Shown here: positions 1 through 64,000 of the stretch, one piece after another
Layout of the letters: the number at the start of each line of letters is the position of its first letter
How positions within the stretch are numbered: position 1 is the stretch's first letter
DNA from: Ureaplasma urealyticum serovar 8 str. ATCC 27618
GTDB lineage: Bacteria; Bacillota_I; Bacilli_A; Mycoplasmatales; Mycoplasmoidaceae
DNA: 64,000 nucleotides
Reading direction: 5' to 3'
NCBI RefSeq assembly: GCF_000169535.1
Contig: NZ_AAYN02000002.1
Location: 1-64,000 of the forward strand
The notes under the pieces: model-generated
Databases searched by the model: none
The model's input: only the letters and a program-made list of their open reading frames with translations
Told to the model about the DNA's origin: nothing
Translations under genes and position numbers: made by a program

Positions 1-16
1 CTATAGGGAGTTATTA

Positions 17-1390
17 ATGTCTAATAATTATCAAACTTTGTATGATTCAGCAATCAAAAAAATTCCTTATGATCTTATTTCTGATCAAGCCTATGAAATT
101 CTTGAAAAAGCTAAAGTTCACAAGGTTTATGATGGTGTTTTATATATCATTGTTGCTAGTGCCTTTGAAAAAACTATTATAAATGGTAATTTTATTAACA
201 TCATTTCAAAATATTTAAGTGAAGAATTTAAAAAGGAAAATATTGTTAATTTTCAATTTATTGTCGAAAATGAAAAAGTATTAATTAATAGTAATTTTTT
301 AGTAAAAGAAACTGTTATTAAAAATCGTTTTAACTTTAGCGATGAAATTATGCGTTATAACTTCAATAATTTAGTAATTAGTGATTTTAATCGTAAAGCA
401 GTTAAAGCGATTGAGAGTTTATTATCAACTAATTATGAAAACAGTTCAATGTGCAATCCTTTGTTTTTGTTTGGTAAAGTTGGGATTGGTAAAACCCATA
501 TTGTAGCAGCTGCTGGTAATCAATTTGCTAATAGTAATCCTAATTTAAAAATTTACTATTATGAAGGACAAGATTTCTTTCGAAAGTTTTGTTCTGCTTC
601 AGCAAAAGGAACAAGTCATGTTGAAGAATTTAAAAAAGAAATTGCTTCAGCTAATTTATTAATCTTTGAAGATATTCAAAACATTCAATCACGTGATTCG
701 GCTGCTGAATTATTCTTTAATATTTTCAATGATATAAAATTAAATGGCGGAAAAATCATTTTAACATCAGATCGTACTCCGAATGAACTTAATGGTTTTC
801 ATGATCGAATCATTTCGCGTTTAGCGTCAGGGTTACAATGTAAAATTTCACAACCTGATAAAAATGAAGCTATTAAAATTATTAACAATTGATTTGAATT
901 CAAAAAAAAATATCAAATTACTGATGAAGCTAAAGAATATATTGCAGAAGGTTTTCACACTGATATTCGCCAAATGATTGGTAATTTAAAACAAATTTGT
1001 TTTTGAGCTGATAATGATCTTAATGAAAACTTAGTAATTACAAAAGATTTTATAATTGAATGTTCAGTAGAAAATGATATCCCTTCAAATATCATTGTTA
1101 AACAACAATTAAAACCTGAACAAGTAATTGAAATTATTGCTAAAGAATTGAATCTAAAAGTAGATTTAATTAAATCTACTACAAGAAAAAATAGTATTGT
1201 ATGAGCCCGTGATATTGTTTGTTATGTTTTAAAAAATAAATTAAATTTAACATTAACTGAAATTGGTAAATTATTAAGTGGTCGTGAACATACGACAATT
1301 AGCCATAGTGTTAATAAAGTTGAAAAAATTTTAGCTGATAAAAATAGTCAAGAAGCACTACAAATTAATTTAATTATTGATAAATTTTAA
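17..1390 (+). CDS. dnaA: Chromosomal replication initiator DnaA
   Basis: DnaA binds DnaA boxes at oriC, oligomerises with ATP and opens the duplex. The 457-residue product has the family's usual length. The Walker A motif GKVGIGKT lies near residue 153, Walker B (LLIFEDIQ) follows, and the C-terminal DNA-binding signature [10 protein letters not shown] is intact. Three UGA codons (first at 890) are read as Trp; a standard-code reading would truncate it at residue 291. A GGGAG ribosome site lies about 7 bases before the ATG. The window begins only 16 bases upstream, so an upstream origin cannot be seen. The next gene is rpmE, not dnaN as in most bacteria. Confidence 0.98.
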
Positions 1391-1527
1391 TTTTAATAAA
1401 GAAAAGTAAACAAAAATCATTAAAATATTATATATTTATATATAGTGTATTTTCGTGTTTTTCAAATTCAAAACATAAAATTACTAATTTTTATTATTTA
1501 ACTATATTATGATAAAGGAAGAAAATT
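1391..1527. other. AT-rich spacer between dnaA and rpmE
   Basis: 137 bases of almost pure A/T containing a short ATATATTTATATAT-like palindrome near 1430. I found no match to the DnaA box consensus TTATCCACA and no clear hairpin terminator. The rpmE promoter probably lies here, near TATATT at about 1503. Confidence 0.4.
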
Positions 1528-1815
1528 ATGAAAGATATTCACCCAGTAAGTAAACCATGTGTTTATAATTGTGTAACATGCAAAAAAGAATTTGTAATTA
1601 ATTCTGCTGCAAAAAATACAGAAGTTGCAATTGAAGTTTGTTCAAATTGCCACACATTCTTTATTGGTAAGCAAAATGCAACTACAACATTACGTGGTCG
1701 TGCTGAAAAATTAAATAATCGTTTCGAAGCTGGTTTAAATAACATTAATAAAAAACCAGAAAAGAAAAAAGTACAAGGAAAATCTGAACCAAGAAAAAGT
1801 TTAAACGAATTATAG
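1528..1815 (+). CDS. rpmE: 50S ribosomal protein L31 (bL31), zinc-binding type
   Basis: bL31 sits on the large subunit near the inter-subunit bridge. The 95-residue protein starts MKDIHPVSKPCVYNCVTC and carries CVTC and CSNC pairs typical of the zinc-binding form, which is a labile zinc store in other bacteria. It is longer than the usual roughly 70 residues because of a basic, lysine-rich tail after residue 70. An AAAGGAAG ribosome site precedes the ATG. The gene is followed by a possible attenuator before prfA. Confidence 0.93.
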   Translation: MKDIHPVSKPCVYNCVTCKKEFVINSAAKNTEVAIEVCSNCHTFFIGKQNATTTLRGRAEKLNNRFEAGLNNINKKPEKKKVQGKSEPRKSLNEL

Positions 1816-1861
1816 TAAATGCTCTTGTCATTAAATTGCCAAGATTGTTTAATTGTTTTTG

Positions 1862-1867
1862 TATAAT
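1862..1867 (+). promoter_or_regulatory. -10 box TATAAT upstream of prfA
   Basis: A perfect TATAAT 95 bases before prfA; no good -35 at 17 bases. Transcription from here would pass through the hairpin at 1885-1914. Confidence 0.5.
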
Positions 1868-1884
1868 TAAAAATTAGTAAATTA

Positions 1885-1930
1885 AATAACAGGCAATTTC
1901 GATTACCTGTTATTTTATTTTATTTTTTTA
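1885..1930 (+). terminator. Intrinsic terminator or attenuator between rpmE and prfA
   Basis: AATAACAGG (1885-1893) pairs perfectly with CCTGTTATT (1906-1914), followed by a T-rich tail. The inner base of the stem can instead pair upstream: AAATTGCC at 1833-1840 is complementary to GGCAATTT at 1892-1899, so two exclusive folds are possible for read-through RNA from rpmE. Confidence 0.65.
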
Positions 1931-1956
1931 TTACACATTAAAAAATTGAGGAACTT

Positions 1957-3036
1957 ATGGAATATAATAAAAAACTTTATGAAGCCATTGAAAGAGTTGC
2001 TGTTAAAAACAAAACCTTAAAACAAGAATTAGAAACAATTACATCAGATTTCAAAAAAATTAAAGAAATTAATATTCAATTAAAGAAGACTACCAAAATT
2101 GCTGAAGCATTTGCAAAATATAAACAAAAAATCGATGCTGGTATAGTTGCTGAAGAATTATTAAATACTGAAAAAGATTTAGAATTAGTTGAATTAGCTC
2201 AAATGGATTTAGATGATGCTAAAGCAAGTATTCCAGTAATTGAAAATGAACTAAAAATCATGTTATTACCAACTGATCCTAACGATGATAAAAACGTTAT
2301 TGTTGAAATGCGTCCTGCAGCTGGTGGGGATGAATCTTCAATTTTTGTAGGTAATTTATTTGATACATATCGTGCATATACTGAAAGTAATAATTGAAAA
2401 ATGAAAATTATTGAAATGACACCAAACGCTGTTGGTTTTAGTTTCATTTCTTTTATGATTTCAGGTGAGGAAGTTTATTCACGAATGAAATTTGAATCAG
2501 GAGTACACCGTGTACAACGAGTTCCAGCAACTGAATCTAAAGGGCGTGTACATACATCAACTATTACTGTTGCTGTACTTCCTGAACAAGATGAAGTTGA
2601 TGTTGTAATTAATCCATCAGATTTAAGAATTGATACTTATCGTGCGAGTGGGGCTGGTGGACAACATGTTAATAGAACTGAATCAGCTGTAAGAATTACA
2701 CATATTCCAACTGGAGTTGTCGCTGCCTGTCAAGAAGGTAAATCACAAATCGAAAATCGTGAAACAGCAATGAAAATGTTACGAGCCAAACTATGAGAAG
2801 CAGCTCAAGAACAACAAAACGCTGAATTTGCTAATTTACGAAAAAATCAAGTTGGTACAGGTGATCGTTCTGAAAAGATTCGTACTTATAACTATCCCCA
2901 AAACCGTGTTACTGACCATCGAATTAGTCTAACATTAAATAAATTAGATCAAATTATGATGGGTGAATTGGATGAAATCATCGACGCATTAATTGCTGAT
3001 GAACAAACAAATTTAATGGCTAATTTAGGTATTTAA
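1957..3036 (+). CDS. prfA: Peptide chain release factor 1
   Basis: RF1 recognises UAA and UAG and triggers peptidyl-tRNA hydrolysis. At 359 residues it has normal length. The codon-recognition tripeptide PAT (in [10 protein letters not shown]) and the catalytic GGQ ([13 protein letters not shown]) are visible; the glutamine of GGQ is the methylation target of PrmC. UGA codons at 2395 and 2794 are read as Trp. The stop codon TAA shares its last base with the ATG of prmC, indicating translational coupling of the factor and its modifying enzyme. In Mollicutes RF2 is normally absent because UGA is a sense codon, which makes RF1 the only stop-codon reader. Confidence 0.97.
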
Positions 3037-3908
3037 TGACATATCATCAATTAGTTTATCAAGCACAATTATTACTTCAAAAAAACCAACGCAACACTCA
3101 AGTTGCTTTTGAACTATTATATGGATTAGACGATGAAGTTAAAGACTTTTATAGTTTTTCAAACAATCGTTTAAAACTAGTAGATCTTAGTTTAGAGTGT
3201 AAATATTTTGAATTATTAAATGAATTTATTAATGAAAAACCATTAGAACGAATTTTGGGCTATGGTTATTTTTGTGGAAGACGTTTTTATGTTGATGAAA
3301 ACGTCTTTGCTTTTCGTGTCGAAACTGAATTATTAGTGGATGTTATTAATAAAATTATTAAACAATCAAAGCATCAAATTAAAAGTGTTATTGATGTTTG
3401 TTGTGGTAGTGGTGTTTTAGGATTAAGTGTAAAAATGAACTTTAATAATTTAGATGTTTCATTATTAGATATTTCTCTTGATGCTATTAGTAATAGTAAA
3501 AAAAACGCACAATATCATAATATAGAAGGAATAAATTATCTTCATAAAAGCATGCAAAAATACTTTTTACACACAAAAAAACGTTTTGATTTAATTATTT
3601 GTAATCCACCATATATTAAAAGTGATTATCAATTAGATAAACAAGTTTTAGATTATGATCCCCTTAATGCATTAGTTGATTTTGAACATAAAGATGGAAT
3701 TAGTTTTTATTTATTTATAATAAATAATATTTCATTAATTTGTAATAAAAAATTCACGATTGTTTTTGAAATAGGATATGATCAAAAAACAATCTTAGAA
3801 AATGTTCTAAAAAAAAATGAATTTCCTATTTTCTACTACTTTATAAATGATTATAATAATTTATATAGAATTTTAGTAATAAGTAATATTAAGTATGAAA
3901 ATTTATAG
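3036..3908 (+). CDS. prmC: Release factor glutamine methyltransferase PrmC (HemK)
   Basis: SAM-dependent N5-glutamine methyltransferase that modifies the GGQ glutamine of RF1. The 290-residue protein has the SAM-binding region VIDVCCGSGVLGL at about residues 120-132 and the catalytic NPPY motif (ICNPPYIKSDY) near 190. The start overlaps the prfA stop by one base and the end overlaps tsaC by 14 bases, so the three genes form a coupled operon. No in-frame UGA was needed. Confidence 0.95.
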   Translation: MTYHQLVYQAQLLLQKNQRNTQVAFELLYGLDDEVKDFYSFSNNRLKLVDLSLECKYFELLNEFINEKPLERILGYGYFCGRRFYVDENVFAFRVETELLVDVINKIIKQSKHQIKSVIDVCCGSGVLGLSVKMNFNNLDVSLLDISLDAISNSKKNAQYHNIEGINYLHKSMQKYFLHTKKRFDLIICNPPYIKSDYQLDKQVLDYDPLNALVDFEHKDGISFYLFIINNISLICNKKFTIVFEIGYDQKTILENVLKKNEFPIFYYFINDYNNLYRILVISNIKYENL

Positions 3909-4455
3909 AATAACTAATTTAAATGCCATTTATGATGCTTTAGTAGCAAATAAATGTGTTCTAATTCCCACTGATACCATTATTGGTTTATTAGCTAAAA
4001 ACCAAGATGTTATTTATGAAATTAAACGACGTGATCGAAACAAGAAAATTGTACGTTTTGTTGCTGATTACAAATTACTTGGTGATTTAACTGTAGAACA
4101 AGAACAATTTTTAGATCTTTTTTGACCAGGATCAGTTACTGTAATTAAAAATGGTGTTTCATATCGCATGCCTAATAGTCCTCATATATTAAAATTAATT
4201 CAAAAATTAGGACCACTATATTGTAGTAGTGCTAATATTTCTGGCGAAGAACCAGTTAAAAATCATAATGAAGCAATTTTTAAATTTGGTGCAAATAGTA
4301 AACTAATTTATGTTGAAGCTCAGCAACAAATTGGTGTGCCATCAACCATTGTTGATATTGACAAATGAGAATATGTTCGTCGTGGTGCTAATATTGAAAT
4401 GGTTGATATGTTTATTAAAGAATTAAAATATAATAACACAAAAGAAAAGGAGTAA
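3895..4455 (+). CDS. tsaC: Threonylcarbamoyl-AMP synthase, TsaC/Sua5 family
   Basis: Makes threonylcarbamoyl-AMP from threonine, bicarbonate and ATP, the first step of t6A37 tRNA modification. The 186-residue single-domain product has the short TsaC length. Visible family features are the N-terminal PTDTIIGLLA, the KRRDRNK stretch, WPGSVT (with UGA-encoded Trp at 4123) and SSANISG. It overlaps prmC by 14 bases. The following rpiB has its own AAGGAG ribosome site inside the last codons of this gene. Confidence 0.93.
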
Positions 4456-4459
4456 TTTT

Positions 4460-4921
4460 ATGATTAAAAAAATTTATTTTGGTAATGATCATGCTGCTTA
4501 TGAAATTAAAGATCAAATTATTGCTCATTTAAAACAAAAAGGTTATGAAATTATTGATGAAGGAGCCCAAGTCGAATTAGGCTCTGTTAACTATAGTCCA
4601 TATGCTCTAAAAGTTGCTAATGATGTTGTTAATGATGCTAAAAATGATAGTTTAGGAATTTTATTGTGTGGCACAGGAATTGGCATGAATATGGCTGCAA
4701 GCAAAGTTAAAGGTGCACGTGTTGCTTTAATATATAACGAAAGTAGTGCGAAATTAGCTAAAGAGCATAATAATGCTAATGTAATTACCATTGGAGCACG
4801 TGAAAATAGTTTAGAACAAATCATTAAGATGATTGATGATTTTTTAGAAAGTAAATTCATGGGTGAGCGCCATCAAAAACGCTTAGATATAATCACAGAA
4901 TATGAAAAAAATCAAAAATAA
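4460..4921 (+). CDS. rpiB: Ribose-5-phosphate isomerase B
   Basis: Interconverts ribulose-5-phosphate and ribose-5-phosphate, feeding PRPP and nucleotide synthesis. The 153-residue protein has the RpiB/LacAB fold signatures: N-terminal YFGNDHAAYEIKD, the LLCGTGIGMNMAASK phosphate/active-site loop with the catalytic Cys, and the ANVITIGAR segment. It lies 4 bases after tsaC with a strong AAGGAG. LacA/LacB is the alternative, but no lactose or tagatose genes are nearby. Confidence 0.95.
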   Translation: MIKKIYFGNDHAAYEIKDQIIAHLKQKGYEIIDEGAQVELGSVNYSPYALKVANDVVNDAKNDSLGILLCGTGIGMNMAASKVKGARVALIYNESSAKLAKEHNNANVITIGARENSLEQIIKMIDDFLESKFMGERHQKRLDIITEYEKNQK

Positions 4922-4952
4922 TTAATACGAATGCGATTTATTGATAAAAATC

Positions 4953-4976
4953 AATGAGTTGTATTCATTTTTTTGA
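4953..4976 (+). terminator. Weak terminator after rpiB
   Basis: AATGA (4953-4957) pairs with TCATT (4965-4969), followed by a run of T. The stem is short, so termination may be partial. A possible promoter for the next gene (TTGATA at 4973, TAATAT at 4998, 19-base spacer) overlaps it. Confidence 0.4.
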
Positions 4977-5045
4977 TATTTTTTAGTTGTTTTGTAGTAA
5001 TATAAAAGTGCAATAAAAATATTAATATGAAAGAAAGATTATATT

Positions 5046-5606
5046 ATGTCAAATATTTTAAGTAATGTATCTAGCTCTTCACTATTTTCAACAGCTCCAA
5101 GTGCTGCTGCAGAAAATACTTCAAACTTAGTTAGTCAATTAGTTCCTGAAGCATATACTGCATCAGGAATTAGTATTGCTATTTCTGTTTTTAGTGTTAT
5201 AGGTACAATCGTTATTGCTTTAAGTGTATTACCTCAAACAATCAAGACTTTACGTGAAAGAGATACAGCATCATTAAGTTTATTATTATTCTTATTTAAT
5301 GGTATTGCTACAGCGTTCCTAACTTTATATGGTATTGGACTTGTTACAGTTCATCCAAACTCATTAACATTCTTAAGAGATATTCAAAATGGTAATTTCA
5401 TCTATAATAGAGAAGAATGAGTTGCAGGATACTTAGTGTGTGGTATCTTCTTAATTATGGGTGAAGCACTATGTTCAGTAACTTCATTCATCGTATTATT
5501 CTATAAAGTTAATAACATGATTAAAGCTAAAAATATGGGAATGAATGAAGAAGAATATTACGAAAAACAAATTAAACCATTCCTAAAAGTGAAAGGAGCT
5601 AACTAG
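5046..5606 (+). CDS. PQ-loop (SemiSWEET-like) membrane protein, first of pair
   Basis: A 186-residue membrane protein. After a Ser/Ala-rich N-terminus of about 40 residues come a hydrophobic helix (GISIAISVFSVIGTIVIALS) and the PQ-loop signature VLPQTIKTLRERDTASLSLLLF, then further helices. PQ-loop proteins include SemiSWEET sugar and amino-acid carriers; the substrate here cannot be told. One UGA (5418) is read as Trp. The C-terminus is charged (NNMIKAKNMGMNEEEYYEKQ) and resembles that of the other PQ-loop proteins in this window. Only 2 bases separate it from the second gene. Confidence 0.75.
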
Positions 5607-5608
5607 TT

Positions 5609-6085
5609 ATGAGTTTCACTTCATTATTACAAAACAGTGTGTGAGAAGTTGGTAATGGTGCGATCGTTACTGATCAAGCTCCTTATCTTGGAATTGCACC
5701 AGATTATCAAGATGCATATGGTTTCCCAACACACCCATGAGGTATTTTCTTCCAAGTTATTGGGGCTATCTTAGTTTTCGGTGCTTACTTACCAGCCGTT
5801 ATTAAAGTATTAGTTTCAAAAAGAACTGAAAACTTAGCTATTGGTATGTGAATTATTTCAATTGCTGGTTTAGCATTATTAGCCGTGTTCGCTTGATTAG
5901 GTGTTTCTACAAACCCTGGTGGATTTATTCTTGTTGCTTTAAGTGAAACATTATCTTGCATCGCAAGTATAATCGTATTTGCTCTAAAAATCGTTAATAA
6001 ATCAAAAGCTAAAGCTGCAGGTATGACTGAATTAGAATACTGCAACTTACACTACCCAATTGTTAAAAAATTACCTAAAAGATAG
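5609..6085 (+). CDS. PQ-loop-like membrane protein, second of pair
   Basis: A 158-residue membrane protein with five Trp encoded by UGA. It shares the PQ-loop layout of its upstream partner, but the signature reads AYLPAVIKVLVSKRTENLAIGM: the conserved glutamine is replaced by alanine. The C-terminus (KSKAKAAGMTELEYCNLHYP) parallels that of the partner (KAKNMGMNEEEYYEKQ). The GAAAGGAG ribosome site lies inside the end of the upstream gene. I infer a heteromeric carrier made of both halves; the substrate is unknown. Confidence 0.7.
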
Positions 6086-6105
6086 TTAAAAGTTTGTAAA
6101 AAGAA

Positions 6106-6142
6106 AGAAAAAAGGGTCTAAAAACTCTTTTTTCTTTTTTTA
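6106..6142 (+). terminator. Terminator after the PQ-loop pair
   Basis: AGAAAAAAGGGT (6106-6117) pairs with ACTCTTTTTTCT (6124-6135) with one G-T wobble, followed by TTTTTTA. Confidence 0.75.
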
Positions 6143-6188
6143 TTGTTTATTTATGCTTGATTATCTATAAAACTAAGTTAATGTTTAT

Positions 6189-6194
6189 TATAAT
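6189..6194 (+). promoter_or_regulatory. -10 box of mgtE
   Basis: Perfect TATAAT 37 bases before the GTG start of mgtE and downstream of the preceding terminator. No clear -35. Confidence 0.55.
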
Positions 6195-6230
6195 TTAAGT
6201 TATACGTTTTATTTGTGGAGGTGGTTTGTT

Positions 6231-7853
6231 GTGAAAAATAAACAAAATACATCAAATTTAAATAACAACACAAATATTAATCAGAATTTTTTATCACAAA
6301 ATATTTTAAAGGCTTATGAACATAAAGATATCGCAGGTCTTAAAAAATTATTAAAATCAAAACGGATTGATAAAATTGTTGAAAGCCTTGAAGCAATTGA
6401 TGATACACAAATCATCTTATTTGTATTAGTAGCAACAAAAGATGGAATTTGTGGTGAAATTTTTAAATATTTAAATACTGAATTAAAATCAAAAATCATT
6501 GATGATGCAAGTTTACAACAACTAAGAATTATCTTGTTTGAACTTTATAATGATGATGTCACTATTTTAAAAAATGATTTTCCAATGCATACTAAAAAAA
6601 TCTTACTTTCATTAGATAGTCAACAAAGAGCTGCCATTAAACAATTATCAGAATTTGATGAAGATGAGGCTGGTTCAATTGTTAACTCTGATTTTTTTAC
6701 AATTAACCAAAGTATTTCAGTTAAAGAAGCATTAATTGAAATCAAACGAATGTATAACGACTTTGAGCAAAGCAATATTATTTATGTCGTTGATGATTAT
6801 AACCGTTTAAAAGGTTATGTAACAATTCATTCATTGCTTTTTGCGGATTCATTTGATTTAAAAATTTCTAGCGTTGTTCAAGAAGATGTTTTCTATGTCC
6901 GTAGTGATGAAGACATTGACGCTGTTTTAGATATATTTAGAAAATACCAAATCGAACAATTAGCTGTTGTTGATAAAAATGATCAATTAATTGGTTATAT
7001 TAGCGATAACGATATTCTACCAGTGATTAATACTGAAACAACAACCGATATTTATAAAATGTACGGGATTAGTGAATTAGATTTTCCTTATATTAAATCA
7101 AGTGTTTTTGTTTTATTTAAATCACGTTTATTATGATTAGCTGTTTTAATGATTTCAGCAACATGTACTGGTTTTTTAATTGATAAATTCCAAAATGTTG
7201 GACAATTAGTGACAGCAGGATTATCAACACTAGTTATTGTTCCAATCATCCCAGCAATGACAGGAACAAGCGGAAATGCTGGTTCACAAGCCGCTGCTTC
7301 TGTTATTCGTGCTTTATCGATTGGTGAAATTACAACAAAAGAATATAATAAAGTGCTCGCTAAAGAATTTTTAGTTGGTGCTTTAATTGGTTTAGTTTTA
7401 GCAGTTATTAATTTTGCTCGTTTAATTATATATTTTGCAATCATCAAACCTGATTTACAACAATATAATGTTTTATACAATAATATCACTAATAATCCAC
7501 ATAGTCAAATGATTGTTGGCGCTATTGTTTCGGCTGGTTCATCAGTTGCTTTATTTTTTGCTATTGTAATTTCTAAATTACTTGGTGGAATCTTGCCACT
7601 TTTAGCAACAAAATTAAAAATTGATCCAACAATTATGTCAACACCAATTTTATCAACTTTACTTGATATGGTAACAACAATTATCTTATTTGGTTTTGGC
7701 ATTCTATTCTTATTAATTATTGTTGATAAAGTTAAGGTTGAAGAATTAAATAATATGCGCGAAAGTATTCATGCTGTTAAAAATATTAACTCTTTATTAC
7801 CTAAACAAAATTTTTTATTAAATAATTCAAATTATTTAAATCATCTTGCTTAA
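6231..7853 (+). CDS. mgtE: Magnesium transporter MgtE
   Basis: MgtE is a homodimeric Mg2+ channel whose cytoplasmic domain senses Mg2+. The 540-residue product shows the N-domain (about 30-150), tandem CBS domains (about 150-280, NIIYVVDDYNRLKGYVTI and QLAVVDKNDQLIGYISD) and a C-terminal five-helix pore with the conserved PAMTGTSGNAGSQAA. I chose the GTG at 6231 because GGAGGTGG lies immediately upstream; an in-frame TTG at 6213 would place that site inside the gene. One UGA (7134) is read as Trp. It is probably monocistronic. Confidence 0.95.
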
Positions 7854-7885
7854 TTTTTTGTTAAAATTACGACTTCTAAAAATGT

Positions 7886-7891
7886 TATAAT
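7886..7891 (+). promoter_or_regulatory. -10 box of the rplJ-rplL operon
   Basis: TATAAT positioned so that transcription would begin just before the 7898-7979 leader structure. Confidence 0.6.
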
Positions 7892-7897
7892 ATAAAA

Positions 7898-7979
7898 GCA
7901 ATATGCCCAAGAAAGTAACTGTTTATTACTTAAACTTAATTTGTTACCGAGGTTTATATTAAACGAAATTGCATGTTGC
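7898..7979 (+). promoter_or_regulatory. L10-type ribosomal protein leader RNA
   Basis: GCAATATGC (7898-7906) closes on GCATGTTGC (7971-7979), a nine-pair stem with one T-G wobble. Inside are AAGTAA/TTACTT (about 7914-7932) and GTTTA/TAAAC (about 7952-7964) hairpins. Position immediately upstream of rplJ fits the known autoregulatory L10 leader, bound by L10(L12)4 to repress its own operon. Identification rests on position and pairing, not on a covariance search. Confidence 0.65.
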
Positions 7980-8009
7980 AAACACATATTTTAAATAAGA
8001 GGTATAAAT

Positions 8010-8510
8010 ATGGCAAATGTTAGACCAAGTGTTGTTTTCAAACAACAAGAAGTCGACCATATGGCAGATATACTAAAAAATTCAAAATCATTTATTGTTT
8101 TTGAATATCATGGATTAACTGCTGCTAACATCCTAGCATTAAGAAATGTTTTACATTCATCAAATTCTAAATTATTTGTTTTAAAAAATAATATTACAGC
8201 ACGCGCTTTTGAAAAAGCTGGTGTTACTGGATTTGAAGATCGATTAACAGGACCTAATGCAATTGCTGTTGCAATGGACGATGAAATTGCTGCGATTAAA
8301 GCAGTAAATGACGTGGCTAAAGAATTTGATTTTGTGAAAATTAAAGGTGCATATCTTGAAAACAAATTTGCAGATACTCACAAAATTGATCAACTTGCTG
8401 CAATCCCTGGCCGTGAAGGTCTATACTCAATGCTACTTTCTTGCTTTACAGCTCCATTACGTAATGTGTTATATGGTTTAAAAGCTGTAGCTGAGCAAAA
8501 AGGCGAATAA
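8010..8510 (+). CDS. rplJ: 50S ribosomal protein L10 (uL10)
   Basis: uL10 anchors the L7/L12 stalk on the ribosome and typically represses its own operon. The 166-residue protein has normal length with the N-terminal rRNA-binding half (FIVFEYHGLTAANILALR, KLFVLKNNITARAF) and a C-terminal helix that binds L12 dimers. AAGAGG precedes the ATG. rplL follows after 24 bases, the standard stalk operon. Confidence 0.97.
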   Translation: MANVRPSVVFKQQEVDHMADILKNSKSFIVFEYHGLTAANILALRNVLHSSNSKLFVLKNNITARAFEKAGVTGFEDRLTGPNAIAVAMDDEIAAIKAVNDVAKEFDFVKIKGAYLENKFADTHKIDQLAAIPGREGLYSMLLSCFTAPLRNVLYGLKAVAEQKGE

Positions 8511-8534
8511 GAAAATATTATTGGAGAATTTAAT

Positions 8535-8900
8535 ATGTCAAAATTAACAATTGAACAATTTATTGCTGCGATTAAAGAAATGTCAATGCTAGAATTAAAC
8601 GATTTAGTTAAAGCTATCGAAACTGAATTTGGTGTTTCAGCTGCTGCTCCAGTTGCAGTTGCTGCTGCTCCAGCAGCTGCTGAAGCTCCAACTGAAGTAA
8701 CTATTAAATTAGTTGAAGCTGGTGCTAATAAAGTTGGTGTAATTAAATTAATTCGTGAAATTACAGGATTAGGTTTAATGGAAGCTAAAACTGCTGCTGA
8801 AACTGCAGGTAGCGTAATTAAAGAAGACGTTAAAACAGAAGAAGCTAACGAAATCAAAAAGAAATTTGATGAACTTGGTGCAAAAGTACAACTTGTTTAA
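8535..8900 (+). CDS. rplL: 50S ribosomal protein L7/L12 (bL12)
   Basis: The stalk protein recruits and activates translational GTPases. The 121-residue protein has an N-terminal dimerisation helix (about 1-35), an Ala/Pro-rich hinge ([17 protein letters not shown]) and the conserved C-terminal domain with [28 protein letters not shown] precedes the start. A strong terminator follows 33 bases after the stop. Confidence 0.98.
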
Positions 8901-8932
8901 TCTTCTTTTAATAAATTAAATAATAGTTTATA

Positions 8933-8958
8933 AAATGGCTTTTATTAGCCATTTTTTT
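8933..8958 (+). terminator. Terminator of rplJ-rplL
   Basis: AAATGGCT (8933-8940) and AGCCATTT (8947-8954) form a perfect eight-pair stem followed by T residues. Confidence 0.9.
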
Positions 8959-9035
8959 ATTCTAATAAATTAAATTATCTTTATATATCTAATAACTTAT
9001 GTTCATCACTAAATAATTTAAATAAAATAGAAATA

Positions 9036-9102
9036 AAAAAAACATTAAGCATTGATTTTTATTTAAGTTTTAATCTCAAATAATTGCAATATTTAATGTT
9101 TT
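9036..9102 (-). terminator. Terminator of the minus-strand BMP lipoprotein gene
   Basis: AAAACATTAA (near 9039) and TTAATGTTTT (near 9093) are complementary. Read on the minus strand the stem ends in a long T run. The 8959-9124 interval otherwise contains nothing I can assign. Confidence 0.6.
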
Positions 9103-9124
9103 ATTTTATTATCAATAAATAAAA

Positions 9125-10675
9125 TTATAATGTTGGGATTTTAATACCATGTTTTGCGTAGAATTCTTTTAAACCATTATAAGTAGCTTCAGAATATCCG
9201 CCATCTTTTACTTTAGCGCCTGCATAAGATAGAATTAAGCCAATTAACGATTGTTTTTCTTCGTTTGTTTTAGCACCATCTCATAATTCTTTGAATTTAT
9301 TTGAAGAAGAATTGGAAATGTATGTTGATTTAGCAACAGGATAGAAATAGTATGTACCTTTAGCTGATTTATAAAGTGTTCCACCATTTACTCTTGGATC
9401 AATTGTTTTGTTTTCTAATAAAGCAGCATCATTATCTGTTTCTTTTTTAACATCTAAATAACCTTCAACAAGTGGTTTTTTATCAAGTGTTTTAAATAAT
9501 TCATCATTAGTAATTTTATTAACTAATTGATCATATGTACTTATTTTATCACTTTCATTTGCTTGTGCTAAATTAAAAGCATCAATTACATAATGATAAG
9601 CAGATGGCGAAATACCAACAACCCCATCAGATAAGTTACCAACAGTATTAACACCTAATTTGTATTTATCTCTTGGATCAATTTCACTTCCAATAATAAT
9701 TTTGTCTTTTCCTTTAGATAGTGATTGACCACTTATTGCGTTTTCTAATAATTTTACTGTTGCAACATCTAAACGTTTTGTAATTGAAAAACGTACTACA
9801 CCATTTTTATTACCGCTTAAATTTGTGTTGATAAATTTATCTGTTTTCTTATTAATTGCTTCATCGTTTTCAACTTCTACGTCAACACCAATAACACCTA
9901 CGTTATGTGAAGCAGTTGCGATTGCTTCAGTTACGGCAACACCAACTTGAGTAATAGCTACTGGTAAAATTAAATCAACGCCTTTAGTAATTAATTCTCG
10001 AATAATTTTTTTAGCGTTATCATTTTCTGGTTGGAAACCACCTGCACTACTTTCAGAAGCATAAACTTGTTCAACTTCAATTCAAGTTTTTGTTTCTTGT
10101 GTCCCCTCTTGTTTAACGCTTTTGCCTTTTAATTTTTCATTAGCTCATTTAACACCTAAATCAAAACCTGCTAAATAATTAGTTGTGTTTTTAGCATTTA
10201 AAGCAACATATCCGCCTCAAGTTAGTTTGTTATCCTTGCCAAAAACTGATTGATTTGAATTTAACATATAGGCAGCGGCAATACCACCTAAAAAAGCGGC
10301 TTCATCTACTTTAAAATAAACATCAGCAACACGATCAGCGCCTTTGTAGAATTCAGCTTTGTTATCATTGTTGTAAACTGCATCTAAAATTAGAGCAATT
10401 GAATTAGCATCAAATTTATCATTTGCTAAAGCATTTTGTAATTTTTCTGGATGTTGAAACCCTGGCATTAATAAAGCGCGTTTGCCATCATTGGCCATAC
10501 TTTTATATTTTGTTTGGAAACCATTATCGTCATCACTTGTTGGTGAAGTTCAATAAAACTGACTGTAGTTTAATGTTGATTTTTGTGAGCATGATGCTGT
10601 TATAGCAACAACTGAACTTAAAGCAAAAACACTACCAAGCGATAAAAATAATTTTTTTTTGTTTAACTTTTTCAT
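9125..10675 (-). CDS. BMP-family substrate-binding lipoprotein (nucleoside-type ABC importer), copy 1
   Basis: A 516-residue lipoprotein with basic N-terminus, hydrophobic stretch and lipobox ITASC. The mature part shows family segments: [16 protein letters not shown], then an [22 protein letters not shown] stretch shared with copy 2, and, in the reverse-strand reading of 9890-10010, a [14 protein letters not shown] ligand-contact region. BMP/PnrA proteins deliver nucleosides to ABC importers, consistent with mollicutes lacking de novo nucleotide synthesis. It lies downstream of the importer operon but beyond its terminator, so it is probably transcribed separately. The signal peptide is encoded across an A9 run (10642-10650) that could slip. 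Confidence 0.85.
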
Positions 10676-11029
10676 TTTACTCCTTTTTTTAATATTCATA
10701 AATTTAACCTTAATTAACTAAATGAACAATTTTCTATTCATTTGTCGCTAATAATATTACCCTAAAAAGGGATAATTTTTAAAAATGATTTTGAAAAAAT
10801 ATTAAAACAAAAATGACTTTTTTCTTATCTCGTCACAAACAAAATTTTATAAATAATTTATTTAATAAAAATAAAATCGTATAAAACCCTTTATTTTAAT
10901 TGCTTTTAGTTTAATTAAGTAAAATAAATCATTATAAAATAATTTTTATTTGGTGATTACTTCATCACAAAAAAATAAATTTTTAATATTAGAAAATTTT
11001 AAAAATAAAGCCCTTAATTTGTGTTTTTT
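10676..11029. other. Intergenic region upstream of the BMP lipoprotein
   Basis: About 350 bases without a gene, very AT-rich. A TATTAT-like -10 on the minus strand lies near 10750-10757. A small hairpin, GTGAT (10953-10957) with ATCAC (10964-10968) flanked by A and T runs, may act as a weak terminator. Nothing else was recognised. Confidence 0.35.
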
Positions 11030-11060
11030 AAAATAAAAAAATGTGCTTGAGTGAGCACAT
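11030..11060 (-). terminator. Terminator of the BMP importer operon
   Basis: ATGTGCT (11041-11047) pairs with AGCACAT (11054-11060); on the minus strand the stem is followed by seven or more T. Confidence 0.85.
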
Positions 11061-11067
11061 TTTAATA

Positions 11068-11997
11068 TTATCTTTTGCTTTTATCGAATGGAATTCCCAC
11101 ATTTTTGGGCGCCACACTATATTTGCTAAACGAAATTAGAGCAATTAAAGTAATTACATAAGGAATTAATTTACCAATTTCTTGTGGTATCTTATCAATT
11201 TGTGAGAATGTTTTTGTAATCACTGCAAAGGCAATTGAAACAACAACAATTAATGGAATTCTTCAAGCCCCAGCAATTAAAATAGCTAACGCTAAGAACC
11301 CAATTCCTCCAACTTCTCCACCAAATGGCGAACGTGAGGCATACATATATAGTCCACCACCAATTCCAGCAATAAATCCTGAAATAGAAACGGCAATTCA
11401 TTGGTATTTATAAACATTAATACCTTGAGCATCAGCTGCATTTGGGTTTTCACCAATCGCATACAATCTTAAACCAAATGGTGTTTTTTTCATCATGATA
11501 ATTAAACCAATTGTGATTAATACAACAGCGATTAAAATTAAAATACTTCCAATATAAATTGTATTAATTCCATCTCCAATTTTCATTAAACCTAAATAAT
11601 CAGAGGATAGACTTGTTTTGTTAGCGATTTTATCACCCAAAGGATAAGTCACAAAAGTCGCTACTCCTGAAGCTAATAAGTTAATTGCTGTCCCAGCAAT
11701 AACTTGATTAGTCTTTAATTTTATGGTTAAGAAACCAAATAATAACGAGGTTGGAATGGTTAGTATTCCAGCAATAATTAAACAGACAATAAATGTATAC
11801 TCTGTTTCTGTTTTTGTTCCCATATATTTGTAAATAATTGTTGAGAATAAAGTAAACACTAATGCACCAATAATCATTTGGCCATTAATTGAAATATTAG
11901 CAATCCCAACGCGTTCACAAAAGAAACCACTTAATGCACCTAAAATTAAAATAGCAGCATAAATAGAGGCATCGTTAATTAATGATAAAGAAGGCAT
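11068..11997 (-). CDS. BMP-type ABC importer permease, second subunit
   Basis: A 309-residue polytopic permease of the branched-chain amino acid/ribose-like family. The N-terminal SLINDASIYAAILILGALSGFFCERVGIANISINGQMIIGA contains the ERVGIxNISINGQM motif of YufQ-type nucleoside permeases. Several UGA codons are read as Trp. Its ATG overlaps the TAA of the preceding permease (TAATG), so the two subunits are translationally coupled. With the other permease it forms the channel served by the double ATPase upstream. Confidence 0.9.
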
Positions 11998-14207
11998 TAA
12001 CTAATCACCTCTTTCATATTTTGTTGATTTGTAATTGCTTTTTGATAAGCTGTTGTTAATCAATCTTCTAATAATAATTTTTGTTTTTGATCTAACTTAA
12101 TTTTATTAATGTGTTGTTTAGTTTTTTGATAATATTTTGTTAAGTATGATGTTGAATGTTGCTTTGTATTTTTTTCAATTTCATCACTTTGTGAAGTGGT
12201 TTTTGTTTCTAATTTTATAATTTCTTTAGCATAATTTTCTAAATGTTTATTGCGTGATACAATAATTTTGTTAAAGATTTTATCGTTTGGATTTAATAAT
12301 GAAATAATGGCATCCATTTGTTCATCATGAACTAAATTTTTTGATTTTAGAATCGATGATAGTTGTTCTAATCGAGAATCTAATAAAGAATTGATATATG
12401 ACATAATTTCATTTTTTAAACTACTAATATGTTCTAAATTATTCTCATTACTTGCTTGTTTAAATTCATTAAACATCACTTGCACTTGTTCATCTTTTAG
12501 AATCAATGATAATTCATCAATCAAATCAATTGTTAAAATTGAATCATTGTTTTCATATTGTTGTAGTAAATACTTTAATTTATTATAATCAAATGATTTT
12601 GATTGAGCGTATTTACCAATTTCCTTAGCAACTAAATTTTTAATTAAGAAATCTTCATTATGAATTTTATCTTTAATACGACTTAATTTTTTAGCACTTA
12701 TATTTTCAAAATGTTTTAGTTTGTTTTTAACTTTTCTTGTTGTATTAATTTCTGGATAATAAACAAGTGTTGCTCTTTCAATAATTAAGTGTTTTTTAAG
12801 TTGCATTACATTATTTTTCATTTGTTCTAAATATTTACTATATTCAACTTTTAATCAATTATTGTACGTTGTTTTAATGTAGTTAACAGTGTATTGATAT
12901 TGTTCATTAACTCCATTATATTGTTTTTGATTCTTAAATTTATCTAATTCTTTACGCAATTCTTTTAATTCTTGTAAATATTGATTTCGTTTCTTATTAA
13001 TTTCTATATAAATTGCTTTGTATTCAGAAATGGTATTATTATTTTTATTTTCATAATCACGATAATAATCTTTACCTTTATAAGTATAGATTAGATGATA
13101 AATTCAATAAACAGGACTAATTCGTTCAAATAAGATGAACATTGCAGCCCCTAACATTACAAATGAGATAATAATTCCAGATAAATCTTGTGGAAAGCTT
13201 CCTCCTAAGTTATCGGCTGATTGTTGTAATAAACCCATTAAGAAAGACACAGGAATTGTTGCTAACGGATGTGTTAATGAGATCAAACCCATTGCAATTC
13301 CATCATATCCTTGTGTGGGTAAAGCATCAGATGCTTGACTGATAACAATTGCATTTGTTGTTGTCGAAGTATAATTAACCATTGCTAATGCGCCTGCTAA
13401 TGCGCCAGAAATTGCAAATGTAGCTAACGAAATAATCTTTGTTCTATATCCAGCATATTTTGCGGCATCAAATGATTTACCAACAGATAAAACTTTATGG
13501 CCAAAAACTGTATATTTTAAAATTATTCAAATGATAATAGCCAACGAAATAAATATTAGCAAGGCAAATAAATAGCCGTATCCAGATGCTAAATGAAATA
13601 AGGAATAATTATCTGCAAAAGGAATTGATCTTGATCCAACTTGATCTGGTGTTGGATTATACATTTTACCTTGCGCTGTAAATACAACATAACGTGTAAT
13701 ATAGAACATAATTCAATTTAATAAAATTGAACTAACAACTTCATTAATTTTTAAAAATACTTTTAAAATTCCTATAAAAACTGCAAACATTGCCCCTGCT
13801 AACATTGCAATAATTAATAAGAAAAATTGTCCCAAGACATTGGGCATATTAATATTAGCAATTTGCATATTTTTAACAACTAATAACATAATTAGTCCTG
13901 AACCTAACATTTGTCCAGAAATTCCAATATTAAATAATCCTGCTTTAAAAGCAAAAATGAATGATAGTGCGGCAATCCCTAAAATTGCTACTTTTGTCAA
14001 ATAAATATCTGGCGAACCTACTCACTTAGTAAATAATCTTATAAAGAAATCGCGTATATCATATCCTAATATCCCAACCAAAATAGCAGAGACAACTATA
14101 GCTACAAAAATAGCAAAAACTGTTGATAAGAATTTTTTAGTGATTGTTTTTCGTTCTTGACCTTTAAAAAGGTTATCACAGGTCAAAACTGTTTTAAATT
14201 TTAGCAT
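11997..14207 (-). CDS. BMP-type ABC importer permease, first subunit, with a long C-terminal cytoplasmic extension
   Basis: Read through UGA this is one 736-residue frame. Residues 1-370 are a normal YufP-type permease: TM segments plus the motif KAGLFNIGISGQMLGSG near residue 75. Residues 370-736, which begin after the last helix (ILFERISPVYW), are hydrophilic and Lys/Glu/Asn-rich with predicted coiled-coil character (for example NKKRNQYLQELKELRKELDK). Ordinary permeases of this family end near 350-400 residues. The gene lies 2 bases after the ATPase stop and overlaps the second permease by the TAATG junction. The extension does not resemble a domain I know. Confidence 0.88.
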
Positions 14208-14209
14208 AC

Positions 14210-15817
14210 TTATATTTTTTCACCTGCCATTAATTCACCAATTTTTTGTCTTGTCATTACAAAACGATCACCAACGCTAATAAAATAACCATTATGGATT
14301 ACAGCAATTGTATCAGCAAGTGATAAAATTTCGTCTAATTCATAAGAAATTAATAAAATAGCGTTTCCTTTGCGTTTTTCTTCTAATGTTTGTTCATGAA
14401 TAAATTCGATCGCACCTAAATCTAAACCTCTTGTTGGTTGAACTAATAAAATTAATTTATGTGATCGTTCAAACTCACGACCAATAATTAATTTTTGTTG
14501 GTTACCACCAGATAATCCACGTGCGTCTGATGTACCTCGTGTTGTACCACGAACATCATACTTCTTAATAATATTAATTGCATGTTTTGAAATTTCACTA
14601 TTATTAAAAAATCCTAAACTACTATATGGTTTGTCATCTACTTGTTGTAAAATCGTATTCATAGCAATTGTGTCATCTAATACTAGTCCGTGTTTGTGAC
14701 GATCTTCTGGAACATGTGATAATCCTAGTCGATAACGTTTTTTAATGCTTGCATGTTCAATTTCTTGATTATCAAGTATAATTTTTGCTTCCTTATTACC
14801 TTTTAGTAATCCTGAGATTATTTGTGCTAATTCACTTTGACCATTACCTTCAACACCAGCAATGGCAAAAATTTCACCTTTACGAATGCTAAAATTGATT
14901 AAATTATTTTTATTAGCGGCTAACAATGAAACATCATCACCAGTGGGTGATGATTTCACTTTTGTAATATCTTTTTGTTTTTTAACAATTGACTGAATAT
15001 CTAAATTTTTAACTTCAAAAACTTTTTCATCACTTGTAATTGGACCAACATTTTTAATTTCAACTAATTTACGACCAACCATTAGTTCAGCCATCTCAGC
15101 TACTGTTTTTTCTTTTACATCAAAACTATCAATATAATGACCACGACGAATAACTGTTGCAGAATCAGCAACTTCTTTAATTTCGTTTAGTTTATGAGTA
15201 ATGACAATAATTGTTTTTCCTGCTGCTTTAAAATCTTTTAACATTTGTAAAAATGCTTGAATCTCATCTTCACTTAAAACAGCGGTTGGTTCATCAAAAA
15301 TTAAAATATCAATGTCACGATATAATAATTTTAAAATTTCTGTTTTTTGTTGTTGACCAACTGTAATTTTTGAAATTTTGCTTTTTAAATTGATATTTAA
15401 TCCATATTCTTGAATGATTTTTTTAAGTTCTTTAGCAATTTTTTTACGTCTGATCATACCTAATTGTACTGTACCCTCAGAACCTAAAATTACATTATCT
15501 AAAACACTTAGTGTATCAATTAATTTAAAATGTTGGTGTACCATTCCAATACCAGTTTTTGAAGCATCTTTCGCTGAATTAAAGTTGACAATTCGGCCAT
15601 TAATTTTGATTGATCCAGAATCTTGTTTATAAATTCCAAATAAAATTGACATTAAGGTTGATTTACCTGCTCCATTTTCACCAATAATAGCATGGATTTC
15701 ATTTTTTTTAACAAAAAGATTAACATCTTTGTTAGCAATAACTGTCCCATTAAGGAAAGTTTTTGTAATCTCGTGCATTTCTATGGCATAAGGACATTGA
15801 TTTGTCTTAATTTCCAT
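14210..15817 (-). CDS. BMP-type ABC importer ATP-binding protein with two nucleotide-binding domains
   Basis: A 535-residue double ABC ATPase of the RbsA/YufO type that powers nucleoside uptake. The first domain carries Walker A GENGAGKS, signature TVGQQQK and Walker B ILIFDEPT. The second has a degenerate Walker A (GVEGNGQSE), as is common in this family, and a canonical signature LSGGNQQK with LLVQPTRGLD as Walker B. It sits between a BMP lipoprotein and the two permeases, giving the full operon order lipoprotein-ATPase-permease-permease. Confidence 0.93.
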   Translation of the reverse strand: MEIKTNQCPYAIEMHEITKTFLNGTVIANKDVNLFVKKNEIHAIIGENGAGKSTLMSILFGIYKQDSGSIKINGRIVNFNSAKDASKTGIGMVHQHFKLIDTLSVLDNVILGSEGTVQLGMIRRKKIAKELKKIIQEYGLNINLKSKISKITVGQQQKTEILKLLYRDIDILIFDEPTAVLSEDEIQAFLQMLKDFKAAGKTIIVITHKLNEIKEVADSATVIRRGHYIDSFDVKEKTVAEMAELMVGRKLVEIKNVGPITSDEKVFEVKNLDIQSIVKKQKDITKVKSSPTGDDVSLLAANKNNLINFSIRKGEIFAIAGVEGNGQSELAQIISGLLKGNKEAKIILDNQEIEHASIKKRYRLGLSHVPEDRHKHGLVLDDTIAMNTILQQVDDKPYSSLGFFNNSEISKHAINIIKKYDVRGTTRGTSDARGLSGGNQQKLIIGREFERSHKLILLVQPTRGLDLGAIEFIHEQTLEEKRKGNAILLISYELDEILSLADTIAVIHNGYFISVGDRFVMTRQKIGELMAGEKI

Positions 15818-15872
15818 ATTTTCACTTTCTATAAATCATGTATTTTGTTTTAATTATATATTCTTTAAAAAA

Positions 15873-17453
15873 TTAAATTTTTGGAATAATAATTTTTTTA
15901 GATTTGTAGAATGCTGCTAATCCATTATATGCAGATTCTGAGAAAGATTTATCTTTTATAACTGCATTGTTTTGACCTAAGACAACTTTTGCTAATTTTT
16001 CTTTAGCTTCTGGAGTTGTAGCAGCATCTCAAGCTTTTTTAAATTCTTGTGATGCACTTCGTTTTGTTTTATCTTCTTCTAAATATGAAGAACCTGTTAG
16101 TGAATAAGGGTATAATTTTTTATCTAATTCGTTAATATAAACTTCTCCGCCAAGTAATTTTTGTAATTCAGCAAATGGTTTATTGCTATATTCATTTTTT
16201 AAAGTTCAACCATCGTTTGTTTTTGTAGCAACATTTTCTAATGTTGTAGTTCCTTTTTGTGAAAGAAGTTTAAATAAATCTTCATTTTGAATAGCATCCA
16301 CAATTTGAGCGTATGTAATCGCCTTCAAACCCGCTAATTTTGCTGCTTGTTCTAAATAAACGCGCCCTGCATTTGACAATTCAACAAGTGGTGTATCATC
16401 AACATATGTACTCTTGTCTAAACTTGCTTCAGTATGTGTTCCTAATTTATAAGCATCTTTAGTAATATCATCAGTTAGTTGTGCGCCCTTTGAAGCATTT
16501 TCAATTGCACCTTTCATCGCTAAGTCAACACGTTTAACAATTGAAAATAAAATTGTTTTTCCATCATTAACTGTTTTATTTGTAATTCTTTTACGATTTG
16601 TTACATCATCTAACTCTTGAGCAGTATCAACACCAATAATTACACTTGGGTCTGTTGCGTTCGAAACAATTGAGGTTGCAATATTTGTTTGTGGACCAGC
16701 AACAGGTAAAATAACATCAGCTTTTTTTGTAATTAAATCGTTAATGATGTTTGTTGCACCTTCTTCATCTGGTTTAAATGATCCAGCAACATATTTGTTA
16801 GCAAATACTTGTTCAACATTCATTCATTTTTTCTCAGTTCCATTAGCGTCTTCTTGATTAATATTTTTATCTTTTAATTTTTCATTTGCTCATTGAACAC
16901 CGAATTTAAATCCTTGAATGAAAGTTGATGTTGATGTAAAGTGCAATCCAACATATCCACCTCAAGTTAATTTTCCATCTTTTCCAAAGGTTTCTTGGTT
17001 AGCATTTAAATAATATGCAGCAGCAATTCCTGTTAAAAATGCAGCTTGATCAACACGATATGATACAGACGCAATACGGTCTTTACCTTCATTTCCACTA
17101 AATTTATCATCAATTAAAACAGCACTTAAATCTTTTTTAGCATTAGGTGATTTAAAATATTCAGCAATTGGGCCTGAATGACTAAACGATATTAAACCTA
17201 ACATACGAGCGCCATCATCGTATAATGAGTTATATGTTCTATGATATCCTGGATTATCACCTATGTCTCCAGCTGGTTTTGAATAGAAGTTTTCTAAAAC
17301 CAATTTAGAAACATAATTTCCATCTTGACTTGTTCCTCCATTGTTTTTATTACTATCATTGCATGATGCAGCAATTGCTGCAACTGAAGCTAGTGTAGCT
17401 ACTCCAGCAAATGAAGCAAATAAAATTTTTTTATTTATTTTACTTTTTTTCAT
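15873..17453 (-). CDS. BMP-family substrate-binding lipoprotein (nucleoside-type ABC importer), copy 2
   Basis: A 526-residue lipoprotein with lipobox IAASC and a Asn/Gly-rich linker. It shares with copy 1 the segments AAFLTGIAAAYYLNANQETFGKDGKLT and ADVILPVAGPQTNIATSIV, the latter part of the ligand pocket in BMP/PnrA proteins. Several UGA codons encode Trp. As the first gene of the ABC operon it is the likely dedicated receptor; copy 1 may bring a different nucleoside to the same permease. It has its own promoter region between 17454 and 17590. Confidence 0.87.
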
Positions 17454-17527
17454 AAATTTTGCTTTTGTCCTTTGTTAAAAATATATAAAATAACTAAACA
17501 ACACAATTTTTTAGATTGTGTAGTAAG

Positions 17528-17533
17528 ATTATA
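17528..17533 (-). promoter_or_regulatory. -10 box of the BMP importer operon
   Basis: TATAAT on the minus strand, 75 bases before the lipoprotein start and downstream of the tatD terminator. No clear -35. Confidence 0.5.
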
Positions 17534-17587
17534 CAAAAAATAAACTTGTATATATAAGTTAAGCTCTTAATTTTTACTTTTTTGTGT

Positions 17588-17618
17588 AAAAAAGCACCTT
17601 TTTTATTTAAAAGTGCTC
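17588..17618 (-). terminator. Terminator of the tmk-holB-mnmE-tatD operon
   Basis: AGCAC (17593-17597) with GTGCT (17613-17617), extended by AAAA/TTTT pairs around one unpaired base; followed on the minus strand by a T run, directly after the tatD stop. Confidence 0.8.
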
Positions 17619-17620
17619 TT

Positions 17621-18418
17621 TTATTTTTTAAAATTTAAAATTCTTAAGGCATTTTGCAAGAGAATATTTTGCATTTTTTCGTAGGTAATTCCTAATAAAT
17701 TAGCAATAAATGCAGATGTATATAGTACATAATAAGGATAGTTAATTTGGCCACGTTTAGGAGTAGGCGTTAAATAAGGGGCATCTGTTTCAACTAAAAT
17801 TTTATCAAGTGGCGTTATTTTAATTGCTTCATGTAACTCATCTATTTGATTGTTTTTTGTTGGTTTAAAAGTAATTACGCCAGGATATGAAAGATAATAA
17901 CCCATTTTAATATATTGTTCTGCATATTTTTTCTTATCTGTAAAACAATGTATGATGGCATCTTTAACATCTAATTCTTTTAAAATAGCAATTGCATCAT
18001 CATGTGCATTACGAATATGTAACATTAGTGGTTTATGATATTTTTTTGCTAATTCAATATGTTTTTTAAATCAATATTTTTGAAAATCATGGTCATATTC
18101 TTGTTCATGATAATAATCTAATCCACATTCACCAATACAACTTATGTAATCAACATTTTCTTTTACTAATTTTTCTAAAGCGACAAAATCTTCTTCTATA
18201 TTATGTAAGTCATTTGGATGAATGGCAACACTACAAGTTAAAAATGCAAATTTTTTAGCCTGTTCGATCGCAATTTGCGAACTTTTTAAATCAACACCAA
18301 CAATATTTAACCCAACACCTTGTTTATAGCATTCAGCAATAATATCATCAAATTCATCAATTAGTGGTTCAATATTGGGATGTGTGTGAGTGTCAATAAT
18401 TTTTATTTTTTCTAACAT
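17621..18418 (-). CDS. tatD: TatD-family metal-dependent deoxyribonuclease
   Basis: A 265-residue TIM-barrel hydrolase of the TatD/YcfH family, two-metal nucleases acting on DNA ends. Visible are the N-terminal metal-binding HTHPN (family usually DTHCHL/DSHCHL), [11 protein letters not shown] with the metal-binding Glu, the IHCFTD His, and the C-terminal [16 protein letters not shown]. Two UGA codons encode Trp. It starts 1 base after the mnmE stop and ends at the operon terminator. Confidence 0.92.
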
Positions 18419-18419
18419 A

Positions 18420-19736
18420 CTATTTACCTACGCAAAAATTTTTAAATAAATCATCTAAGAAATCGTATTCACTACCTATTCCTAATAGTTCATTTAAACG
18501 TAAATTACAAAATTCTAAATCAGCAACAACTAAATCAACTGTGTCCCCTTTTTCTAAATTAGTAATTGCATTATCAATTAGATAATTAACGTTTTCTAAA
18601 ATACCTATTTGACGTTGTGATTGTAAAACATCAATGTTTGCATTATCAAATTCTTGAACATAAAAAAGTTCTTTGATTTTATCAATTAATGCTTGAATAT
18701 CATTATCTTTTGCATTAATATAGATTTGATCATCACTATATTGATCAATTAAATCTTTTTTTGTATAAACTAATAAGTGTTTTTGATCTTTAATTAAATC
18801 ATATAATTCTAAATCTTGTTGATTGTTTGCTGGCACTAAATATAAAACTAAATCAACTTTATTAATTAATTCTTTAGCTTTATTGATCCCTAAGTTTTCA
18901 ACAAAATCATTTGTTGAATGAATACCAGCAGTGTCTAAGATATTTAAAGTAATATTATCGATATTAATTGATGATTCAATCACATCACGTGTTGTTCCAG
19001 GAATATCTGTGACAATAGCTTTTTGTTCATTACATAAAGCATTTAACAAAGTTGATTTACCGACATTTGGTTTACCAATTATTAATACTTTAATCCCTTT
19101 ATTAATTGGTAAGAATTTTTTTGATTGATCAATAATCTTTTTAATCTTTTCGTTTAGCACTAACAAACGTTGTTTTAAATTAATTGCATCAACTTGTTCA
19201 ACATCATCATATTCAGGATAATCAATATTAACTTCGATTTGACCAATTATCATAAATAATTCATGTTTAAAATCACTAATTGATTGTGAAACACGTCCTA
19301 ATAAAGCCCCAATAACACCTTTAACGCTTAATTCATTTTTCGCATTAACTAAATTATTAATAGCTTCAATTTTTGATAGATCCATCTTTTTATTTAATAA
19401 AGCACGACGTGAAAATTCACCCCTTTGAGCTGGCTGACAACCATACTTAATTAATATTTTAATAATTAAATTAGCAACAATTACTCCACCATGACAATTA
19501 ATTTCAACTAAATCTTCACCAGTGAATGTTTTAGGTCCAACAAAAGTATTCACTAAAACTTCATCCAAAACTTGATCATTATCTTTTAGTGTTGTGTACC
19601 AAATTTTAAAAGTTTCTTTTTTGATTTTTGTTGTGGAAATTTTATTAATCATTTCAAAAGCTTGTGGACCACTAATTCGAATAATATGAATAGCACAATT
19701 CATAGGAGCTGTTGCTAAAGCGACAATCGTTGACAT
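18420..19736 (-). CDS. mnmE: tRNA modification GTPase MnmE
   Basis: With MnmG, which is also in this window at 46.3 kb, MnmE builds the 5-carboxymethylaminomethyl group on wobble uridine of tRNAs. The 438-residue protein has the folate-binding N-domain (about 1-115), a helical domain, and an inserted G domain with [14 protein letters not shown] (G1), IPGTTRD (G2), DTAG (G3) and TKKD (G4). The C-terminal FCVGK matches the family FCIGK with the catalytic Cys. The start is 2 bases from holB. Confidence 0.97.
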
Positions 19737-19738
19737 TA

Positions 19739-20533
19739 TTAATCACCTCTATTTTCAATAATAATTGTATAAATAATTGTAAATAAACTATTTTTGTTAA
19801 TATTGATTTTTAAATTTGCTCGCATTAAATCTAAAATCGCTTGTTTACTATTTATATTATTAATTTTAATAAAGATTAATTTTAGTAAATAGTGAATTTG
19901 TAAAATAGATAAGTTTTTAAATGTTTCTTTTAAATCATTTAATGTTTCAAAGCTTTTTATATCATTTAATTTAGCATGGTATGCTAAAACTTCATTAATT
20001 TCATTATTTTCTAACAAAGTTTTAAGTTCATCTAAATCATCAAATATTAAATCACACTCAGTTGCACTAATTGGTTGATTAATTTGTTTAATTAATTGGT
20101 GATATAAATCATAATTAGCTGGTAAATAAAAAAGTTGGCAACGGCTCTTGATTGTTTTTAAAACTTGATTTAAATTTTTTGTACTAAAAATAGCAATAGT
20201 GTTTTTAGGTGGTTCTTCAATGAATTTTAATAAAGCATTTAAGACATATTTTGAAGCTAAATCAATGTTTTTAATAAGATAAAATTTTAAATTAATATCT
20301 TCTATTCCATCGTATAAAAAAGCGTTTTGTAAATCAATTACATCACTTTTTTTCATAGATAAACTATCGTAAATTTTTAAATCAAAATACTGATTATTTT
20401 TAACTTTATTAATGTAATGTGCTTGTTGCTCATGATTTTTTTCATTAATAAACGCTAGCATGATTTGTTCAACACCTAATGTTAATGAGGTTTTGGGTGA
20501 TTGAATCAATAAATTGGCAAAACTATATTTCAT
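19739..20533 (-). CDS. holB: DNA polymerase III clamp-loader delta-prime-type subunit
   Basis: A 264-residue clamp-loader subunit. There is no Walker A, as expected of the delta-prime (stator) subunit. NALLKFIEEPPKNTIAIFSTKN and the SRC motif in TIKSRCQLFYLP are diagnostic of this group, and the region after residue 140 is more divergent. The ATG overlaps the stop of tmk, and the tmk-holB order is common in Firmicutes and mollicutes. Confidence 0.88.
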   Translation of the reverse strand: MKYSFANLLIQSPKTSLTLGVEQIMLAFINEKNHEQQAHYINKVKNNQYFDLKIYDSLSMKKSDVIDLQNAFLYDGIEDINLKFYLIKNIDLASKYVLNALLKFIEEPPKNTIAIFSTKNLNQVLKTIKSRCQLFYLPANYDLYHQLIKQINQPISATECDLIFDDLDELKTLLENNEINEVLAYHAKLNDIKSFETLNDLKETFKNLSILQIHYLLKLIFIKINNINSKQAILDLMRANLKININKNSLFTIIYTIIIENRGD

Positions 20534-21225
20534 TAAATATATTTATGTTCTTTAAAAATTTCTAATAATCGTTCTTTAACCTCACACAAAACTTCGTTTT
20601 CACTTTTATTAGCATCAATAAAAATAATTTTTTTAGGTTGATTGTATGCATTAAAAACACTTGGATATTGTTTTAATAATTTTTCATAAAATTGTTTATT
20701 TTGTGAATCAAATGCGTTTGTATTATCAAAACGATTCTTCATACGATTTAATGCATTATTAACACTTACATCAAAATAAAAAATATAATCAATTTCTAAA
20801 TTACCAATCGCTTGTTGATTAACATGATGAATAACTTCTAAACTTTGGTTTTGAACAATCCCTTGATAAATATATGATGAATGAACAAAACGATCTGAAA
20901 TAACAATATGTCCTTTTTCTAAATTTGGATTAATTGTTTTTTTAACATGTTCTGCACGACTACTTGCATATAAATAAGCTAGTGTTAAAGGATCAAATGC
21001 TTCTAGATTTTTTAAAAAAAAGTCACGAATTAATTCTGCTGCAGTGTTGTTTTTTCCGCCGGGTTCACGTGTTAAAAAAATTTTATTAACTAATTTAGGT
21101 TCTTTTAAAACATCTAGTAATTGTTTTAAAATTGATGTTTTTCCAGCTCCATCAATCCCTTCAAAAACAATAAATAAGCCTTTTTTTGGCGATTTTAGTT
21201 CATTACTATTTTTCGTTAACATCAT
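20533..21225 (-). CDS. tmk: Thymidylate kinase
   Basis: Phosphorylates dTMP to dTDP. The P-loop FEGIDGAGKTS, the DR(F/Y) motif SDRFVHSSYIYQG and the TREPGGKNNTA loop are present, with total length about 230. The start is uncertain: ATG at 21225 or 21222 fits the Shine-Dalgarno-like GAAAGTGAAAG, while a GTG at 21234 is in frame slightly upstream. All options overlap the end of the preceding hydrolase, implying coupling. Confidence 0.95.
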   Translation of the reverse strand: MMLTKNSNELKSPKKGLFIVFEGIDGAGKTSILKQLLDVLKEPKLVNKIFLTREPGGKNNTAAELIRDFFLKNLEAFDPLTLAYLYASSRAEHVKKTINPNLEKGHIVISDRFVHSSYIYQGIVQNQSLEVIHHVNQQAIGNLEIDYIFYFDVSVNNALNRMKNRFDNTNAFDSQNKQFYEKLLKQYPSVFNAYNQPKKIIFIDANKSENEVLCEVKERLLEIFKEHKYI

Positions 21226-22069
21226 TGCTTTCACTTTCTTCTTGTTCTATAAATCTATCTTCTAAAAAACTTAATAATATATTAGTGAATAATTTAGGTT
21301 CTTCAATAAAAGGGATGTGACCTGAATTATTAAAAATATAAGTGCTAATTTGGGAATTATTTCTAAACACCTTAAGTGCTAATCGATAATCAATTAATTC
21401 ATCTTGTTTTGATACCATAACTAAAGTTGGCATAATTAAATTGCGCTGAGCCATTTTTAATTCACGATTAAACTTAATATTTAACAATGATAAACATAAA
21501 AGCGAAATATCGCGTGCAACACGGGGATATTCTCTTGAAATCGAATCTCATCGTGTTTCTGGTAAAGTTTTATAATTGTTACGATAATCAATATATAGTT
21601 TTTTTAAAATAACATCGGTTTTAAATTTTAAAAAAGGATTGGGAAATAAAACTCACGCATTAAATAACTTTTTATTTAAAAAAGGATTTAAATATTGATA
21701 ATGATATGGACAAACAAGAATCAGTTTTTGTACTCGTTGAGGAACAATAAACCCTACTAAGCTAGCAACACCTGCTCCTAATGAATGTCCTAATAAATAA
21801 AACTCTTTTAAATCAATTTCATTAATTCAATTAATAAATAACTCTGCAAAAGCAGGAATATTTAATTCTTTTTTGCTATTAACAGGTGTTAGTCCATGAG
21901 CAGGTAATCCCACAAAGTAACAATCATATTCTAATAAACTTTGATTAATTAAAAAGAAATAATGTGGTGATGCATCAAGTCCATGTATAAAAACAATTGA
22001 ACCTTTTTTTAGTTCGCTTTTAGCAGGCTCAAAATAAAAATTAAGTGTATTAGTCTTAATTAATTCCAT
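21206..22069 (-). CDS. Alpha/beta-fold hydrolase
   Basis: A 287-residue serine hydrolase. The oxyanion region FIHGLDASPHYFF, nucleophile elbow GHSLGAG (around residue 95), Asp in SKQDELIDYR and catalytic His in NSGHIPFIEEP make a complete triad. UGA codons encode Trp. No signal peptide is seen, so it is probably cytoplasmic; lipase/esterase or proline-iminopeptidase-like activity is possible, and the substrate cannot be told. It heads the tmk operon and overlaps tmk by about 20 bases. Confidence 0.85.
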
Positions 22070-22134
22070 AATTATTACTTTCTTTTTCTATTTTTAAATA
22101 AAAATTGAAGATTTCATTTAATAGTTAATATTTT

Positions 22135-22140
22135 ATTATA
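22135..22140 (-). promoter_or_regulatory. -10 box of the hydrolase-tmk operon
   Basis: TATAAT on the minus strand 66 bases upstream of the hydrolase start. A weak hairpin CTTTAT/ATAAAG near 22150-22165 may end the preceding transporter operon. Confidence 0.45.
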
Positions 22141-22173
22141 AAAATCCATCTTTATTTATATAAAGCCATAAAT

Positions 22174-23196
22174 TTAATTTTTTAATAAAATAACTTTATA
22201 TAGAAAATATGGTCCAGAAATAATTGGCACTAATAAAATAACTTGATCAGCTGATAATTTTAAGATTAAAACAACAAAAATATAACTAACTAATAAGACG
22301 ATACCACCCATTAATCCAGCATTAATAATGCCATTACAAATTTTGTTTTTAGCATAATTAAACGCCACGTTGGCTGCGACAATTCCAACGAAAATAACAT
22401 TACCACTTAAACTATAACTTGTTGATACTAATAAACTAATACAAACAAACGTTTGTAGTGTTAAAGATTTGCTATTGATTCCTAATTGCTCAGATAATTG
22501 TTGGTTTGTTACCATAATTTTAAGTTTAGTTGAATTTGCCATTAGTCAAATAATGCTAATAATAAGCATTGCAAGACAAAAATAAAAACAAAAATCAGTT
22601 CGTGATTCAATATTACCTAATAAAATTATTTTTAGATACATGCTTGATTCTTTACTCATTAAAATTCGTAATGATTGAGCGATAACAATAGTAATTAAAT
22701 TAATAACAATCCCTGAGATAATAATTCTTTTAAAAATATATCCCCCAGATGAATTACATAAAAAATGAATGAAAAAACAAATAATTAATGATCCAATTAA
22801 ATAAATAAATGGCAAAATATATTCGATTCGTCTTTGAACTTGCAACTGACTAAAATCAAATATTAAAAAAAGAACAGTTAAAATAACTAAGTTAATGTTC
22901 CCCATTCCCAATAGCGAACTATCTGCTAATCGATTTTTTGTTAATCTTTGAATGATATAACCACTAATTCCTAAAGCAATTCCTGAAATTAATAATTGCG
23001 AAATAATTTTTCAATCAATTAAATAACTAAAAACATTAACAAAACGTGAAGCGCCTGCTACAGCAATTAACATTAAACTAATAGTTAAAATTAATAAAAC
23101 AAATGGTAAAAATACTTTGTTTTTTTTGAATCTAAAAAACGTTTTTTGTTCAAATTGATATTTTAAAAATTGTTGAAATCTTGTTTTGATACGCAT
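22174..23196 (-). CDS. FecCD-family iron/siderophore-type ABC permease B
   Basis: A 340-residue polytopic permease of the BtuC/FecCD family. It starts directly after the TAA of permease A (TAAATG), so A and B form a coupled pair, the usual heterodimer pore. About ten hydrophobic helices are apparent. It is divergent: the RNPLADPSTLGI-type motif is replaced by RRIEYILPFIYLIGS-like sequence. UGA encodes several Trp. The two frames looked like one 682-residue fused FhuB-type gene until the in-frame TAA at 23197-23199 was found. Confidence 0.8.
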
Positions 23197-24222
23197 TTAA
23201 TTTTTATTCACTTTCCACCCTAATTCTCATTTTAATAAAACAATCATGGGAATTGCAAGTACTGTAGCAACTAAAAATACAATATTAAATTTTGAAAAGA
23301 ATTCAACAACTAATCCTAATAGTTGTAATAAAATACAAGTTAAAAAGATGGCAGCAATCATTTGAAATAAATAATTAGTTCTTTTAAATAATAAACGTGA
23401 TAAATGGGGCATAACAATCGCAATTAAAGAAAGGCCACCAATTAAAAAAGTCGTTGAAATAGCAATAAAAATTGAACAAATTGAAGTAATTCAATACATT
23501 CTATTAATATTAATTCCTAATGATTTAGCTAAATAATGACTAGTATATAAAATCTGAATCTTTTTTGCATAACATAACAAAACAATCGTACTTATAAACA
23601 CTATTGGAACACCAATGTAAAAGCGTTCAATCGAACTATAAACGCCAACACTACCTAATAATTGAATAGGCGAAGCAACAATAGAAGAGTGAAAATTAGC
23701 AATTAAAACATTAATTGCTGTAATAATCGCTCCTAATGAAAAACCAAACAAAATTGGTTTAAATGTTTTTTTATGTGGTGTCATTTTAATAAATAAAAAA
23801 TTAATACCTAAAGCAATTAAACTAAAAACAATACCAAAAGCATAGCCAATGAAAATATTAGAAAAACTTTTAGTAATTAACTGGCTTAAAATACTTCCCA
23901 AAGCTGCTAAGGGGAAAATTCCTAATGTTGATGGTCCAGCTAAACCATTACGCGTTGTTGATTGCAAACTAAAGCCACTACAAACTAATCCAGCTCCACA
24001 AACTAATAAAATAATTGGCGAATAAAAAAATAATAAAAAAACTTCCTCAGAAGAGGCTTTTTGAAAATAAAAAGATTGTCAAATAAATGTTTTATTTGTG
24101 TAGATAATGTTGAACAAAAAAATAAATGAAGTTAGCAAAATTAAAACACCAAAAATGCTTCATTTGTAAATGAAATATCTCTTAAAATTAAGTCTATTCT
24201 CAAATTTTGGTTTTAACTGCAT
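23197..24222 (-). CDS. FecCD-family iron/siderophore-type ABC permease A
   Basis: A 341-residue polytopic permease. CSGFSLQSTTRNGLAGPSTLGIFPLAALGS is the FecCD core motif (family QxxxRNPLADPxxLGI), with VGGLSLIAIVMPHLSRLLF-type sequence (family FVGLxxPHxxR) near the end. It starts 17 bases after the substrate-binding lipoprotein stop and abuts permease B. Cargo of the family is Fe3+-siderophore, haem or cobalamin; the specific ligand is not evident. Confidence 0.88.
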
Positions 24223-24238
24223 AATATATCATTATAAA

Positions 24239-25639
24239 TTATAAATTAGATTTGGCGATGTTGATTCTTGTTTTAAATTGGGTTTTAGGATCATTAATTC
24301 CTTGAGTTGTACCAATTGCTCAAGACCCAGCATTTTTAATCACAATTAATTTATTAATTGAATTAAGTAAATAAGCTGCACCTGCATAAATAGCAAAATC
24401 TTTATTAATAAATTCTGATTTTTCACTATCATTTGGTGTTTTATAAGTTTTTTCTAATTTGTCATAATCCACAAATTTTTTTAAATAATTTGAAAAGCCT
24501 TGTGTTTTTAAACTAATATTGTTAAAACTTGCATAATCAACAATAGCATCTGGTTTTAGACCAAATGAAATTAAATGATCAATACTATCAGCTCATGTAC
24601 CAACAATTTTATAGCCATAATCTAATGTTGTATTTTCATTTATATAATGTGATTTAATTATTGAATTACGTTCTTGTATACTTGGTTTATGATCAAATAA
24701 ATTAATTAATTCACTCTTATCAAAGGGTTTATAATTTCACTTGATTTTAGAGAATTCTTTGCTCGCAAAAATTCTTAACAATTCTTTAATAATTAATGAT
24801 TGACCAACCATCGCAAAAGAGCCTCATCAAAATAATGAACGATCAATAAAAATAATTTTTGAATAACGATTACGTAAAAGCTTATGGGGATAAAAATCTT
24901 TATGAGAAGTAATTTTTTTAAATAATTGATGACGATTTCGATAATTATTTTTATATTTGTTACTTGTAAATAAATTAGAGTCGTACATATAAAAAACATA
25001 ATCAGCAGTTTTGTAAAATGATGATATTTGTTTAAGAACTGATTCAAGTGGATTAGTTCTTAAGGCACTATGACCAATTGATTGATAACGATCAATCACA
25101 TCTTTAACATCTTCATTAATTGGTTCTGGAAAATTTAGTCCTAATCCTGGAACTTCTGTAAAGGGGTTTGAATAAATTAAAGGTAAATCAGGAGGGGTTA
25201 AAATAGAAAATTTGTTGTAATTTTCTTTATTGTTAACTAACTCATCGCGATTTTCTAAAACTAAAACTGTTGCTTTTCGTTTGCGCATTTTTTGAATACC
25301 TTCAAGCATTGCAACATTATTAACATCATCTTTTATTAATTGGGTAATTTTTTGACTTCATTCAGTAAATGATTTAACGTTTTGCATTGGTTTTGGTAAA
25401 CGTTTTTTTAATTCATTAAAATTTAAAACATCATCTAATTGACGAGCAAATTCTAAATGAATTTTGTAAGGATTACGAAAGAAATTATTACGTTTTCAAT
25501 TCGCATTTTCTACTAATCAATTAGAATTATATAGTCTTGGTTGTTTTAAATTTGCACATGATGTTAGTGTTGCAAAAATAATACTTAACCCAATTATTGA
25601 AATTACACTAATCAATTTACATTTGAAACTAATCTTCAT
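24239..25639 (-). CDS. Substrate-binding lipoprotein of the iron-type ABC importer
   Basis: A 466-residue lipoprotein with lipobox LTSC after a 27-residue signal peptide. The C-terminal half contains IVGTWADSIDHLISFGLKPDAIVDYAS and YLKKFVDYDKLEKTYKTPND, the layout of periplasmic-binding class III (FepB/FhuD) proteins. It is longer than typical members (about 320) because of an N-terminal region of roughly 100 residues rich in aromatic and basic residues. It lies between permease C and permease A on the same strand, with 46- and 17-base gaps, so the set is one operon. Confidence 0.78.
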
Positions 25640-25684
25640 TTTTAAACCATAATTAATATTTATCTAAATAATAATAATAAAAAA

Positions 25685-26788
25685 TTAGGCTCTGTTTCAA
25701 TGTTTTCATCCTAAATAAGCTAAAACAGGAGCTCCAATAAAACTCATTCATATTGATGAATTAATATAAATTGTTTCGCGATATAATATCAAACCCAAAG
25801 AAGTAATCATTGCTCCAAACAATCCTGATAAGGGCATAACATAACGATAATCTCTAATTCCAAAAACTTTACGAACAATATGAGGTGCAAATAAACCAAC
25901 AAAAGCAATATTACCAACTAATAAAATAGTTGGCGAAATTAAAAAAATTGTAGATACAATAGCTAGTATTTTAACAATAATAATTGATGATCCTAAATTT
26001 TTAGCTTTTTCATCACCAATTTCTAATAAGGTTAATTTATGGGATAAAACGTAAGCAATAATCACACCAATTAAAATTAAAACTGCACTAACTCATAATG
26101 TTAAAAAAGGATCAATATGGGTTGGATAAATGTTTTCACTTCCCCCTAATACATATTTAAAGTTAATACTTGAACCCTTAGCACTTTGAATACGAACAAA
26201 ATAAGCAATTGTATTAAAAAAAACGCCTATTGCTAATCCTGCTAAAGTAATTTTGACATATGATAATTTATTTCTTGTAGCAAAAACTAGAATTAATAAA
26301 ATAATGCTTGCAATAATTCCCCCAACAATCGCAAATCCAAAAAGGCCACCAAAAGAAATAATATTGTGTGAAAAAGCAATTACAATCATAAAAACACTTG
26401 ATTGTACAATTCCTAATGTACTTGAATCCGCTAATGGATTTCTTGTTAATGCTTGTGTTACACAACCAGCTATAGCTAAACTAATCCCAGATAAAATTGA
26501 AGCAATGCTTGCTCAAAATGTGGCTTGTAAGTTTAAATATTTAATATTTGATGAATCTAAAAATTGGCCACTAAAAATTAGTTTTAGTGATTCATTTAAA
26601 GAAAAGTAAACATATTTATTTAATGTTTGATCATAAAAATTAGCATATGAAATGTTTCATATTCAAATACTAAAAATAGTAGCAATTAAAATAATTGCAG
26701 CTACTAATAAAATTAATGGTTTTAACTTTTTAGTTGTTTGATTTTGAATTTGTTTAAATAATTTAAAACGAAAAGTATAATTGTGCAT
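25685..26788 (-). CDS. FecCD-family iron/siderophore-type ABC permease C
   Basis: A 367-residue polytopic permease with the canonical motif VTQALTRNPLADSSTLGIVQSS and LVGNIAFVGLFAPHIVRKVFG. It is the first gene of the operon. Three permeases with only one binding protein and no ATPase in the locus suggest that another permease and the ATPase are encoded elsewhere, or that permease C works with partners outside the window. UGA encodes Trp at several sites. Confidence 0.88.
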
Positions 26789-26910
26789 TAATTTAATAGT
26801 TAATTCTCTAGTTTTTAATCTAATAAATATAACAAATTAAACATTTTCTAAAAATGGTCTTTGTTTATTTTTTAATATAAATTATTTAATTTTTAAAATA
26901 ATAGGAATAA

Positions 26911-26941
26911 AAAAACACAATCAATTTATGACTGTGTTTTT
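26911..26941 (-). terminator. Terminator of rpsB
   Basis: AAAAACACA (26911-26919) and TGTGTTTTT (26933-26941) form a perfect stem with a T run on the minus strand, 20 bases after the rpsB stop. The 26789-26910 interval upstream of permease C is otherwise AT-rich sequence with no clear site. Confidence 0.85.
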
Positions 26942-26960
26942 CATATCTTAAAACATTAAA

Positions 26961-28016
26961 TTAGTTAGTTTCAGCTTTGATAACAATTTTTTCGTTTGTT
27001 TTTGCTTGGCTAGTTGCTTCAGCTGGTTTTTTGTTGTTGAATTTATTAAATGTAGACTTGTGGTTTACATATTTTGGATTATAACCACGTTTGCTTGGGT
27101 CATAATTGTTTTGTCTTCAACTTGATTTTGTTTCAGGTAAAACAATTTCGCTATCTGGACGGCCAACAATTTTTGTTGGTTCGCCACGTAATTCAGCGAT
27201 TGCATCTGCTAATACACCTAAGATTAAAGTGATTGATTTAACTGAATAATTATTTACTGGAATAATGTAATCAATTAATTGTGGATCAGCATTTGTATTT
27301 GCTAAAGCAATTACTGGAATGTTTAATTTACGTGCTTCTTTAATAGCATTAACATCATTAACTGGATCTACTAAAATTAAAACATCTGGACGTTGTTTCA
27401 TTGTTTTAATTCCACCATAGAATTTTTCTAATTTAGCAGTTTCTTTGTTAATAGCGATTTGTTCTTTCTTAGAATATTTATTAATTTCTTCGCTTTCTAA
27501 TAAAGCTAGATTACTATTAAATTTCTTTAATGAACGTGAGATGTTAGCGAAGTTTGTTAAAGTTCCTCCTAATCATCTTTGAGTTACATAGAACGAATTA
27601 GTACGTTCTGCTTCTACTTTAATTAATTCTTTAACAACACGACCACGTGTTCCAACAAACATTACAGTTCCACCATTTTGAGCAACTTCTTGTAAGAATT
27701 TATATGCACGATCTAAAAATAAAATTGTTTTTAGAATATCAATAACGTGGTTGTTTGAACGTTTAGCGTGAATATAGTTAGCCATTTTAGGGTTTCATTT
27801 TTTAGGATTTAATCCAATATGAGCCCCTGATTCAGTTAATTTCACAATTGAAACTAAAGTTTTAAGATTTTTTATAGTTGAATTTGCATTGACTTTAAGC
27901 TGAATTGCGTCAGCCGGTGATGTAGGTTTTTGTTCTACTTTTGCATTTTCAGTAGCAACTACTTCAACATCAGCTACCGATTCAACTTTTTTCGTCGAAT
28001 TTTCCATTTGAGACAT
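26961..28016 (-). CDS. rpsB: 30S ribosomal protein S2 (uS2) with N- and C-terminal extensions
   Basis: uS2 core motifs are present: SGAHIGLNPKKWNPKMANYIHAKRSNNHVIDI, FVGTRGRVVKELIKVEAERT and PDVLILVDPVNDVNAIKEARKLNIPVIALANTN. The 351-residue protein is longer than the usual 230-260: about 60 residues precede the core and about 45 Lys/Asn-rich residues follow it. ATG 28016 is chosen over an in-frame GTG at 28025 because AAAGGTGG lies 7 bases before it. It stands alone between terminators; tsf is not adjacent. Confidence 0.94.
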
Positions 28017-28083
28017 GGAATCCACCTTTCGTAATTTTAAAAATTTGTTTGTTATTAAATCACAAAAATAAAATAACTTGTAA

Positions 28084-28089
28084 ATTATA
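28084..28089 (-). promoter_or_regulatory. -10 box of rpsB
   Basis: TATAAT on the minus strand about 68 bases upstream of the rpsB start, leaving a leader of roughly 60 bases. Confidence 0.5.
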
Positions 28090-28113
28090 CCAAAAACATG
28101 TTATCTAAATAAA

Positions 28114-29088
28114 TTATTTATTTTCGACAAACCCTGTAATCACTTTAGTATATCTTAAAGTTGCTTGTTGGCTATTTTCACCCTTTTTAACGATGATATT
28201 AAAAACTACTGCTGTTTTATTATTAACATCTGTCTCAACACTTTGAATTTCATAAATAAAACCAGTTTGGGTTGGTAATTTGAACAATGTCTTGTAATTT
28301 TCAATAACTTCCTTAACTGTTTTTTGTTTTGTTTTTTCATCAAGTAATTGAGGTTCAATTTGATTTTTAGCTTGTTTAATTTCTTCTAAATTAGCTAAGT
28401 AAACTTTTTTATCTTCATCAGAGATAAAACCATTAAGTGTTCTACTATAAGTAATGCTTGCTAAATTTTCGCCATTTCCTTTACTAATTCTAATTTCAAC
28501 ATTAATAGAATTAGCAACTTCACTTTTAGTAATCTTTAAAATTTCATATTTTAAGTCTCGATTACCATTATTAATACTTAAATAGCTAAGTTGTCATTTT
28601 AAGGCTTCAGCTATTGTAGTTTTGCTAATATCAATACTTGAATTAACTGTTGGTGTTAAATAAAGAGCATCACGGTTTTTTTCATCTTCTAAATACTTTT
28701 TATTTTCTAAAAATAAACGATATTGTTTAGCATTTTTAAAACCTTTTAATACTTTTTTATAAGTGTGTGTTTGACCCTTTAATTCATAACGAATAATTAA
28801 ATCAATTACATCTTCATCTAACTCATTCAAACGAGCATCATACAACTCATATTTAACATCTTTATTAGTTGATGAAAATTGAATATTAGTTTTAATAATT
28901 TTAATAAACTCAGAAGCTAAAATTTTTGAAAAGTCACGTTGTTCATAACCTTTAATAGTTGGATAAATTTCGTACTCTTGTTTTGATTTTATTGATGAAC
29001 TACATGCAGCAATATTTGTTGCTACTAAACTTAATAATCCAATACTTAAACTACTACTAACAATAAGTGTTTTAATTTTCTTATTCAC
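28114..29088 (-). CDS. Lipoprotein with three lipoprotein-17-type repeats
   Basis: A 324-residue lipoprotein; signal peptide with lipobox NIAACSSS. The mature part holds three homologous units, each of the form YEL/YEI...VxVxxxxxKG...Y.K.L.GF (units ending LKGFKNAKQ, LNGFISDED and ITGFVENK), the pattern of the mollicute lipoprotein-associated type-17 domain. The same unit occurs at the N-terminus of the MIP proteins in this window. Surface-exposed, function unknown. It follows the next lipoprotein gene by 14 bases. Confidence 0.72.
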
Positions 29089-29102
29089 TGTTTTTTTACC
29101 TT

Positions 29103-29849
29103 TTAATTTAAATTAACTTTAATCTTTTTAAATAATTGAGCTTGTTGTTCATTTTCGCCTTTAGTAATAACTATTTCTATAACTAATTCGCGTTGTTTTT
29201 CATTTAATGGCTCAAAATAGTTAATATCAATAATTTTAATATTAATGTCTTTAAATTTTGGATCTACTTTTAATTGTGGATTTAAATCTTTACCAAAATC
29301 AAAAGCTTTTTCACCTAAAGTTTTAATTTCTACTAAACTCTTTTTTTGATATTCTGTTTTTATTTTAAGATCAAAAAAACCAGTCTTTTGTTTTTGATCA
29401 TAATCTCAAGCACTTTTAATAATATTTAAATTTTGTTGGAAAATTGTTTTATCTTCTTTTTCTTTAGGAGTTAAAAATGGTTGAAAATAAAAATCATAAT
29501 TAATTGATTGTTTATATTTTTGAATTTTAGCATTAATTGTAACTTTAAGAATTTGTTCTGAATCTTTTTTAATATCAACAATTTTGTATTGAACATTTTT
29601 AGGACTTTTTGATAGATCATAAACTAATAAATTATTTGTGTCATCTTTATTAATTTTGACCTTTTTTAAAACATCATCAATTGTATTGTTATCATTAGTA
29701 AATTCTTTTGCTAATGAAACAGTTGGACGATAAGTTAAAATAACATCTTGGTTAATCTTAAGTTGTGAGCAAGCACTAACAATAAAAGGAATTGCTAAAA
29801 CTGGCAATCCTAAAAAAAGAATAATTATTTTTTTAAACTTTGTTTTCAT
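29103..29849 (-). CDS. Lipoprotein with lipoprotein-17-type repeats
   Basis: A 248-residue lipoprotein with lipobox IVSACSQ. Residues 30-130 and 150-248 each form a unit resembling those of the neighbouring lipoprotein (YKIVDIKKDSEQILKVTINAKI and IKIIDINYFEPLNEKQRELVIEI). One UGA (29404) is read as Trp. It lies 5 bases after the tex stop and 14 before the next lipoprotein, so the three genes are probably one transcript. Function unknown. Confidence 0.7.
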
Positions 29850-29854
29850 AATTT

Positions 29855-31975
29855 CTATGGTCTTAACTTTAATGAAATTTTTTGAGCAATTGTATCTATT
29901 TTATCAATATAAGCATTAATATTTTTATTAACATGCAAATTATCTTGTTCACTATAGTGTGAAATATGTAATAATGCGTCATTTTTTAAACCAATATCAA
30001 CAAAACTACCAAATTGGGTTTGGTTACGAATTGTTCCTTGAACTAACATTCCTACTTTTAAATCATTAATATCAACCATTTGTGAACGTAAAATAGGAAT
30101 ATCATAATCATCACGAACATCTTGTAAAGGATTTTTTAAATTATTAATAATATTTTCAATAGTATAAACATCTGTTTTTAAAACATTGGTTAAATCGTTT
30201 GGATTTAGTTGATTTAAAACTTGATGATTGTTTATCAAATCATTAATTGGTAATTTAATATATTCACATAATTGGTTAACAATTGCATATGATTCTGGAT
30301 GAATGCTTGTTTTATCTAAAAAATTTAAGCTATTATTAATTCTTAAAAATCCTGCTGCTTGTTCAAAAACTTTATCAGTAACATAAGGAATAGTTTTTAA
30401 TTGTTCACGGCTTTTAATAGATTGATGTTCTTTAACATATTCAAAAATCTTTTTAGCACTTCTTTTATTTAAACCTGATACTTTAGATAATAAAGGTATA
30501 GAAGCAGTATTAACATCAACACCAACTTGATTAACGCAATAATCAATACAAAAATCAACTTTTTGTTCAAGAATGTTTTTGTTAATATCGTGTTGGTATT
30601 GACCTACACCAATACTTTTTGGGTCAATTTTTATTAACTCACCTAAAGGATCAATAATTCTTCGTGCAATACTAATTGCTGAACGTTTTTCAACACTTAA
30701 ATTAGGGAATTCTTCGATTGCAATTAATGATGCTGAATAAATTGAAGCGCCATCTTCACTAATTACACAATAATTAATATTTAATTTAAATTCTTTAATT
30801 AGATCACTAATAAAAATGACACTTTCATTTGATGCTGTTCCATTGCCAATTGCTATTGTATTAATTTGATATTTATTAATCAAAGATATTAACGTATTTT
30901 TGGCTTGTTCAATTAATTCTTGAGGTTTGTGAGGATAAATAATATCAGTGTGTAATAATTGATTATTTTTATCAACAACTGCTAATTTACAACCGTGTGC
31001 ATAGCCTGGATCAAATCCTAAAACAACGTGGTCTTTTAAAGGTTTTTGCAATAATAATTGCTGTAAATTATCACTAAAAATCTGTGCTGATTGTTGGTGA
31101 GCTTCATCTAATTTTTCTTTATAAACAGCATTTGAAACTGAAGGAATTAATAAACGATCAAAGCCATCATTAACAGCTAATTTAATGTAATCATAACTGT
31201 CACTTTTATTTTTTCTAGTATATTTATTGATAGCAAAATCAATAAGAAATTCTTTTTTAAAATCAAGTTTAAATGTAATGATTTTTAATTCATTGGCTCG
31301 ATCAATAGCCATTAGTTGATATGCTTTTAAATATTTAATTGGGCAACTAAACTCATAATATAAAGCAAAGTTTTCGGTTGGGTCATTTGCTATTTTATTA
31401 ATTTTTGTAATCAATTTAGCGTGTTTGCTAATTGTTTCATAAAGCATTTGTCTTAAAGTTGCATCATTAGCAACTTTTTGGGCAATAATATCACAAGCTC
31501 CAGCAATAGCTTCATCAACACTTAAAACTTGTTCATTTAAATATTGTTTGGCAACTTCTTTAATATTACAATTAGGATTATTTTTTAAGATTAATAATGC
31601 TAATGGTTCTAGTCCTTTTTCAATCGCCATTGATGCTTTTGTTTTCTTATTTGAAGCATAAGGTTCATAAAGATTTTCAAGATCAACAAGGCGTTGGCAA
31701 TTATTAATTGATTCTAATAAGTCATCAGTTAATAAACCTTTTTGTTCTAAATTTTTAATAATTGCTTCTTTACGCTTATTTAATTTTGTAAGATATTCAT
31801 ATTCATGAGCAATTGCTTGAATTTGAAATTCATCCATATTATTAGTTAAATGCTTACGATATCGAGCAATAAAAGCGATAGTATTATTATCAGCTAACAA
31901 ATCCAAAACATTTGTTATATATTTTGCTTCAATTTTTAATTTTTGAACTAGTGTTTTAATAATTAAATCAATCAT
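29855..31975 (-). CDS. tex: Tex-family RNA-binding protein (YqgF, helix-hairpin-helix and S1 domains)
   Basis: A 706-residue cytoplasmic protein of usual Tex length (about 720). In order: N-terminal helical domain with IAFIARYRKHLTNNMDE, YqgF RNase H-like domain with VLGFDPGYAHGCKLAVVD, the conserved IDPLGELIKIDPKSIGVGQYQHD, HhH (VSGLNKRSAKKIFEYVKEH) and a C-terminal S1 domain (GSFVDIGLKNDALLHISHYS). Tex acts in transcription-associated nucleic acid processes; the precise role is unclear in mollicutes. No in-frame UGA was needed. Confidence 0.94.
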   Translation of the reverse strand: MIDLIIKTLVQKLKIEAKYITNVLDLLADNNTIAFIARYRKHLTNNMDEFQIQAIAHEYEYLTKLNKRKEAIIKNLEQKGLLTDDLLESINNCQRLVDLENLYEPYASNKKTKASMAIEKGLEPLALLILKNNPNCNIKEVAKQYLNEQVLSVDEAIAGACDIIAQKVANDATLRQMLYETISKHAKLITKINKIANDPTENFALYYEFSCPIKYLKAYQLMAIDRANELKIITFKLDFKKEFLIDFAINKYTRKNKSDSYDYIKLAVNDGFDRLLIPSVSNAVYKEKLDEAHQQSAQIFSDNLQQLLLQKPLKDHVVLGFDPGYAHGCKLAVVDKNNQLLHTDIIYPHKPQELIEQAKNTLISLINKYQINTIAIGNGTASNESVIFISDLIKEFKLNINYCVISEDGASIYSASLIAIEEFPNLSVEKRSAISIARRIIDPLGELIKIDPKSIGVGQYQHDINKNILEQKVDFCIDYCVNQVGVDVNTASIPLLSKVSGLNKRSAKKIFEYVKEHQSIKSREQLKTIPYVTDKVFEQAAGFLRINNSLNFLDKTSIHPESYAIVNQLCEYIKLPINDLINNHQVLNQLNPNDLTNVLKTDVYTIENIINNLKNPLQDVRDDYDIPILRSQMVDINDLKVGMLVQGTIRNQTQFGSFVDIGLKNDALLHISHYSEQDNLHVNKNINAYIDKIDTIAQKISLKLRP

Positions 31976-32047
31976 ATTAAACCTTCCTAAAGTTAATAAA
32001 TTATAAACTTTTGATAGTCAAAATTAGTTATGTTAATTCAAATGCCT

Positions 32048-32053
32048 TATAAT
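32048..32053 (+). promoter_or_regulatory. -10 box of the DUF31 lipoprotein gene
   Basis: TATAAT 30 bases before the start codon in the divergent interval between tex and the lipoprotein gene. Confidence 0.5.
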
Positions 32054-32082
32054 TCTAAATAAAAGATAATTGGAGAAATTTT

Positions 32083-34326
32083 ATGAATCTAAAAGCAAAG
32101 CGTTTTCTAAAAGTTATAACTATTATTTCCCCAATTATTATAATTCCAACAATTATAGCTAGTTGTGCTCAAACCAATTCAAGTACACCAAATAATCCTG
32201 TCAAAACACCAAAAAGTAGTGTAGAAGTTGTTAATATTAATCCTTATAAAACAAAACAAATGTTAGCTTCAAATATTAATAAAGAACAAATAAATGCGTA
32301 TTTTATCTTTGTTTTTAATTTAATTAAAGAAGATCAAAAAATTGAAGAAAAAATCTTAGAAAAAAATGATTATGAAATTATTAATTGAGCTGGTAATGAT
32401 AATGATGGAACTCTAAGTATTAATGTTTTAATTAAAGCTACTAAACAAAGTTATTTAATTAGTACTCAAGCTGTTTTTTTAACAAATAAACAAAATAGTT
32501 ATTTACAAGAATTAAAGTATAAAACTCCTGCTGTTTATAGTATTGATGATATTTTAAAATTATCAAATGATCCTTATAACTTAATTTATAATAATCCATA
32601 CTACCAAGAACAATTATTACGTGCAAAAGTTTATTTTAATCAAAATGAAGCTAATATTGCTGATTCTAAACTTTATATGAATAAAATTGGTTATTCAGAG
32701 TTTGGTGATGATGTTCAAAAAAGATTAGAAAATGCTTTTAAAGTTCGTTATGATGAACAAAATATTTATCAAATTAATTCTCCCCAAATTTTAGTTAAAG
32801 AAACAAAAACAGTTACATCCTATACTGATGAACAAACAAACAATAGTTATAGTATTAATGTGGAATTAATTAAAAAACTAATTCAAATTAATCCTTTTGG
32901 CAAACTTCCTACAAATTTTGCTCAACTAGTTAATTTAATTAAAAAAGAAGAATATCCTAAATTTTTAACAATTACTAAAAATGAACCCATTAATAATGTT
33001 GTTGTTAAAGATATTTACTATCGAATTATTGATCGATATGCAAAATTAGAATTTATTTTAGAAATTTATAACCAAAAAACAAAACAAACAGTTTATTTAA
33101 GTGCTAATTTTAATCAAAAAAATTCACAATTGTTAAAAAATGAAGATTATTTCCAATATATTTTTGATCGTACTATTTCACTAAATTTATTAACAACAAA
33201 AGATGGTAAAAATGTTGAATTAAATTCTGGAACTGGTTGAATTGTTGATCGTATTGTTGATGATAGTTTACCTAAAAACAAAATTAAATTACTTGTAGCA
33301 ACGAATAACCACGTTATGAGTTGATCAAATTTAGCAATTTCAAAAGATAATAAGACTAAATCACGTTGATTTAGTAAACAAGAATATGCTAATTATTTAG
33401 AAAATAATGCAGGATTAATATCATCAAACATTTATGAAGATAAGGATCGTTATCAATACTTGCTATGAGGCACTGCTCCTTTAAAATCACCTGTAAGCAA
33501 TAAATATAATTCATTAAGTGGGATTAGTTTTTCAAATCTAGCTAAAGTTTATAATATTACAAGTCAAAATTTTGTTAATCGTGCATGATATCTTCCACAA
33601 TTAAGTGCTAATGGTATAAAAATTAATGAAGAATTAAAAACTTGATACCAAGTTAACCAAGAAGGTATTAAATCAATTAAGAATGGTACACTAGATTTTG
33701 CTTTAGTACCAATGGTTTTTGATATTGAAGATATTAAAGAAAAATTACCAAACTATTATAAAGTTTTAAATACAAAAGATGAAGCTAACTGATATATCGG
33801 TTTAGGTAATTCTAAAAAATACTTACCACAACTGCAATTGTTTAGTGGTGGATATCCAGGTGATCGTAATTTTAATAGTTCAGCGATTGTTTCATGACGC
33901 GGTTCTAAATCTTATGGTTCACTAATTCAAGCATTTGATCGTGAAATTAAAAATGAATCAATTTTAGATTATTATGGTCCAAAGCAAATTAATAATATTG
34001 ATGGTTATCAAAAGATTGGCGAAGGTTATTTAAATAAATTATTTAATGTTGGAACACGAGTTATTACCTCTGATGAAATAGGTGATTTGGGTTCTGGTTC
34101 ATCTGGTTCAATGATTATTGATTCTAACTTTAATTTAGTTGGTATTCATTTTGCTTCTTTAAATTCGCGTGCTTATGGTGCACCAAATGATTCAATGATT
34201 GGTAATTTATTTGTTGCTCAATCTCAAGATTTAAGTGGTGATATTGATGTAAGAGCTGCGGTAATAAAAAAATTAAAAGCTGAAAATATTTACACTTATA
34301 AACTGAACCCTAAAGTTAGTTCTTAA
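32083..34326 (+). CDS. DUF31-family serine-protease lipoprotein, not paired with an MIB gene
   Basis: A 747-residue lipoprotein (lipobox IIASCAQ). The C-terminal half is a trypsin-like protease of the mollicute DUF31/MIP group: His410 in ATNNHVMSW, Asp538 in LDFALVPM and Ser674 in GSGSSGSMIID form an apparent triad. About ten UGA codons encode Trp. The middle region is Tyr/Asn-rich. Family members cleave immunoglobulin heavy chains, but there is no adjacent MIB, so the substrate may differ. It is followed by the peptidase pseudogene. Confidence 0.82.
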
Positions 34327-34428
34327 TTTATAAAATTTATATATTATTTTATGTAAATAAAATTGAATGGTACTTTTTTAATTTATGTTATTATTTACAA
34401 AGTTAGATAATAAAATCTGTGAGGTAAC

Positions 34429-35615
34429 ATGAAAATTAAAAAAATAGCTATATTATCTGGAATTTTAACAATAGCTCCTTTGTCGCTTTTATTGTGTAAT
34501 GCTACTACCATCGATAAAAATGATGATATTTTGTAAAATGCAATAAAAAAATCTAGTGAAATTTTAAATAAATTTTTTAAAAATAAAGAACAATTTAAAT
34601 TTTATGAATACATAAAAGATAAAGAAAATAACAAATATATTTATTTACAATTTGAAAAACACTTCTTGATTTATGATTTAAATTCTAAAAATATTATCCA
34701 AATTACAGAATCTTATAATAATAAAGGAATAGTATCAAGATGAACTTATGAAGTAGGAAAAAACATTGAAAATAAATGAAAATCTAGAGAATCATTTGTA
34801 CCTAATTCAGATGAGGATACTCTTTCATCTATACCAAATATTAGTAATTTATTAAAAGAATCATGATGATGAGCTTCTAGAAATAATTATAAAAGAGTAG
34901 GTTACGCAGATAGTGGTTTTTTAATAATAACTTTTTCAAAAGTAGCAGCGGTTCTGAAGTAGTAGGTTTATGTGAATACATAGCATTAGCTAATCTTCTT
35001 TTATATAATGAATTATTTAAATCATCTGGTATTTTTACAGACGAAGAATTTAATAGATATTTTAATATAAATGAAGGTGAAACAGTAGAGGAAAGTTCGC
35101 CAACATTTAAAGACCAATTGGTTAATTATGAAGAAAATTCTTTGGTGTATAAATTATGAGATATAAATTGACGTTGGCCTAATTTAGCTCTCCCAAGATA
35201 TTATGATTATCCCGTTCAAAAATTTTTAGAAAATAAAGATGCAAAAAATAATTATGAAGTGGAATATAAATTAGGTTCTTATTATTGAGAAACTATCAAA
35301 AATATTAATGATAATAATCCAGTTATTGTTAGCACCACAAAAACTATGCATGCATTTGTTGTTTATGGTTATGATGAATCAACTCAAATGTTATTAATTA
35401 ATTGACTTTGAGGTGATTCGAGAGCTATAACACTTGTAAATTATTGAAAGCTAGCTGCTTCTGGTTCTATATTAAAATTATTTTATACCTTAAAACCAAA
35501 GAAAAATATTAAACCAAATTTAAAAAAAGTTTTTAATTATAAAGGACAATACTACGATGGAAATGAAATGACAGAAATCTACAATTCATTACAAAAGGGA
35601 AACATTTACCCATAA
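34429..35615 (+). pseudogene. Broken papain-like cysteine peptidase gene
   Basis: ATG at 34429 after GAGGTAA encodes a signal peptide (MKIKKIAILSGILTIAPLSL) and meets an in-frame TAA at 34534. The same frame then continues openly to about 34925, and the sequence resumes one base out of frame near 34920-34938, around a T6 run. The downstream part has GLCEYIALANLLLYN (nucleophile Cys), TMHAFVVYGYDE (His) and LLINWLWGDS (Asn), the order of staphopain/C39-like papain-fold peptidases. Two independent lesions make a pseudogene likely. A sequencing error or programmed event is the alternative. Confidence 0.65.
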
Positions 35616-36498
35616 TAATGTTTTATGACAATTAATTAAAACTTTTTTGTTTGCTTTTATTTTAATAACTTGTTTTTGTTTATATTTGATTATCATGGCC
35701 ATTGTTGCTAAAATAAACGGAAATGCATCAGAATGATATCACTCACCAATCGCTTTAGCTTTCTTCTTACGGTTTTCATTAATTAATAAAATTTTAGCAA
35801 TTATACTATCTTGTATTTTTTGCGTAAGCATTTATCGTTTTCGTAAAAAATTAGTACAATATGAAAATTTTAATGAAATAAAATCAATTAAAAATAATGC
35901 GATTCTTACTGTAATTTTTAGTGTTGTTGCAATACTTTCATTAACACTATTTATTAATTTAATGATTGTTTTTATTAATCAAAATTACTATTACATTAAA
36001 CGTATTCATAATTTACTTATACCAATAAGAATTGATGAAATTAAAATTTTAGAATATAGTTACATTTATTTATTACGTTATGGATTTTATATCTTATTAA
36101 CAGTATTTATAGCAAAATTTATTCATGATAAAAGAAGTATGATAAAAGTTTTATCATTATATTTATTCATTAATTTTATATTAATGATTATTGGAACTTC
36201 ATTTACTTTTTTAGAACATACAAACTTTTATAATGGCATGTTAACTTATTGAACAACTTTTAGTTGTGCATTATTATATCCAGAAATTATTAATGATAAT
36301 TTTCAGTGAATAAGTAGTTTTAATTACAATCTAAAAAATACTATTTATGAAAATAACTTTATTGCTTATTTACCTTATTTTTGTTCATTTATCATTTTAA
36401 TAATCTTAATTAAAAAAGTTAGTTGAAAATCAATTACTATTAGTTCAAATAGTTATCAAGATCATTTTGAGTCTAAGTATCTTTTTAAGTTAAGTTAA
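35557..36498 (+). CDS. Polytopic membrane protein overlapping the peptidase gene
   Basis: A 313-residue membrane protein with about six hydrophobic helices (for example FLFAFILITCFCLYLIIMAIV and FYILLTVFIAKFI). ATG 35557 is supported by AAAGGA 10 bases upstream and lies inside the last 59 bases of the peptidase gene in another frame, a coupling typical of functionally linked genes. UGA encodes Trp several times. Not recognised; it could anchor, export for or protect from the peptidase. Confidence 0.65.
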
Positions 36499-36518
36499 AA
36501 GTAGTGATAATATTTAAA

Positions 36519-36545
36519 AATCTACTTTACAAAACAAAGTAGATT
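36519..36545 (-). terminator. Terminator of the toxin-antitoxin operon
   Basis: AATCTACTTT (36519-36528) and AAAGTAGATT (36536-36545), a perfect ten-pair stem; the T run is on the minus-strand side. Confidence 0.85.
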
Positions 36546-36550
36546 AATAA

Positions 36551-37093
36551 TTAGTTATCTTGATTTTTATTATATTTTCTTAAAGGACAATAATCATATT
36601 TTTTAGTATCTTTATCATTATAAGATTGACTTTCATATCCTAAATGATGATGGTCAATAAGTAAGGGAAATAAAGTATTATCAATTCTTGAACATATTAC
36701 TCTAATTGACCTTCCAAGGCCTAGTTGATAAAGTTCTAATTCTTCATTATCATTTTTCAATAAATTAGGATGGAGTTTTTTAATTAATTTAATATATTTA
36801 CTAAATACATTTCTTGATTTTTCATCATTTTGTTTAATAGGATGGCAATGATCGTTAATTCCTTTATTTTTTCAATTTTTATAAACATAGGGAAACAATG
36901 TGTTAAGAATATAAATAATATTTTTTAAAAATTGGTTTTCATCCTTAGTATAAGTCGTTAAACTATTTACTCGTTCCCCTTTAACTCAATTTTCATAACG
37001 CAAAGAAATAACAATGTCATCATTATCTTTTGAAACATTGTTATTTTTAACTTTATTACGAGGAGTTTTATCGTTATTTATTTTCTTAGACAT
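36551..37093 (-). CDS. Putative toxin partner of a Panacea-domain antitoxin
   Basis: A 180-residue soluble protein. The first 20 residues are basic, then comes a helical region (LKNIIYILNTLFPYVYKNW) and a C-terminal part with SIRVICSRIDNTLFPLLIDHHHLGYES followed by KYDYCPLRK. I do not recognise a named family. The compact C-terminal beta-rich motif with conserved-looking Arg and His is reminiscent of small ribonuclease toxins, but that is inference. It begins 7 bases after the antitoxin stop and shares its terminator, which is the main reason for the call. Confidence 0.5.
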
Positions 37094-37100
37094 TAATAAT

Positions 37101-37574
37101 TTAATTATTCTTCATTTGTTTTATATAATAACTAAATATTTCTTTATCGCTTATTACTGCATTACAACTATCTAGTGGTTCAAACCCTTTGCGAGCTTTA
37201 ATTCATGGGTCTTCTTGATGTGTAATACTTTCTAATTGATTAGCACTATAATGACCATATTCATCTCAAACTTGATTCAATATATCAATAGTATCTAAAT
37301 TAAAATATTCTTGTTCATTAAAATCATTTATTTTAGGAATACTATTATATTTATATTCTTTGAATTCATTATAAAGCATAGGAATAGCTGGTCCATGAAC
37401 TCAAGCTTTGATTTTTTCATCAAATAATTTATTTTTTAAATCATCAACTTTTTCATTCATTAAAGTTAGGTATCATGAATATGCATAATACACTAATTTT
37501 TGAACTTTTTTGAGAGTCATTGATTCTTTTGTTAAAAATCAATTAGCAACAATTAATGGTGTTATTTCTTTCAT
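37101..37574 (-). CDS. Panacea-domain (DUF4065/SocA-like) antitoxin
   Basis: A 157-residue protein with the Panacea hallmarks: ANWFLTKESMTLKKVQKLVYYAYSWYL (helical N-terminus), IKAWVHGPAIPMLYNEFKEY and LNQVWDEYGHYSANQLESITHQEDPW. This domain neutralises many unrelated toxins and is usually encoded next to its toxin. Five UGA codons encode Trp. ATG 37574 has AGAGGTG 6 bases upstream; another ATG at 37579 is out of frame. The pair sits beside the type I restriction-modification genes. Confidence 0.75.
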
Positions 37575-37674
37575 TTCATGCACCTCTTTCCTTAATAAAT
37601 ATTATATTTAGATATTAACATAATTTAAAAAATAAGACATTTTAATGTACTTTTAATTTTGATAAATTATGAAT

Positions 37675-37712
37675 TAAAAAGTTGCCTTTTATTTTAAAAA
37701 AGACAACTTTTT
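37675..37712 (-). terminator. Terminator of hsdR-hsdM
   Basis: AAAAAGTTGCCTTTT (37676-37690) pairs with the complementary AAAAGACAACTTTTT-type arm ending near 37712 with one mismatch; it directly follows the hsdM stop on the minus strand. Confidence 0.85.
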
Positions 37713-37715
37713 AAC

Positions 37716-39248
37716 CTATTTTTCTAATACCTTTTTAATTGATTCTTTGGCTTGAGGAATTAAATCTTCAAGTTCATCAAATAAAACTGATAATTCTTCT
37801 TGTAATCCTTTGATTTCGTGATTTAATTGTTCATGATCAATCACTTCTTGTTCAAAACCTACATAACGTCCAGGAACTAGTGAATAATCATTTTCAATAA
37901 TTTCATCAATTGTACAAGTTTTAGCAAATCCTACAACATTAACATCTTCACCTTGTTCATGTTTATCATAAACATTCTTAATTTTTGAAATGTCATCTTT
38001 AGTTAAAAAACGTAATTTTTTAGTTTTTAACTCGCCCATTTTGCTTGCTTCAATAAATAAAACATTTTCATTTTCTTTATTTTTATTAAAGAATCAAATT
38101 GATGCAGAAATTTGTGTTGTATAAAATAATTTATCTGGCAAACTAATGATTGCATCAACAATGTTTTCTTCAATCATTTTTTTACGTAATAATGATTCTT
38201 CTTTATTAGATGAAGATAATGAACCATTAGCTAAAATTACACCAGCTTTACCACGTGAATTTAATTTAGAAATAATATGTAATAATCAAGCATAGTTTGC
38301 ATTATTTTCTGGTGGCATTCCTCAGCTAAAACGTTCATCGTTTAATAATTCTTCACGATATCATTTTTTTAAGTTAAAAGGTGGGTTAGCAACAATAATA
38401 TCAAACTTTTGACCTTTATGTAAATCTTCTTTAAAAGTATCTTCTGATCCACGTCCTAAATGAATATCATTTTCATTAAAACCATTTAATAAAAGATTAA
38501 TTTTAGCTAATTTTCAGGTTTGTGATTGGTATTCTTGGCCATAAATAACTAATTTATTATAATCTTTGTTTTGTTCATGTAAGTAATTACGCGCTTGAAC
38601 AAACATACCCCCTGTTCCACAAGCAGGATCATACATTTTAATATTATCATTTGGATCTAAAATATCAATTAATAATTCTACAACTGTTTTTGGTGTGTAG
38701 AATTCTCCACCTTTTTGACCTTGTTTACGAAAGAATTCTCCTAAAAAATATTCATAAATTCTTCCTACTAAATCCTCATTGAATTGTGAAAAATCATAAT
38801 CATTGAATTTACGTACCACATTTCCTAAACGTGTTTTATCTAATTCTGGACTATTGTATTGTTTATTAAATAATCCCTTTAGTCTTGGGTTTTGATTTTC
38901 AATTTTAAGAAATGCTTGATCAATCTTTTCACCAATTGAACTATCAGTTGTAAACCCTGAAATATAGTTTCAATGTGCTTCATCTGGAACAATTAAACCT
39001 AATGGAAAAAATTCACTAATTAAATCGCTGTCGTTTTTTATAGAATCATTAAATTTGTCTTTGTATTTATCTTTTAAAGCATTAATCGCATAATTGTATT
39101 TATCAGAAATAGTTTTTAAAAAAATGATTCCAATAATAATATGCATGTATTGTTCTGATGAAATATTACCTCTTAACTCATCACATGATGCTCATAAATC
39201 ATTAGCAATATCATCGATATTGATTTTTGTTTGTTTATTATTTTCCAT
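37716..39248 (-). CDS. hsdM: Type I restriction-modification methyltransferase subunit HsdM
   Basis: N6-adenine methyltransferase subunit of a type I system. The 510-residue protein has an N-terminal helical domain (INIDDIANDLWASCDELRG), RKQGQKGGEFYTPKTVVELL, SAM-binding MYDPACGTGGMFVQA (near residue 207) and catalytic NPPF in IIVANPPFNLKKW. About ten UGA codons encode Trp. It starts 3 bases after hsdR with AGAGGAAA as ribosome site, so the order is hsdR-hsdM, with hsdS transcribed separately. Confidence 0.94.
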
Positions 39249-39251
39249 ATG

Positions 39252-42200
39252 TTAATTTCCTCTATTATCTAATATTTCTTCAATTTGTTCAACTATATCA
39301 TATGATGTTTTTTCACGATTTTCAGGTGGATAATTTTTAAATATCAATACTTCTTTTATAATACGACGTACATCCTTACGATTAGCCTCACTATGTAATC
39401 AACTTTTTTCAATTAAACGCTTTCCTTGCATTGTGATTGCATCATAAATCTCATAAGCAATAGATTCAATTTCTTCATCCGATTGATCCTCGTTTAAACG
39501 AACTGCATCAACAAACATTTTTACATAGAATTTTTCTTCATTATTTTCAATCTCATCATTGATTAAATCATCACCAAATTCGTTAAAAATATATTGAATA
39601 AATTCTTCATATGATAAACTATCCATTTTAAAGCGTTCGAAAACCATTTCAAGTTTTTGTGATAGTTTTGTTTTAGCAATAATTGAAATATTTACACTAT
39701 TTTTAATTTTATTTAAAAAACGATTAAATAACATTTGTTTCTTTTGTTGATTTCCCATATCTTCATTCTTTTTGATATTTGAAACAAAGCTTTCAATATC
39801 AACTAGTTTATGAATTTGTTTGTGTTCGGGTTCTTTAATATCAAAAAAAGCAACTGAATCTTTTAGTGATTCACGTAAAGCCTTGTTGTATTCATCATAA
39901 TCAACATTACCATCATTCGTGTTTTTAATATATGCAGCCGTTGCAAATAATAAATTTGAACGTTCAATAATTTCTTCACTAAGTGTTGAAATAACCATTT
40001 TATAAGCAACTCTAATGTTTTTAACATCATGAATAAATTCGGCAGTTAATGACTTGTTGAAAACTTCGTCTACTAAAGCTAAATAATTTTTTTCATCGAT
40101 TAATTTTGCCACATTTAAATCACTAAAATATTTATCATAAACATTTTTTAAAGCATCATTATAATTTGCTAAGATATCATCAACATTTTGATATTTTTCT
40201 TCAAATTTAAATTTATTTTTTGTTTGATTGCCATCTCAATAAAATTTTAATGCTTCTTGAATTCTTTTAAAAATTCCAATATAGTCAACTACAAGTCCCG
40301 CTTCTTTTTTAATGTTAGGATTATCTTTATCAATATATTTTCGATTAACACGTGCCATAGCTTGCATTAAATTATGCATCTTTAAAACACGATCAAAATA
40401 AATTACATCAAGCGATGGTACATCATAACCTGTTAATAACATATCAACAACAATTAGAATTTTAATTTCAGAATTTGGATCTTTAAATTGATTAATCACA
40501 TTCTTACGATCTTGTTCTGATCCAATAATTTTTGTTAATTCTGGTGAGTCTTTTTTATTAGGTGTAATAACTAACTTGATTTTATTAACTCAATCAGGTC
40601 TATTTCTTAATATTTCATGATAATACTTTTCAGCACATAATCGATTCATGGCTACAAACATTGCTTTATCTTTTAAAACGCCTCTTCGTGCTTCATAGTG
40701 TTTAATAAAATGTTTAACAATGATTTTAATTCGTTCATCAGATTGAAGAATTTGTAAGATTTCTTCAATTTTTTTAATATCTTTTTTGACAATAATATCA
40801 TTAGCATCTTTTTTATGATTATTTTTAATTTCTTGATTTTCTTTTTCGTTTTGCTCATCAATTAATTTTAGTTTTTCTTCATCTAATTTAAATTCAACTT
40901 GAGCATTTTCATAATTGATAGGAACAATTGATTTATCCTCTGTAGCTTGAGATAGTGTATATTTATGAATTACATCACCAAAAATTTCTGATGTACTAAC
41001 ATCTTTATTCTCAATTGGCGTTCCAGTAAATCCAATAAATATTGCATTAGGAAAGGCTTTTCTTAATAAGTAAGAATATGGTTTATTACTATTATTTTCT
41101 TCATTGTTTTCATCAATTGCTAAGTAATTATTATGTGAACGATGAGCTTCATCGCTAATGATTAAAATATCTTTACGATCGCTTAATTCAATTTCATCAT
41201 TAAATTTTTGAATTGTTGAAAAATAAACACCATCTTGTTTAACATCTTGCAATGATTTTTTTAAATCCTCACAACTTGATATTTGATAAGGAGTTTGGTG
41301 TAAATAATCTTCACAAATACTAAATGTATTAAAAAGTTGACCATCTAAATCTTTACGATCAGTAATAACTAAAGCTGTTAAACGTTTTAAATCTAAACAT
41401 TTTTTTAAATTACTAACCAACATCACCATTGATAATGATTTACCAGAACCTTGAGTATGTCAAATAATTCCTGCTTTTTGTTGGTTTTCATCTCATGCTT
41501 TTTGAATACTACTAATCCCTTTTCTAATGCCAAAATATTGGTAATATTTAGGAAATATTTTATTACCTTTGTTAGTAAAAAAGATAAAATTACGCAATAG
41601 ATCAAATAAGTTTTTTGGTGCTAATAAAAATTTAATCGTATCAAAAATATCTGAAGAAAACTGTTCATTTCTTCAAATTTCAAAATCATCATCTTTTTTA
41701 GGAAAAGTACCAATTTTTGAAATTGCCCCGTTAGAAATAATTGAAAATAAATTAAAAGAAAAAATATCTTGAATAAAATCAACATAACGTTGGATTTGAG
41801 CGCCAGCTTCTAATAAGATATCATTTGATGATTTCATTGTTTTTAGTTCAATAATAACAACTGGTAGTCCATTAATATAAATAACAATATCAGGAATTTG
41901 ATTTTCTCATTCAGGATGGGTTGAACGCACAATTAATTGATTGGTAACAACAAAATCATTATTATTGATTCTATCTAAATCAATAATTTTTCTTGTTTTA
42001 TTAATTTCTTCTTTTTGATTTCAAATTGAAATACCATGAACCATAAAACTAAGTAATTTTTTGTTACGATCTAATAAGTTAGCATTATTTAATTCGTTTT
42101 GAATTTTATTAATGATATCGTTGACTTCATAATCTTCGATTTTTTTATTAATTCGTCTAATTGCTTCATCTAATTTTTTTCAATCAATAATTTCTTGTTT

Positions 42201-42320
42201 TGAATCACGTTGTTCTAAGAAACTTCTTGGATCAATATATTCATAATCTAATGCTTTAATTTTTTCAATAACTTGTTCTTCTAAATATTTTTCATCATAA
42301 GAAATATTTGAATCAGACAT
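39252..42320 (-). CDS. hsdR: Type I restriction-modification endonuclease/translocase subunit HsdR
   Basis: ATP-driven DNA translocase and nuclease. The 1022-residue protein has the N-terminal PD-(D/E)xK nuclease site PDIVIYINGLPVVIIELK (near residue 150), Walker A TQGSGKSLS (near 290), ITDRKDLDGQL, the DEAH box IISDEAHRSH (near 390), GFTGTPIE and a second RecA domain with LTGYDVPSLD and ARVNR. A full-length reading requires UGA as Trp; no true stop was met. Intact motifs suggest active restriction. Confidence 0.93.
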
Positions 42321-42366
42321 TGTTTATAATCTTTCTTTAATTTATGTTATCTAGATAATTAGTTTT

Positions 42367-42372
42367 ATTATA
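42367..42372 (-). promoter_or_regulatory. -10 box of hsdR-hsdM
   Basis: TATAAT on the minus strand 47 bases before the hsdR start and downstream of the hsdS terminator. Confidence 0.55.
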
Positions 42373-42379
42373 ACAACTT

Positions 42380-42407
42380 TAAAAAATAAGCGTCATAAAT
42401 ACTTATT
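42380..42407 (-). terminator. Terminator after the minus-strand hsdS
   Basis: AATAAG (42385-42390) pairs with CTTATT (42402-42407); on the minus strand it is followed by T6. It separates hsdS from hsdR. Confidence 0.6.
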
Positions 42408-42426
42408 TCAACTATTAAATATTAAT

Positions 42427-43566
42427 TTACTTTATTAATAAATTAACGATTTTATTTCTTGCTAAGGTTATTTTATTTTCAATTTCATTAAGTTTGTTAA
42501 AAAAAGTGAAATAAATATTAGAATTTAAAAAAGGTGCTTTACAACGTACTTTTGTTAGATCGCTATTATTAATGCCAATCATAGTTGTTCCATTGGCTAA
42601 CATTGATTTTTGATTTTTAAAATCACTTGATAATAAAAAACTTAAAAGATCATCATTGTTTTCATCATTACTTTTAATATTAAAAAAACCTGTTGAAAAA
42701 ACAATATTTTCATTATTTAAAAAGCAATACACTTTGTTTTCACCTAATAATTTAGAAAAAATAATTGAATTGTTTTTAATAGATAGATCAGCACGACTAG
42801 GTTTGTCTTCTAAACTTATATTAATCATTTTTGAAAAGTTAATTTCTAGCTCGCCTATGCATGATGTGTCACAATACAAGTTTTGATTTAAATATTTATT
42901 AGTGTAAATCTTATTGTTTTCAAACAAATTTACATGTGAATTGCAATTTTTGTCATAAATATTTATTAACAATTTTTTAAGCACAGTTTTTAATTTGTTA
43001 ATTTTATTTTCTAAAATATCTAATGGTTCAATAATCGAAATTAAGTTATCGACATCTTTTTTAGCATTTTCTACACTTGATATATCAACTAAATTAGAGT
43101 ATTTTACAAACAACTTTTCATGTGGTTCAATAATCGAAATTATTGCATTTTGAATTTCTATTGAGGGTAGATAAATAATTAAATTATCTAAATCAGTTTT
43201 ATTTATTATTTTTCTAGTTGTTCCATGCGAAATACTTCTAATTTTTTTGTCTTCATTTAATTTTAATAAATAGAAAACATATTTAACTTTAGCAATTTTT
43301 TTGTTAATTTTAGATAATATAAAACAATTATCAGTCAATGAAATTTTACCTTCATGATAAAAAGTTGTGCCCGCATTACCTACTCTAGAAATAGTTATAT
43401 TTTGTCCATCATATAAATAATTATCAACATATCCCATAATACCATTGTTTGCCGTACTAGCTGAAATTAATGGATATAAACCTTCTAAATTTATATTAAA
43501 TGTATTCTTTTGCTTTCCTGTTGTTATTATTTCAAATACTGAAGACAACTTAGCATTAATTGACAT
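42427..43566 (-). CDS. hsdS: Type I restriction-modification specificity subunit HsdS, copy A
   Basis: A 379-residue DNA-recognition subunit with two target-recognition domains. The first includes LYPLISASTANNGIMGYVDNYLYDG, then the conserved segment QNAIISIIEP, then a second domain ending near residue 350. ATG 43566 is preferred over an upstream in-frame ATG (43599) because the bases around it (TTCAATAATGTCAATTAA) match the start of hsdS copy B exactly. It has no good ribosome site, unlike copy B. QNAIISIIEP is encoded in the 30-bp inverted repeat. Confidence 0.88.
   Translation of the reverse strand: MSINAKLSSVFEIITTGKQKNTFNINLEGLYPLISASTANNGIMGYVDNYLYDGQNITISRVGNAGTTFYHEGKISLTDNCFILSKINKKIAKVKYVFYLLKLNEDKKIRSISHGTTRKIINKTDLDNLIIYLPSIEIQNAIISIIEPHEKLFVKYSNLVDISSVENAKKDVDNLISIIEPLDILENKINKLKTVLKKLLINIYDKNCNSHVNLFENNKIYTNKYLNQNLYCDTSCIGELEINFSKMINISLEDKPSRADLSIKNNSIIFSKLLGENKVYCFLNNENIVFSTGFFNIKSNDENNDDLLSFLLSSDFKNQKSMLANGTTMIGINNSDLTKVRCKAPFLNSNIYFTFFNKLNEIENKITLARNKIVNLLIK
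43024..43043 (-). repeat. Third partial copy of the hsdS inversion repeat
   Basis: 20 bases (TGGTTCAATAATCGAAATTA on the plus strand) identical to the start of the repeat at 43123 and in the same orientation, encoding a second ISIIEP in copy A. Confidence 0.8.
43123..43152 (-). repeat. 30-bp inverted repeat in hsdS, left copy
   Basis: Plus strand begins TGGTTCAATAATCG and ends ATTGCATTTTG; it is the exact reverse complement of 44068-44097. It lies between the two recognition domains of copy A, in the same reading-frame position as in copy B. Confidence 0.92.
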
Positions 43567-43574
43567 TATTGAAC
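43556..43574 (-). repeat. 19-bp inverted repeat at hsdS starts, left copy
   Basis: TTAATTGACATTATTGAAC is the exact reverse complement of 43652-43670 and contains the copy A start codon. Confidence 0.9.
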
Positions 43575-43651
43575 AAAATGTTAAATAATATAAGTTCAAA
43601 TATATTGTGGTTTTAATTTGTTAGAATTTATTTAGTTAACTAAATATAGAG
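43575..43651. promoter_or_regulatory. Divergent promoter interval between the hsdS genes
   Basis: 77 AT-rich bases between the 19-bp repeats. It contains the 14-base palindrome TTTAGTTAACTAAA (43631-43644), a possible operator, and AGAGG (43648-43652), a ribosome site serving copy B only. TATATT-like -10 boxes exist for both directions. Confidence 0.45.
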
Positions 43652-43670
43652 GTTCAATAATGTCAATTAA
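43652..43670 (+). repeat. 19-bp inverted repeat at hsdS starts, right copy
   Basis: GTTCAATAATGTCAATTAA, with the copy B start codon at 43660; exact reverse complement of 43556-43574. Confidence 0.9.
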
Positions 43671-44736
43671 ATTGAAAGACATAATTTATGCTAAAAGAGG
43701 AAGCACTATTACGTCTAATGAATTTAAAATAAATCCTGGTTCATATCCATTAATATCTGCAAGCGCTCAAAATAATGGAGTGTTTGGTTATATTAATTCT
43801 TATATGTATGAGGGTGGACACATAACCATTTCTATGAATGGTAACGCAGGTTGTGTTTTTTATCAAAAAGACAAATTTTCTGCTAATTCTGATGTACTAG
43901 TATTGAGTAATATTGATAATAAAATATCAAATAATAAGTTTATTTTTTATTGACTAAAAAAACACGAAAACACTAAGATAAAATCTTTATGTAAAGGAAC
44001 TACTAGATTAAGACTAAGTAATGATGATGTTTTGAATTTAGAAATTAACTTACCACCAATAGAAGAGCAAAATGCAATAATTTCGATTATTGAACCAATA
44101 GAAAAAGTTATAAACAATATTAAAAATATAAAATTTAAAATAGAATCATTAGTTAATAAATATTTTGATTTCTTATATTCTAATTTAGAAGATTCAAATT
44201 TTAAAAAATATATTTTAGGAGATCTATTCACAATAAATAGAGGGCAAATAATTAATTCTAAATATATAGAAAGCAATATAGGATCATATCCTGTCATTTC
44301 ATCAAACACAAAAAATAATGGAGTGTTTGGTTACATTAATTCCTACATGTATGATGGTGAATTTATTACAATAAGTGCTGATGGGGCTTATGCTGGAACT
44401 GTATTTTTACAAAATGGAAGGTTTTCTATAACAAACGTTTGCTTTATATTAATAAAAAACAATGATATTGATTTTAAATTTAGCAATAAATTTGTTTATT
44501 ACATTCTTAAAAAAGAACAAGAAGTAAATAAACTTAAGTCGCAAGTTGGTTCTTCTAGACCTGCTGTACGAGAATATTCGCTAAAAGAAATTAAAATTAA
44601 TCTACCAAATATAGAAATTCAAGAAAAATTTTCTAAAATTGTTGAACCATTATTAAATTTGTCTACAAAAGCTAATAAAATTGAAAAAATTTTAAATGAT
44701 TCTTTATTAAAAATTACTAAAAAACTAATAGTTTAA
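43660..44736 (+). CDS. hsdS: Type I restriction-modification specificity subunit HsdS, copy B
   Basis: A 358-residue specificity subunit on the opposite strand to copy A and to hsdM/hsdR. Domain 1 has SYPLISASAQNNGVFGYINSYMYEGG; the linker contains EEQNAIISIIEP; domain 2 repeats SYPVISSNTKNNGVFGYINSYMYDGE. The two domains are related at DNA level too. AGAGG lies 8 bases upstream of the ATG. One UGA (43951) is read as Trp. Confidence 0.9.
43771..43814 (+). repeat. Direct repeat in hsdS copy B, first unit
   Basis: 44 bases beginning AATAATGGAGTGTTTGGTTA, repeated at 44314-44357 with about four mismatches; each unit encodes NNGVFGYINSYMY in one recognition domain. Confidence 0.85.
44068..44097 (+). 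repeat. 30-bp inverted repeat in hsdS, right copy
   Basis: Begins CAAAATGCAATAATTTCG and ends ATTGAACCA; exact reverse complement of 43123-43152, encoding QNAIISIIEP of copy B. Confidence 0.92.
44314..44357 (+). repeat. Direct repeat in hsdS copy B, second unit
   Basis: Second unit of the repeat described at 43771, in the second recognition domain. Confidence 0.85.
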
Positions 44737-44795
44737 ATTTTATTAGTCACAATAATTTAGTACTTAATCCAAAATTTTAATAACAATATTAGTAG

Positions 44796-44801
44796 TATAA
44801 T
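44796..44801 (+). promoter_or_regulatory. -10 box of the AlbA-type regulator gene
   Basis: TATAAT 29 bases before the GTG start, in the gap after hsdS copy B. Confidence 0.55.
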
Positions 44802-44829
44802 GACTTGTAAATAATACAAGGAGATTTTG

Positions 44830-46222
44830 GTGTTGAATTTAAAACAATATTTAGGCGAAACTAATTTTTATGATAAGAAAGAAAAATTAGAAAAGAAGAA
44901 AATAAAATCATGACTAAAAAGCGTTTGTGCGTTTGCTAATGGTCAAGGTGGCAAATTAATATTTGGTGTAAATGAAAACAATGATATTTTAGGATTAGAA
45001 AATTATTTAAATGATTCTGAATTTATTAGTGAAACTATTAAAACAAAAATTGATAATATTCCAGAATTTGATATTGAAATTAATGAATACGAAAACAAAA
45101 TTATTCTAATACTAACAATCTTTCCAGGAAGAAATCCACCATATTTTCTAGTTGATAATGGTTCAAAAACTCCATATAAAAGAGTTGGTAATCAAAGTGT
45201 AATTGCTTCACGCAATGATTTATTAAATTGATGTTTAAGAAGTCAAAATCGCACCTATGATTCATTAGTTTCGAATAAATTACTAAAAGATGTTAGTTTT
45301 TTAATGTTAAAAAACGAATATCAAAAACATACAGAAAATTTATGAGAAGATAAATTTTTAAAATCCTTTGAATTGATTGATAACAATAATTACTTAACAA
45401 ATGCTGGAGCTTTATTTGCTGATGGATATCAAGTTTATCAATCACGAGTTTTTTTGTACTCGTTGAAATGGAAAGACTAAAACAAACGGTTTAATTGAAG
45501 CATTAGATGATGCAGAATTTGAAGGGAATTTACTATTTCTTTTAAATTCAAGTATAAATTTTATTAAAAGAAATAGTAAAAACATGTGAAGAAAAGGAGT
45601 TTTATATCGTATTCAATATCCTGAATATCCTATAAAAGCAGTGCAAGAAGTAATAGTTAATGCTTTAATTCATCGAAATTATTCAATTATTGGTAGTGAA
45701 GTACATATTGACATGTATGATGATAGATTAGAAGTATATTCTCCTGGTGGTATGTTTGATGGGAATTTTGTCCAAAATATCGACCCTTATAATGTATGAT
45801 CAATTCGCCGTAATCCTATTTTAGCTGATTTATTTGCACGAATGAATTTAATGGAAAGAAGAGGTTCTGGTTTAAAAAATATTTTAGAAATTTATGCATC
45901 TAAAGAAAATTATCGAGAAGATTTAAAACCGGAGTTTCGTTCAACTGAATCTGCTTTCTTTGTTGTTTTAAAAAATTTAAATTATCAAGAGCAAAATATA
46001 TCAAAAAATGAAAATCAAAAAATATCCCCTAGCCAAAGACGTCAAAAAATCATAGAATTTATCCAACAAAATCCAAAAACAACAGCTTATGAATTAACGA
46101 AAGTATTTTTTGTTTCAATTAATACTATTGAACGTGATCTAGCTAAATTAGTACATGATGGATATGTTGAATTTGTGGGATCATCAAAAAATGGTGAATG
46201 AAAAATTAAAACTAATCAATAA
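44830..46222 (+). pseudogene. AlbA_2/ATPase-domain transcriptional regulator, frameshifted in a T7 run
   Basis: GTG 44830 follows AAGGAG. The product starts with an AlbA_2 (divergent AAA_4) domain (VCAFANGQGGKLIFGVNENNDILGL, PYKRVGNQS). The frame is lost in seven T at 45449-45455 and ends at 45478. Removing one T restores SRVFCTRWNGKTKTNG and a long frame with an HATPase_c_4-like part (VNALIHRNYS, RLEVYSPGGMFDG, LMERRGSGLKN) and a C-terminal winged helix (IIEFIQQNPKTTAYELTKV). Such proteins often accompany restriction-modification loci. The tract may be a phase-variable switch, a fixed mutation or a sequencing error. Confidence 0.75.
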
Positions 46223-46260
46223 ATCACGTTGTTAAAAAAATTTCTCTTCTTTAATCTTGT

Positions 46261-46266
46261 TATAAT
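46261..46266 (+). promoter_or_regulatory. -10 box of mnmG
   Basis: TATAAT 32 bases upstream of the mnmG start; no clear -35. Confidence 0.5.
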
Positions 46267-46297
46267 TCTTAGTTAGTAATAGTTTAGGTGGTTAAAC

Positions 46298-48142
46298 GTG
46301 AAAAAATATGATGTAATTGTCATTGGTGCTGGACACGCAGGATTAGAAGCAGCTTTTGCAACTTCTAATCTTAATTTACAAACAGCATTAATTACATTAG
46401 ATGAAAAAGGGATTGGGATGATGCCATGCAATCCTTCAATAGGAGGGCCGGCTAAAGGAATTGTTACGCGTGAAATTGATGCCCTTGGTGGTATTCAAGG
46501 TAAAGCAGCTGATGCTACAACAATGCAAATGAAAATCTTAAATTCATCAAAAGGACCTGGTGTTTGAGCGATTCGTGCACAAATTGATAAAATTGCTTAC
46601 CAACGATGATTTAAGCAGCAAATTAAACAACAAAAAAATTTAGATTTAATCATTGCTGAGGTTAGTGATCTATTAGTAGAAAATAACATTGTTAAAGGTG
46701 TTATTTTAAGTGATCAAAAAATCATCCAAGCTGATTATGTAATTATTACAACAGGAACTTATTTAAAATCAATTACTCATCGTGGTTCGGTTTGTGTTGA
46801 TGAAGGAGCAGATGGTACAAAAAATGCTAAATTTTTAAGTGATGTATTAGTGAAATTAGGATTTGAGTTAATTCGTTTAAAAACAGGGACCCCTGCAAGA
46901 ATTAAAAAAGATTCGATTGATTTTACAAATATGGTTCTTGAACCTGGTACAAATCAAAAAATTGCTTTTAGTCACTATCACCCTGTTTATAAACCTTATG
47001 ACAAACAACTTCCTTGTCATATTATTTATACAAACGAACAAACTCACCAAATTATTCGAGAAAATTTAAATAAATCAGCAATGTATGGGGGTATGATTTC
47101 TGGAATTGGGCCACGTTATTGCCCTTCAATTGAAGATAAAATTGTTAAATTTAGTGAAAAACCGCGCCACCAAATTTTTGTTGAACCAGAATCATATGAA
47201 TTAGATTCAATGTACTTGGGTGGTTTTTCAACTTCAATGCCAATTGATGTTCAAGAAAAAATGATTCGTAGTTTACCTGGATTAGAAGATTGTGAAATCT
47301 TAAAATATGCTTATGCTATTGAATATGATGCTATTGATCCAACCCAACTATATCCTAGTTTAGAATCAAAATTAGTTAATAATTTATTTTTTGCTGGACA
47401 AATTAATGGAACTAGTGGCTATGAAGAAGCAGCGGCCCAAGGATTAATGGCTGCAATTAATGTTAGTCAAAAACATAAAAATAAAGAACCAATTGTTTTA
47501 GGTCGTGACCAAGCTTATATTGGTGTGATGATCGATGATATTGTTACTAAAGGTGTTGTTGAACCATATCGTTTACTAACAAGCCGTGCTGAACATCGTT
47601 TAGCTTTAAGAAATGATAATGCTGATGATCGATTAATGAAAATTGGTTTTGAAATTGGTTTATTAAAACCAGAAGTATATGATCAATACTTAAATAATTT
47701 AAAACAAATTAATGAAGTTTTAAATTGATTAAAAACAACAACTGTAGGACAAATTGATGATTTAAAGTTTACGACTTTAAAGACAAATAGTTACTTAATT
47801 GATTATTTAAAGCGTCCTGAAGTTAAATTAAATGATTTATTAATTTATTGCCCAATAAAAATTGAAGATGAACAAATTATCAATAAGGTACAAATTCAAG
47901 TTAAATTTGAAGGTTATATCAAAAACCAAGAAGAAAACTTAAAACAATTAAAACGGTTAAATAATATTAAACTTCATGGAATTGTTGATTATAAAGAAGT
48001 GCCAAATATTTCTTTAGAAACAATTGATAAATTAAATAAGATTAAACCTCTTGATCTTGAACAGGCAAGTCGGATTAGCGGGGTTAATTTAACAGACATT
48101 GCAATGATTAAATATTATTTAGAAAGAATTAAAAATGACTAG
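46298..48142 (+). CDS. mnmG: tRNA uridine-34 modification enzyme MnmG (GidA)
   Basis: FAD-dependent partner of MnmE in wobble-uridine modification. The 614-residue protein has the N-terminal FAD-binding [70 protein letters not shown] and [24 protein letters not shown] encodes several Trp. The start is GTG 46298, preceded by TAGGTGG. It overlaps rsmG by 8 bases, the classical gidA-gidB pair. Confidence 0.97.
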
Positions 48143-48845
48143 AAAAGATTTTTTTAATGTTTTAACTAGATATTTTCCTTGAGTTGATGAACAAACTTTT
48201 ATAAGTTTTGAAAAATATAAAACAATCATTCAAAAATATAATCAAATTTTTAATTTGACAAGACTTGATAGTGATGATAAGATTTACCAAAATTTCTTTT
48301 TAGATTCGCTTGCACCTTATAAAGAACTAGATTTTTTTACACAAAATACTAATCTTAAATTAATTGATATTGGTTCTGGTTCTGGAATTCCAGGGGTTGT
48401 TTTAAAGATTATTTTTAAAAATTTAAATCTAACATTATTAGAAGCTAATCAAAAACGATGTGAATTTCTTAAAATATTAACTCAAGAATTAGGTTTAAAT
48501 GATGTCTTAATTTGAAATATGCGTGCTGAAGATTTAACACAATCGATGCGTGAATCTTTTGATGTTGCAACTTCAAGAGCTGTTGCATCATTAGATAAAA
48601 TTTTAGAAATTTCAGCCGCATTTGTTAAAGTTAATGGTTATTTAATTCAACCAAAATCAATAAAATTTTATGAAGAAGAACTAAAAGCAAAAAATATTAT
48701 AAAAACTTTGTATTTAGAAAGAATCGCTTTAAAAGATTTTTGAGAAAATGATTATCATCATTTAGTTGGTGTTTATTTAAAAAAACAAATCACTCCACTA
48801 CAATTCCCTCGTCCTTGAAATCTAATTCTTAAAAAACCACTCTAA
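48135..48845 (+). CDS. rsmG: 16S rRNA (guanine-527-N7) methyltransferase RsmG (GidB)
   Basis: Methylates G527 in the 530 loop of 16S rRNA. The 236-residue protein has LIDIGSGSGIPGVVLKI (SAM site), LLEANQKRCEFL and FDVATSRAVASLDKIL, which are RsmG signatures. UGA encodes Trp at five or so positions. It overlaps the end of mnmG by 8 bases. The PQ-loop gene follows after 22 bases with its own ribosome site. Confidence 0.95.
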
Positions 48846-48867
48846 TTATTTATAAAGGAGTTATATT

Positions 48868-49230
48868 ATGAGTTCATTACCAGTTATTATTTTAGTAATT
48901 GGCATTTTTGGGTCTATTTTTCTAGTAATAGGATATATTCCCCAAGTAATTAAAGTTATCAAAACAAAACGAACAGATGGAATTTCATTAACATTTTTAA
49001 TTTCTTTAAACATCGCTTGTTTTCTATTTGTAATATATAGTATATTAGTAATGATTTTTAACAAACATAATGGCATTCCTACTGCTTTACCATTATGTCT
49101 TGCAAACACCATAGTAGGAATTTTAGGTCTAGTTATTTTAATTTATAAAGTTAAAAACATTAAAAAAGCTAAATTATATTTAATGGATGAAAAGACATAT
49201 TATGAAAAATATGTCTTAAATAATTTATAG
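48868..49230 (+). CDS. PQ-loop (SemiSWEET-like) membrane protein, first of second pair
   Basis: A 120-residue protein with the PQ-loop [25 protein letters not shown] and three to four hydrophobic helices, close to the size of SemiSWEET half-transporters. The C-terminus [21 protein letters not shown] resembles that of the first pair. AAAGGAG precedes the ATG. Its stop overlaps the GTG of the next gene. Confidence 0.75.
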
Positions 49231-49643
49231 TGTCTCCAATTAGTATTGAATTAATAATTCAAATAAGTATTGGATTAAGTGCTAGCCTAATTTTATTGTT
49301 TGCTTTCTTACCACAAACACTTTTAACCATTAAAACTAAAAATACTGCTGCATTAACAATTAGTATGTTTATTATTTGTTTTATTGCACGTTTATGTTTT
49401 AGTTTAAGTGCTATTCTAACAATTATCGTTTATATTCATAATCAGGATTATGGTTTATCTTTATACGCGCTTACACTTCCTGTTTTAATATGTCATGGTA
49501 TTAATATGTTATTAAATTTAATTATTGCTTTTATAAAAATCAATAATGTTTATAAAGCCAAAATCCATAAAATGAATGAGAGTGAATATATTATTTTTGC
49601 TTATGCTCAAAAATTAAAGGAAAAAGTATCGATAAAAAAATAA
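49230..49643 (+). CDS. PQ-loop membrane protein, second of second pair
   Basis: A 137-residue membrane protein, signature FAFLPQTLLTIKTKNTAALTISMF, with further helices and the same kind of charged tail (NNVYKAKIHKMNESEY). The start is GTG 49230, which overlaps the upstream TAG by one base (TAGTG), so the two proteins are translationally coupled and probably made in equal amounts. Substrate unknown. Confidence 0.72.
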   Translation: MSPISIELIIQISIGLSASLILLFAFLPQTLLTIKTKNTAALTISMFIICFIARLCFSLSAILTIIVYIHNQDYGLSLYALTLPVLICHGINMLLNLIIAFIKINNVYKAKIHKMNESEYIIFAYAQKLKEKVSIKK

Positions 49644-49654
49644 ATAATTTACAC

Positions 49655-49687
49655 AATAAATTTACATAAATATTTATTTTATTTTTT
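49655..49687 (+). terminator. AT-only terminator after the PQ-loop genes
   Basis: AATAAAT (49655-49661) pairs with ATTTATT (49672-49678), followed by TTATTTTTT. All A-T pairs, so strength is doubtful. Confidence 0.45.
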
Positions 49688-49693
49688 GAAAAA

Positions 49694-49722
49694 TTGTTCT
49701 TTTTTTTTTTTTGCTTTATAAT
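49694..49722 (+). promoter_or_regulatory. Promoter of the MIP-MIB operon with a poly-T spacer
   Basis: -35 TTGTTC (49694-49699) and -10 TATAAT (49717-49722) are separated by exactly 17 bases, of which the first 13 (49700-49712) are all T. Gain or loss of T would change the spacing and hence expression. An 86-base leader precedes the first gene. Confidence 0.7.
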
Positions 49723-49808
49723 TAAAAAACATTCAAGTTGACTATAAATTTGAGTATTTACACTTCATATTCAATGATGCAAAAAGCATTATTAGTTAGG
49801 AAAAATTT

Positions 49809-52328
49809 ATGAAAAAGTTAAAATTAATCACTTTAAGTTTATCGCCTATTCCTATTGTCGCGATCATGGCTACAGCATGTAGTACAACAAAAAAAGAAAA
49901 AGAAGTAGATCATAAACAAGATGAATTAACTACTATAAATAGTAATTTACAATTAGAATATCCACAAAACAAAGATATAGAAACATCAGCAGCAATAAAG
50001 GAAGAAATAAAGCCTTTAAATTTGCCGTCTGGTGTTGTTTTTAGCATTAAAGAAATTAGTCCTAAAGCAGATGATGAAAGTACATTAATAGTTAAATACA
50101 CCCTTAAAAAGGGAAACATAACTAAAGAATTTAAAAAAGAAATTAATGGATTTAAAAAAATTCGTAAAGATCAAAATATCTCTAATCTAAAAGACATGCA
50201 TGATGATTTTAAAACAATTTTTAATAACATTAAATTAAAAGATACGTTCGATTTTAAACTAAAAGGCCTTTTTAACTCAAATTTTGGTGAATACGATAAA
50301 TTATTACCCTCACAAATTATTAACAATTTTGCACAAGGTGTAGAAACTAGAATTAATACTAACCAAGATCGTTTAGGTATTGAAGTTATAGATGTTAGTT
50401 ATCCAAACAGAAATTTTGGTTCTGCTAATCGTGAAGGTAATTTAAAAATGTCACTATTAGTAACTGATAAAAAAACAAAACAAGTTTTCATTAAATCAAT
50501 AATTGCGTATGGTTTTAAAACTAATGCAATGGGTTTAGATGAGAATGGTTCAATTCCAGGTGGTGGTGCTGATCTTGTTAAACCTAAAGTTGATGAAAAT
50601 AATTATTTTAATAAAACTCAATTAGAAAGATATGAAATTGATAATCAAGCTTATTTAAATGGTTTAAAAGGCCAACATATGGGTAAAACTTGACAACAAG
50701 TGCGTCCTGAACTTGGTGATAATGAACAAAAAATTAAAGAATTTGATGAAAAAGCTAAAGGTGTAAGTCAAGATGCTTATGCGTCTGCTGCTTATAAAGG
50801 TTTTACACTCCCAGTGTATGATAAAAATGGTGATTTTAAAGGTTTATCAATTAATGAAAGTAGTTATGGCCAAGCTCGTTCATGAGTTGATACAAGAGGT
50901 CGTGATGAATGAAAAACCACTGGTTTACCACGAACTTTACCAAACGAAAAATATCGTGATGAAGCTTTACAAACATTAGGGATTAGTTCTTTAACTTTAA
51001 AAGATGGAAAAAAAGATACTTGAGATAAGTCTTCAGGAACAACATGAATCTTAGATTATCAAAAAACAAATGATGATAAATATCCTACAAAATGATATTT
51101 TGCAACTAATTTACATGTTGCAGATACTATTACAGACAAAACAACTTCTATTGATTTAATGAAATTAATGGATAGCGTTAAAACTAAAACAACTTTACGT
51201 TTAAGTAATTTAGATGAAAATATTTATCGTTTTGGCCTTGCAAGTAAAAATAATGAATTTTTATTAAATCATGGTCTTAAAAAAATATATGATGGTCGAG
51301 ATTTCTTAAAAACTAAACCTACAGAGTACTTAACAGAACAACAAAAAGAAAAATACAAAGATGCAGGCAGTTTTGTTGATTTTGCAGTTTTTGAATTAGA
51401 TTTTGAACAATTAAAATTACTTAGTGTTTGAAACAATCAACTTAACTCAAATGGTGGTGTAATTACTAAATATGATCATTCTTCTGCACAAGATCTTGCA
51501 AAAATTATTACAAGTGATTATGCAAATCATAGTGATAAACAAATTAAATTCTTACCTAAATCATATTTAAATGATTATTCTAAAATTGATGTTCCTTTAA
51601 AATATAAACAAGAAGACGCTAAAACATGATTTAAAAAATACGATGAATTATTTGCTCTTGGATGACCTAATTCAACTAGAGATGGTTTTTTTGAACGTTA
51701 TGTGGATGATGATCAAACTAAATATCGTACAACAGATAATTTCAGTTTATGAACAAATTCTGATTATCGTTTTTTTGGTAAACTAACAGAGCAAGAAGGT
51801 GGTCAACCTGCTTTCCCAACAGAACGAACTGAACGTGGTAATTACTTATCTTATGCGATTGGTTACCGTAGTTTTATCGATAAACCTGGTGTTTTAGATG
51901 CTTTTATTTCTGCTCCTCATACTGGTAATGATTTATATAAATCTCTTGATGGCAAAAAATATATTAATATGGGTTTGGAATATATGCCTAGACATTATGC
52001 GCCAGCAGGAGGCGCTTCTGGTTCAAGTGTGCGAAACCAAAACAATGAAATTGTAGGAATTTATCATGTAAGTAATGAATTTGCTAGCACCGGGTTAGCA
52101 ACTGCTTTTCGATCTGAAGGTTATGATTATCAAGGATTATATGGAAATTATAATTTACCACAATATGATTTAATTTATGGCGGTGGAAAAGATCAAACCG
52201 AAAAGAAATCATACCGAGAAGCGATGAAGGATATATATCAAAATAACAATATTAAAACAGCATTGTTTCCAAATGGCTTTGACCAATATGATGAAAAGTT
52301 TAAATTTAATAACAATCAAAGTAAATAA
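49809..52328 (+). CDS. mip: Mycoplasma immunoglobulin protease (MIP), copy 1
   Basis: An 839-residue surface lipoprotein (lipobox MATACS). An N-terminal lipoprotein-17-type unit (LNLPSGVVFSIKEI, ending EINGFKKI) precedes the DUF31 trypsin-like domain: His436 in ATNLHVAD, Asp524 in FVDFAVFE and Ser737 in GGASGSS. MIP cleaves IgG heavy chains captured by MIB in other mollicutes; the assignment here is by domain and gene order. About 20 UGA codons encode Trp. It is the first gene of the operon, 22 bases before MIB copy 1. Confidence 0.88.
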
Positions 52329-52834
52329 AGGTTAGGTTTTAAATAATAAAATGAAATTTATTAAACGTAAAACAAAATTATTAACGATTACAATTGGTGC
52401 AGTTGCTGTTAGTTCAATCTTATTAGGAGGAATTTTTTATGGTACAAGTCAAAAAAGTCCCTCAAGTTTTGGTATTGCTTCTATTGATCAAAAAGAAAAT
52501 TTTATTAATAAAGACAATTTAGATTACCAAAAAGCAAGACCATCAATTAAAGATAATAACTTAAAAGAAATTCCCAAACCAAAACCTCAGCCAAAACCTA
52601 AACCACAACCAACGCCATTTCCAGATCCCATCCCAACACCTCCAAAAAAAGAAGAACTAAAAAAACCAGAGATTAAACCAGAAGAACCTAAAAAGCCTGA
52701 AATTAAACCTGAACCAAAACCTCAGCCTATTCCTCAACCAACACCTCCTGTTGAAACTAAACCAAAAGAAGAATTATTACCACCCAGCCCACCACCTCCA
52801 AAAGAAGAACCAAAACCAGAACCAGATCCGCAAC
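52111..52834 (+). repeat. Near-identical MIP-tail/MIB-head repeat, first copy
   Basis: The last part of MIP copy 1 (from 52111) and the first 480 bases of MIB copy 1 are almost identical to 57026-57775. A divergent stretch of about 60-90 bases interrupts it at the MIP-MIB junction. Confidence 0.85.
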
Positions 52835-54699
52835 CACAGCCACAACAAGTTCCAAACAATAGTAATTCACGAATTATAGAAATTAATGGTGTAAGAGTGG
52901 AAGCTGAAGTTGAAGTCCCTCCCCCTCGTGATATTGCTGAATATGATAAACAAAATAATCTGGTTAACCCTAATCCATACATTAATGATAGTGTTGGTAA
53001 AATTAAAAACGTAAAGGTTACCGATGAATTGCGAAAAGCAACAGGTAAATTGGTCCAAGGAAATTTAGGACGTTGAGATTACAAACATTTAATTAATGAT
53101 TTATTAACTCTTAAACCAGAGGAAATAGAAAAATATGTAAAAAACGATAAAAGCGGTTATTATGCAAAAGTTTGATATCGTTTTTCAAGATTATTTGAAT
53201 CTGAAAATGTTGTTAATTTTTTAACTGAACAAGGTAAAAAAGAATATCCTGAAATGAAGTCTAAATTTGTTTCAAAAGACCATAAATATGCATGACTTTA
53301 TCAACATCTAGATTTAACAAAATTTACACAATTATCAAATGAATCAGAAGCTTATTTAAAAGAGGGTTATACTCCTGATCCTGATAATGCATATGTTGAT
53401 AAAGATGGAAAAATTAGTTCTCACGCATATTCACCTGCCAAAGGTTATAATTCGGTAACAAGTCGAATGGAAAATGATAATTGAAATCGGCGTGTTTTTG
53501 GTTATAAAAGTTGATATGGACGTACTCCTGGGAATTTAGTTGAAGGTAATTATCCTGGTTGAAAGAAAACAAATGTAACCCAAGAATTCCATCAATATGG
53601 CGTTAGCGATGGTGATGGAATTACAGTTAATAAATTAACTCGTGAAAAAACTGAAGATGGTCGTTTAAATGAAGGATATGTTGTTGATATTGATGCTGAT
53701 AATCCACAAGGTTATGAAAAAACAAAAAAATTAATTCAAACTTTAAAAGAAAAAAATATCAATATCACAGGGTATAGAATTCATAATATGGGGAAATCAG
53801 ATTCAAGTCAAAAATTTGTTGATATTCTAAAAACATTACCAAATCAATTGCCTTTATTAGAATTATTTTTCTCCGCTGGTTCGCATAATACCTCTTCATT
53901 AATCGCACTGAAGGATAAAAAAATTAAAGAATTAGGTTTATTCACACTAGGAAATTCATTGTTAGATGATTGATCAATTAATCCTAATGCCTTACGAAAT
54001 GTTGAATGAATTAATTCAAACGATTATAATGTTTCATTTAATTATAAACAAGGTGCAGATATCGCTACTCGTATTACTTTTGATACTTTAGCTTTTGATG
54101 AAAGTGATTATAATGACAATGCATCTGACATTAAATCAAAATTAAAACAAATTAATGACGGTTTACGAATGGTTTATTGAACGAGAAATAATGAACCGAT
54201 TTTTCAAGGTAGTTTTGGGCCTGGTTTAGATCCTGATCACAAAGAATCAGGTAACAGTTATCCACAAGGCTTAGATTTTAGTCGTGTCCCTCAAATTCGC
54301 TCATTACGAGGTTTAATATTTAAAGATGAACAAAAAACATCAAATAATAAAGATCGTAAATTACGAAGAATTAATTTTTACAATAACAGCACAACTTATA
54401 AAATGTCTATCGAAGACTTAAATGAAGCCGGATTTAACGAACATATTGTAAGTGGTGAACCTGGTGAAAAAAGTAAAATTACTTTTAGCAATGGTTCTGG
54501 TACAACTAAAATCCAAATTGATGGTGATCAAGAATTGTCAGCAAATGGAATTAGTAACTTATCAGCAATGTTTAATTTTGCTGAAAGTTTACAACGGACA
54601 ATTGTTGTAAATAATACCAACTCAGCACTTGCAAATCAATTAAGAAATGCGGGATATAGTATTGAATCAACAACTGATGCCGGACTAATAGATATTTAA
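52351..54699 (+). CDS. mib: Mycoplasma immunoglobulin-binding protein (MIB), copy 1
   Basis: A 782-residue protein with an N-terminal membrane anchor (about 8-30), no lipobox, a Pro/Lys/Glu-rich spacer (about 71-168) made of KPEIKP, PKPQP and PPPP units, and a large C-terminal domain with YAWLYQHLDLTKF, GYRIHNMGKSDSS and FFSAGSHNTSSL. Known MIB binds antibody Fab/Fv and hands it to MIP. The proline-rich stretch probably projects the binding domain off the membrane. UGA encodes Trp about ten times. Confidence 0.82.
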
Positions 54700-54729
54700 T
54701 CTTTATTTAAAAATTTTGGATAAAAATAT

Positions 54730-57234
54730 ATGAAAAAAAATAAGTTAATTACTCTCGCTTTAATATTACCAATTACAATCTTAACTCCTATTATTATTGC
54801 TTCATGTACAAATAAAAGTAAAGTTAAAAAATCATCATCTTTAGATAATATTGCTTCAAATTTAAAATTAGAGTATTCTAATAATAAAGCTAATGCTCAA
54901 GCATCAAGTGTACAAAAAGATGAAATTAAAAAACCTCTAAATTTACCAAGTGATGTCATTTTTAGTATTAAAGATCTTTGTGTTAATCCTAAAGATCAAA
55001 GTGTATTAATTGTTAAATACACTTTAAAAAGGGGAAATGAAATTCAAGAGTATACTTATAAAATCAAAGGTTTTAAATCTATTTTTGAAAAAGATAAAAT
55101 CGTTAATGATTTAAGTCAAGCAAATGAAGATTTTAGAAAAATTGTTGATAATATTAGGTTAAAAGATACATTTGATTTTAAACTAGTAGCTTTTCCTAAT
55201 CAAAATTATGACCAATTATTACCATCACAAATTTATAAAAATTATTATCAAGGTATTGAAATTCAACAACACAAATATCAAAATGAATTAGATATTAAAA
55301 TTATTAATTTTTTATATCCTGATGGTGATTTTGGTTCGGCAAATAAAAATGGTACTTTAAAATTATCATTAATGTTAACTGATAAAAAAAATAATCAAGT
55401 TTACTATAAACTTTTAGAGGTTTCTGGCTTTAAATCTAATCCCTATGGTGTTGATGAAAATGGAACAATTCCTGGAATTGGTACAGAACGTTTAAAACCT
55501 AAAAATCAAGACGATTATTTTTCAAAAACTCAATTGCAACGTTATGAAATTGATAATGAAGGATATCTTCAAATTTTAAAACGCCAAAATAATGATAAAA
55601 ATTGAAAAGAGTTGCGCCCTGATTTAAATGCAACTGTTAGTGATATTAAACATTTTGATGAAAAAGCAAAAAACGTGGGTCAAGATTCTTATGAATCTGC
55701 TGCTTATAAAGGTTTTACATTACCTGTTTATGAAAGTGATGGCAAAATCAGTGGTTTAGCATTAGCAGGTAAAGATACACCAAAAGGGCCGTCATGAGTT
55801 GACGCAATTGGACGTAACCAATGACAAATTGGTGGTTTACCACGAACATTGCCAAATGAAAAATATCGACAAGAAGCAATGCAAACATTTAGTTTAGGAA
55901 TTTTAAATAACGATCCGCACAAGAACAATACTTATAATAAAACTGCAGGTACAACATGAATTTTAGATTATCAAAAAACAAGTGATAATAAATATCCTAC
56001 AAAATGATATTTTGCTACAAATTTACATGTTGCAGATGCGATAAATGAAAATACTTCATCGATTAATTTAATGCGATTAATGGATTCTGCACAAATTAAA
56101 ACTACTTTTAGATTAAGTAATTTAGATGAGAATATTTATAATTTTGGTTTTCGAAGTAAAGAACATGGCAAAAATCTTTTAAACCATGGACTTAAAAAAA
56201 TTTTTGATGGACGTGATTTTTTAAAAACAAAACCGGCTGAATATTTGATTAATTCACAAAAAGAAAAATATAAAGATGTTGGTAATTTTACAGATTTTGC
56301 TGTTTTTGAATTAGATTTTGAAAAATTAGAATTAGTTAATGTTTGAAAAAATTTTTTAGGTGAAAATAATGGGTTAGTAACAAAATATAATAATTACAAT
56401 CCTCAAGAGTTGGCTAAAGTCATTACAAGTAATTATGCTAATAATGAAAATAACCAGATTAAATTCTTATCTAAATCATATTTAAGTGATTATTCTAAAA
56501 TTGATGTTCCTTTAAAATATAGACAAGAAGACGCTAAAACATGATTTAAAAAATACGATGAATTATTTGCATTAGGTTGACCTAATTCAACAGAAGATTT
56601 CTTCTTTAAAGCTTATGTTGATGATGACCAATTAAAATACCGTACTCGCGATAATTTTAGTTTATGAACAAATTCTGATTACCGATTTTTTAATAATTTA
56701 ACTCAACAAGAAGGTGGACAGCCTGCTTTTCCGCCAGAACGTACTGAACGAGGTAATTATTTATCTTATGCAATTGGATTTCGTAGTTTTATTCAAAAAC
56801 CTGGAATAGTTGACGCATTTATTGCAGTTCCCCAAATTGGGAATAATTTATACACATCTAGTGATAATAAAAAATATATTAATATGGGACTAGAGTATTT
56901 ACCCAAACATTTTGCACCAGCAGGTGGTGCTTCTGGAACAAGTGTACGCAATCAAAAAAATGAATTGGTTGCTATCTATCATGCTAAATATGATTCATCA
57001 AAAACAGGTCTAGCTGCTGCTTTTCGATCTGAAGGTTATGATTATCAAGGATTATATGGAAATTATAATTTACCACAATATGATTTAATTTATGGCGGTG
57101 GAAAAGATCAAACCGAAAAGAAATCATACCGAGAAGCGATGAAGGATATATATCAAAATAACAATATTAAAACAGCATTATTTCCTGATGGATTCGATAA
57201 GATTCCTGATGGATTCAAATTTAATAATAATTAA
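54730..57234 (+). CDS. mip: Mycoplasma immunoglobulin protease (MIP), copy 2
   Basis: An 834-residue lipoprotein (lipobox IIASCTN) closely related to copy 1, with the same N-terminal unit (LNLPSDVIFSIKDL) and an intact triad: His433 in ATNLHVAD, Asp522 in FTDFAVFE, Ser735 in GGASGTS. It lies 30 bases after MIB copy 1. The last 150 bases or so are identical to copy 1, whereas the rest is more diverged, a sign of local gene conversion. Confidence 0.87.
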
Positions 57235-57775
57235 AAATAAATTATCTTTAATTGAAAGGATTGTTGGTATATGAAATTTATTAAACGTAAAACAAAATTA
57301 TTAACGATTACAATTGGTGCAGTTGCTGTTAGTTCAATCTTATTAGGAGGAATTTTTTATGGTACAAGTCAAAAAAGTCCCTCAAGTTTTGGTATTGCTT
57401 CTGTTGATCAAAAAGAAAATTTTATTAATAAAGACAATTTAGATTACCAAAAAGCAAGACCATCAATTAAAGATAATAACTTAAAAGAAATTCCCAAACC
57501 AAAACCTCAGCCAAAACCAGAACCACAACCAACACCATTTCCAGATCCCATCCCAACACCTCCAAAAAAAGAAGAGTTAAAAAAACCAGAGATTAAACCA
57601 GAAGAGCTTAAAAAGCCTGAAATTAAACCAGAACCAATTCCTAAACCAAAACCTCAGCCTATTCCTCAACCAACACCTCCTGTTGAAACTAAACCAAAAG
57701 AAGAATTATTACCACCAAGCCCACCACCTCCAAAAGAAGAACCAAAACCAGAACCAGATCCACAACCACAACCAC
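57026..57775 (+). repeat. Near-identical MIP-tail/MIB-head repeat, second copy
   Basis: Second copy of the repeat at 52111-52834, about 4.9 kb downstream in direct orientation; deletion or duplication of one MIB-MIP unit by recombination is possible. Confidence 0.85.
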
Positions 57776-59646
57776 AACAAATTCCTAACCAAAGTACTGT
57801 TAGAAAAATTGAATTGAATGGTGTTTTAGTGGACGCTGAAGTTGAAGTTCCACCCCCTCGTCAAACTTTTAAATATGATCAGGATAATGGATTATCAAAT
57901 CTTAATCCCTATACAAATATAAGTGTTGGGAAAATTAAAAAAGTTTTTGTAACAGATGAGTTGCGGCACAAATCAGCAGATTTAGTGCGCGGGAATTTAA
58001 AGCGTGGCGATTATCAAAGTTTAGTTAAAGATTTATTAGATCCAAATATAAAACCAGAGGAAATTGATAGTTATATCGCAATGGTTGATAAAAGTGGATA
58101 TCACGCTAAATTATGAAGTAAATTTAAAAAACTATTTGATACAGACAATGTTGTTAATTTTCTAAATGAACAAGGTAAAAAAGAATATCCTAATATGAAA
58201 ACAAAGTTTGTTTCTAATGCGCATAAGTATGCTTGGTTATATGCTCATTTAGATTTTTCAAAATTCACTAAACTTTCAGCTAATTCTGAAAAGTATTTAC
58301 AAGAAGGCTTAACGCCTGATCCAGATAATTCATATGTTAATGAAAACGGCGAATTAGATTCATATGCTTATTCACCTGCTAAAGAATATAATACAGTAAC
58401 AAGCCGTTTAGCAAATGATAATGCTAATCGAAGGGTATTTGGGTATAACGAATGATACAATCGTAGCCCAAATGGTTTAGCTAATGGTGATTATCCTGGT
58501 TGAAATAAATCAGATGCAACAGCTGAGTTCAAACAGTATGGCATTAAAGATGGTGATGGTATTAAAGTTTATAAACTAGAGCGCCAAAAACCACAAGAAG
58601 GTAAATTAAATACTGGATATATTGTTGATATTGATGCTGATAATCCTGATGGATACCAAAAAACAAAAGAATTAATTCAAAAATTAAATAATCAAAACAA
58701 AAAAATTACAGGATATCGAATTCGTAACATGGGGAAATCAGATTCAGGACAAAAGTTCTCTGATATTCTAAAAGCCTTACCAAATGAATTGCCATTGCTT
58801 GAATTGTTCTTTTCTGCTGGTTCACATAATACGTCAGCACTTTCTGCTCTTGAAACTAAACATATTAAAGAACTTGGGTTGTATACATTAGGTAATTCAT
58901 TATTAGATGAATGATCAATTAATCCAAATGCGCTTCGAAAAGTAGAATGAATTAATTCTAATGATTATAATGTTTCGTCAGAATATAAACAAGGATCAGA
59001 TATTGCTACACGAATTACTTTTGATACTCTTTCTTTTGATAAAAATGATTTCAATGATAATGCAAATGATCTTCGAACAAAATTAAAGCGTATTAATGAT
59101 GGATTACGAATGGTTTATTGAACAAGAAATAATGAACCATTCTTTCAAGGTGGATTTGGTCCAGGATTAGATCCTGATCATAAAGAGGTGGGAAATAGTT
59201 ATCCACAAGGCTTAGATTTTAGTCGTGTCCCTCAAATTCGCTCATTACGGGGCTTAATATTTAAAGACGAACAAAAAGCTTCAAACAATCGTGAACGTAA
59301 ATTAAGAAGAGTTAATTTCTTTAATGATAAAGAAAATTATGAAATGTCAATTAATGATTTAAATGAAGCTGGTTTTAGTGAACATATTGTGACTAATGAA
59401 CCAATGCCTCCTAAAAGTAAAATTACTTTTAGTAATGGTAATGCTACAAAACGTATTTACATTAAAGGTAATGGTAGTCTAACTGCAAGTGGTATTCAAA
59501 ATTTAGCTACATTATTTAATCTAGCAGAAAGTTTAGATTCTAAATCTGTTGTTGTTGATTCTAATAATTCAGAATTAAAGTCACAATTAGAAGGTTTAGG
59601 ATATAAAGTAAGTGATGCTTCTGACGCTAACTATATTGATATTTAA
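57271..59646 (+). CDS. mib: Mycoplasma immunoglobulin-binding protein (MIB), copy 2
   Basis: A 791-residue paralogue of MIB copy 1. The first 160 residues are almost identical, apart from an Ile/Val change and a 9-residue longer proline-rich spacer (PIPKPKPQPIP). The C-terminal binding domain is diverged but keeps FFSAGSHNTSAL and GYRIRNMGKSDSG. Shared anchor with different binding domain suggests different antibody isotype or allotype preference, which is inference. It is 36 bases after MIP copy 2. Confidence 0.82.
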
Positions 59647-59660
59647 TAGAAGGAATTATT

Positions 59661-62264
59661 ATGAAAATTAAAAAACTTATTGCAAGCGTTAGTATAATCA
59701 CACCAATTGTGTTTGTTTCAGCTTTAGCAGCGTCTTGTGTTAATAATAAACATGAAGATAAAAATATTGTGCATAATAGTAGTGACCATGGTAATAATAA
59801 AAAAAATAATTTTACTAATGATTTAAATCAAAATTTAACAACCCACGAATTTAAATCAAATTTAATAAGTACTTCCCAATTAGATAATATAGCCAAATTA
59901 ATTAATTTTACTTATGAAAATAAAGCTAATACTTATTTAAAAAATATACTTATTAATCAATTAAAACATTCACCTATTCAAAATCAGGATTTTAAACTAG
60001 AAATTATAGGTTTATATCCTAAACAAAATTCCTTGCAGGATTTAATTATTTATTATAAGTTAACTAACCAAAAAACAAAGGAGATTAAAGGTTATTATTT
60101 TGAATTAAATGGTTTTAAAAAACCAGATAACACCATTTTTTCAAATCAATTAACGCCTGAGCTAAAAAAAATTATTGATACTATTCAATTCAAAAAAACT
60201 TTTGATCTCGCAATTAATAATCAACAAGTATTAAATTATGAAAATGTTTTACCTTCACAAATCAAAAATCAATTATTAATGGGTTTAAAAGTTATTCAAA
60301 AGGAGTATACAGACAAAATTAAACTAAGTGTACTTGATGTTTTGTTCATTAACGAAGGCGGACAAATTAACGCTAATAAGTTGGGAGCTTTTTCTTTATT
60401 ATTAGAGGTTTTGGATCTTAAAAGTAAAAAAACTTTCCAAATTCTTATTCCTGTTGATAAATTTAAAACTAATCCTTATGGTGCTGATGAATATGATTTA
60501 TTGCCAACGCAAGTTAATAACGGATTTGCACCAACTAGCTTAGCTCAAATTAATCAATACAATAATGCTGATCAACAAACACGTTATTTATATGATAATG
60601 AAAATTATTTAAAATCATTAAAAGCATATCAAAGAAATGTAAATTGATACCAAATACGCCAAGATTTAATTAATAATAAACAAAAAATTAATGAATTTGA
60701 TCAAAAAGCACCACAAGTTTTTCAAGATAGTTATGAATCTGCTGCTCGTAAAGGTTTTACTTTACCAGTATATGATGAAGATGGTAAATACCAAGGTTTA
60801 TCATTTAACGAAACTGAAATTGGAAAAAGTGTTTCGTGAGTTGATGCAATTGGAAAAGATCAATGGAAAATAAATGGTTTGGCTAGAACTTTGCCTAATG
60901 ATATGTATAAGCAAATTGCTTTACAAACATTTGGCATTCAAATTCAAACACCAAATGGTAAACCACGCGAATCTGATATAGTAGCTGGAACAATGTGAAT
61001 TATGGATTATCAAAAAAGAAATGATAATAAGTATCCTACTAAATGGTATTTTGGCACAAATTTACATGTTGCAGAAGCATTAAAATCAACAACAACAGTT
61101 TTTGGTATTAATAAGATAATGCCAACAGTTAAGACTAAAACTACTTTGGGTTTAGCGAACGCTGATGATAATATTTATCGTTTTAGTTTAGTTAGTAAAG
61201 ATAATCAACCAAATATGGATAAACCTATTAGTAATGGTATTAAAACAATCTATGATGGTCGTGACTTCTTAAAATTAAATCCTAGTGACTTATTAACATC
61301 AAAATTGAAAAATAAATACCATAACCTACAAGAATTTGTTGATTTTGCTGTTTTTGAAATTGATTTTGAAAAAATAAAACTCGGCTCTGTAACGAAAAAT
61401 TTTTATAGTGGATCAGATTGAAGTGTTGATAAATATAATAATTTAGATCCAAGTGAATTAGCTAAATTAATCACAAACGATTATGCACAAAAACCAAATG
61501 AACAAATAAAATTTTTATCAAAATCTTATTTAAATGATTATGCACGTATTAATGTACCTTTGGATTCAAAATACAATCAGGCTTTTGACACAAATAAATA
61601 TGATGAATTATATGCTGTAGGTTGGCCAAGCTCTGCTTCTGATTATTTCTTAGACCCAATTAAAGATCAGAAACAATTTGAATCAAGACGTGAAAGTTAT
61701 AGTTTATGAATTAATTCTAATTATCAATTTTATAATAAATTAAATCATAATCCTCCTTTGTTTCCTCTTACACAAATAAATCGTGGTGATTTCTTGTCAT
61801 ATAATATTGGTTATCGTAGTTTTACTAATAAACCTGGATTGCTTGATGCTTTTATTGCTAGTCCTATTACTGGTAAAACCATACATAAATCAACTGATAA
61901 TCAAAATTATATTGGGTTTGGTTTAAATTATTTACCGATGCATTATTCTCCAATTGGGGGTTCATCAGGGACAAGTCTACGTAATCAAAAAAATGAATTA
62001 GTGGGAATTTGGCATGTTGGTAATGGCTTTGCCCAAACAGGTTTGGCTGTTGCTTTTCGATCTGAAGGCTATGATTATCATGGATTATATGGTAGTTATA
62101 ACTTACCACAATATGATTTGATTTATGGTGGTGGAAAAGATCAAAAAACTTCCTATCGCCAAGCAATGATGGCGTTATATAAAAATAAAAATATTGCAAC
62201 CGCTTTATTCCCTAATGGTTTTGGTGAAGATCAAATCCCTAGTGCTTTTAAATTTAAAAATTAA
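59661..62264 (+). CDS. mip: Mycoplasma immunoglobulin protease (MIP), copy 3
   Basis: The most divergent MIP, 867 residues, lipobox AAASCVN followed by an Asn/His-rich linker. Triad: His469 in GTNLHVAE, Asp561 in FVDFAVFE, Ser769 in GGSSGTS. The DUF31 core and the C-terminal SEGYDYHGLYG...YDLIYGGGKDQ match copies 1 and 2. It begins 14 bases after MIB copy 2 and has no downstream MIB partner; the next gene is the membrane protein. UGA and UGG are both used for Trp here, more UGG than in copies 1 and 2. Confidence 0.85.
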
Positions 62265-62293
62265 TTAACTTTTATATTGAATTAGAAAATTAT

Positions 62294-63784
62294 ATGATGA
62301 ATACAAAAACATTTACTTCCGTTAATAGAGTAATTTATGATGATAACTATTCGCTAAAGCAACAACAAAAAAGTAGCTTTATCAATCAATTTTTAAAAGG
62401 ATTGTTATCTGCTATTACTTTATTATTCTTTATTTTACTTTTAATCTTTGCTGAAAACACGTTGTTTGGTTTAGGTTTTGGTGATGAGAATAAATCAATG
62501 ATGATTTCAAAATCGCTAAATGCTTTTTTTGATTTACACAGCCCTAAATATTTACAACTTAACTTTTTAATTGTATTTCGCTTTTTTATTTTAAGTTTTA
62601 CACTGTTTTATGCCTTAATCAAAAATTTCACAAATCTTTATTGGCATCGAGTAACCATTAAAAAATACTTACCATGATTCGTTTTATATTTAGTAATTGC
62701 AACAATTAGTTTCTTACTATTTTTTACTTTTTTTAGTGTTTGACCAAAAGAAGTTTTTAATTTAGTATTTTTACTATTAGTGTTATTTTTATTAAATTTA
62801 AGTTATGAAATATTTAATTATTTTATTTCTAAAAAAACTAACCCTTTATTATACGGTAATTATAAAAATTTAATTATTACCATGGTTTTTCAAGCGTTAT
62901 TACTATTATTTGTAATAATTACCCCCTTTGTATGAATTAATACAGGTAAAAGTCCTAACTTTTTATTTGTTGATAATCGTTTCTACACACGCATAGTTGA
63001 TATCTTCACTGTTCAATCAGGTAAAAATTTTATTATTTTAATTGCTTTCTTCTTCTTTTTAATTACATTTATTGTTTTAGCAAATACTAATTTTTTCGCT
63101 TTAGTAATTAATAAACGTTACGATCGTAATTATGTTAAGAATAATTTATGATTTATTTTACTTTTATTTAGTGCTATATTTATTTGATTATTAAGAGTTT
63201 TTGCATATAAGCACGAAAATGAAAATCTACCGATTGGTAACAACCATTTATTATGAGTTTATATTTTACAAAGTTTTTTTGCAATAATCATATTAATACT
63301 ATATATGGTATTCACTTTAAAAAAACGCTTAAGCGCAAAGAGTAGTTTAAATACTTTATTAAATTTAGTAGTCACTCAAACAATTCTAAGTTTAAGCTTG
63401 TTTTTAGTAACATTATTTAATTCTAAGAGTGTGGTTTCTTTAATTAATGTTTTTATTACAATTACTGTACAAATGAGTGTATTTGGAATCTACATATTTC
63501 AAAATAAAAACATTTCAACTAAATTATTGGTGCTATTAAAGGTTATTATGATTTTAATTATTTTAACCGCAGCAATTGTAGGTTTTGATTATTTATTAAC
63601 ATCTGATCATCATAATAACTATTTATTCTCAAACATTCAACCGAAAATGAATTTAGTACAAATCATGTTGTTATTAAATTTTAGTTTGAGTTTTACTTTA
63701 ATTAGTTATTTAACAATTAAATTTACAATGGTAATTTTTAAAATCAATAAGCTAAATAAGGAGTTAAACAATGAAAAAAAATAG
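62294..63784 (+). CDS. Polytopic membrane protein, candidate X0 subunit of a type 3 F1-like ATPase
   Basis: A 496-residue protein of about 12 hydrophobic helices with a short cytoplasmic N-terminus. It has no sequence signature I can name. The call rests on context: in other mollicutes MIB-MIP genes lie beside a cluster with F1-like alpha, beta, gamma and epsilon genes and unique membrane subunits (F1-like-X0). ATG 62294 or the adjacent ATG 62297 are equally possible. It is 29 bases after MIP copy 3 and overlaps the next gene by 14 bases. The F1-like genes themselves would lie beyond the window. Confidence 0.6.
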
Positions 63785-64000
63785 ATCTAATCTGACACCT
63801 ACAACAAATTATTTTGATGTATTTAATACTTATAAAGAAAAAAAAGCAAGTGTTGATTTAATTACATATGAAGAATTAATGGCATCAGTTTTATTTGATA
63901 ATAAATTAGGTTTTGAATCAGAGGTTTATTTAGATTTTGTTAAAAAATTTACATTAGCTTTTGAAAAAAAACTAGATATTTGATTTGAAAATTTTATTAT
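63771..64000 (+). CDS. Partial gene, probable further F1-like-X0 cluster member
   Basis: Begins ATG 63771 after AAGGAGTTAAACA and runs off the window at 64000 (UGA at 63981 read as Trp). The visible 76 residues are hydrophilic (NYFDVFNTYKEKKASVDLITYEELMASVLF) with no membrane segment or known motif. The 14-base overlap with the membrane protein gene implies coupling. Function not recognised. Confidence 0.55.

What the first reader, a model, noticed from the sequence alone, without database searches (positions are those of the whole stretch)
49694..49722. Poly-T13 inside the promoter spacer of the MIP-MIB operon
Seen: TTGTTC, then a 17-base spacer whose first 13 bases are T, then TATAAT, 86 bases upstream of the first MIP. 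Known: slippage in homopolymer promoter spacers controls surface lipoproteins in Mycoplasma, for example the poly-A tract of the vlp genes of M. hyorhinis. The spacer here is exactly at the optimum, consistent with an ON state. If so, immunoglobulin capture and cleavage is phase variable as one unit.
Basis: partly seen in the sequence, partly recalled or inferred. Interest (0 to 1): 0.72.

Follow-up and report, generated by a model that had tools for sequence, protein, structure and literature searches.

The report
Poly-T switch for antibody-cleaving operon
In a bacterium that is most likely Ureaplasma urealyticum, a run of 13 T's lies just in front of a block of genes predicted to grab and cut host antibodies, and would likely act as a slippage-prone on/off switch for the whole block; the switching itself is untested.

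Summary
The tract is not chance AT-richness: the 882-kb genome has no A/T run of 10, 11, 12 or 14 bases, only 16 longer runs (15 distinct), this T13 and the rest 15-17 long. Thirteen of the other 14 sit upstream of genes with secretion signals, and paralogous promoters carry different lengths. MutS was not found. Best reading: a slippage-controlled promoter of the M. hyorhinis vlp kind. Against: TTGTTC matches the -35 consensus at 3 of 6; other species' MIP loci examined lack the tract; where tract promoters are clearest in other ureaplasmas, the tract lies upstream of the core promoter, not in the spacer. No strain reads or RNA ends could be checked, so the ON state and the switching are inferred.

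The parts
49694..49699 (+). TTGTTC, candidate -35 hexamer (3 of 6 to TTGACA)
   Evidence: weak: below the 4-of-6 threshold of the scan
49700..49712 (+). T13 homopolymer, proposed slippage tract
   Evidence: only A/T run of 10 or more in the window; one of 16 in the genome
49717..49722 (+). TATAAT, candidate -10 hexamer, 4 nt after the tract; only TANAAT in the intergenic region
49729..49808 (+). predicted leader of the mRNA (start near 49729 inferred), with an 8-pair hairpin at 49773-49793 and AGGA at 49798-49801
   Evidence: sequence; fold; no Rfam match in 49400-50000
49809..52328 (+). MIP 1, Ig-specific serine endopeptidase family
   Evidence: NF045842, 759.5 bits, cut-off 305
52351..54699 (+). 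MIB 1, Ig-blocking protein family
   Evidence: TIGR04526, 758.6 bits, cut-off 150
54730..57234 (+). MIP 2
   Evidence: NF045842, 782 bits
57271..59646 (+). MIB 2
   Evidence: TIGR04526, 756.6 bits
59661..62264 (+). MIP 3
   Evidence: NF045842, 738.9 bits
62294..63784 (+). [quoted passage not shown]
   Evidence: NF045937
63771..64000 (+). start of the next ATPase-cluster gene (63771-64286, no family hit); the cluster goes on outside the window to 70739: gamma, epsilon, MSC_0620, alpha, beta
   Evidence: locus L142, genome coordinates equal window coordinates
49230..49643 (+). upstream gene, PQ-loop/SemiSWEET-like, last of the mnmG-rsmG run; no terminator-like hairpin between it and the tract

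Best explanation
A 13-T tract fills most of the 17-base spacer between a TTGTTC box and a TATAAT box 86 bases upstream of a 12-gene MIP-MIB-ATPase block, and is likely a slippage-prone promoter switch that would turn the whole predicted antibody-cleaving system on or off. How it would work: replication slippage, uncorrected because no MutS was found, adds or removes T's; at T13 the -35/-10 spacing is 17 and the promoter is predicted to be ON; at 15-17 T's, the lengths of every other long tract in this genome, the spacing would be 19-21 and the promoter is predicted to be OFF or weak. All MIP and MIB genes over cut-off in the genome and the ATPase cluster lie behind it. Shown here: tract, boxes, gene block, genome-wide run distribution, neighbours of the other tracts, length differences between paralogous promoters. 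Inferred: promoter use, single transcript, slippage in this locus, ON state, effect on antibody cleavage.
For: Sequence and spacing. No A/T run of 10-12 or 14 in 882 kb against 80-188 runs of 10-12 expected, and 15 of the 16 long runs are 15-17 long against 0.3-3.8 expected at 15 or more: long tracts here are kept, not accidental. Of the 14 other distinct tracts, 13 lie 46-125 bases (mba: 239) upstream of a gene with a signal or lipoprotein N-terminus, among them the mba conserved-domain gene, MBA paralogues, DUF1410 proteins, an MnuA nuclease and a cysteine peptidase; control: 6 of 39 window genes outside the MIP-MIB block. Paralogous promoters differ in tract length: T17 and T15 before two related DUF1410-type genes, T17, T17 and T15 before three MBA-type genes, T14-T16 before six lipoprotein paralogues in the U. 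diversum genome. No MutS_V match, while the control rang in 11 of 14 genomes. The tract is not a terminator: fold z-score -0.42, no terminator-like site there. Twelve genes with gaps of 36 nt or less, then 156 nt; families; only 3 MIP and 2 MIB over cut-off in the genome, all here. Parallels in print: vlp A-tract switching (PMC10502178 passage); the M. hyopneumoniae ATPase-cluster promoter with a run of adenines between -10 and -35, compared there to slippage control (PMC11213901 passage); the ATPase is needed for MIB-MIP function in M. mycoides (PMC12994834 title and passages).
Against: TTGTTC is a poor -35 and promoter consensus scans have no power in this genome. The tract is absent elsewhere: none of 13 MIB/MIP upstream regions of three other ureaplasma genomes and M. 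primatum has an A/T run over 8, and none of 18 partly overlapping MIP-bearing loci outside this genome has one of 10 or more. It is unlike its genome mates in length (13 against 15-17), and in U. diversum 12 of 23 tracts end 18-20 nt before a TANAAT, not 4, so it may not belong to the same class. No comparison of strains of the species was possible. In M. feriruminatoris each MIB-MIP pair has its own promoter (PMC11213901), so internal promoters, or read-through from the upstream genes (no terminator predicted), could feed the block whatever the tract length. A homopolymer length in a draft assembly may be off by one.
Confidence: 0.62

Rival explanations
1. The tract is a variable regulatory element but acts as a rheostat through DNA shape or an UP-like element next to the promoter, as in Helicobacter pylori sabA, rather than as an on/off spacer switch.
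For: H. pylori T-tracts adjacent to -35 elements give graded promoter output (PMC4081817, abstract and passages). The clearest ureaplasma tract promoters have that geometry: TANAAT 18-20 nt after the tract in 12 of 23 U. diversum tracts and TATAAT 23-24 nt after it in 3 of 8 tracts of G001. A second weak box, TATAAA at 49743, lies 30 nt after the T13.
Against: The only TANAAT in the intergenic region is 4 nt after the T13, which places the tract in the spacer.
Confidence: 0.17
2. The tract is a fixed structural part of a constitutive promoter (a stiff T-tract spacer), not a switch.
For: Its length departs from the 15-17 of all other long runs in the genome, as expected if selection holds it at the best spacing; relatives run their MIP loci without a tract.
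Against: The genome lacks runs of 10-12 elsewhere and no MutS was found, so a T13 is likely to slip; paralogous tracts differ in length.
Confidence: 0.12
3. The MIP-MIB block is transcribed mainly by read-through from the mnmG-rsmG-SemiSWEET genes or from internal promoters, and the T13 has little effect.
For: Same-strand genes end 165 bases upstream with no terminator-like site between; separate MIB-MIP promoters were mapped in M. feriruminatoris (PMC11213901).
Against: A 165-base gap with the region's only TANAAT right after the tract; gaps of 14-36 nt inside the block leave little intergenic room for promoters.
Confidence: 0.12
4. The T13 is the U-tract of an intrinsic terminator of the upstream genes.
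For: Some other long T runs in this genome do follow inverted repeats (408136, 644172, 849068; read by eye).
Against: No stable hairpin before the T13: z -0.42 and +0.67 against shuffles; not among the 5 terminator-like sites of the scan.
Confidence: 0.03

Closest known systems
Mycoplasma hyorhinis vlp promoters (homopolymeric adenine tract, on/off)
   Same: Long homopolymer in the promoter of surface lipoprotein genes; length change by slippage switches transcription (PMC10502178 passage; that the tract lies between -35 and -10 is recalled).
   Different: T instead of A on the coding strand; one tract before a 12-gene enzyme system instead of one per antigen gene; variation and ON length not shown here.
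Mesomycoplasma hyopneumoniae ATPase-cluster promoter (A run between -35 and -10)
   Same: [quoted passage not shown] the authors compare it to slippage control (PMC11213901 passage).
   Different: There it fronts only the ATPase cluster, which is unlinked to MIB-MIP; here it fronts MIP, MIB and ATPase together.
Helicobacter pylori sabA T-tract rheostat
   Same: Promoter-proximal T-tract, common lengths T13-T17, slippage (PMC4081817 passages); resembles the other ureaplasma tracts.
   Different: Tract next to, not inside, the core promoter; graded output.
Mycoplasma gallisepticum vlhA (GAA)n promoters
   Same: Repeat about 40 nt upstream of the start, one length active (PMC6258824 abstract and passages).
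   Different: Trinucleotide repeat, outside the core promoter.
Ureaplasma mba and UU172 inversion switches
   Same: Known surface phase variation in the genus (PMC3511179, PMC3047005).
   Different: Work by DNA inversion at short repeats, not by tract length; an AT9 tract was once suggested for UU172 (PMC3047005 passage citing Rocha and Blanchard).

Membership tests
Homopolymer-spacer phase-variable promoter (vlp type) | Long homopolymer between -35 and -10 | tested here: inconclusive
   T13 and TATAAT at spacing 17 are there, but TTGTTC matches TTGACA at 3 of 6 only (threshold not reached)
Homopolymer-spacer phase-variable promoter (vlp type) | Tract is longer than chance and maintained | tested here: met
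Homopolymer-spacer phase-variable promoter (vlp type) | Fronts a surface lipoprotein gene | tested here: met
   MIP 1 has a lipoprotein signal and an NCBIfam MIP match
Homopolymer-spacer phase-variable promoter (vlp type) | Tract length varies between clones | not testable with these tools
   one genome of the species held; only paralogous tracts compared
Homopolymer-spacer phase-variable promoter (vlp type) | Transcript level follows tract length | not testable with these tools
   no RNA data
sabA-type T-tract rheostat | Tract adjacent to or upstream of the -35 element | tested here: not met
   the only TANAAT lies 4 nt after the T13; the geometry fits 12 of 23 U. diversum tracts instead
Intrinsic terminator | Stable G+C-bearing hairpin right before the T run | tested here: not met
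MIB-MIP system | MIP and MIB family members over curated cut-offs, side by side | tested here: met
   genome-wide
MIB-MIP system | F1-like X0 ATPase cluster adjacent | tested here: met
   six of seven genes have a cluster-specific NCBIfam model over cut-off; 63771-64286 has none
MIB-MIP system | Binds and cleaves immunoglobulin | not testable with these tools
   no assay

The most novel reading that the evidence does not exclude
Ureaplasmas carry a genus-wide set of poly-T contingency promoters that switch their cell surface, and U. urealyticum has placed its entire antibody capture-and-cleavage machine (all MIP, all MIB and its ATPase, 12 genes) under a single T-tract whose ON length, T13, is held away from the 15-17 T's that all other tracts show.
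Probability: 0.4. Interest if true: 0.78.

Novelty: new member of a known kind. Interest (0 to 1): 0.6.

Why it matters
If true, a human ureaplasma could shed or regain its whole antibody-degrading system by one slippage event, which would explain variable immunoglobulin cleavage between isolates and give a one-amplicon test. It also bears on an old gap: IgA protease activity was reported in ureaplasmas, but a genome comparison of 19 strains could not find a gene for it (PMC3511179, section 11); MIP is a candidate whose detection could depend on the tract state. The genome-wide pattern (no A/T runs of 10-12, long ones almost only before surface genes) gives a ready list of loci to test for transcriptional phase variation in a genus known mainly for inversion switches.

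Tried and rejected
Terminator reading of the T13: rejected. Consensus promoter scanning and TATAAT enrichment: no power in this genome. Conservation of the tract in relatives: a 461-base query finds only short AT-rich matches in 59 relatives, and MIP loci of other species lack the tract, so phylogenetic support failed. A scan of viral contigs for the leader sequence found nothing. Rfam: no match in 49400-50000. Strain comparison: not possible, one genome per species is held. Structure prediction was not used because the question is about a promoter. Counts that cut against a simple story: in G001 and U. diversum, of 25 tracts whose surroundings were scanned (8 of G001, 17 of U. diversum), 13 have a gene with an N-terminal signal or hydrophobic segment within 400 nt downstream on the T strand, 2 lie inside reading frames, and several lie at contig ends; six more U. 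diversum stretches entered only the sequence counts. In this genome the tract at C2:849068 follows nusG and has no gene close by; it is the one of 14 that I left out of the 13 genes tested. For the tract at 621084, between two surface genes, I counted the nearer one. In one search genes were mechanical ATG-started reading frames.

Papers: seen as passages found by search terms: PMC8593674, PMC12994834, PMC3047005, PMC11213901, PMC5015763, PMC10502178, PMC6258824, PMC4081817; PMC3511179 as passages, outline, sections 5 and 11 and part 1 of section 16. Other papers only as search listings. Library searches that returned no paper on poly-T control of MIB-MIP or of ureaplasma promoters, as far as titles, abstract starts and those passages show; the listed papers were not all opened, and most subscription papers are not held.

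Full report
What is there. The window shows TTGTTC at 49694-49699, thirteen T's at 49700-49712, GCTT, and TATAAT at 49717-49722, 86 bases before the ATG of the first MIP gene at 49809.

Organism. The genus is Ureaplasma: the genome G004 has a contig of 24,600 bases with the MIP hit that also appears as contig NZ_JFDP01000006.1 of U. diversum NCTC 246, of the same length. The window's genome (881,828 bases in two contigs; window G+C 26%) fits U. urealyticum: the size is within the 0.84-0.95 Mb of its serovars (PMC3511179, section 5), the 25-base mba recombinase site printed in that paper occurs in its mba region, the MBA N-terminal models match, and the U. parvum protein closest to MIP 1 is only 64% identical while an unnamed entry is 95% identical. 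The small contig repeats part of the mba locus, as described for a small contig of serovar 8 in PMC3511179 (section 16). The strain is an inference.

Is the tract more than chance? In the window it is the only A/T run of 10 or more; runs of 8 and 9 are already scarcer than Markov models predict (13 against 28-44, 3 against 10-19). In the genome, all 81 twelve-base and all 113 ten-base T windows come from the same 16 runs. So there is no run of 10, 11, 12 or 14, where 80-188 runs of 10-12 are expected, and there are 15 runs of 15-17, where 0.3-3.8 runs of 15 or more are expected. One run is a duplicate on the small contig; the 15 distinct lengths are one 13, two 15, six 16 and six 17. Long A/T runs are therefore removed in general and kept at a few places.

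Where the other tracts lie. Of the other 14, 13 lie 46-125 bases (239 for mba) from the start of a gene with a signal or lipoprotein N-terminus (13 of 13 of those genes score as secreted, against 6 of 39 window genes outside the MIP-MIB block). Families found among ten of them: MBA and MBA-paralogue surface proteins, DUF1410 proteins, an MnuA-family membrane nuclease and a putative cysteine peptidase. The fourteenth, at 849068, follows nusG after an inverted repeat. The T's are on the coding strand in 8 of the 13 and the A's in 5. Related promoters differ in length: T17 and T15 before two related genes at 593991 and 640642, T17, T17 and T15 before three related genes at 800741, 802202 and 803614. 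In the U. diversum genome six lipoprotein paralogues have T14-T16 at 103-104 bases from the ATG. With no MutS_V match in the genome (the control rang in 11 of 14), slippage is the natural cause. These facts make the T13 a likely contingency tract.

What makes it different. In the U. diversum set, 12 of 23 tracts end 18-20 nt before a TANAAT, and 17 of 23 have GGAACA 20-26 nt before the tract, so those tracts lie over or upstream of the -35 position. In the window's own genome only the MIP tract has an exact TATAAT within 12 nt on the T strand (4 nt; TAAAAT 8 nt after the tract at 119016 is the nearest case), and only it has length 13. Two readings fit: it is a spacer-type switch caught at the length that gives spacing 17, or it is a fixed spacer. 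I favour the switch because a T13 in a genome without MutS and without other runs of 10-12 is unlikely to be stable, but strain data must decide.

What it would control. [quoted passage not shown] Gaps are 36 nt or less throughout, then 156 nt. No other MIP or MIB gene passes its cut-off in the genome; one 20-bit fragment at 718241 does not. In M. mycoides the ATPase is needed for MIB-MIP function (PMC12994834, title and passages), so one switch would cover a complete system. In M. feriruminatoris, however, each MIB-MIP pair has its own promoter (PMC11213901), so the single transcript is an inference.

Limits. The -35 box is poor, consensus scans have no power here, relatives' MIP loci lack the tract (0 of 13 upstream regions with a run over 8; 0 of 18 partly overlapping loci with a run of 10 or more), read-through from the upstream genes is not excluded, and neither tract variation nor RNA could be examined.

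Placing it. It works like the vlp promoters of M. hyorhinis (PMC10502178 passage), and there is a published hint of the same design before the ATPase cluster of M. hyopneumoniae (PMC11213901 passage). Membership is unproven because length variation and its effect could not be tested. I rate it a new member of a known kind, with an unusually large and medically relevant target.

Noticed in passing
G000 genome-wide (L062-L074): Sixteen A/T runs of 13-17 bases and none of 10-12 or 14 in 882 kb; 13 of the 14 distinct runs other than the finding's lie upstream of genes with secretion signals: a candidate list of contingency promoters.
   Followed up: yes
U. diversum genome G004, loci L123-L141: Oriented box GGAACA 20-26 nt before the T-tract in 17 of 23 tracts, with TANAAT 18-20 nt after it in 12 of 23: looks like a shared promoter design, possibly a protein-binding site whose phase to the core changes with tract length.
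   Followed up: partly
G000:C2:137087-138241 (L065) and window 34941-35561: Two putative cysteine peptidase genes (NF045837); the first has a T16 108 bases upstream. CysP of M. gallisepticum is cited as antibody-degrading in PMC12994834; whether these are equivalent is untested.
   Followed up: partly
window 49773-49793: Eight-pair hairpin just before the AGGA ribosome-binding-like site in the predicted leader of MIP 1; no Rfam match.
   Followed up: partly
G000:C1 (8,099 bases) and C2:454648-458097: The small contig repeats part of the mba locus, with the same T16 between the mba conserved-domain gene and a KPGSGETT-repeat frame; the mba recombinase-site motif is present on both.
   Followed up: partly
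G000:C2:800741-803628 (L073): Three MBA-type genes in tandem with A-tracts 46-49 bases before the ATG and, on the gene strand, TATAAT 34-37 nt after the tract, close to the ATG: possible leaderless transcripts.
   Followed up: no
G000:C2:408136, 644172, 849068: Long T runs that directly follow inverted repeats and may double as terminators (read by eye).
   Followed up: no
G000:C2:72373-75777 (L142): A 1,134-aa lipoprotein-like frame with an MnuA-type nuclease domain at its C-terminus, 1.6 kb past the ATPase cluster.
   Followed up: no
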